This document shows, one piece after another, positions 1 through 35,666 of a stretch of 35,666 bases of DNA (positions within the stretch are counted from its first letter, which is position 1; every line of letters starts with the position of its first letter). The position numbers and the translations under genes are program-made. The notes under the pieces are model-generated. The model saw nothing but the letters and a program-made list of their open reading frames with translations. It was not told the origin of the DNA and did no database searches. Source of the DNA: Candidatus Dadabacteria bacterium (GTDB taxonomy: Bacteria; Desulfobacterota_D; UBA1144; Nemesobacterales; Nemesobacteraceae); NCBI GenBank assembly GCA_022826905.1, contig JAJDUA010000033.1, positions 1-35,666 of the forward strand, written 5' to 3'.

Positions 1-158
1 TGTGTATATGGCATCTGATAACCTCCTATGGTTTGCACTTTAGAGATTATCTTTGTCGCTTGGCCCTTTCAAATGAGGTGTGAGCCTCAAAGGGCTATAA
101 CCCTGTTCTCAGGGGTGTTGCACTTCGTAGTTCAACGGGCGAGATTTAATACCGACCA
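1..158 (+). promoter_or_regulatory. Probable CRISPR leader
   Basis: No gene is visible here. The stretch lies directly upstream of the first CRISPR repeat. The repeats end in ATTGAAGC, which in most CRISPR families marks the leader-distal end, so this side is where a leader should be. It contains nested inverted repeats: GCCCTTT at 63-69 pairs with AAAGGGC at 89-95, with GAGG (75-78) and CCTC (85-88) inside, followed by CCCTG (101-105) and CAGGG (110-114) around a 4-base loop. No further copy of the 36-bp repeat is seen, so position 159 is the array border. The leader role is inferred from position and orientation. Confidence 0.5.
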
Positions 159-339
159 ATTTTCCGAGGCAAATTGCCTCGGCCTCATTGAAGCTGTTCG
201 TAAATGGCAGCGTGCTGGCCGGCCTCAAGTATTTTCCGAGGCAAATTGCCTCGGCCTCATTGAAGCTGCCGAACACAGCGACCCTGTGCCACTCAGTGAA
301 TTCATTTTCCGAGGCAAATTGCCTCGGCCTCATTGAAGC
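159..339 (+). CRISPR. CRISPR array, three 36-bp repeats
   Basis: Three identical 36-base repeats lie at 159-194, 231-266 and 304-339, separated by unique spacers of 36 bases (195-230) and 37 bases (267-303). The repeat starts ATTTT, carries the perfect inverted repeat CCGAGGCAAATTGCCTCGG (7-bp stem, 5-base loop) and ends GCCTCATTGAAGC. Even spacing, identical repeats, an internal hairpin and the ATTGAAGC end are classic CRISPR features, read in plus orientation. No cas gene lies in the window, so subtype is not assigned. Open frames running through the array are accidental. After the third repeat the sequence runs into phage DNA; a fourth identical repeat lies at 3268-3303. Confidence 0.95.
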
Positions 340-375
340 GTGCACAGGGTCACGTCGTGAACGAACCATTGCCCC
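340..375 (+). other. Putative third spacer, phage-derived
   Basis: These 36 bases directly follow repeat 3 and have the length expected for a spacer. They match phage sequence 2516-2551 with a single mismatch (C343 versus T2519). No repeat follows at 376; the sequence carries on as phage DNA. Read in array orientation, the RNA would be complementary to the mRNA of the minus-strand phage gene it matches. Confidence 0.55.
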
Positions 376-443
376 GGCTGATCCTCCGTCTGGAACTCGA
401 CTATCCAGACTGTGGAGTGTTCAGTTTCCTTGCGCTGCTTCAT
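340..443 (-). pseudogene. Truncated copy of ~70-aa phage gene
   Basis: This is the 5' part of a second copy of the phage gene found complete at 2407-2619. It starts with ATG at 443-441 and reads MKQRKETEHSTVWIVEFQ and onward for 34 codons, nearly identical to the complete copy, with Tyr changed to Cys at the single mismatch near the end. It is cut off at 340, where the CRISPR repeat begins, so it lacks about half the protein. Function unknown. It lies downstream of the nuclease-domain gene (588-1190), in the same order as in copy B. Confidence 0.7.
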
Positions 444-587
444 TTGACTTCATGCTCCCAGACTGTAAGTTCTTTTGCAAGGTGTGCGGCAAAATCTCGT
501 TGCTTATGGCTGAGGGAATCCTGGACCCAAAAGTTCCGTAGAGGGGGCCGAGTCCTCTCGCACATCCGGAGGTGACCAGGCGACACC

Positions 588-1190
588 TCATTTTTTCTGC
601 CTCCGCAGCATCTTCCCCTTCTCTTTCTTCTTTTTCAGGTAGCGCGAAGGCTTTCCGGTCTTGGGGTCGATTTCTGGAAAGGTGAACAGGGTATCCATCC
701 ACAGCCCGTCTTTTTTTCTGTGGAACGGGAGGGCGTAATAGGTCTTTCCCTTTTTCAGGAAGAACTGCCGCTCGGTTTTGTCGGCGGCGGGCTCGATAAT
801 CATGCCGTCATCCAGGATTTCCTGCACCATCCCCATGTCCTCGAGATCAATGCCATGCTCGCGGATATGCTCCATTTTGCTTTTCTTCTTAATCCTGACG
901 GCCTGATATTCTGCTTGCCCCGTCAGTTTCTTCGTTTCCGGACTCAGCACCCCGACGGGAAACCGTCCCCCATCCTGCCCGTCGAAGAACCTCTTGAACG
1001 CCGGCCCGGTGACCGTGCCCTCGATGTACTTCTTCGCGATATCGTAGTCGTACTTCTCCAGGTCCGGCTGGTAGGCGGCCTTCCACTGGTTGTGATCGAA
1101 TCCCGCCCCCGGAAAGATCTTCCCGCCGCCCGGGAGCTTGTACCCCCAGACCGGCCAGACTTCCCCGGTTCTCTTGCTTATGAGTCGGTC
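588..1190 (-). pseudogene. Phage minor head protein C-terminus with PBECR nuclease domain (partial)
   Basis: The frame is open from a spurious start at 1571, but only about 1190 to 588 looks like phage protein; upstream it is antisense to a DUF1643 gene. The first part (GEVWPVWGYKLPGGG, then FPGAGFDHN and YQPDLEKY) resembles the end of Mu gp30/SPP1 gp7-type head morphogenesis proteins. The last ~100 residues (HIREHG near nt 869, then EILDDG, an ALPF strand and TLFTF) resemble the phage-fused Barnase-EndoU-ColicinE5/D-RelE (PBECR) nuclease domains known at the C-terminus of such proteins. The end is lysine-rich. The head part itself is missing, so the gene is partial at its 5' end. The assignment is by recognition, not by search; the 5' border is approximate. 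Confidence 0.6.
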
Positions 1191-1460
1191 TTCCCTTGCC
1201 GGATGGACATCGTGGGGCCTGAAAACGACCGCTATATTCTCGAGTGCGCGAACAGGGCTGATCCGGTTATCGCCGCGTGGGGAAGCCTTGACCGCCGTCT
1301 GAGGTGGCGGGCGGCCGAGGTCTTGAGAATGCTCGACGGAGAACTCCCCGCCGTCCGCATTCAGACGCTCGGGCTGACGAAAGGGGGTCATCCGCGACAC
1401 CCCCTCTACCTTAAGAGAGGAACCCTTCCCCGGCCCTTCATAGAGGGAATCAATGGCTGA
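1176..1460 (+). pseudogene. DUF1643 family protein, C-terminal part (partial)
   Basis: The frame reads DIVGPENDRYI, then VIAAWGSLDRR, then LGLTKGGHPRHPLYLKRG, the recognisable C-terminal half of DUF1643 proteins (VGPEND, VAAWG and LG.TK.GHPRHPLY motifs). DUF1643 proteins are of unknown function and occur in bacteria and phages. The N-terminal half is missing: before about 1176 the plus frame is antisense to the phage nuclease-domain gene, so two unrelated sequences are joined near 1175-1190. The stop overlaps the next gene in an ATGGCTGA arrangement (1453-1460), so the 3' end is a real translational unit. The 5' border is approximate. Confidence 0.65.
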
Positions 1461-1734
1461 CAGGATGATAACATACGTAATCATCGGACATTCGCGTGAC
1501 GGGTACTTATGTCGTGTAGGCAAAACGCGCATAGGTAAAATGTTGCCGGGTGATGATGATGTCCGGAGCACAAAACTGCCCGGCTGGAGTCTCTACCTGG
1601 GGAAATCGCGGGAGAGGCACTGGTTCCCTTTTCCTAGCAGGTTCGAGGCCGAGGAGCTGGCCGCCAGGCTGGAAGAAGGGTCCAAGCTGTGGTCGTTCGT
1701 CGTGGCGCCGATCGGGGTCAGGGGAGGAGCTTAG
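1453..1734 (+). CDS. Small uncharacterised protein, 93 aa
   Basis: Starts at ATG 1453 within the end of the DUF1643 frame (ATGGCTGA overlap), with GAGGG a few bases upstream. The protein has an ordinary folded-protein composition, with segments such as WSLYLGKSRERHWFPFPSRF and EELAARLEEGSKLW. I do not recognise a family. It is followed immediately by another small gene (stop TAG and next ATG adjacent), suggesting a plus-strand operon of three genes. The overlap arrangement and the antisense position to no known gene argue it is real. It is opposite in strand to the phage head genes on both sides. Confidence 0.55.
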   Translation: MADRMITYVIIGHSRDGYLCRVGKTRIGKMLPGDDDVRSTKLPGWSLYLGKSRERHWFPFPSRFEAEELAARLEEGSKLWSFVVAPIGVRGGA

Positions 1735-1959
1735 ATGTCCAAAAACTACCCTCTGTTGCTGTTGCACTTTTTTCGGGACCTGTCGTCGTCCGAGCGCATC
1801 CAAATTCTTGTTTCTCTGGGCGCCTTGCCGCCGGGAGGCGGGGGAAATCGCAGCGAGAACGAGACGGTCCAGCGTAACGCCTTCGATCGATGCGTGAGAG
1901 ATGGGGGTGGCAAAAGGCTTTGGACTCGTATACAGGACCTGAAAAGGGCAAGGGCTTGA
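1735..1959 (+). CDS. Small uncharacterised protein, 74 aa
   Basis: The ATG follows directly on the stop of the preceding gene (TAGATG), with a strong GGGGAGGAG ribosome site about 7 bases upstream. It begins MSKNYPLLLLHFFRDLSSSE, continues as a probable helical N-terminus, then a Gly/Arg-rich middle and a basic end (RIQDLKRARA). No family recognised. It ends two bases before the convergent gpG-type gene stop at 1961, a tight end-to-end arrangement or a junction between two sequences. Function unknown. Confidence 0.5.
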   Translation: MSKNYPLLLLHFFRDLSSSERIQILVSLGALPPGGGGNRSENETVQRNAFDRCVRDGGGKRLWTRIQDLKRARA

Positions 1960-1960
1960 T

Positions 1961-2419
1961 TCAACTCCCGCTTAAGTCTTTGTCGATGAGCCTTCTGAGC
2001 ACGTCGGCGATCTCATCCTCGTCTCCGGGAGTGAGTACGAGGAAGGGCCGCGGCGGAATCGTCACCTTCTTCCCTCTCCCCGCCTTGCCCCCGAAATGCT
2101 GCAGGGCCGCGTAGCGAAGGTTCGTCGACACCGTGGCCTCGTCCGAGGTGCTGTCCGCCTGAACTGACGCGGCGAGGTTCCCGAGTCTCTGCAATATCGG
2201 GTGCTCTGGACCGAACCCTTTCTCCCTGCGGTCCTCGACTGTCGCATCGGCAAGCGGCGTCCAGGGCGGCCGACCCTCCTTGTCGAAGTTCTCCTCCACC
2301 GCGTCAAGCATGATCCCCGCTATCTCGGTCATGGCTTCCGGCATGCCCTGCGTCCCCCTTTCCACGAGACGCGCAGCCAGGCCGTCTATCTCCTTAGTGC
2401 TGACCGCTATTCGGAACAT
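1961..2419 (-). CDS. Phage virion morphogenesis protein, Mu gpG-like
   Basis: 152 aa. Reads EIAGIMLDAVEENFDKEGRP, then PWTPLADAT, HPILQRLGNLAASV and, near the end, IPPRPFLVLTPGDEDEI. These are the marks of the phage virion morphogenesis family (Mu gpG, also called the tail completion/phage_tail_S family): a conserved W.pL...T, the IL..tG/LaaS turn and the I.aRPFL box before a final helix. In Mu-like phages it follows the minor head protein, as it does here (head-protein end at 2787-3267, a small gene, then this). The start at 2419 overlaps the stop of the upstream small gene by 13 bases, so translation is probably coupled. Length is normal. Confidence 0.85.
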   Translation of the reverse strand: MFRIAVSTKEIDGLAARLVERGTQGMPEAMTEIAGIMLDAVEENFDKEGRPPWTPLADATVEDRREKGFGPEHPILQRLGNLAASVQADSTSDEATVSTNLRYAALQHFGGKAGRGKKVTIPPRPFLVLTPGDEDEIADVLRRLIDKDLSGS

Positions 2420-2619
2420 CGGTTTTCCTCCTCTGCGATTTTAAACTCCCTGGCCCTGATCCCGGTTACGGATTCCTTATCTACCAGATGGTGAACCATC
2501 CTTTCTTTTTCCGGGGTGTACAGGGTCACGTCGTGAACGAACCATTGCCCCGGCTGATCCTCCGTCTGGAACTCGACTATCCAGACTGTGGAGTGTTCAG
2601 TTTCCTTGCGCTGCTTCAT
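2407..2619 (-). CDS. Small phage protein, 70 aa, unknown function
   Basis: Complete copy of a small gene, of which a truncated near-identical copy lies at 340-443. It reads WIVEFQTEDQPGQWFVHDVT then LYTPEKERMVHHLVDKES, a soluble protein with charged C-terminus. No family recognised. It sits between the minor-head-protein nuclease end and the gpG-like gene, overlapping the latter by 13 bases, so it is probably part of the head operon. The bases at 2516-2551 match the putative spacer at 340-375 with one mismatch. Confidence 0.65.
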   Translation of the reverse strand: MKQRKETEHSTVWIVEFQTEDQPGQWFVHDVTLYTPEKERMVHHLVDKESVTGIRAREFKIAEEENRCSE

Positions 2620-2628
2620 TTGACTTCA
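2516..2628. repeat. Phage duplicated block, copy B
   Basis: Second copy of the block at 340-452: 109 of 109 bases identical (2520-2628) plus one mismatch just before. It covers the 5' part of the 70-aa gene and a few bases upstream of its start. Copy B is embedded in an apparently continuous phage gene order, unlike copy A, which is cut by the CRISPR repeat. Confidence 0.9.
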
Positions 2629-2786
2629 CCCTCCCAGACTGTAAATTTTCTGTCAAGTGCGCGCGGCAAAATCTCGGACGCCGTTATGGATAGAGGCAAC
2701 CCTGGAGCCCGACAAAGTCGCCCCTGAGAAGGCAGGAGAGGGAATGCGAGTCCTCTCGCGCGCGCCCGAGGGAACCCGGCGACCCC

Positions 2787-3267
2787 TCAATTTCTTTCCT
2801 TCCGCAACACTTTCCCACGTTTTCTGAGCTTTTCTCTATCACCCTCTCCCTGATCCAGCCGATAGAAAGAAAGGAGGTTCCCTCCCCGCTTTCCGACCTG
2901 CAGGGGGATGAGATAGTGCTCGTCGCCTATTTTTCTGGTCAGGAGCACGTCCGCTTCCTTGCCGGGGTTAGTGAGGATTTCTCCGTTGTCCAGCATGTCT
3001 TGTACCTTGAGGAAGTCATTCGCGGTTGTCTCGGGATGGTCTTTCCTGACGTGAGTCTTCCTGTCTGCGTATATCCTGACTCCCTGCGCTTTCCCCGCCC
3101 CGACGATTCCCCTGGTCTCTGCGCTCATCACCCCGTCGGAACCGGGCAGATCGGCCAGAAACTCCGGGGAGCACCGGCAGGCTGTCAGATCCTCGCCGTC
3201 GCGAATTTCTTCGCACTCGTCGGGACAGCCGGGTTCCGGGTCCGGGAAGAATCGTTTGACTGGCAGC
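2787..3267 (-). pseudogene. Second phage minor head protein C-terminus, PBECR-like domain (partial)
   Basis: The frame extends to an ATG at 3281, but the first codons are encoded by the CRISPR repeat, so the native gene is cut at 3267. The readable part (about 160 aa) has a Cys-containing segment (PGCPDECEEIRDGEDLTACR), then GVMSAETRGIVG, HVRKDHPE, VQDMLDNGEIL, EHYLIPLQVGK and a lysine-rich end. This runs parallel to the other copy (SPETKKLTG, HIREHG, VQEILDDG, TYYALPF, lysine-rich tail), so both are divergent versions of one C-terminal nuclease-type domain. The head-morphogenesis part is missing. Same neighbours as copy A: the 70-aa gene follows. Confidence 0.55.
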
Positions 3268-3303
3268 ATTTTCCGAGGCAAATTGCCTCGGCCTCATTGA
3301 AGC
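3268..3303 (+). CRISPR. Solitary fourth CRISPR repeat
   Basis: All 36 bases are identical to the three repeats at 159-339 and in the same orientation. The sequence to its left (3232-3267) is phage coding sequence and would be spacer-sized; the sequence to its right (3304 onward) shows no further repeat. It is either the terminal repeat of the same array or a join created in assembly. Confidence 0.93.
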
Positions 3304-3333
3304 TCGCCATCGGTGATTACAAAAGAAAAGAGC

Positions 3334-3361
3334 AAAAAAAAGCCCCCGATTGCGAGGGCTT
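3334..3361 (-). terminator. Intrinsic terminator of the traT-mntA-hepT group
   Basis: On the minus strand the sequence AAGCCCTCG, loop CAAT, CGGGGGCTT forms a 9-bp stem with one G-U pair, followed directly by a run of eight T. It lies about 150 bases beyond the hepT stop and points leftward, so it would end transcripts from the HepT/MntA genes and shield the CRISPR side from them. Confidence 0.85.
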
Positions 3362-3507
3362 GGTTCTAATATAGACTACCTGCGAAACATTCGTTTCTTA
3401 TTATTGATAGTCATAATATTTCACTATCAACAACATTTTAACTGACTGAAAAGCGCCAGCTATTCACAACATTACTCTATTGCATGCAGACAGGTTCAGG
3501 ATATCAT

Positions 3508-3849
3508 CTAGCCGTTTAGTGGCACAGACGATTCAAGAGTATGAATCAGGCCAGGAATGTCTCGTTGTATAGTATTCCACACCCGTTCCAAATCCACTTG
3601 GAAATAGCCATGCACAAGGCGGTTCCGCATGCTTATAATTTTCTTCCATGGAACCTCAGGATGCGCTAACCTGGTTTCCTCTGTAATATGAGTTGCCGCT
3701 TCACCAATGATTTCAATAGATTTGAGAACAGCTTTCTGATGCAAGCGACTCTTCTCAAACTGATGAAATGTCAGACCATCCGCAAACTCTTCCACATCTT
3801 GAGCCGCATGCAACATGTCGAGCAAGAACGCAGTCTCATCACGCTGCAT
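3508..3849 (-). CDS. hepT: HepT-like HEPN ribonuclease toxin
   Basis: 113 aa, the usual size for HepT (DUF86). The C-terminal half carries R75-NRLV-H80-G-Y82, the R-X4-H-X-Y motif. In the HepT/MntA family, Arg and His form the RNase site of the HEPN dimer, and the Tyr is the residue the partner MntA modifies with AMP to silence the toxin. All three are present, so the toxin should be active and controllable. The start overlaps the mntA stop by 11 bases, as in the characterised hepT-mntA pairs. Its activity here is inferred from the family. Confidence 0.9.
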   Translation of the reverse strand: MQRDETAFLLDMLHAAQDVEEFADGLTFHQFEKSRLHQKAVLKSIEIIGEAATHITEETRLAHPEVPWKKIISMRNRLVHGYFQVDLERVWNTIQRDIPGLIHTLESSVPLNG

Positions 3850-4150
3850 AGAACACCTCGGCTGACTTTAGAATTGCTTCACGACGGATGTAATTTCGGC
3901 TCTTCTCAATAGCGGTGCGGGAGAGCAAATCAGTCTCCCTCCCCAGAATGCCGCTTAACTCCTCCTCCATGCTTACCATGCTAAGAAGACTGTGGGAGGC
4001 TTCCGGCCGAAAACGTACCATTACATCTACGTCGCTGTCCGGCCCGAAATCATCTCTAAGAACAGATCCGAAAAAGGCCAATTCCGCAATCTGCCACCGC
4101 TCGCAAAAGGCAACGACTTTTTCTTTCGGCACTTCTATCTGCAAACTCAT
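3839..4150 (-). CDS. mntA: MntA-type nucleotidyltransferase antitoxin
   Basis: 103 aa minimal nucleotidyltransferase. The signature is G28-S29, then ten residues, D40-V-D42, i.e. the GSX10DXD motif that binds metal and nucleotide. Family members AMPylate the Tyr of the partner HepT HEPN toxin. The next gene downstream overlaps its stop by 11 bases and encodes that partner. Only 43 bases separate its start from the traT-like gene upstream on the same strand, so it may be read from that promoter or from a short local one. No strong ribosome site is visible at this ATG. Confidence 0.9.
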   Translation of the reverse strand: MSLQIEVPKEKVVAFCERWQIAELAFFGSVLRDDFGPDSDVDVMVRFRPEASHSLLSMVSMEEELSGILGRETDLLSRTAIEKSRNYIRREAILKSAEVFYAA

Positions 4151-4193
4151 TATCTAGTCTCAAGCAACTTGGTCTTCTTCAAAACTCATAACC

Positions 4194-4967
4194 TCAGAAA
4201 ATCCCGCCTATAGATCTTACAAGACCCGCCTGAAGATGAGGTTTCGCCTCCTCAAAATCCAGGTTCGCCTTGTTGGCAACGCTCACAATCCTGGTCCTGT
4301 ATGTCTTCCATTTCACGTTATCAGTACGAGAAGTCTGCGTTACCCGAGTCGAGGTACCCTGCTGAGCGTCCGTGTCCTCACTCTGCGATACAACTTCTCC
4401 TTCTTGGACGCGCTCCCTTATCTGAATATCTGTTACCATCGTGAAAAGGTCATCAGTGACCAGCGCATCGAATAAAAAGCCCGCAACTCCACCCGCAATA
4501 GCGCCCGCAACGGTGCCCTTGTTAATCTCGTCAACATCTCCGCCTATGGCCCCGCCTATTACTCCTCCGAGAACGGCACCTTCAACCACGCCCTGATAAC
4601 CTTCTCCAAGCATAGCATTCGTCTCCTCGAGATCAGACTTTCCGACATTCAGAATGTTGGCCTGGAGAATGAAAGTCGCATCAGCCGGGTCTTCCGTGAT
4701 CCTGTAACCGTTAGAAGCTATTCTCCCTTTGATTCCATATTCAATTCCGGGCAGTTCCTTGTCCGTCGTATTTTTTATATCGACGTAAACAACTCTTTCT
4801 TCGGGCGACACCGGTTCAAGAAAAATCGTCTCCGACATTTTAGTTTCAACGTTAAGTTTCCTTTTCTCGATAAGGGTTCTGGTCGCCGCGCAGCCGTTTA
4901 CAAGAAAAACAAAACAGATCGCAGCCGCGAAAAACAGGTTTCTTTTACACATAAGCTCTTTTTTCAT
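4194..4967 (-). CDS. TraT-family outer-membrane lipoprotein
   Basis: 257 aa. A basic N-terminus and hydrophobic stretch end in VNG-C26, a lipobox, so the mature protein should be a lipoprotein with Cys26 as its first residue. The body matches the TraT (complement resistance/surface exclusion) family: an early RTLIEKRKLNVETKMS segment, the DIKNTTDKE stretch, and a central glycine-zipper hydrophobic region (GGVIGGAIGG, then GAIAGGVAG). In plasmids TraT blocks mating at the outer membrane; chromosomal homologues are of unclear role. GAGGAG lies 9-10 bases before the ATG. There are no transfer genes around it, so surface exclusion is not implied. Confidence 0.85.
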   Translation of the reverse strand: MKKELMCKRNLFFAAAICFVFLVNGCAATRTLIEKRKLNVETKMSETIFLEPVSPEERVVYVDIKNTTDKELPGIEYGIKGRIASNGYRITEDPADATFILQANILNVGKSDLEETNAMLGEGYQGVVEGAVLGGVIGGAIGGDVDEINKGTVAGAIAGGVAGFLFDALVTDDLFTMVTDIQIRERVQEGEVVSQSEDTDAQQGTSTRVTQTSRTDNVKWKTYRTRIVSVANKANLDFEEAKPHLQAGLVRSIGGIF

Positions 4968-5158
4968 TGATCAAGACTCCTCGGGATTTTATTGCCGGGT
5001 AAAACTTCCGACCTTCCAAACTAAAATCGTATGTAAAAAAGAAAGAAAAAACAAATAGAAAAAAATGCGTGGAGAATTTTCGCCGCCCCGTGGTTGCCAG
5101 TTAGAAATACGAAACAAAAAATCACGCCCTGTTCCTCCCTTCAAGTGGCCCAAAAACC

Positions 5159-5186
5159 TTGCCAATGCAAATCAATCTAGTATGAT
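5159..5186 (+). promoter_or_regulatory. Sigma-70-type promoter for aspS
   Basis: TTGCCA (5159-5164) and TATGAT (5181-5186) are separated by 16 bases. Transcription would begin near 5193, giving a ~30-base leader before the aspS ATG at 5223. Found by eye from the consensus only. Confidence 0.45.
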
Positions 5187-5222
5187 TAGCCAATCCTTCT
5201 TTGCCGGGAGAATCCTGAATAA

Positions 5223-7019
5223 ATGCTAGAACTTATGGGAGAGTGGAAAAGATCGGATTTCTGCGGAAAGCTCGGAAAAAAACACGTTGACCGCTCCGTT
5301 ACCCTTATGGGCTGGGTACAGTCACGAAGAGACCATGGCGGGGTGATTTTTGTTGATCTGCGCGATAAGGAAGGTCTTTGCCAGATCGTTTTTAACCCCG
5401 AGCACGACCCTAATATCCACCAGACCGCTGAACAGTTGCGGGATGAATGGGTAATCGCAGTGAAAGGAACTGTAACTCCCCGGACCGAGGAAACTGTAAA
5501 CCCGAACCTAAAGACCGGTGAGATTGAGGTGATAGCCGAGCAGGTAAAGATCCTTAACACATCAAAAGTAATACCGTTTCTCATAGAAAACGAAGTGAAC
5601 GCCGATGAGCTTCTGAGACTCAAGTACCGCTACCTCGACCTCAGAAGACCCCCAATGCGGGACAACATAATCTTTCGTCACAAAGTCGCCGCCGCGGTGC
5701 GAAGCTACCTTAATGAAAACGGGTTTCTCGAGATCGAAACCCCCTATTTTACGAAATCGACGCCTGAAGGGGCAAGAGACTTCCTCGTTCCGAGCCGACT
5801 TAACGAAGGTCAGTTCTACGCGCTTCCCCAGTCGCCCCAGATATTGAAACAGACTCTCATGATCTCGGGTTTTGACAGATACTACCAGATAGTTAAATGC
5901 TTCAGGGACGAAGACCTAAGAGCCGACCGCCAGCCCGAATTCACCCAGATAGACATGGAGATGTCGTTTGTCTCAGAAGACGACGTGATCTCAATTGTCG
6001 AAGGCATGATAAAAACAGTTCTTCGGCAAACAAGAGGGATTGACGTAAGCATTCCTTTTTCGAGAATGTCTTATGAAGAAGCCATGGAGAGGTACGGAAC
6101 CGACTGCCCCGATACAAGATTCGGTCTTGAATTAAAAGATATTTCCTCCATATTCCGTGACTCGCAGTTCAAAGTTTTTCGCGGAGCTCTTGAGAAAGGC
6201 GGAGCGATAAAGGCGCTTAACCTCAAAGGAGGAGCTGAAAAGCTTACAAGAAAAGAAATAGACGACCTTACGGAGTACGCAATCTCGCTCGGAGCAAAAG
6301 GGCTTGCGTGGATAAGGGTCGGCGAGGACGGGTGGAACTCCCCCATAGTCAAGTTTTTAAGCGAAGAGGAACGCGAGCTTCTGGCCGAGGCCCTTTCGAT
6401 GAAAAAAGGAGACATAGTGTTTTTCGGCGCCGACTCGGTTGATATGGTAAACCAAGTGATGTCAAGCGTAAGGCTAAGTCTCGGTCAAACTCTTTCTCTC
6501 ATTGACGAAGAAAAACTTGAATTTCTCTGGGTAGTTGATTTCCCGCTTCTTAAGTACAGCCCCAGAGACAAAAGATACGTCGCCGTCCACCACCCTTTTA
6601 CCGCCCCAAAGGATGAGGACGTGGAAAAAATTGAGAATTCCCCAGGCGACGCGGCTTCAAAATCTTACGATATAGTCTTAAACGGTGTAGAGATAGGTGG
6701 GGGAAGCATAAGAATCCACAGAAAAGACATACAGCAAAAAGTGTTTGGCGTTATAGGAATCGGAGAGGATGAAGCAAGAGAAAAATTCGGTTTTCTCCTC
6801 GAGGCTCTTGAATTCGGAGCCCCCCCGCACGGAGGCATAGCACTCGGTCTTGACAGGCTTTTGATGCTTCTCTCGGGCGGGGAATCGATAAGAGATGTAA
6901 TAGCTTTTCCAAAAACGCAGAAGGGATCCTGTCCCTTGACAGAAGCTCCCTCGGAGGTTTCCCCGGAACAGCTCCTTGAAGTTGGAATAAACAGTATTGC
7001 GAAAAAACCAGAAGACTGA
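5223..7019 (+). CDS. aspS: Aspartyl-tRNA synthetase (bacterial type)
   Basis: 598 aa, the normal length of bacterial AspRS. It charges tRNA-Asp with aspartate in the cytoplasm. Seen: N-terminal anticodon-binding OB fold (VTLMGWVQSRRDHGGVIFVD), class II motif 2 (FRDEDLRADRQPEFTQID, residues 227-244), the bacterial GAD insertion (roughly 290-420), and motif 3 (GIALGLDRLLMLL, 538-550). GGGAG lies upstream of the start used; a second Met four codons in is possible. Whether the enzyme also charges tRNA-Asn cannot be told without checking for asnS or gatCAB elsewhere. Flanking genes are unrelated core genes. Confidence 0.97.
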   Translation: MLELMGEWKRSDFCGKLGKKHVDRSVTLMGWVQSRRDHGGVIFVDLRDKEGLCQIVFNPEHDPNIHQTAEQLRDEWVIAVKGTVTPRTEETVNPNLKTGEIEVIAEQVKILNTSKVIPFLIENEVNADELLRLKYRYLDLRRPPMRDNIIFRHKVAAAVRSYLNENGFLEIETPYFTKSTPEGARDFLVPSRLNEGQFYALPQSPQILKQTLMISGFDRYYQIVKCFRDEDLRADRQPEFTQIDMEMSFVSEDDVISIVEGMIKTVLRQTRGIDVSIPFSRMSYEEAMERYGTDCPDTRFGLELKDISSIFRDSQFKVFRGALEKGGAIKALNLKGGAEKLTRKEIDDLTEYAISLGAKGLAWIRVGEDGWNSPIVKFLSEEERELLAEALSMKKGDIVFFGADSVDMVNQVMSSVRLSLGQTLSLIDEEKLEFLWVVDFPLLKYSPRDKRYVAVHHPFTAPKDEDVEKIENSPGDAASKSYDIVLNGVEIGGGSIRIHRKDIQQKVFGVIGIGEDEAREKFGFLLEALEFGAPPHGGIALGLDRLLMLLSGGESIRDVIAFPKTQKGSCPLTEAPSEVSPEQLLEVGINSIAKKPED

Positions 7020-7043
7020 TCTTCCCTAGCAAAAAATCCTTGG

Positions 7044-7071
7044 TTTGCTTTATATTTTTTTATGCTATCAT
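7044..7071 (+). promoter_or_regulatory. Possible promoter for sucAB
   Basis: An extended -10 element (TGC followed by TATCAT, 7063-7071) lies in an AT-rich stretch, with TTTGCT (7044-7049) 16 bases before it as a poor -35. It is the best candidate in the 149-base gap between aspS and sucA. Consensus match by eye only. Confidence 0.3.
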
Positions 7072-7168
7072 TCTATGCGGTTACCGTTAGAGCAGGCGGA
7101 ATTGTGAATAGCGAGGGCTAAGTTCAGTCAGTTGAAATCCTCATGCTGCGTAATTCCGAGGAAGGTGC

Positions 7169-10027
7169 ATGGACATCTGGAAAAACTTTCACGGGCTCAA
7201 TTCAGGTTACGTAATGGATCTCTACGAACGTTACGTAAGAGACTCTTCTTCAGTCGATCCCGCCACAAAAACCATCTTCAAAGGATGGAAGCCCGATAGC
7301 AAATACTCGTCTCTCAGGGTCGAGATTGAACCCGAGATCGAGAAAAACGGCTTCAAGCAATCATCCGTAAGGGACGTAAACAAGGCTGTTGCAATCGCCA
7401 ACATGGCCCAGGCAATCAGGAGGCACGGTCACTTGGCAAGCAGAATAGACCCCCTCGGGGGCCCCGTTCACGGAGACCTCACCCTGCACGCCGAAACCTT
7501 CGGACTTGACGAGGAGGAATTAAGAGATTTTCCCTCGACTCTTGTAGGATGGCCCCTTTCGCAGAACTCCCTTGACGCGCTTGACGGAATAAGAAAGCTG
7601 AGAAAAATCTACTCTTCCTCCACAGGGTATAACTATGACCACATCTACGAAGCCGAAGAGAGAAGGTGGATGAGGGGCGCCATAGAGTCAGGCGTTTACC
7701 GCCCTCCCCTAAATCCTGTCGACGAAGTGGATCTTCTCGATACCCTCACCAAGGTGGAGGTATTCGAAAACTTTCTCCACAGGATCTTTCCCGGAAAATT
7801 CAGGTTCTCAATAGAAGGCGTCGACATGCTTGTGCCGATGCTGAATGAACTCATACATCTCGCCATCAAAGCCGACATACACCAGATAATTCTCGGAATG
7901 GCCCATCGCGGAAGGCTGAACGTGATGCACCACGTGATGGAGAAAAACTACAAGTACACGCTTCTTAAGTTCAAGGACCCTGTTCTGGTAAGGGACTTCG
8001 CCGATGACATGGGATGGACTGGGGACGTAAAGTATCACGAGGCCGTAGAACGCGATATTCCGACAGGAGACATGCTTGACCGCAACATGAGGATCACCAT
8101 GGTTCCCAATCCGAGCCACTTGGAATCCGTAAATCCGGTAGTGCAGGGAATGTCGAGGGCATGCGGGATAAGCGATGATGCATCTGGTTCTCCGCAGTTT
8201 GACCCGTCAACGGTAATACCGGTGCAGATCCATGGAGATTCGGCATTCATGGGACAGGGGATAAACGCGGAAACGCTTAATCTCTCCGCTCTTCCGGGCT
8301 ACTGCGCCGGCGGAACGATACACATAATCACCAACAACCAGCTCGGCTACACCACGCTTCCCTCCGACAGCAGAAGCACTCTTTATGCAAGCGATCTCGC
8401 CAAGGGATTCGAAATACCGATTGTCCACGTAAACGCGGACGACCCGGTTGCCTGCATAGAGTCAATACGCCTAGCCTTCGGCTACACATCGAAATTCGAG
8501 AAACATTTCCTGATAGACCTCGTCGGATACAGAAGATACGGACATAACGAGGCGGACGAACCGGGATTCACCCAGCCCATGATATACAAAAAGATAGACA
8601 GCCATCCCCGGGTGATGAGTATCTGGGCGAAGAAACTGATAGAAAAAGGCACCGTCTCGGAAAAGCAGGTAGAACAGCTACAGGAAGAACATATCAAGAA
8701 GATTGCCGAGGAATTCGAATCAATTTCTCCTGACGACTCCCCCGAGGAATCAACGGCACCATCCCCGGAACGTGAGATAGCGAAAAGAACGGCTACCAAG
8801 GTTTCGGACGAGACACTTCGCGAACTAAATGACTCCCTGCTTTCAATTCCCGAACAATTCACCGTAAATTCGAAAATCGCCAGGATACGTGACAGGAGAA
8901 AAAACATTCTCGACGACCCGAAAGAAAAGACAATTGACTGGGCCATGGCCGAGGAACTAGCCTACGCATCCATAGTCGCAGAAGGCATTCCCATCAGAAT
9001 AACCGGCCAGGATTGCGAGAGGGGTACTTTCAGCCACCGCCACGCGGTGCTGCATGACTCTGAGAGCGGCGCTATACATATTCCCCTGCAAGAAATCCCG
9101 CAGGCGAAAGCGGCGTTCGAGATAAAGAACAGCCCTCTCAGCGAAAACGCCTGCCTGGGTTTTGAGTACGGCTACTGCATCGAAAGAACAAACTGCCTTG
9201 TAATATGGGAGGCTCAGTACGGAGATTTCATAAACGGAGCTCAGACCATAGTGGATGAATATCTTGTATCGGCAAGAGCGAAGTGGGGACAGACCCCTTC
9301 CCTAGTTCTTCTACTCCCTCACGCTTATGAAGGACAAGGCCCTGATCACTCAAGCGGAAGGCTTGAAAGGTTTCTAATGTCAGCCGCTGAATACAATATA
9401 AGGATAGTAAACTGCACCACTTCGGCACAGTTTTTCCATGTGCTTCGCCGCCAGGCCCTGCTGCTTGAAAAAGATCCTCTTCCCCTGATCGTCATGACAC
9501 CCAAGGGGCTTCTCCGAAACCCGATGATAAACTCATCCCTTAAGGATCTATCCGAGGGGAGATGGTTTCCCGTAATTGACGATCCGATGACCGCCAGACA
9601 GGCAAAAAAAGTAAGAAGGCTCATATTCTGCAGCGGCAAAATATATGTCGACCTCATCTCAAGCGAACTCAGAGCCAAATCGCCCGACGTCGCAATAGCC
9701 AGAATCGAGCAGCTTTACCCAAGGCCCAAGGACGAGGTAAGCGCCGTTTTGGAGAGGTATGGTAAGCTTGAAGAGGTGGTTTGGGTACAGGAAGAACCGC
9801 AGAATGCGGGAGCTTGGAAATACATGCTGCCTTTTTTCAGAAGAAAAATTATCAAGAAACGGCTTCCACTAAGTTATATAGGGAGAAAGCGCTACTCAAG
9901 TCCTTCCGAAGGACTTTCATCCATGCACAAATACAATCAGGACCTGCTTGTAAAACAGGCGTTCAGCATAGACGAAGTAGTAGAAGGGAATGAAGAAAGC
10001 GGCATAACCTGGCACAGGGATATCTGA
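7169..10027 (+). CDS. sucA: 2-oxoglutarate dehydrogenase E1 component
   Basis: 952 aa, close to the usual ~930. E1 decarboxylates 2-oxoglutarate with thiamine diphosphate and passes the succinyl group to the lipoyl arm of E2 in the TCA cycle. Seen: N-terminal [16 protein letters not shown] helix typical of E1, [10 protein letters not shown] (243-252), the ThDP-binding stretch GDSAF (356) to [12 protein letters not shown] (385-396), and the transketolase-like C-terminal half including [15 protein letters not shown] and [24 protein letters not shown] sits just upstream of the ATG. E2 (sucB) follows 25 bases later, so the two form an operon; the E3 gene (lpd) is not in the window. Confidence 0.96.
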
Positions 10028-10052
10028 AACAAACGCGCAAGCGAGGGAGAAA

Positions 10053-11327
10053 ATGGCCAAGAACATCGTCGTTCCCCACTTGGGGGATTCCGTAATAGAA
10101 GCAACAATAATCAAGTGGACCAAGCAACAGGGAGACTTGGTGAAACTCGGTGAAACCGTTGTTGAGCTTGAAACCGAGAAAGCCAACTTCGAAGTCGCCG
10201 CCGAAGCAACGGGGGTCCTGGCGTCAATAGCCAAAAAAACCGATGAAGATGTCGAAGTAGGAGACATCCTGGGAAGTATTGAAGTGTCCGTAAGCAAAGA
10301 GGATACAAAAAGCGATGCAGAAGAAGCCCCCAAGAGAACCGAAGCCGTGCCCCAACCCCCAGCCGAAGAAATGCCGCAGAAAAAGCAACCTGAAGAAGAA
10401 CCCAGAACCCGCGTGACTCCCGTCGCGAGGAATATCGCCGGGCAGAACGAAGTCGACCTCTCCAAGGTCGTACCCGAGGGAAACAGAATCACAAAAAATG
10501 ATGTGGAAAAACATCTTGAGTCACGGAGAACCAGAGAAGAAATCCCGCAAGAAGCTTCCCCGGAGGAGGAAATTTCCGAAACCCCGGTGTCGCCGGATAT
10601 ATTCCCGTCCCTCTCACAGCTTACCGCTAACAAAGAGAGAAGGGTGAAAATGTCGAGACGTCGCAGAACCATTGCAAGACGTCTCGTGGAAGCTCAGCAG
10701 ACAGCAGCCATACTTTCCACTTTTAATGAAATCGACATGTCTAACGTAATGGAGCTTCGATCGAGAAAAAAGGATGCTTTCCAAGAAAAATACGGAGTGA
10801 AACTCGGTTTTTCCTCCTTTTTCATAAAAGCATCTATCGGAGCGCTAAAGCAGTTTCCTGAGATAAACGCCGAGATACAGGAAGACGAAATAGTTTACAA
10901 GGACTACTACGACATCGGAGTGGCCGTAGGGGCCGAGGGAGGACTTGTCGTTCCCGTCATAAGAGAGGCTGACAGAAAAACCTTCGCACAGATAGAAAAA
11001 GAGGTCAGGGAACTTGCCGAGAAGGCAAACGCAAACACGCTTTCGCTTGATGAAATCTTCGGCGGGACCTTCACCATAACAAACGGAGGAGTGTACGGTT
11101 CCCTCATGAGTACTCCGATACTGAACCCACCACAGGTCGCAATACTGGGACTCCACAAGATAGAGGAAAGACCTGTAGCGGTTAACGGAGACATAGTTAT
11201 AAAGCCAATGATGTACACGGCTCTCAGCTACGACCACAGGATAGTTGACGGAAAGGAAGCGGTACAGTTCCTCGTAAGAGTAAAGGAACTTATCGAAGAC
11301 CCCGAAACTCTTCTTATCGAGGGGTAA
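10053..11327 (+). CDS. sucB: Dihydrolipoyllysine-residue succinyltransferase (E2 of 2-oxoglutarate dehydrogenase)
   Basis: 424 aa. E2 carries the swinging lipoyl arm and transfers succinyl to CoA. Domains in order: one lipoyl domain (about 1-77; lipoyl-lysine K43 in ETEKA), a Glu/Pro-rich linker, the small E1/E3-binding domain (about 119-155, [10 protein letters not shown] to [10 protein letters not shown]), a second charged linker, and the acyltransferase core (about 195-424) with the catalytic SYDHRIVDG motif (H395, D399). GAGGGAG precedes the start. It sits directly after sucA, and the pairing supports the 2-oxoglutarate rather than the pyruvate complex. Confidence 0.95.
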
Positions 11328-11446
11328 AACCGCCGCCATTCCCACGGTAGAAACAACGCCTGTACACTCGCTCGGCGAAAAGCCCCCGGATAAAAATATC
11401 TGGTGGGTTCGTGTTGAATTCTTGATTATCATTGAGGAGGTAAATC

Positions 11447-11737
11447 GTGGCTCGTAGCCCAATCCACCCAGGCGAAACCCTGCAGGAAGATCTTGAAGCT
11501 CTTAATATGAGTGCTGCGGAGCTAGCACGCCAAATTAATGTCTCTGCAACACTCGTCACAGAAATCTTAAATGGCCGTCGTGCAATCACCGGCGACACCG
11601 CATTACGTCTAGGCCGTTATTTCGGAACATCAGGCGAGTTCTGGCTTAATCTCCAAAAACTTTACGAATTAAGGCTCGCCGAGCTTGAAAGCGGTGAGGA
11701 AATTGCCCGTCTACCATCTTTGAATGTCGCATCGTAG
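11447..11737 (+). CDS. higA: HigA/VapI-type antitoxin, apparently without its toxin
   Basis: 96 aa. Starts at GTG 11447 with a very strong GAGGAGG site 7 bases upstream. It reads PIHPGETLQEDLEALNMSAA then LARQINVSATLVTEILNGRR, a helix-turn-helix, and ends with FGTSGEFWLNLQKLYELRLA, the full signature of HigA antitoxins that bind their own promoter and the HigB RNase. HigB normally lies directly upstream; the 119 bases between sucB and this gene are too short and show no HigB frame. The following 95 bases hold no toxin either. It is therefore a solitary regulator or a remnant of a pair; its codon use differs from the neighbouring core genes. Confidence 0.85.
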   Translation: MARSPIHPGETLQEDLEALNMSAAELARQINVSATLVTEILNGRRAITGDTALRLGRYFGTSGEFWLNLQKLYELRLAELESGEEIARLPSLNVAS

Positions 11738-11832
11738 GGACATGCTAATAGCAAAGAGCAATGTTGGCCACAAGTCGCCACGTCAAGCAAATTAGTACTA
11801 TCCAAAACCCTTTTTCCTGACCACTCGAAATT

Positions 11833-14331
11833 CTATGAACTCGTATCGATTTCAAGCATGTCGCCCCACTTCGTCCTTACATGATTGGAAAGCTTCTTGT
11901 ACTTCCCGAGATTTTTCTCCTCTCTCATTAACTCGCGGGCCGATTCCCTTGATTCGTTAAGCAACGCGGAATCCCTGATCAGATTTGCAAAACTGAAACC
12001 GGGAACCCCGGACTGCTTCGTACCAATAAATTCCCCGGGGCCCCTGTTGGCAAGATCAAACTCGGAGATTCTGAATCCGTCCGATGTCTCGCCCATTATC
12101 CTGAGCCTCTCGCCTGACTCCTCTCCCGAAGCAAACGAATACACTATATGACAGGTCGATTCATGTTCTCCCCTCCCCACCCTTCCCCTCATCTGGTGAA
12201 GCTGCGAGAGCCCAAAACGTTCTGCGTTTTCTATAACTATGACCGTAGCGTTGGGAACGTCGACTCCTACCTCTATCACCGTTGTTGAAACAAGAATATC
12301 GCACCGCTTCGCGAGAAAATCATCCATTACCGCATCCCTCTCGTCGCTTTTCATTCTGCCATGGAGAAGAGAAACGCGAAACTCGGAAAACTCCTTGCGC
12401 AATTCCCCGATCATCCTGGTCACGTGTCTCACGTGTTTGAAATCCTCGTTCTCGGATTCCTCTATGAACGGATAGACGAAATACGCCTGACGTCCCTCTT
12501 CAAGCTCATTTCTTACCTGACCGTAAAACCATGTCCTGTTTTTCTGCGTATCCCTTAAAACAAAGGTCTTTACTTTCTTTCTGGAAGGAGGAAGTTCATC
12601 AATGACGGAGAGTTCGAGGTCCCCGTATACTGTGATGGCAAGGCTTCTCGGAATAGGAGTGGCCGTCATGACCAGAACGTCGGGCGTCGTCGCCTTTCGT
12701 ACGAGCTCGGCCCTCTGAAGAACTCCGAACCTGTGCTGCTCATCTATCACCACGAGACCAAGGGCCTTGAAATCCACCGCTTCGGAGATCAGGGCGTGGG
12801 TTCCCACCACGATATCGGCGTGCCCACTCCTTATATCATCATGAACGCGTGATTTCTCCGCTTTCGAAAGGGCGCTCTTAAGAAGAATTACTCTTACTCC
12901 CGTGCCTTCGGTCATCCGTTCGGTGTTTCGAAAATGCTGCTCGGCCAGTATCTCCGTCGGAACCATGATCGCCGTCTGGTAACCGGATTCAACCGCGCGG
13001 AGCATGGAAACAACAGCGACTAAGGTTTTTCCGCTCCCAACATCCCCCTGGAGAAGCCTGTTCATCGGGCTTGGGGACACCATATCTGCAGTGATTTCCG
13101 AAATCGCCTTCTCCTGCGCCCGCGTGAGACTGAAAGGAAGCAAGCGCAGAAGGTCCTCGGACAAGACACAGCTTGAGCTAAACGATATGCCTCTACTCTC
13201 CTTAATGTTTCGTTTTTTCGAGAGAAGTCCCAGTTGAAGAACGAAAAACTCGAAAAATATCACGGTCCTGTGAGCCCGGGAAACCGCTACCGACTCAGGG
13301 TCGTCAAAATCGACCAGGGGAAGGTCGCCGCCTGGAAAATGCACCTGCTCAAGCGCGTCCGGCAGGTACATAAGACCGTGCTTTTCCCGGACATCGTCTG
13401 GAATCAATCCCTCGAAATTCCGCGCGTAGCCGTCAAGGGCGCTTCTTACCACCTCTCTCAGCTTTTTCTGCGTAAGACCTTCGGTAAGCGGGTAAACGGG
13501 AACTATCCTTCTGAACTGAAGAGGGTTTCCGATGTCTTCTTCGCTCTCTATTATCTCGATGTCCTGGGGAAGCGGATGAATCATCTGAAGAGCTCTGCCG
13601 CCTGGAGCGGGCGATACCTTGCCATGAATTATGAAATTCCTTTCCTTGCGGAAAAGTCCCCTGAGGTAGCGGGAGTTGTAATTAAACCAGATAAGTCTGA
13701 GTCTTTGCGTTCCGTCAGAGAGCACGACCTGGAAAAAGCCTCTTTTCCTGTTTCTTATATCTCCCACGGAAACTACACTGCCGCGGACCGTGTAATTCCC
13801 TCCGGGAAGCAGTTCGCAGATGCTTGCTATGTTCCTTCGGTCGTCGTATTTTCTGGGACGATAAAACAGAAGGTCGTAGATGGTGCGCACGGACCTTTTC
13901 TCAAGAAGACCCGCTGCCTTCGCTCCGATGCCCGGGACGTCAGCCACGCTTCGGAGAAACCCTTTGCCTCGGCTTCGCGGGGAGGATTCTTCATCCGGTC
14001 GGGAGCTTGTGGCGCGAGACCGCGGCGGGACATGAGATTTGGACAGTTGCGCTGAAACACCTTTCATCTCGCGAATAACGGCAAGGGCCGAGGATACTCT
14101 CTTAATTTTCTCGCGGCGAGGGAATCTTTTAAAATCGAAAAAAGAATTCCTAAGTGCTGTTGTCGGAGTCTTTACTTCCTCGGGAAACTTCCCCGTAAGA
14201 AGTTTCGTCGATATTCTCCTTATGTCCTCTCCAAGTTCGGGAACCTTGTCAAGGTTTGAAAAATTATTCCTTGAGGCAAAAAGAAGCGGAGTCTCCAGAG
14301 AACGCAGGATTTTTTCCAGCTCGCCCCGCAT
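11833..14331 (-). CDS. recG: ATP-dependent DNA helicase RecG
   Basis: 832 aa. RecG remodels stalled replication forks and Holliday junctions. It has an N-terminal extension of about 120 residues absent from the ~690-aa E. coli form but found in many other bacteria. Then come a helix-hairpin-helix-like start (VADVPGIGAKAAGLLEKRSV, from 128), the OB/wedge domain (about 170-270), and the helicase core: Walker A GDVGSGKT (429-436), DEQH (530-533), MTATPIPRSLA and the C-terminal QMRGRVGRG. The start lies 6 bases after the topA stop, so the two are co-transcribed. Confidence 0.96.
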   Translation of the reverse strand: MRGELEKILRSLETPLLFASRNNFSNLDKVPELGEDIRRISTKLLTGKFPEEVKTPTTALRNSFFDFKRFPRREKIKRVSSALAVIREMKGVSAQLSKSHVPPRSRATSSRPDEESSPRSRGKGFLRSVADVPGIGAKAAGLLEKRSVRTIYDLLFYRPRKYDDRRNIASICELLPGGNYTVRGSVVSVGDIRNRKRGFFQVVLSDGTQRLRLIWFNYNSRYLRGLFRKERNFIIHGKVSPAPGGRALQMIHPLPQDIEIIESEEDIGNPLQFRRIVPVYPLTEGLTQKKLREVVRSALDGYARNFEGLIPDDVREKHGLMYLPDALEQVHFPGGDLPLVDFDDPESVAVSRAHRTVIFFEFFVLQLGLLSKKRNIKESRGISFSSSCVLSEDLLRLLPFSLTRAQEKAISEITADMVSPSPMNRLLQGDVGSGKTLVAVVSMLRAVESGYQTAIMVPTEILAEQHFRNTERMTEGTGVRVILLKSALSKAEKSRVHDDIRSGHADIVVGTHALISEAVDFKALGLVVIDEQHRFGVLQRAELVRKATTPDVLVMTATPIPRSLAITVYGDLELSVIDELPPSRKKVKTFVLRDTQKNRTWFYGQVRNELEEGRQAYFVYPFIEESENEDFKHVRHVTRMIGELRKEFSEFRVSLLHGRMKSDERDAVMDDFLAKRCDILVSTTVIEVGVDVPNATVIVIENAERFGLSQLHQMRGRVGRGEHESTCHIVYSFASGEESGERLRIMGETSDGFRISEFDLANRGPGEFIGTKQSGVPGFSFANLIRDSALLNESRESARELMREEKNLGKYKKLSNHVRTKWGDMLEIDTSS

Positions 14332-14337
14332 AATGAA

Positions 14338-16587
14338 TCAGATTTTCTCAGCTTTAGTGGCTTTTCTGACTATATTGCCGTCTTTATCGAGATTAAGGGT
14401 GCTCTTGCACTTTGGATAACCGCTGCAGCCGAGAAAGCGCCCGCGCCGGCTGCGGCGAACAACCATGGGTTTGCCGCATTTCTCGCATTTTATATCTTCG
14501 CGAACCTCGGGAGCTTCCTTCTGCTTTATGACGATCTTGCCATCCTGCCTCGTGAATTCCTTGGGGTTTTTGCAATCAGGATACTTTGAGCAGGAAAGAA
14601 ACTGCCCGTAGCGCCCTTCTTTTATTACCATAGGAGCCCCGCACTTGTCGCATTCTATATCATCGCAGATCTCGGGGTCGGTTTTCTTGCCCACGATGAT
14701 TTCCCCGTCCTCCGCCCTTGTAAAGTCCTTCGCACTCTTGCATTCAGGATACCTTGAGCAGGAAAGAAACTGTCCGTAGCGCCCTTCCCTTATAACCATC
14801 GAAGCTTCGCACTTGTCGCATTCGATATCGGTTGGGATTTCCACCTTTCGTCCCTCGATTTCCTCCTCGGCTCTGGTCACGCTCTTTGAAAACCCGTCGT
14901 AAAAGCCCCGCAGCAGTTCAACCCAGTGAACTTCGCCTTCTTCCACCCTGTCAAGATCGCTTTCCATCCGGGCCGTAAATTCCTCGTTCATTATTCCAGG
15001 GAAACCCTCCACCAGAAAATCGTTCACGGAAAAACCCAGGGAAGTCGGAAAGAACCTTCCCTTCTGCCGCTCGGCATATCCCCTGTCCTGTATTGTCGAA
15101 AGGATGGAAGCGTAGGTCGAGGGTCTCCCGATACCCTTTTCCTCAAGTTCCTTTACAAGCGAACTCTCCGAATACCTGGGCGGCGGCTGAGTGAAATGCT
15201 GCTTTGGATCAAGCTTCAGAAGAGAAAGAACATCTTTTTCATGAAGTTCGGGAAGCCGTTTGTTTTCGTCTCTCTTCAAGCTCTTATCCCTATCGCTGGT
15301 TTCTTCTTTTTCGGTTGACTCCTCGTAGGCGGCTGTAAAGCCCGGGAACTTCATCACGTTGCCGGTGGCCCTGAAAACGGCCTCGCCCGCCTTGATGTCA
15401 ACACGGGTCTGGTCATATACGGCTGGGGACATCTGCGAGGCAATGAACCTTTTCCATATAAGGGAATAAAGCTTGTACTGGTCTCCGGTGAGAAACCCCT
15501 TGAGATCTTCGGGACGCCTCGAAGGAAAAGTGGGCCTTATGCACTCATGGGCGTCCTGTGCGGATTTTTTCACCTTAAAGGTGTTGGGACGCTTCGGCAC
15601 GCAATCCCCCCCGTAATTCTCGGATATGAACCCCCTTGCTTCAGCCACGGCGTTATCAGAGGCCCTAACCGAATCGGTTCTCATGTAGGTTATAAGTCCT
15701 ACGGGCCCCTCACTCCCAAGTTCAACTCCTTCGTAGAGTCCCTGGGCAACCAGCATAGTCTTTTTGACGGAGAAGCGGTTTTTTTTCGAGGAATCCTGCT
15801 GGAGGGTGCTGGTTATGAAAGGAGGAAGCGGTTTTCTTCTTCGTTCTTTCTTCTCGATCGTCCCTACGACAAAATCCTTTCCTGAAAGCGCGGAAACTAT
15901 TTCTTCTGATTGCTTTGCATTCTCGACCTTGGCTTTTTTCCCCTGGAACATGTGGAGCGAAGTCGTGAAGGCATCCGCATCAGGATCCGCAGCCCTCTTA
16001 ACAAGCGCGTCAAGGGTCCAGTATTCCCGCGGCTTGAAATCCTGAATTTCCCTCTCCCTGTCAACGACGAACCTGAGAGCAATGCTTTGCACCCTCCCGG
16101 CGCTCAGCCCCTTTCTAACCTTCTTCCAGAGAACAGGACTCACCTTGTAGCCGACTATCCTGTCAAGAATTCTTCTTGCCTGCTGGGATTCGAAGCGGTC
16201 TGTGTTAATCGCAAGCGGTCTGCTCATTGATTCCCTGACGCCCGCTTCTGTTATTTCGTGTATAAGAACCCTGTGGACCTTGTCCCAGAGATTGAGGCGG
16301 TTTGTGATGTGCCACGCGATCGCTTCACCCTCCCTGTCCGGGTCGGAGGCAAGGTACACTCTTTCCGCGTCCTTCGACGCTTTTTTCAGATTCTCAAGAT
16401 ACTTGGTCTTGCCCTTTATGACCGTATATTTGGGCTTGAAATCGTTCTGGATATCCACCCCGAGACTGCTGCTCGGAAGATCTACGAGATGCCCCGAAGA
16501 GGCTTCCACGCGGAAATCCCGGCCGAGATACTTCTTTATTGTTCTCGCCTTTGAAGGAGATTCGACTATAACAAGGGATTTAGCCAT
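14338..16587 (-). CDS. topA: DNA topoisomerase I
   Basis: 749 aa type IA topoisomerase that relaxes negative supercoils. Toprim domain at the start (LVIVESPSKARTIKKYLG, 5-22; DPDREGE 82-88), active-site tyrosine Y301 in GLITYMRTDSVR, and three C-terminal four-cysteine zinc fingers (from C590, C646 and C701). The fingers share the form C-x2-C...GRYGQFLSCS.YP.C; the third is the most divergent. Three fingers is a common number in the family. It is followed by recG 6 bases later and preceded, about 100 bases upstream, by the nucleotide-sugar genes on the same strand. Confidence 0.97.
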   Translation of the reverse strand: MAKSLVIVESPSKARTIKKYLGRDFRVEASSGHLVDLPSSSLGVDIQNDFKPKYTVIKGKTKYLENLKKASKDAERVYLASDPDREGEAIAWHITNRLNLWDKVHRVLIHEITEAGVRESMSRPLAINTDRFESQQARRILDRIVGYKVSPVLWKKVRKGLSAGRVQSIALRFVVDREREIQDFKPREYWTLDALVKRAADPDADAFTTSLHMFQGKKAKVENAKQSEEIVSALSGKDFVVGTIEKKERRRKPLPPFITSTLQQDSSKKNRFSVKKTMLVAQGLYEGVELGSEGPVGLITYMRTDSVRASDNAVAEARGFISENYGGDCVPKRPNTFKVKKSAQDAHECIRPTFPSRRPEDLKGFLTGDQYKLYSLIWKRFIASQMSPAVYDQTRVDIKAGEAVFRATGNVMKFPGFTAAYEESTEKEETSDRDKSLKRDENKRLPELHEKDVLSLLKLDPKQHFTQPPPRYSESSLVKELEEKGIGRPSTYASILSTIQDRGYAERQKGRFFPTSLGFSVNDFLVEGFPGIMNEEFTARMESDLDRVEEGEVHWVELLRGFYDGFSKSVTRAEEEIEGRKVEIPTDIECDKCEASMVIREGRYGQFLSCSRYPECKSAKDFTRAEDGEIIVGKKTDPEICDDIECDKCGAPMVIKEGRYGQFLSCSKYPDCKNPKEFTRQDGKIVIKQKEAPEVREDIKCEKCGKPMVVRRSRRGRFLGCSGYPKCKSTLNLDKDGNIVRKATKAEKI

Positions 16588-16685
16588 AGAAATAATTGTT
16601 CCACAAAATCTGTCTAAATCTTATAAAAAGCCGACGGAGTCTGTCAATACCGATTTAAACTTTTCCCCGGCGCCGCTGCAGCGTA

Positions 16686-17672
16686 TCATACTTCTATACT
16701 CCGTACGAGAGCCTCGTTGGCATTATACCACCTGAGCGAGTTTTCAATACCGGTCTCAATATCAAAGCACGGCTCCCAGTCCAAAATCTTTTTCGCCTTG
16801 TCTATGTTTGCTAGGGTAACTTTGATATCAGAAGGATGCGGGGCGTTGCAAGTGACTTTAGCTTTTCTGCCGGTCCTGCCTTCTATTACGTCTATGATTT
16901 CGTTGAGGGAGACAGAGGCCGCACTTCCGAGGTTTATTATCTCAAAGCCCAGATTCCTTATCGCCAAGACCGTACCTGCCGCGATATCGTCAACGTAGGT
17001 AAAATCCCTTTTCTGTTCCCCGTCGCCGAGTATTACTATCTCTTCTCCCTCGTTTATCCACTTTATGAACCGAAAAACGCTCATGTCCGGCCTTCCCGCG
17101 GGACCGTAAACCGTAAAATAGCGAAGCACCGAGATATCTATTCCGTAAAGAGAGTTGTAAACCGAACAAAGACCTTCGGCCGATTTCTTGGAGGAGGCGT
17201 ATTGAGAAAGCTGGTAATCGGTCTTCATATCCTCCCTGAATGGGATTTCGTTTTCCCCGTAAACGCTCGAAGTCGAAGCAAGCACGAACTTGCCTATTCC
17301 TTCTGAGCGGCAGAACTCAAGTAGATTAAGGGTCCCTGTCACGTTGGTAGAGTAATATATCCAGGGATTCTCAATGCTCTGGCGAACCCCGGCGCGGGCC
17401 GCGAGGTTAATAACGCAGTCAATTCGGCCTTCCCCGCAAAAAGCCTTTATTTCCCCGCATACAGAAAGAAGTCTGGAATTGTCCGATATGTCGCACTCGA
17501 GAAAATTGAACTTCTCGAACTTTCTGAGAGTTTCAAGCCTGTGATGCTTGAGTCTCACGTCATAAGCATCGGACATGTTGTCAAGCCCGAAAACAAAATC
17601 TCCACGCTCAAGAAGAAGCTCACACACTTTGGCCCCTATAAATCCCGCGCAACCCGAAACGATTACATTCAT
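16686..17672 (-). CDS. NAD-dependent UDP-sugar epimerase, UDP-glucuronate 4-epimerase-like
   Basis: 328 aa from the ATG at 17672; the frame is open further upstream but would overlap ugd, and Rossmann proteins begin right at this Met (MNVIVSGCAGFIG). Short-chain/extended family: GxxGxxG at 7-13, SSVYG (135-139), and catalytic Y158-x3-K162. The VYGPAGRPDMSVFRFI segment is typical of UDP-glucuronate 4-epimerases. The gene directly follows ugd, which makes UDP-glucuronate, so the pair would give UDP-galacturonate for surface polysaccharide. UDP-glucose 4-epimerase activity cannot be excluded from sequence alone. Confidence 0.85.
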   Translation of the reverse strand: MNVIVSGCAGFIGAKVCELLLERGDFVFGLDNMSDAYDVRLKHHRLETLRKFEKFNFLECDISDNSRLLSVCGEIKAFCGEGRIDCVINLAARAGVRQSIENPWIYYSTNVTGTLNLLEFCRSEGIGKFVLASTSSVYGENEIPFREDMKTDYQLSQYASSKKSAEGLCSVYNSLYGIDISVLRYFTVYGPAGRPDMSVFRFIKWINEGEEIVILGDGEQKRDFTYVDDIAAGTVLAIRNLGFEIINLGSAASVSLNEIIDVIEGRTGRKAKVTCNAPHPSDIKVTLANIDKAKKILDWEPCFDIETGIENSLRWYNANEALVRSIEV

Positions 17673-17700
17673 GATGGTAAAGACCGCTCCCAGTTCATTC

Positions 17701-18999
17701 TCATTGCCTGCCAATTCCGAAATACTTGATACCCATGGCCTCAAGTTTCATGTAATCATAGATATTTCTTCCATCAAATATTACCGGGGTCTTCATGAGT
17801 TCCTTTATTCTTTCAAAATTCGGCTGTCTGTACTGGCTCCACTCGGTGTGAATCACAAGGGCGTCCGCACCCCTGCAGACATCGTAGTAGGATTCGAAAT
17901 AATCCACGCTGTCTCCTAATACGGCCCTCGCGTTTTCCATGGCGGCGGGGTCGTGAACAGCAACAGAACATCCCGCATCAAGAAGTCTTTCTATCACGTA
18001 AAGCGACGGGGCCTCTCTTATATCATCCGTGTTGGGCTTAAACGAAATTCCCCACACGGCAACTCTTTTTCCCCCAAGATCAGTGAAAAACCCGGCTATT
18101 TTATCGAAGAATCTCTCCCTCTGAGCGGCGTTCACGCGGTCAACCGCGGTTACCACCCTAGGTTCATAGCCTACACCGTGCGCCATTTTCTCAAGGGCCT
18201 TTACGTCCTTTGGGAAACACGATCCCCCGTATCCGATTCCCGGATAGAGATAATATCTGCCTATCCTCGCATCAGAACCCACCACCGAGCGCACCTCAGA
18301 CACGTTCGCGCCCAGAAGTTCGCACAGGTTAGCTACCTCGTTCATAAACGATATCCTGGTGGCAAGCATCGCGTTTGAGGCGTACTTCGACATTTCAGAA
18401 GACCGGATGGAAACCACTATCGTCCTGTCGGCAGACCTCATAAAGGGAGAGTAGAGATCCCTGAGAACCGAGCCTACCGATTCATCCTCAACTCCTATTA
18501 CGACCCTGTCGGGCTTAAGGAAGTCCTCAATCGCCGCTCCTTCCTTGAGAAATTCAGGGTTTGAGGCCACACCGAATTCCTGATCCGTGAGGGATTTTAT
18601 AGTGTTGCTCACTTTCTCTGTAGTGCCCACGGGAACCGTACTTTTGGTTACCACTATCTTGTATCCGTTAAGATTGCTCCCTATTGACCGCGCAACTTCG
18701 AGAACAGAAGAGATGTCCGCCTCGCCGTCTTGCGCCTGAGGAGTTCCAACCGCAATAAATACAAGAAAGGATTCCCTGACAGCCGAAGCTATATCGGTTG
18801 TAAAGGAGAGCCTTCCCTCATCTATATTGATGCGCACCATTTCATCAAGACCCGGCTCGAAGAAGGGGACTTCGGCGCACCGAAGGCTATCGATTTTGTT
18901 TTCATCTATGTCGACGCACTCAACGCTGTTCCCGCTTCCCGCTAAACACGCTCCCGTGACAAGCCCCACGTAACCCGTTCCTATAACGGCTATTTTCAT
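17701..18999 (-). CDS. ugd: UDP-glucose 6-dehydrogenase
   Basis: 432 aa from the ATG at 18999, chosen because MKIAVIGTGYVGLVTGACLA is the canonical family start and a GAGGAAA site lies about 9 bases before it. Oxidises UDP-glucose to UDP-glucuronate with NAD. Seen: NAD-binding GTGYVG (7-12), the VGTP and TKSTVPVGT strands, and catalytic C261 in GIGYGGSCFPKD, then GISFKPNTDDIREAPS. It heads the minus-strand run ugd-epimerase-topA-recG; the epimerase begins 28 bases after its stop. Confidence 0.95.
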   Translation of the reverse strand: MKIAVIGTGYVGLVTGACLAGSGNSVECVDIDENKIDSLRCAEVPFFEPGLDEMVRINIDEGRLSFTTDIASAVRESFLVFIAVGTPQAQDGEADISSVLEVARSIGSNLNGYKIVVTKSTVPVGTTEKVSNTIKSLTDQEFGVASNPEFLKEGAAIEDFLKPDRVVIGVEDESVGSVLRDLYSPFMRSADRTIVVSIRSSEMSKYASNAMLATRISFMNEVANLCELLGANVSEVRSVVGSDARIGRYYLYPGIGYGGSCFPKDVKALEKMAHGVGYEPRVVTAVDRVNAAQRERFFDKIAGFFTDLGGKRVAVWGISFKPNTDDIREAPSLYVIERLLDAGCSVAVHDPAAMENARAVLGDSVDYFESYYDVCRGADALVIHTEWSQYRQPNFERIKELMKTPVIFDGRNIYDYMKLEAMGIKYFGIGRQ

Positions 19000-19163
19000 C
19001 TGGCAAGTTTCCTCTGATAAATGCGCAAGCAACCCTCGTGCGGGAATTTTCAACCAATTAAAAGACAAGATAGGGTACAACAAATCCTCAAAAAATAAAC
19101 AGAACCGGGAAAACCCGCGATGGACAAAGTATAGTTACAGAGAAAAAGCTAAGGAGGCGCATC

Positions 19164-19577
19164 TTGAAATCTCATACTGAGTATCTTTGGTTTAACACGG
19201 ACAAAAAAAGAGAGTTTGTTCATATAACCCCGACGGTAAGACAAATAGTTCAGCAAAGCGGTATAACCGAGGGTTTTGTCCTCGTGTCCGCAATGCACAT
19301 AACGTCTTCTGTATTCGTAAACGACCTCGAGCAGGGACTTTTCGAGGATATCTGGGAGTGGCTTGAAGGCCTCTCCCCCTTCAGGGAAGATTACAAACAT
19401 CACCGCACCGGGGAAGATAACGGAGATGCTCATCTGAAAAATCTCCTCATGCACCACCAAGTAATGGTTCCGGTGACGGAAGGAGACCTTGACCTCGGCC
19501 CTTGGCAGGAAATCTTCTACGGGGAGTTTGACGGGAGGAGAAGAAAAAGGGTCGTCGTGAAAGCTATCGGGATATGA
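19164..19577 (+). CDS. yjbQ: YjbQ/UPF0047 family protein
   Basis: 137 aa, standard size. The start is TTG at 19164, decided by a perfect AAGGAGG site 6 bases upstream. Conserved family features: [12 protein letters not shown] (43-54), [19 protein letters not shown] (77-95) with clustered His residues, and [13 protein letters not shown] (112-124). The E. coli member was reported to have a weak thiamine-phosphate synthase activity; the true role is not settled. Its last codon overlaps the next gene (ATGA at 19574-19577), so the two are translationally coupled. Promoter region shared, divergently, with ugd. Confidence 0.9.
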
Positions 19578-20023
19578 AAAACACTCGAGGGAGCAAAGAA
19601 CCCAGGATATTCATAGACAGCCGCGGCAGGTGGTTTCACGACGGGGTCAGAATAACCCACAGGTGGACGTACCTTGAGAACAACAAGAACCTCGACATAG
19701 ACACAGACGGAAGGCTTTTCGTCGAAGAGCAAGGGAGCAGGGTTTACGTCGAGTGCGAGGATACCCCTTTTCTTGTTACGATGGTCACCAAAACGGAGAA
19801 CGGTTTTTCCATAAGGTTAAACGACGAATCCGGGGAAGAACTGGATTTGACGACTCTCACCATAGCCGAGCAGAACATACCTTACGTAAAAGTAAAGAAC
19901 GGGAAATTCGAGGCTAGGCTGCTTAGCGCGGCCTACTACGAACTAATGAAATACGCAGGAAAAGACGAGAAAGGCTTTTACCTGGAATCCGGACGGAGCA
20001 GGTCCTATCTGCACCACAACTAA
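19574..20023 (+). CDS. DUF1285-like protein
   Basis: 149 aa. Reads [20 protein letters not shown], then [28 protein letters not shown] and LDLTTLTI. The G.WFH.G..I.h motif and the VEDaPF.V stretch recall DUF1285 proteins, whose function is unknown. The start codon ATG overlaps the stop of yjbQ by 4 bases, so it is co-translated with it. The C-terminus ([20 protein letters not shown]) is soluble; no signal peptide or membrane segment. Family assignment by recognition only. Confidence 0.7.
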
Positions 20024-20204
20024 AGAACCGTCTAATCAGGTTTGTTTGAAACATGTTGAGGCATGGGTTACGCTGTCTTTGCAAATTATCGGCCCCATCT
20101 GCTCAGAAAACAGATCTTGCAGTGCAGGCCATAAAACCGCGTATTATGCTAGTGATATCCGCACTCACAAAAACCCATAGGGGAATGCGTCATGGAGGAC
20201 TAGA

Positions 20205-20882
20205 TTGACTTGCTGGGGTTATACCGGTGTCAAAGGTCCCGATAAATGGGGCTCGCTCTCGCCGGATTATGCGACCTGCGCCATCGGGCGCATGCAGTCA
20301 CCGATTGACATCACGGAGGCCTTTCCCGTCGAGGGACCGGCACTGAAATTTGATTACAAGCCCTCTTCTCTGAAGATTCTAAACACCGGACACACCCTTC
20401 AGGTAAATTACGCACCCGGCAGCACGCTGACCGCAGCAGGTGAAATTTACGAACTGTTGCAGTTTCACTTTCACGTCCCGAGCGAACACGCCTTTGATGG
20501 TTCGCACGCGGCGATGGAGGCAAATTTCGTACACAAAAACCCAGCAGGCGTACTGGCAGTGGTTGGCGTCATGATGGAAGTAGGCGCACAAAACCATGCC
20601 TTGGATGCAGTGTTTGACAACGTACCGGCCGAGGCAGGAATAGAAATTGATGTTGCGGGCACGACAGTGGATGCATCCGCGATACTGCCGGCGACCACCG
20701 GCTACTTCCATTACAAGGGGTCGCTCACCACCCCTCCCTGCAGTGAGGGAGTACACTGGTTCATTTTTCCGGACGTAATTGAGGTGAGTGCAGAACAGGT
20801 CGAAAACTTTGAACGGATGTTCGGACACAATGCACGTCCGTTACAAAAACGCAACGACCGTCTGCTGATTGTATCTTCATAG
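20205..20882 (+). pseudogene. Alpha-carbonic anhydrase homologue, degenerate (no signal peptide, Asn at third Zn ligand)
   Basis: 225 aa from a TTG at 20205; an in-frame stop at 20178 leaves no room for the periplasmic signal peptide that this family normally has. The fold is clear: WGY start, QSPIDI (31-36), proton-shuttle H63, QFHFH giving H88 and H90, PSEH (92-95), TTPPCSEG (T175, T176), and disulfide cysteines C25 and C179. But where the family has E-x-H-x-V-H, this reads E105-A-N107-F-V-H110: the third zinc histidine is Asn (codon AAT, one base from CAT). Lost export plus a lost ligand suggest decay, or a non-catalytic carbonic-anhydrase-related protein. Codon use differs from neighbouring core genes, suggesting transfer. 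Confidence 0.8.
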
Positions 20883-20884
20883 TT

Positions 20885-22069
20885 TCAGTGAAAAGCCCCG
20901 CACACCCTTGCAACCAACTCATCAGTCAATACCCTTCCCTTGGCTGTCAGCCTGAGACGGCCGCCGTCGGTGAGAATAAAACCGTCAGATTCAAGGTATT
21001 CGAGGCCAGAGGTATCAGGTTCGCACCCGAAACGTTTCTTTACGTCTTCAATCCCTACCCCGTCGCTTAGCCGAAGCCCCATAAGAAGAGTGTCTTCAAG
21101 GGCTGCAGTCCGCGATAGATCATAAGAGACGTTGACGGCATTTCCGTCCCCCGCAACTCTCTTCATGTAAAGTTCGGGATTCCTTACGTTTGACCATCTT
21201 ATTCCCCAGCCCTCTTCTCCACCGCGGCTAATATGGGAATGGGCTCCGGCACCCACGCCCAGGTAATCATGACAGTTCCAGTAAATAAGGTTATGCCTGC
21301 ACTCATAGCCGCGCCGGGCAAAATTCGATATTTCGTAATTATCGTACCCCTCTGCCTCGAGAATTTCCCTCGCGCTCCGCATGAACCTGACCAGAACTGA
21401 ATCATCGGGAAGAGAGAGTTTCCCTTTGCGCCGAAGCGTCGCAAACTCGGTGCCGGGCTCAATCGTAAGGCAGTAGGCGGATATATGGGTCGGAGAAAAT
21501 CTCAGGGCAGTGCGGATATCTTCTTCAAACTCTTCCCGGGTTTCCTGAGAGCTTCCGTATATAAGATCAAGATTATAGTTGTGGAAACCGGCGTCCCGGA
21601 CTTCAACAAGCGTGCGGACACAGTCATCTGGAGTGGTGAGTCTCCCGTAGAAATCAAGCTTTCTCTGCGAAAAAGACTGCACGCCGATACTTATTCTGTT
21701 TACTCCGACCCGCATGAGTGAAACAAGCTTGTCCCTGTCAGCAGTTCTCGGGTTTACCTCAAGACTGACTTCCACCTCGGGCGAAAAAGAAGCAATAGAG
21801 GCGAGTTTCTCCATTACCATCCCTACGCTTCTGGGCTTTAAAAGCGACGGGGTACCTCCCCCGAAAAACACCGTGCTTACCTCTCTGCCTTCAATAATGC
21901 CCCGTGAACTTTCAATTTCCCGCTCCAGGGCACGGACATAACCATCCTCCGGAAAGTTGCCATTAGTCCCATAAGAGTTAAAATCACAATAAGGACACTT
22001 GGTAAGACAATACGGAATATGGACATATACGCCTAGGGGCGTTTGGTATTTATCGATATTCTCTTTCAT
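20885..22069 (-). CDS. hemW: HemW-type radical SAM heme chaperone
   Basis: 394 aa from the ATG at 22069 (a GTG two codons earlier is possible). Radical SAM Fe4S4 motif C21-x3-C25-x2-C28 (PYCLTKCPYCDF) and the HemW hallmark FFGGGTPSLL, then GVQSF, and the C-terminal HemW domain with SPTHISAYCLTIEPGT and the ISNFARRG and HNLIYWNCHDYLGVGAGAHS segments. HemW proteins (once annotated as oxygen-independent coproporphyrinogen oxidases) bind heme and are thought to deliver it to respiratory enzymes. Convergent with the carbonic anhydrase gene, whose stop lies two bases away; divergent from the TolC-like gene. Confidence 0.92.
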   Translation of the reverse strand: MKENIDKYQTPLGVYVHIPYCLTKCPYCDFNSYGTNGNFPEDGYVRALEREIESSRGIIEGREVSTVFFGGGTPSLLKPRSVGMVMEKLASIASFSPEVEVSLEVNPRTADRDKLVSLMRVGVNRISIGVQSFSQRKLDFYGRLTTPDDCVRTLVEVRDAGFHNYNLDLIYGSSQETREEFEEDIRTALRFSPTHISAYCLTIEPGTEFATLRRKGKLSLPDDSVLVRFMRSAREILEAEGYDNYEISNFARRGYECRHNLIYWNCHDYLGVGAGAHSHISRGGEEGWGIRWSNVRNPELYMKRVAGDGNAVNVSYDLSRTAALEDTLLMGLRLSDGVGIEDVKKRFGCEPDTSGLEYLESDGFILTDGGRLRLTAKGRVLTDELVARVCGAFH

Positions 22070-22100
22070 CCGCACTCAAGCGACACACCGCGGTTGTCAC

Positions 22101-23330
22101 ATGATGAGTATACCGAAAAACTTCCTCCTTCTTCTCGGTTCGCTACTGCTGCTCTCCCAGACCGCGTGGGCAGAGAAAGTCATCCCGGTTGAACAGGCCG
22201 TCGAGATAGCGCTGCTTAACAGCCCGGAACTCCGGATTTCCCGTTCCGAGGTCGATATCTCGAAATCAGTACTCAGGCAGGCAAAAGCTCCCCTTTATCC
22301 CCAGCTTAGCGGAAAGCTCGTAGTGCCGTTTGTGGGAAGAGAATCCGGTTTTTACGTCGACCAGATGATATGGGACTTCGGAAAGACAAAAGCCAGGATA
22401 AGAGCAAGAGAACATCATCTGGAATCCGCAAGATACCTGCTTACGGGCTCAGAAGCGATACTCGTGCGCGACACTCGCATTGCTTACTACCAGGCGCTTT
22501 CCGAGAAAAACCGGCTCGAGGGTGCTGCCACAGAAACCAAGCGCAGGGAATGGCTCCTTGAGAAAACAGAAGAGCTTTTCGCCGTCGGCAAAAGGTCCGC
22601 ACAGCAGCTAAGCCAGGCAGAAATCGACCTGCAACAGGCAAAGCTAGAACTGGTTTCAAGGGAAAACTCCTACGAACTCGCCATGCTTAACCTAAGACAC
22701 CTGATGAACGACCCCTCGCTCGGACAATTCGACATCCGTGAGGATCTTGCCTATGAGAAGGTATACGAAACCAGAGAAAACCTTGTCAGCTTCGCCCTCT
22801 CCGAAAACGCAGAGATAAAGAGTCTTCTGGCGGACCATGATGGAATAAGGGCCTCGGTTGCAGAGGCCAGGGGGAAATTTCTCCCGTCGATATTCGGCAG
22901 GGCAGCGTACAGATTTGAGGGAGAAGGCGCCCAGACGCCGGCTTTTGTCGCCGGGCTCGGCGTTAAGATTCCCATCTTCGAGGGATTCTCAAGGTTCGGC
23001 CAGATGTCACAGTCAAAGGCTGAACTCACAAGAAACGAGGCACAGACCGAACTGCTCAGAAACAGAATAATCCTCTCGGTTGGGGAACTCTACCTCGAAC
23101 TCAAGCACCTTGAGAAAAAAATAAAAATACTTGGGGATTCAGAATCGATATCGGAGAAAAACCTGCTTCTTGTCAAGGAAAGATACGAGTCGCGAAGCGC
23201 TTCGAAAATAGAATTCGCCCAAGCCCAAGCACTCTACGAGGAATCGGTAGCGGACTACAAAAACTCCATATATGACTATAAAATAGTAAGATTAAGTCTG
23301 TTAAGCCTCTGCGGAAAAGAGATACAATGA
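22101..23330 (+). CDS. TolC-family outer-membrane efflux protein
   Basis: 409 aa from the ATG at 22101, chosen because it opens a signal peptide (MMSIPKNFLLLLGSLLLLSQ, AWA cleavage). The open frame continues upstream antisense to hemW and is not coding there. Typical TolC-family features: the VEQAVEIALLNSPELRISRS opening repeat, the coiled-coil helices of the periplasmic tunnel, and a second half repeating the layout (ENLVSFALSENAEIKSLLAD). The trimer would form an outer-membrane channel. Its stop overlaps the start of the adaptor gene by 4 bases, so the two are co-translated as part of one export system. Confidence 0.93.
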   Translation: MMSIPKNFLLLLGSLLLLSQTAWAEKVIPVEQAVEIALLNSPELRISRSEVDISKSVLRQAKAPLYPQLSGKLVVPFVGRESGFYVDQMIWDFGKTKARIRAREHHLESARYLLTGSEAILVRDTRIAYYQALSEKNRLEGAATETKRREWLLEKTEELFAVGKRSAQQLSQAEIDLQQAKLELVSRENSYELAMLNLRHLMNDPSLGQFDIREDLAYEKVYETRENLVSFALSENAEIKSLLADHDGIRASVAEARGKFLPSIFGRAAYRFEGEGAQTPAFVAGLGVKIPIFEGFSRFGQMSQSKAELTRNEAQTELLRNRIILSVGELYLELKHLEKKIKILGDSESISEKNLLLVKERYESRSASKIEFAQAQALYEESVADYKNSIYDYKIVRLSLLSLCGKEIQ

Positions 23331-24463
23331 AAAATTTCCCCCGCTCAAAGATTCTCTACGCCGTCGCCGCCGTAGTCGTCATCGCAGGATACTTCATCTT
23401 TTTCGGAGGAAAGGAAGGCAAGATAGAGTACGTAACGCAGAAGGTCGAGAGAGGAAACATAACTTCACTGGTAAGAGCCTCGGGAACCTTAAAACCGACT
23501 AAGGAAGCAAGAATATATTCGCAAATAAACGGAACAATAAAGGAAGTCCGCTCTGAGGTGAACGATGAGGTCAGAAAGGGCCAAGTACTGGCCCTCATGG
23601 AAGAACCAGATGGTCTTTCAGGAGACGTCGAATACTTCAAGGAGATACTTAAGAAGACTACAACCGACCTTGAGATTTCAACCAACTCGCACGAGGCAAA
23701 CAAGAGGCTTTACGAAAAAGAACTTATCTCCCGGGAGGAATTCAACATATCCCTCTCAGAGCACAGCGCGGCAGTTGCCGCCCGGGAAAAGGCCCAGGCC
23801 GATCTAGAGACGGCGCAGAGAAGGTTTGACGCGACGCGCATCACTTCCATGCTTGACGGCATGGTGCTTGAGAAGAACATAATAATCGGCGAACAGATAC
23901 ACCCGAACAAATCCGAACCCCTGTACGTACTCGCTGAAAACCCCCGAACTCTTCATCTGGTTTCAAACGTAAGCGAAGCCGACATAGGAAAGATAAAGAA
24001 GGGTCAGGACGCTCTTTTCAGGGTTGACGCCTTCCCCGGGAAGAATTTCAGCGCGAAAGTGGCACAGGTGGCAAACTCTCCGAGCATAAAAAATGACGTC
24101 GTTACCTATGACGTAACGTGCCTTGTGGAGAACCCGGAGCTAGAGCTTAAACCCGGGATGACCGCCGAAGTCAAAATAGTCATATCAACCAAAAAAGACA
24201 TACTTAAAATTCCCACCGCAGCGCTCCGCTTCATTCCCCCGAAATCCTCCGCCGCCACGGCCGAGGCGGGCGAAAACATCTGGGTCCTCAAGCAGGGAAA
24301 ACTCTCGCCAGTAGTAATAGAAACCGGGATAAGCGACGATTTCCACACAGAAATCGTAAACAGTTCGCTCTCTGAAGGAGATCCGATAGTGGTTGAGTAC
24401 ACGATTTCCGGCGGAAACAACAAAGGACCGGGCTTTGCGCTTCCCCAGCCGAAAAGATTCTGA
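23327..24463 (+). CDS. MacA/HlyD-type periplasmic adaptor protein
   Basis: 378 aa. One N-terminal membrane anchor (YAVAAVVVIAGYFIFFGG) then the membrane-fusion layout: ARIYSQINGTIKEVRSEVND (first half-lipoyl motif), a coiled-coil hairpin (about 100-170), second half-lipoyl (MLDGMVLEKNIIIGEQI), beta-barrel, and membrane-proximal domain. It links an inner-membrane transporter to the TolC-like channel. It starts in the TolC stop (ATGA) and its own stop overlaps the next ATG by one base (TGATG). It belongs with ABC systems of the MacAB type, judging by the following ATPase gene. Confidence 0.92.
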   Translation: MKNFPRSKILYAVAAVVVIAGYFIFFGGKEGKIEYVTQKVERGNITSLVRASGTLKPTKEARIYSQINGTIKEVRSEVNDEVRKGQVLALMEEPDGLSGDVEYFKEILKKTTTDLEISTNSHEANKRLYEKELISREEFNISLSEHSAAVAAREKAQADLETAQRRFDATRITSMLDGMVLEKNIIIGEQIHPNKSEPLYVLAENPRTLHLVSNVSEADIGKIKKGQDALFRVDAFPGKNFSAKVAQVANSPSIKNDVVTYDVTCLVENPELELKPGMTAEVKIVISTKKDILKIPTAALRFIPPKSSAATAEAGENIWVLKQGKLSPVVIETGISDDFHTEIVNSSLSEGDPIVVEYTISGGNNKGPGFALPQPKRF

Positions 24464-25158
24464 TGACACCGCCCGTAATCAAGCTAAAGAACATCGGCAA
24501 AACCTACTCGAGCGGAAAAGTCGAGGTAAAGGCCCTCCGCTCAATAAACCTTGAAATCGCACAGGGGGAATTCGTCGCCATTATGGGATCTTCGGGATCC
24601 GGCAAAAGCACTCTCATGAACATTCTCGGCTGCCTCGACACTCAAAGCCAAGGAAACTACGTGCTCGACGGGACCGACATAATGGAACTTGAGACGGATG
24701 AAAAGGCGGAGATAAGAAGCACGAAAATCGGTTTTGTCTTCCAGAGCTTCAATCTGTTGCCGCGGACGACGGCGCTTGAGAACGTGGAATTGCCACTTGT
24801 CTATTCCGGCATGCCGGGGGCCCAGAGAAAAAAGCTTGCCTCGGCCGCGCTCTCTCTCGTGGGACTCGCAGACAGAGCGGATCATCTTCCCAACCAGCTC
24901 TCGGGAGGACAGCAGCAGAGAGTGGCGATAGCCAGGGCGGTTGTAAACAATCCGAGGATGATACTCGCGGATGAACCGACCGGGAACCTAGATACGGCAA
25001 CAAGCTACGAAATAATGAGAATATTCAGGGACCTGAACGAACAGGGAAAAACGATAGTAATGATAACGCACGAAGAAGATATAGCCTCTCACTCGAAAAG
25101 AATAATAAGCCTGAAGGACGGAGAGATCATCGAAGACAGATCGAACGGCCCGATTTGA
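24463..25158 (+). CDS. MacB/LolD-type ABC transporter ATP-binding protein
   Basis: 231 aa, a stand-alone ATPase domain. Walker A GSSGSGKS (42-49), Q-loop Q94 in [10 protein letters not shown], signature LSGGQ (146-150), Walker B ILADE (167-171), H-loop H203. The [20 protein letters not shown] start and the SIN(L)[12 protein letters not shown] segment are typical of the MacB/LolD (FtsE-like) class. The permease expected directly downstream (an FtsX/MacB-type membrane protein of about 400 aa) is missing: the next 119 bases hold no gene, then amt begins on the opposite strand. The exporter is thus incomplete here. Confidence 0.93.
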
Positions 25159-25277
25159 CTCTGTCGCCCCTCGCAAGCCGCGAAGCCGCAGCTTGGGGCA
25201 TCCGATTGAGAGCACAAGCGGGTTGTAACCTGCCTCTGGCCCGCGGTCCGGGCTGGAAGACTACTCTGACGCTTCAA

Positions 25278-26672
25278 TCAGTCCTCTTCCGGCATCATTA
25301 CGAATTCTGGATAGGCCTCAATGCCCAGCTCACCCACGTCTTGGCCGATGGCCTCGACATCCTCTGAGACCCGCAATCCCAAGGTCCGATCGATCAGAAA
25401 CCACAACAGCATCGAAAGCCCGAACACAAACACTCCGATGGCCAAAATGCCGATGATCTGAGCAAAAAGGCTTCCACCAGCAGCGATGCAGACCGCCAAC
25501 GTCCCCCAGATGCCGGTGCAGAGATGAACAGGGACAGCACCCACGACGTCATCTACCTTTATCATTTCAAAACCCTTCATGGACAACAGGCAAACCATGC
25601 CCCCGATCGCCCCGATCACTACTGCCCAGAGATGCTGGACGATATCCGGCGCCGCCGTGATCGCGACTAGACCAGCCAGAGCGCCATTGAGTCCGGCGAA
25701 CAGGTCGACACGGCCCAGTACGGGGCGGGATAGAGTCAGAGCCGCCAAAACCCCAGCCGCCGCGGCCAGGTTGGTATTTGAGAAGATATTGCTCACCGCC
25801 ACGGCATCGAATGCGCCGCTGAGGGCAAGCTGCGAACCGCCGTTGAAGCCGAACCAGCCCAGCCAGAGTATAAAGACGCCGAGAGTGACGACCGGAACAT
25901 TGGATGGAGGGGTCGCCTTGACACTGCCATCAGCCCGGAACTTGCCCGAACGCGGCCCAAGCATGATAGCCCCGGCAAGTGCCGCCCAGCCTCCCGTGGA
26001 GTGGACTACTGTGGAACCGGCGAAGTCCTTGAACCCTAACTCGGCCAACCAGCCTCCACCCCAAGTCCACGCGCCAACAATCGGGTAGATGACCGAGGTC
26101 AACACGACGATAAAAACGAAAAAAGACCACAACTTCACGCGCTCGGCCAGAGCGCCCGAGACAATCGAAGCCGTGGTCGCCACAAACACCATTTGGAAGA
26201 ACCAGTACGACATCGCCGAGTAACCGCTTTCGACTACAGCCGCGGTGGCTGCTTCCTCGCCGCCCAGCAGTGCCACTTCATCGGCGGTCGTGCCGTACAG
26301 GAGTTCCAGCGAACCAAACCAGCCGCCCGGCTCGACGCCGACATACATGATGTTAAAGCCGATCAGGTAGTATGCCAGTCCGGCAATGGAGTAGAGACCA
26401 ATGTTCTTCAAGCAAATGACCGAAGCGTTCTTCGTCCGTACCGAACCCGCCTCGAGCATTGTGAAGCCCGCTGCCATCCACATCACGAGGGCGCCCCACA
26501 CAAGGAACCCGAACGTGTTGAAGACGAACTGTGCCTCGCCCTCGATGGCGGCCCATGCAGGCACGGGCGACAAGACACAAGCCATTAGTATCGCGACAAT
26601 GCCGAATCTAGTCACAACCCAAGCGGCAGAACTCCGACAGCCCTTAAATAACCGAAAGTTATGGATAATCAT
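25278..26672 (-). CDS. amt: Ammonium transporter (Amt family)
   Basis: 464 aa. A cleavable N-terminal signal (AWAA near residue 41) is followed by about eleven membrane segments. The twin pore histidines are present: H224 in STVVHSTGGWAAL and H383 in GAVPVHLCTGIWG, with AAGFTMLEAG and NTNLAAAAGVLAAL. Imports ammonium/ammonia across the inner membrane. AAGGAGG lies 11 bases before the ATG. No glnK gene is next to it, unlike many bacterial amt genes. Its GC-rich third positions and codon choices differ clearly from the operons on both sides, so it was probably acquired; it sits where the exporter permease would be. Confidence 0.95.
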   Translation of the reverse strand: MIIHNFRLFKGCRSSAAWVVTRFGIVAILMACVLSPVPAWAAIEGEAQFVFNTFGFLVWGALVMWMAAGFTMLEAGSVRTKNASVICLKNIGLYSIAGLAYYLIGFNIMYVGVEPGGWFGSLELLYGTTADEVALLGGEEAATAAVVESGYSAMSYWFFQMVFVATTASIVSGALAERVKLWSFFVFIVVLTSVIYPIVGAWTWGGGWLAELGFKDFAGSTVVHSTGGWAALAGAIMLGPRSGKFRADGSVKATPPSNVPVVTLGVFILWLGWFGFNGGSQLALSGAFDAVAVSNIFSNTNLAAAAGVLAALTLSRPVLGRVDLFAGLNGALAGLVAITAAPDIVQHLWAVVIGAIGGMVCLLSMKGFEMIKVDDVVGAVPVHLCTGIWGTLAVCIAAGGSLFAQIIGILAIGVFVFGLSMLLWFLIDRTLGLRVSEDVEAIGQDVGELGIEAYPEFVMMPEED

Positions 26673-28430
<1,758 letters not shown>

Positions 28431-28432
28431 TA

Positions 28433-29857
28433 ATGGCAGGAAGAACTCTTTTTGACAAAATCTGGGAATCGCACCTCGTTCACGAAGAAGAAGGCAAACC
28501 GTCCCTTCTCTACATAGATCTTCACCTCGTTCACGAAGTTACCTCTCCCCAGGCGTTTGAAGGGCTGAGAATTACGGGACGAGAAGTAAGAAGGCCCGAC
28601 CTTACTTTCGCCACTATGGACCATAACGTTCCGACCACAGACCGCAGCGGACCCATTTCGGATCCTATATCCGCAAAACAGATAGAAGCCCTGAGGCAAA
28701 ACTGCAAGGATTTCGGAATAACGCTCTTCGGAATAAAAATAAACAACCACTCTCAGGGCATAGTGCACGTTATTGGCCCCGAACTAGGCCTCACAAAACC
28801 CGGGATGACCATAGTGTGCGGAGACAGCCATACTTCCACCCATGGAGCGTTCGGAGCGCTCGCCTTCGGCATAGGAACAAGCGAAGTGGAGCATGTTCTG
28901 GCGACGCAGTGCCTAAGACAGAACCGTCCGAAGGTGTTTGAAATAAGGGTCGAGGGCGAACGCCAGTACGGGGTTACGGCAAAAGACATAATCCTAGGCA
29001 TAATCGGACATATAGGTACCGCGGGGGCCACGGGTACCGTGGTTGAATACCGCGGGGAAGCTATAGAGGCGCTCTCCATGGAAGAGAGGATGACGGTCTG
29101 CAACATGTCGATAGAGGGAGGGGCAAGGGCCGGAATGATAGCCCCTGACCAAAAGACCTTCGAGTACGTCAAGGGCCGACAGTACGCACCGAAAGACCTC
29201 AACTATGCAAAAGCCCTTGAGCACTGGAAGACGCTTCACACGGACCCTGACGCCATTTTCGACAAATCAGTAACTCTTGACGCCTGCAAGATAGCTCCGC
29301 AGGTAAGCTGGGGAACCAACCCGGGAATGGTTACGGACGTAACTTCAAAAGTGCCCGACCCGGGGGACTGCGAAGACCCGGACGAGAGAAAATCAATTGA
29401 GCAGGCCCTTGAATACATGGACTTAAAAGCAAACACTCCTATAACGGACATAAGCGTTGACAGGGTGTTCATAGGTTCCTGCACGAATTCCAGAATGGAA
29501 GATCTTCTGGCGGTCGCGAGGCTCGTAAAGGGAAGGAAGGTCGCCGACGGTGTAAACGCCATGGTGGTTCCGGGCTCCCAGATCGTAAAGAGGAAAGCAG
29601 AGGAGATGGATCTTCACAGGGTGTTTACCGAGGCGGGATTTGAGTGGCGCGAGTCCGGATGCAGCATGTGTCTTGGAATGAACCCCGACATACTGGCTCC
29701 GGGGGAGAGATGCGCGAGTACATCTAACAGAAATTTCGAAGGTCGCCAGGGAAAAGGAGGCAGGACTCATCTTGTAAGCCCCATAATGGCGGCCGCGGCA
29801 GCACTTACCGGACACTTCGTGGACGTCAGGGACTGGGAGATAGGAAAGGGGATCTGA
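28433..29857 (+). CDS. leuC: 3-isopropylmalate dehydratase large subunit
   Basis: 474 aa from the ATG at 28433 (a start five codons earlier would overlap eno). With LeuD it isomerises 2- to 3-isopropylmalate in leucine synthesis. The [4Fe-4S] cysteines match the family: C350 in [13 protein letters not shown], and C410 and C413 in [11 protein letters not shown]. Opening [16 protein letters not shown] is the bacterial LeuC type. The protein is followed 3 bases later by leuD. The small and large subunits are separate genes, as usual in bacteria. Confidence 0.96.
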
Positions 29858-29860
29858 GAC

Positions 29861-30487
29861 ATGGAAAAACTTAAGAGAATAGCGGGAAAAGTGGCGGCTC
29901 TTGACAGGATGAACGTCGACACCGATCAGATAATCCCCAAGCAGTTTTTAAAACGCATCGAGAGAACGGGGTTCGGCGAATTCCTATTCTTTGACTGGAA
30001 ATATAACGACGACGGAACCCTGAACGAGGATTTCGAGCTTAACAGGACCAGATACGCGGGAGCGTGCGTACTGCTTACCCGGGATAATTTCGGAAGCGGA
30101 AGTTCCAGGGAGCACGCCCCCTGGGCCATAAGGGAAGCAGGATTTCGCGTAATTCTGGCCCCTTCCTTCGCCGACATTTTCTACAACAACTGTTTTAAGA
30201 ATTCGATACTTCCGATAGTTATCTCTAAGGACAGAACGGATGAGCTTTTCCGTCTTGTGCGGGAAAACGAAGGTTACTCCCTTGAGGTGGACCTAGCTGA
30301 AAAATCCGTAAGTGGGAAAGGAGTGGAATTTTCATTCGAGATAGACGATTTTAAAAGAAAAGTGCTTCTTGAAGGGCTTGACGACATATCGCAGACCCTT
30401 GAGCTTGTGGACAGCATAGAGAAGTATGAAAAACTTTTTACGGACGAAAGGCAGTGGGTTGTTCCCGACGAGCGCGAAAAACCCTGA
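29861..30487 (+). CDS. leuD: 3-isopropylmalate dehydratase small subunit
   Basis: 208 aa, typical of the bacterial LeuD (about 200). Swivel domain of the aconitase superfamily: DRMNVDTDQIIPKQFLKRIE near the start, FGSGSSREHAPWAI (the substrate-loop GSSREHAPWAI signature), and NCFKNSILPI. It completes the heterodimer with LeuC. It is the last gene of the plus-strand run; its stop is 9 bases from the convergent DUF2905 gene, and no clear terminator is seen in that gap. Confidence 0.96.
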   Translation: MEKLKRIAGKVAALDRMNVDTDQIIPKQFLKRIERTGFGEFLFFDWKYNDDGTLNEDFELNRTRYAGACVLLTRDNFGSGSSREHAPWAIREAGFRVILAPSFADIFYNNCFKNSILPIVISKDRTDELFRLVRENEGYSLEVDLAEKSVSGKGVEFSFEIDDFKRKVLLEGLDDISQTLELVDSIEKYEKLFTDERQWVVPDEREKP

Positions 30488-30496
30488 TCCCCGTTT

Positions 30497-30718
30497 TTAT
30501 TTCCTTAAGAAAATATTGCCGAGAATAGTGAGCAGGATGCTCAGCACTATGCAGGTTGCAATTGGGAAATAGAAACTGAAGTTCTCTTTTTCAATTTTGA
30601 TATCTCCAGGAAGTTTCCCGAGGAAGCCGAGTTTCGCCGCGTAGGACAGCAGTACGCCGAGCACTATGAGCGCCGCACCCAGAATGATCAGAATTCTCGC
30701 TGCTTCAGTAATGTTCAT
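30497..30718 (-). CDS. DUF2905 small membrane protein
   Basis: 73 aa from the ATG at 30718, with GAGG about 11 bases upstream; the frame extends further but without protein-like sequence. Two membrane helices (LIILGAALIVLGVLLSYA and FYFPIATCIVLSILLTILGN) flank LGKLPGDIKIEKENFSFYFP, the recognisable DUF2905 core. Function unknown; the family is widespread and often sits near unrelated housekeeping genes. Last gene of the minus-strand run with the SWIM and SNF2 genes, 61 bases downstream of the SWIM gene. Confidence 0.88.
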   Translation of the reverse strand: MNITEAARILIILGAALIVLGVLLSYAAKLGFLGKLPGDIKIEKENFSFYFPIATCIVLSILLTILGNIFLRK

Positions 30719-30779
30719 AAAAACGTTAACCTCGTAGAGACAACCGGCAGACCACGGGCCCGGATGTACGCGCGAGACG

Positions 30780-31805
30780 TTACGTAAGACCGAGCTTTCT
30801 CCGCGCTTCTGACTTTTTAAGCCCGGCGGCTTTTTCAAGAGCCCGAATTGATTTTCTCCTCAGATCAAGCCTTCCACCCCTGCTCTCCCAGAGCCTCACT
30901 GAGCCAGTGCTGACTCCGATCAGCCGCGCAAACTGCGTTATATTAAGACCGAGACGCCCGCGAAGCTTCGCAACATCCTCTCCCCTGAAAACAGACGGTT
31001 CCGCCCGCATGGGGCGGGTTCGGGCAGGTTCCGCCGGTTCCTCGCTCTTTTTCTCCCGCGCGGGCCGGATTGTTCTGTCGGTTCTCCCACCTGGATTCTC
31101 TCCCTCGCCGCTGTCCATATCAACCCCGAACACATCGCCTACATCGTCGCTTATACGTCTGCGCCCTCCCCGCCTGCCGGGTATGGGGATATCCGCGCCT
31201 ACCATATCCTCGTGGTTTACGCCCCGAAGCCTGAAAAGCAGTTCAGGCTGCCTGTCAAGCGTGGTCCCCACACCGTAGAGCACCGCGGAGAGGTGTTTGC
31301 AGAGTGACGACCAGTCAGGACAGTCGCACTCAAGCTCTATTTCCCCGGGACGCGGAAACAGTCCGTCTTCGGGGTGCGTGACAACACCCATGACATTATC
31401 GGACAGTTTTCCCTGAAGCAGCTCCAGGACCGACCCTACCTGCCCCATGCACCGTTTTTTTATGGCATCCCAGCGCCGGGCAGGCAGCCGGGCAATTGAC
31501 ACGTTGACTGTGTACAGATCCGAACCGCTTACAATGGCCCTTATCTCGCCTTCACTTATTTCCATATTAAGTACCAGACCATTTCGCAGGTAGCTTTTCC
31601 CCCTGGGCAGACGGTTTGAGTAATCGCTGAATTTCTCCAGATGCTTGCACCACGCCTGACCCCAGAACGTTTTGGCAATCTTCCTGCCTTCAATTTCAAC
31701 AGGATGGAGTTCAATACCCTGTTTGCGCAGCTCCGCAGTGTCTCTGCGGGCCTTGGCTCGCCGCGCGGAAACAGAAGCCTGAGGTCTCCAGGAACGATAA
31801 CCCAT
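30780..31805 (-). CDS. SWIM zinc-finger protein with C-terminal helix-turn-helix
   Basis: 341 aa. SWIM finger C160-x-C162-x6-C169-x-H171 (ECDCPDWSSLCKHLSAV), preceded by the usual N-terminal region of bacterial SWIM proteins (TFWGQAWCKHLEKFSDYSNR). After a charged, Arg-rich linker (about 205-272) comes a helix-turn-helix (about 276-330: VAKLRGRLGLNITQFARLIG, SVRLWES) with a basic tail. GAGGAGGAG precedes the ATG. It begins 17 bases after the SNF2 helicase stop. The SWIM/SNF2 pair is a known bacterial arrangement (for example B. subtilis ywqB/ywqA); the added DNA-binding domain may guide the pair to DNA, which is inference. Confidence 0.88.
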   Translation of the reverse strand: MGYRSWRPQASVSARRAKARRDTAELRKQGIELHPVEIEGRKIAKTFWGQAWCKHLEKFSDYSNRLPRGKSYLRNGLVLNMEISEGEIRAIVSGSDLYTVNVSIARLPARRWDAIKKRCMGQVGSVLELLQGKLSDNVMGVVTHPEDGLFPRPGEIELECDCPDWSSLCKHLSAVLYGVGTTLDRQPELLFRLRGVNHEDMVGADIPIPGRRGGRRRISDDVGDVFGVDMDSGEGENPGGRTDRTIRPAREKKSEEPAEPARTRPMRAEPSVFRGEDVAKLRGRLGLNITQFARLIGVSTGSVRLWESRGGRLDLRRKSIRALEKAAGLKKSEARRKLGLT

Positions 31806-31822
31806 ACCGAGTACTCCTCCTC

Positions 31823-34513
31823 TTAAGTAAGCACCTTGGCAACGTCAAGACTGACAATGTCTATCAGCTCATCATTGCTCATTTCTGTTAAAATCGCTTC
31901 GCCGCCGCCCTTTAGTATATCATCGGACAGTGCGCTTTTTTCTGTTATCATCCGGTCTATCTTGTCTTCTATAGTACCTTGGCAGACCATTTTATGCACA
32001 AGAACATTACGCTTCTGGCCTATGCGAAAAGCGCGGTCGGTAGCCTGATTCTCAACCGCCGGATTCCACCAGCGGTCAAAATGAATCACGTGAGACGCCT
32101 GGGTAAGATTAAGTCCGACGCCTCCGGCTTTTATGGAAAGTATGAAAAAAGGCGGGCCGTCTTCCCGCTGAAATTGCTCAACTCTTTGTTTTCTACGTGC
32201 TACTGCGGTGGCGCCGTGGAGAACCAGTCCGGGGTGTCCGAAACATCCAGTGAGAAACCGAGCAAGAGGCTTTGTCATTTCGCGAAACTGCGTAAACACC
32301 AGAACCTTTTCCTGTCGCGAAGCGATCTCCTCGCATATCTCGCCCAGCCGGGAGAACTTGCCGCTGTCCCCTGCGGTGTAACTCCCGTCGCCAAGCCACT
32401 GGGAAGGGTGGTTGCATATCTGCTTGAAGCGTGTTATGTAGGAGAGCACGATCCCTCTTCTCTTTATGCCTTCTGTCTCCGGCCCGAGAGCCGTCTTTAA
32501 CTCGTCCACGGAATTTGCGTAGAGGGCCGCCTGTTTTTTGCTGAGGCCGCAATACGCGTAGACCTCAGTTTTGTCGGGCAGATCGGCAATAATGGTTTTG
32601 TCGGTTTTCAGGCGGCGCAGAATATACGGTCTCACAAGATTTCTAAGCGGCGCATAACGGTCCTTGTCGCTTCCATCCAGTGATTTCACAAACGCCTGAA
32701 AGCGTTTAGCCGAGCCCAGCAGACCCGGACAGATAAAATCAAACAGCGACCACAGATCCGTAAGCCTGTTCTCCACCGGGGTGCCGGTAAGGGCTATCCT
32801 GGATTCGGCCTTAATCTTTTTTGCGGCCCTGCTCTGCCGCGTGCCGGGATTTTTAATGGCCTGAGCCTCGTCAATAACGGCAAGCTGCCACTGCTCCCCG
32901 AGCAGCCAGTCGTGACGAGACAGCATGCCGTAGGTGGTGATAACCAGATCCCTGCCGGCAAGACAGTTGTCCTCCCGCCCCGCCTCCCACCCTCCGTTTC
33001 CAAGAGAATAAGACGGATGAACGAGGAGATAGCTTATTGACGGAGCGAACCTGTCAAGCTCGCTCTTCCAGTTGTTAAGCAGCGACGCTGGCAGCACCAG
33101 CAGGGATGGTTTGCGGATTCCATGTTCTTTAAGGGCGAGGAGCAGCGCTATAACCTGAATGGTCTTCCCAAGCCCCATGTCGTCAGCAAGACAGGCCCCC
33201 AGTTTCAGCTGCGAGAGATACCAGAGCCATCCAAGCCCCTTTTCCTGATAGGGACGAAGAGTCGCGTTAAGCCTGTCACCCACAAGCTCAAGTACCCGCG
33301 TACCGGGGTTGCCGAGGTTGTCAAGAACCTTGCGAAGACCCCTGCCCGCCTGCACAGAAGACCACTCTTTTTGCGCGCCTCCCCCGCCAACAGCCGAGAG
33401 GTCCGCAGGTGACCCCGCAAGCAGCCGCATACCTTCGATAAACGAAATTCCACCCTCGGCAACACCGCTCTCGACTTTTTTCCAGTGCTCAAGGGTCTCG
33501 TTCAGTTTTTCTCCGTCAACTTCCACCCACTGCCCCCTGAACATGACAAGCCCTTCGCTCGATGCCGTAAGTTCCTCCCACTCCTCCCGGCTTAAGGTAG
33601 CGCCGCCGAGAGTCAGCGTAATGTCAAAATCAAGCATGGCATCGGCGGTGAATTTTCTCTGGTCCGAGCTGCCTATTCTCACCGTAACTTGAGGACGGCT
33701 GCGTTTTTTCCACCAGTCCGGCAACCTGATCGAAAGACCGGCCTTTTCATAAACCGGAAGATCCCTTATAAACTGACAGGCATCCGAAGGAGTCCAGGCC
33801 ATCGGATAATAGATATCTCCCGACTCAAGCAGTTCCCTGACCAGGGAACTGCTTTCCGAAGCGAGATAAACGGGCGAGAGCAGATTGATCAGTTCCTCCT
33901 TGCGATTGTCCCCGGAGTATTGGCGCAGGGCTTCGCCCAGGGGCTTGTGCCTTACCTCTCCCCGGTCAGAAAGACGGGTAGTGTAGGTCGCCATAAAGGC
34001 GAATGGATAATCCTCATCTTTCTTGTTTTCCGCCAGATGAAAGCAGACCCGGCCCACCTGATGCCAGAGAGGGGCGTGTTTTCTGAGAAATTCCGCAAAA
34101 CCGCTTCCGGTTCTGTTGACCGATTCACAGAGCCAGAAATCAAGTGTCTCCCACGCATGCTCGAAAACCGCTGAGCAAAGATACTCCGCCCCCTTCATGG
34201 GCGGCGCGCTCTGGAGCAGACGGTCGAGCTCCGGGGACTGCGAAAATTCAACAGGCTGCATGGAACGAGGGGAAGATGTTGAAAGGTTGCATCGGGCAGT
34301 CAGATAAATACACGCAAACTCCCCCCAGAACCGAAAGACTGAAGGAAATTCCGCAGTGTTCCTGCGGGTGGCCAGAACAAACAATCCGTCTCCGATGCCT
34401 TTTTCAAAGGCTTTGCCGATAACAGAAGGCACCTGCAATACGGACGATGCATCCTCTGAGGACTTGTAGCAATGCAGGCGCCCATGCGGAGTTATACCAA
34501 GCTCTATTGTCAT
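31823..34513 (-). CDS. SNF2-family DEAD-box helicase (bacterial HelZ/YwqA type)
   Basis: 896 aa from the ATG at 34513, preferred over one 12 codons upstream because a ribosome-site-like AGGA precedes it. The first ~400 residues are the SNF2-associated region of bacterial members. The core has LRPYQEKGLGWLWYL, Walker A DMGLGKT (445-451), DEAQ (548-551), LTGTPVENRLTDLWSLFDF, and the C-terminal lobe with VFTQFREM, LSIKAGGVGLNLTQASHVIH and DRAFRIGQKRNVLVHK. Such proteins are DNA-dependent ATPases of uncertain role in bacteria. It heads an operon with the SWIM protein. Confidence 0.93.
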   Translation of the reverse strand: MTIELGITPHGRLHCYKSSEDASSVLQVPSVIGKAFEKGIGDGLFVLATRRNTAEFPSVFRFWGEFACIYLTARCNLSTSSPRSMQPVEFSQSPELDRLLQSAPPMKGAEYLCSAVFEHAWETLDFWLCESVNRTGSGFAEFLRKHAPLWHQVGRVCFHLAENKKDEDYPFAFMATYTTRLSDRGEVRHKPLGEALRQYSGDNRKEELINLLSPVYLASESSSLVRELLESGDIYYPMAWTPSDACQFIRDLPVYEKAGLSIRLPDWWKKRSRPQVTVRIGSSDQRKFTADAMLDFDITLTLGGATLSREEWEELTASSEGLVMFRGQWVEVDGEKLNETLEHWKKVESGVAEGGISFIEGMRLLAGSPADLSAVGGGGAQKEWSSVQAGRGLRKVLDNLGNPGTRVLELVGDRLNATLRPYQEKGLGWLWYLSQLKLGACLADDMGLGKTIQVIALLLALKEHGIRKPSLLVLPASLLNNWKSELDRFAPSISYLLVHPSYSLGNGGWEAGREDNCLAGRDLVITTYGMLSRHDWLLGEQWQLAVIDEAQAIKNPGTRQSRAAKKIKAESRIALTGTPVENRLTDLWSLFDFICPGLLGSAKRFQAFVKSLDGSDKDRYAPLRNLVRPYILRRLKTDKTIIADLPDKTEVYAYCGLSKKQAALYANSVDELKTALGPETEGIKRRGIVLSYITRFKQICNHPSQWLGDGSYTAGDSGKFSRLGEICEEIASRQEKVLVFTQFREMTKPLARFLTGCFGHPGLVLHGATAVARRKQRVEQFQREDGPPFFILSIKAGGVGLNLTQASHVIHFDRWWNPAVENQATDRAFRIGQKRNVLVHKMVCQGTIEDKIDRMITEKSALSDDILKGGGEAILTEMSNDELIDIVSLDVAKVLT

Positions 34514-35398
34514 CTTACTGCTGATCCTGCGACTCTCCAGCAAAGGCATTCTGGACTGCTTGATTGCTGATACCAGAACTCCGGAAAGACATAGCCCAAT
34601 GTCCTCTCCGGTGTTTTGCAGACAAAATCACTGTCTGAGAAACCAGAAAATAAATACCAAGAAATCCTCTCCATACACATGTCAAAATTGACAATCAACC
34701 CATAAAGAACTTGATTCTCTACATCTATGTCGACTGGTAATCAAAAAAAGCTCTGTAAGAGTCAATGACTTTCTGGCACGCCATGCAGTGTTTACCGTTA
34801 ACGAACTGGATCGTTTTCTATCCGATCAAGGGTCGGGCAACAGGAACACTCGCAAATCCCTACTCTCCTACCACCGCAGACAGAGTCACATACACCGTAT
34901 ACGCCGCGGACTGTATGCATCTGTTCACAGGGAGCAGATGCATCATTCGTACCAGTCAGTCCATATCTCGTAGCCGCCAAATTAACCAAGGATTCAGTAT
35001 TGGCATACCACACGGCTCTGGAATTCCACGGAAGAGCCTATTCAGTCCATTGGAGAATAGTATACATTTCAGAAAGAAAATCACTCCCTGTGGCATTTGC
35101 GCTTATATGATTTTCAGGGTCCAGGTTTCCGGAACCGGAGCAACGGCGAGACATATTCCGGCATTCAGACGGCCATACTGCCGATTCAAGCATATTCCGC
35201 CTCCGATTCACCAGTCCCGACCAGCCAGCGGACGCAACTATCCCTTCGGAATTCATTGCTGTTTTACTGAATCAATACAGAAAACGCTACACTAAACACA
35301 GGGAATCCATGGAGCAGTCAAGCTTGGTTATCTTGTCGGCTACTCAATCGGGAAGCATAAAATCGGGCTCTTTATTCAGAAGACTCTTTTTACTGTCT
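34514..35398. other. 885-base stretch with no supportable gene
   Basis: The left part is the upstream region of the SNF2 helicase gene. The rest has open frames, the longest a 176-codon plus-strand frame (34765-35295), but none has a ribosome site, recognisable motif or protein-like composition. A minus-strand frame near 34800-34740 reads KTIQFVNGKHCMACQKVIDS and onward before a stop, but stops interrupt it upstream; it could be the remnant of a decayed gene. Nothing firmer can be said. Confidence 0.5.
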
Positions 35399-35665
35399 CT
35401 ACTCAATCTCCCAAAGCGCCCTGGCTACCTCTACCCAGCGCGCCCAGCCACGGTCAGCAAAAACCTGCGCATCAGCCGCCGTCATAGGCTCAAGCGAAGA
35501 ATCCGACACACTCTCCCCGAACGCTAGCAATGCACGGTCCCAGCGGTTCGTGTGAGACTTGTAAGACACATACCGCGTGTCATAGCGCCATTCGTACATC
35601 TTCGCTATCAGCTCCGCGTAGGTATTATCCTTCCCTCTCGCTGCCTCAAGGCATTCTATACCCTC
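35399..35665 (-). CDS. C-terminal end of an uncharacterised protein (runs off the window)
   Basis: The minus-strand frame is open from the window edge to the stop at 35399, 88 codons, so the start lies beyond the window. It reads YAELIAKMYEWRYDTRYVSY, then HTNRWDRALLAFGESVSD, then EPMTAADAQVFADRGWARWV and ends EVARALWEIE. The NRWDRAL.AFGE...MTA.eAQ.fADrGW.RW pattern recalls a repeated terminal module I associate with large extracellular proteins of marine bacteria; that link is from memory and not tested. An internal ATG at 35599 is unlikely to be the true start. Confidence 0.55.
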   Translation of the reverse strand, partial: EGIECLEAARGKDNTYAELIAKMYEWRYDTRYVSYKSHTNRWDRALLAFGESVSDSSLEPMTAADAQVFADRGWARWVEVARALWEIE

Positions 35666-35666
35666 A

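What the first reader, a model, noticed from the sequence alone, without database searches (positions are those of the whole stretch)
159..3303. Phage DNA bounded on both sides by identical CRISPR repeats
Repeat 3 ends at 339 and phage sequence begins at 340; phage sequence ends at 3267 and repeat 4 begins at 3268. Both borders hit repeat edges to the base, and the phage bases next to each repeat are spacer-sized candidates. The two sites differ, so a single crossover with a circular phage (which would duplicate the same spacer on both sides) does not explain it. Either two spacers were bridged to their targets in assembly, or a double recombination replaced the middle of the array with phage DNA. 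The second would be a route for phage to disable an array that targets it.
Basis: partly seen in the sequence, partly recalled or inferred. Interest (0 to 1): 0.85.

Follow-up and report, generated by a model that had tools for sequence, protein, structure and literature searches.

The report
Phage DNA inside a CRISPR array
A 2.9-kb piece of mostly virus DNA sits exactly between two CRISPR repeats at the oldest end of a bacterial immune memory array; the evidence favours a real, shrunken insertion over an assembly mistake, and a sister species carries similar virus pieces at the same place.

Summary
The reading changes. (1) The window is one end of a single 20-repeat type I-G array split by an insertion-sequence-like element; the insert fills the last, leader-distal slot, not the middle. 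(2) Assembly bridging of two spacers to their targets is disfavoured: contig ends overlap by exactly 141 nt, 0 of 72 simulated spacer-plus-phage assemblies joined a border, and neither border shows the TTN PAM seen at both protospacers identified. (3) A sister species (G011) has related phage gene ends between its last repeat and the trailer; G012 has none there. (4) A 109-nt exact direct repeat and a junction cutting two divergent genes suggest a captured fragment, later entry of a related phage by homologous crossover, and a large deletion; how the first fragment met both repeat edges is unsettled. Array inactivation is not supported. No raw reads were available; I put assembly error at about 0.2.

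The parts
1..141 (.). right end of an insertion-sequence-like repeated element; the contig breaks here
   Evidence: matches 5 other places of 103-144 nt in the genome (C59, C53, C41, C14, C3), all at contig ends, and a 40-nt piece on C51; exactly 141 nt shared with the end of C59
142..158 (+). right part of a spacer split by that element (other part, 23 nt, on contig C62; 3-nt duplication AGA; 37 nt when closed)
159..339 (+). CRISPR repeats R1-R3 (159-194, 231-266, 304-339) with two normal spacers of 36 and 37 nt
340..3267 (.). phage-derived insert in the last spacer slot
340..443 (-). 5' part of a small phage ORF, cut at 340 by repeat 3
   Evidence: same as 2516-2619 with one mismatch
344..452 (+). 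direct repeat copy 1, 109 nt exact
477..597 (+). structured small-RNA gene, copy 1 (promoter-like TTGACT upstream, terminator-like hairpin at the end, both by eye)
588..1197 (-). C-terminal part of a MuF (gpF) gene; the MuF domain part is missing
   Evidence: homologous to L002 and L003 gpF from the same residue
1197..1203 (.). internal junction cutting two divergent genes at their 5' parts
1203..1460 (+). C-terminal half of a DUF1643 gene
   Evidence: PF07799 positions 69-134 of 134, E=6e-13
1453..1734 (+). small ORF, 93 aa, no family
1735..1959 (+). small ORF, 74 aa
1961..2419 (-). phage tail-completion protein (Mu gpG-like), full length
   Evidence: PF05069; 81% identical to L002 over residues 2-151
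2416..2619 (-). small ORF of the gpF-gpG interval, second copy (at least 68 codons)
2520..2628 (+). direct repeat copy 2, 109 nt exact
2654..2796 (+). structured small-RNA gene, copy 2 (different type)
2787..3267 (-). C-terminal part of a second MuF gene of another toxin type, cut at 3267 by repeat 4
   Evidence: 73% identical over 142 residues to G012 contig C69
3268..3303 (+). CRISPR repeat R4, last of the array
3304..3378 (+). array trailer with terminator-like hairpin, part of it conserved in G011 and G012

Best explanation
The structure is real and is the remnant of phage DNA lodged in the last, oldest slot of a type I-G array. Most likely history: (1) a phage fragment of about 750 nt (start of a small ORF, small-RNA gene, toxin end of a MuF gene) came to lie between the last two repeats, joined exactly at their edges; (2) this fragment served as homology, and a related MuF phage integrated by one crossover in the small ORF, which leaves the 109-nt direct repeat and puts gpG next to the second copy; (3) most of that phage was lost in a deletion with ends at about 1197/1203, cutting gpF and DUF1643. 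Shown: the borders, the array context, the direct repeat, the junction, and the related case in G011. Inferred: that reads support the joins, and steps 1 to 3. Step 1 is the weak point: exact edges on both sides are what Cas1-Cas2 chemistry or integration at a repeat would leave, but no PAM, no integrase and no phage-borne repeat was found. The third and fourth rivals below are in part answers to how step 1 happened, so the odds overlap.
For: Single 20-repeat array: C62 (cas genes, leader, 16 repeats) and C57 are joined through one 37-nt spacer split by an element with a 3-nt duplication. Final graph k=141: three pairs of contig ends share exactly 141 nt; a contig at that k runs unbroken over both borders. 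In a simplified iterative de Bruijn assembler, 0 of 72 runs with true spacers plus free phage joined even one border (30 runs, 42 runs); with a real insert 16 of 24 runs joined at least one border and 8 of 24 both. G011 has related phage DNA (77-78% over the matched pieces 443-633 and 987-1070) between its last repeat and the shared trailer; G012 has array then trailer, no phage. Both protospacers found for genus spacers have a TTN flank (2 of 51 spacers, 49 distinct, against 33 sequences), the motif published for type I-G (PMC9638904, one passage seen); border B has CAG, AGC, GCC, CCG or CGG for lengths 39-35, and the paralogue of border A has GGG. The gene order fits a one-crossover entry through the small ORF; loop-out of the 2,176-nt unit would leave 752 nt. 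In the fetched stretches of L002 and L003 there is one gpF followed by gpG.
Against: No raw reads or depth were available. The assembler is inferred from overlaps, and my simulation leaves out its local-assembly step and strain mixtures; at host depth 10 it failed to rebuild even a real insert over both borders (0 of 4 runs) and joined one border in 1 of 4, so the low-depth chimera runs say little. The donor phage was not found (best gpG 81%; no match in the phage collection), so the natural flanks of 340 and 3267 are unknown and the PAM of border A rests on a paralogue. G011 lacks a repeat on the right side and its last repeat differs in the final base, so the two cases are not identical. Phages with tandem toxin cassettes could give the direct repeat without a second integration. 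The gene fragments in the insert are open, unlike an old relic. Only one genome per species is held.
Confidence: 0.45

Rival explanations
1. Assembly chimera: the true array holds ordinary spacers A (340 onwards) and B (ending 3267) that match one phage, and the assembler walked from spacer A through the phage to spacer B.
For: Borders exact to the base, as expected for spacers; arrays are where host and phage share k-mers; 34 nt of the A border recur exactly inside the insert; the arrays of the genus do target such phages (G012 spacers 8 and 11).
Against: A final k of 141 does not join on 36 shared bases by itself; 0 of 72 simulated assemblies (weak at low host depth); natural phage continuations would be expected to break the contig; no TTN PAM at B or at the paralogue of A; the same kind of phage region lies at the same trailer in G011.
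Confidence: 0.2
2. Double homologous recombination: two real spacers A and B recombined with their protospacers, so the array between them was exchanged for phage DNA.
For: Explains two different, exact borders; recombination between phages and CRISPR loci is known in staphylococci (recalled; paper not held).
Against: Needs two crossovers in about 36 nt each; both candidate spacers lack a TTN PAM, A by its paralogue; does not by itself explain the internal junction or the 109-nt direct repeat.
Confidence: 0.15
3. Kilobase-scale acquisition: Cas4/1-Cas2 joined the ends of one or two long phage fragments to the two sides of a repeat, making a giant spacer; end joining in the middle gives the internal junction. 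As an account of the first fragment only, this is a sub-case of the best explanation.
For: A duplicated repeat with both edges exact is the product of Cas1-Cas2 integration (established knowledge); the Cas4/1 fusion and Cas2 are present; two fragments joined in the middle would explain the truncated divergent genes; G011 also shows two head-to-head fragments.
Against: Normal spacers of this array are 35-39 nt; the paralogue of the PAM-side border has GGG, not TTN; the one literature search for unusually long spacers returned 0 papers.
Confidence: 0.2
4. Site-specific or repeat-mediated prophage integration: a phage with a CRISPR-repeat-like attachment site integrated at a repeat, as reported in Streptococcus pyogenes, and then lost its middle.
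For: Gives repeats on both sides, different flanks, no PAM, and an internal deletion; prophage integration into arrays is mentioned in PMC10359306 and the S. pyogenes paper is in the reference list of PMC10651486 (passages seen).
Against: No integrase among the six insert ORFs scanned (ORF 1735-1959 and the small ORF were not scanned); no genus-type repeat in the viral collection (exact and relaxed pattern); both borders cut phage genes (small ORF and gpF), which one attachment site would not do.
Confidence: 0.12

Closest known systems
Prophage integration into CRISPR loci, Streptococcus pyogenes (Varble 2021; title seen only in a reference list; not held; details recalled)
   Same: phage DNA bounded by CRISPR repeats in a host array
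   Different: there, as recalled, a complete prophage with integrase in a type II-A array; here a 2.9-kb remnant with no integrase found, in the last slot of a type I-G array, with two different cut genes at the borders
Recombination between phages and CRISPR-cas loci, staphylococci (Varble 2019; recalled, not held)
   Same: exchange between array and phage sequence
   Different: there, as recalled, driven by spacer-target identity; here the candidate spacers lack the expected PAM
Insertion sequences inactivating CRISPR-Cas (PMC10359306, passages seen)
   Same: mobile DNA in a CRISPR locus; this array too carries an insertion-sequence-like break
   Different: the paper's survey is of insertions into cas genes, not phage DNA between repeats
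MuF polymorphic toxins of temperate phages (PMC5576092, passages seen)
   Same: MuF protein with variable C-terminal extension (in the relatives L002 and L003)
   Different: the paper infers small immunity ORFs downstream; here a structured RNA gene lies convergent to the toxin end

Membership tests
Type I-G CRISPR-Cas locus | Cas7g, Cas5-6g, Cas8g, Cas3g, Cas4-Cas1 fusion, Cas2 with adjacent array | tested here: met
   PADLOC models Cas1g 5.8e-188, Cas2g 3.4e-30, Cas8g 7e-61, Cas3g 7.7e-157, Cas56g 3.8e-116, Cas7g 2.2e-42 on C62; Cas4 and Cas1 domains in one ORF
Type I-G CRISPR-Cas locus | TTN PAM at protospacers | tested here: met
   TTC and TTA at the two protospacers found, both for G012 spacers; 2 of 51 spacers (49 distinct) of four genomes had a match with E below 0.001. 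Only two cases, none for a G000 spacer
Ordinary acquired spacer (borders A and B) | TTN next to the protospacer | tested here: not met
   B: CAG, AGC, GCC, CCG, CGG for lengths 39-35; A: GGG in the paralogue at 2513-2515, the true flank being unknown
Ordinary acquired spacer (borders A and B) | length 35-39 nt | tested here: not met
   repeat-to-repeat distance is 2,928 nt; applies to the insert as a whole
Prophage integrated at a CRISPR repeat | repeat on both sides of phage DNA | tested here: met
Prophage integrated at a CRISPR repeat | integrase and repeat-like attachment site on the phage | tested here: inconclusive
   no integrase among six insert ORFs scanned; no viral contig with the repeat; the donor phage itself is unknown
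Spacer-target homologous recombination | both borders are real spacers of the array | tested here: inconclusive
   exact repeat edges fit; PAM absent; empty array of the same strain not available
Assembly chimera | no molecule crosses the borders | not testable with these tools
   no raw reads; indirect evidence against it
MuF polymorphic toxin gene | MuF N-terminal domain with variable C-terminal extension | tested here: inconclusive
   MuF domain present in the relatives L002 and L003 (PF04233) but cut off in both window copies; toxin domain only a sub-threshold PBECR3 match in L003 (E=0.005, 17.1 against a cut-off of 30 bits)

The most novel reading that the evidence does not exclude
A CRISPR adaptation complex with a fused Cas4-Cas1 can seat kilobase-scale phage fragments between repeats; such a giant spacer then acts as a homologous landing pad for related phages, and what is kept is not a guide but the phage small-RNA genes it carries, which may protect against the phage's own MuF toxin.
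Probability: 0.12. Interest if true: 0.9.

Novelty: new variant of a known kind. Interest (0 to 1): 0.5.

Why it matters
If real, it shows that an array can carry kilobases of phage DNA between intact repeats without loss of its leader side. It makes testable whether type I-G adaptation can take in long DNA, and whether array-borne phage sequence lets phages recombine into the immune locus. It also shows how contig-overlap and assembly-graph arguments can weigh such structures against artefacts when reads are not at hand.

Tried and rejected
Rejected or left: a single crossover at one spacer (borders differ). A phage-borne repeat: exact and relaxed patterns gave 0 viral contigs. Self-matching spacers: none of the other spacers of this genome matches the insert significantly. 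The donor phage: no match in the phage collection (DNA; second MuF end as protein); best viral relative 81% in gpG; the scan with the ORF of the first MuF end returned one locus at 38% (it missed L002 and L003, which one search shows to match); the scan with the second MuF end confirmed none of 3 candidates. A context for the DUF1643 fragment: four viral loci at 39-44% identity, none with a gpG match. The 93-aa ORF: one weak viral locus, no other of 40 genomes. A genome-collection scan with the two viral MuF proteins gave five distant loci; they did not match the small-RNA model. A likeness of the phage paralogue at 2506-2516 to the first 11 bases of the repeat (9 of 11; six such sites on the plus strand of the window outside the array, 14 on the minus strand of the whole window) sits on the wrong side for an attachment site and is treated as chance. 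A first toxin/small-RNA comparison (Mantel r 0.41, p 0.027) used misframed translations and is withdrawn; one search replaces it. One search's protein search returned nothing because of a file fault and was repeated. Literature searches for spacer-target recombination and for unusually long spacers returned 0 papers each.

Limits: one genome per species; no reads; assembler inferred; simulation is a simplified model; two key papers not held.
Full report
What is there. The window is the whole of contig C57 (35,666 nt) of a 69-contig, 1.78-Mb genome, 93% complete. The same repeat occurs 16 more times, all exact, on contig C62, with 15 spacers of 35-39 nt and a full set of type I-G cas genes upstream.

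One array, not two. C62 ends and C57 begins in repeated elements that recur at other contig ends. Their inner edges leave 23 nt after the last C62 repeat and 17 nt before the first C57 repeat, sharing AGA; closed, they make one 37-nt spacer. The locus is therefore cas - leader - 16 repeats - inserted element - R1 R2 R3 - insert - R4 - trailer. Four of the 13 genomes of the genus searched carry this repeat type (G000, G010, G011, G012); in all four the array lies beside the MNT/HepT, TraT and aspS region. Leader and cas side come first, so the insert is in the oldest slot, by the general rule that new spacers enter at the leader.

What the insert is. Reading down the minus strand from repeat 4: the end of a MuF gene (toxin type 3), a small-RNA gene, a small ORF, full-length gpG, three plus-strand ORFs of which the last is only the C-terminal half of DUF1643, then at 1197/1203 the end of another MuF gene (type 2), a small-RNA gene and the start of the small ORF, cut at 340. 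In the fetched stretches, viral contigs L002 and L003 have one MuF gene followed by gpG, and they align to the window MuF gene only up to 1196, so the insert is not a contiguous piece of such a genome. The 109-nt exact direct repeat (344-452, 2520-2628) brackets a 2,176-nt unit.

Artefact or real. Of the 13 contig ends compared, three pairs share exactly 141 nt and two further pairs share 122 nt. This is the mark of a de Bruijn graph with k=141, which I recall as the usual last step of MEGAHIT. At that k a 36-nt spacer does not by itself join array and phage, and a phage present at similar depth would be expected to break the contig at both borders. In a simplified multi-k assembler written for this purpose, true spacers plus free phage gave no joined border in 30 runs and 42 runs. 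A real insert gave at least one joined border in 16 of 24 runs and both in 8 of 24. It failed in all 4 runs with as much free phage as host, and at host depth 10 without phage it joined one border in 1 of 4 runs and both in none, so the absence of chimeras at low depth carries little weight. The model omits local assembly and strain mixtures. This is an argument, not proof.

PAM. Of 51 spacers (49 distinct) from four genomes, compared with 33 fetched sequences, two match viral loci with E below 0.001: G012 spacer 8 on L003 (37 nt, 6 mismatches) and spacer 11 on L002 (27 nt, 3 mismatches); their flanks are TTC and TTA. TTN is the published type I-G PAM (PMC9638904, one passage seen). Border B has no TTN for any length from 35 to 39, and the paralogue of border A has GGG. 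This speaks against both the chimera and the double recombination through ordinary spacers. It also speaks against Cas4-guided capture at border A, though work on Cas4/1 suggests PAM slipping and possible nonspecific integration for unprocessed ends (PMC10504553, passages seen).

Independent case. In G011 the last repeat (final base changed) is followed by phage DNA: a small ORF, a small-RNA gene, a type 2 MuF end, then head to head a type 1 MuF end with a frameshift and a second small-RNA gene, then the trailer. There is no repeat on the right side. G012 goes from the array to the trailer with no phage DNA; in G010 the last repeat runs into the MNT/HepT region and the trailer motif is not found. 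So the trailer end varies in this genus and holds MuF phage pieces in two of the four species, in the same orientation nearest the array. I cannot tell whether this is one old event or two.

Mechanism. The simplest history that meets gene order, direct repeat and junction is a captured fragment, a later one-crossover entry of a related phage through the small ORF, and a large deletion. How the first fragment met both repeat edges exactly is open: Cas1-Cas2 chemistry gives such edges but not such lengths; integration at a repeat gives the edges but needs an integrase or a phage-borne repeat, neither seen in what was searched. The rival odds overlap with the best explanation at this step and do not add to one.

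Function. The insert does not touch the leader side of the array. At most the last spacers are affected, and the inserted element upstream may already do that. What recurs across dispersed copies is the small-RNA gene. A covariance model built from 15 copies, 13 of them from 8 genomes of this genus, finds it in those 8 of 13 genomes and in 1 of the other 47 genomes searched (G020, filters that lose weak matches); in 20 other loci it finds only the two viral contigs used to build it. In its structure 13 of 22 pairs have changes on both sides, and 45 cells do, against 14.5 (sd 3.6) in shuffles and 1-12 in slid controls; the number of further pair types, 26, does not exceed the shuffles (26.1). 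The single-sequence fold of one copy was no better than shuffles (z -1.03). The RNA sequence type follows the type of the neighbouring toxin end (8 modules, Mantel r 0.65, p 0.002), although physical linkage alone can cause that. This is the ground for the RNA-immunity side of the novel case; nothing here tests function.

Verdict. Observation confirmed; probably real (I put assembly error at about 0.2); mechanism unsettled; no support for array inactivation. Claims about literature rest on passages in five held papers; the two closest precedents are not held and are cited from recall.

Noticed in passing
window 477-597 and 2654-2796; L064 4389-4514 and 5269-5392; L002 1259-1383; L003 4827-4954: A structured small-RNA gene of about 125 nt (no Rfam match up to E=0.5 in window 1-5300) between gpF and gpG of MuF phages, convergent to the toxin end, with solo copies on chromosomes of the genus; its type follows the toxin type. 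Possible RNA antitoxin or immunity gene.
   Followed up: partly
L067, L069, L064 (4365-4389), L065: sequence just upstream of the small-RNA promoter: Four copies start right after the T-run of an intrinsic-terminator-like hairpin, including the CRISPR trailer hairpin in G011; in G006 (L071) matching hairpin arms lie on both sides of the copy (by eye).
   Followed up: partly
G008 contig C45, 37653-37727 (L049): An isolated C-terminal end of gpG (25 residues, 88% identical).
   Followed up: no
G010 contig C7 (L057, 2920-2990): The last repeat is fused to the HepT/MNT region, apparently with loss of the trailer, at a short shared sequence; an N gap lies in the first spacer region.
   Followed up: no
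window 3508-4150: HepT/MNT-type toxin-antitoxin pair directly behind the array trailer, with related DNA in G011 and G012.
   Followed up: partly
window 2506-2516: Phage sequence next to the paralogue of border A resembles the first 11 bases of the repeat (9 of 11), the only such plus-strand site in 300-3300 outside the repeats.
   Followed up: partly
L064 6216-6403: G011 array starts with three identical spacers in a row.
   Followed up: no
L104 1501-1627 (G020, another family of the same order): Solo copy of the small-RNA gene between a gene that looks by eye like a restriction-modification enzyme and one that looks like lipB.
   Followed up: no
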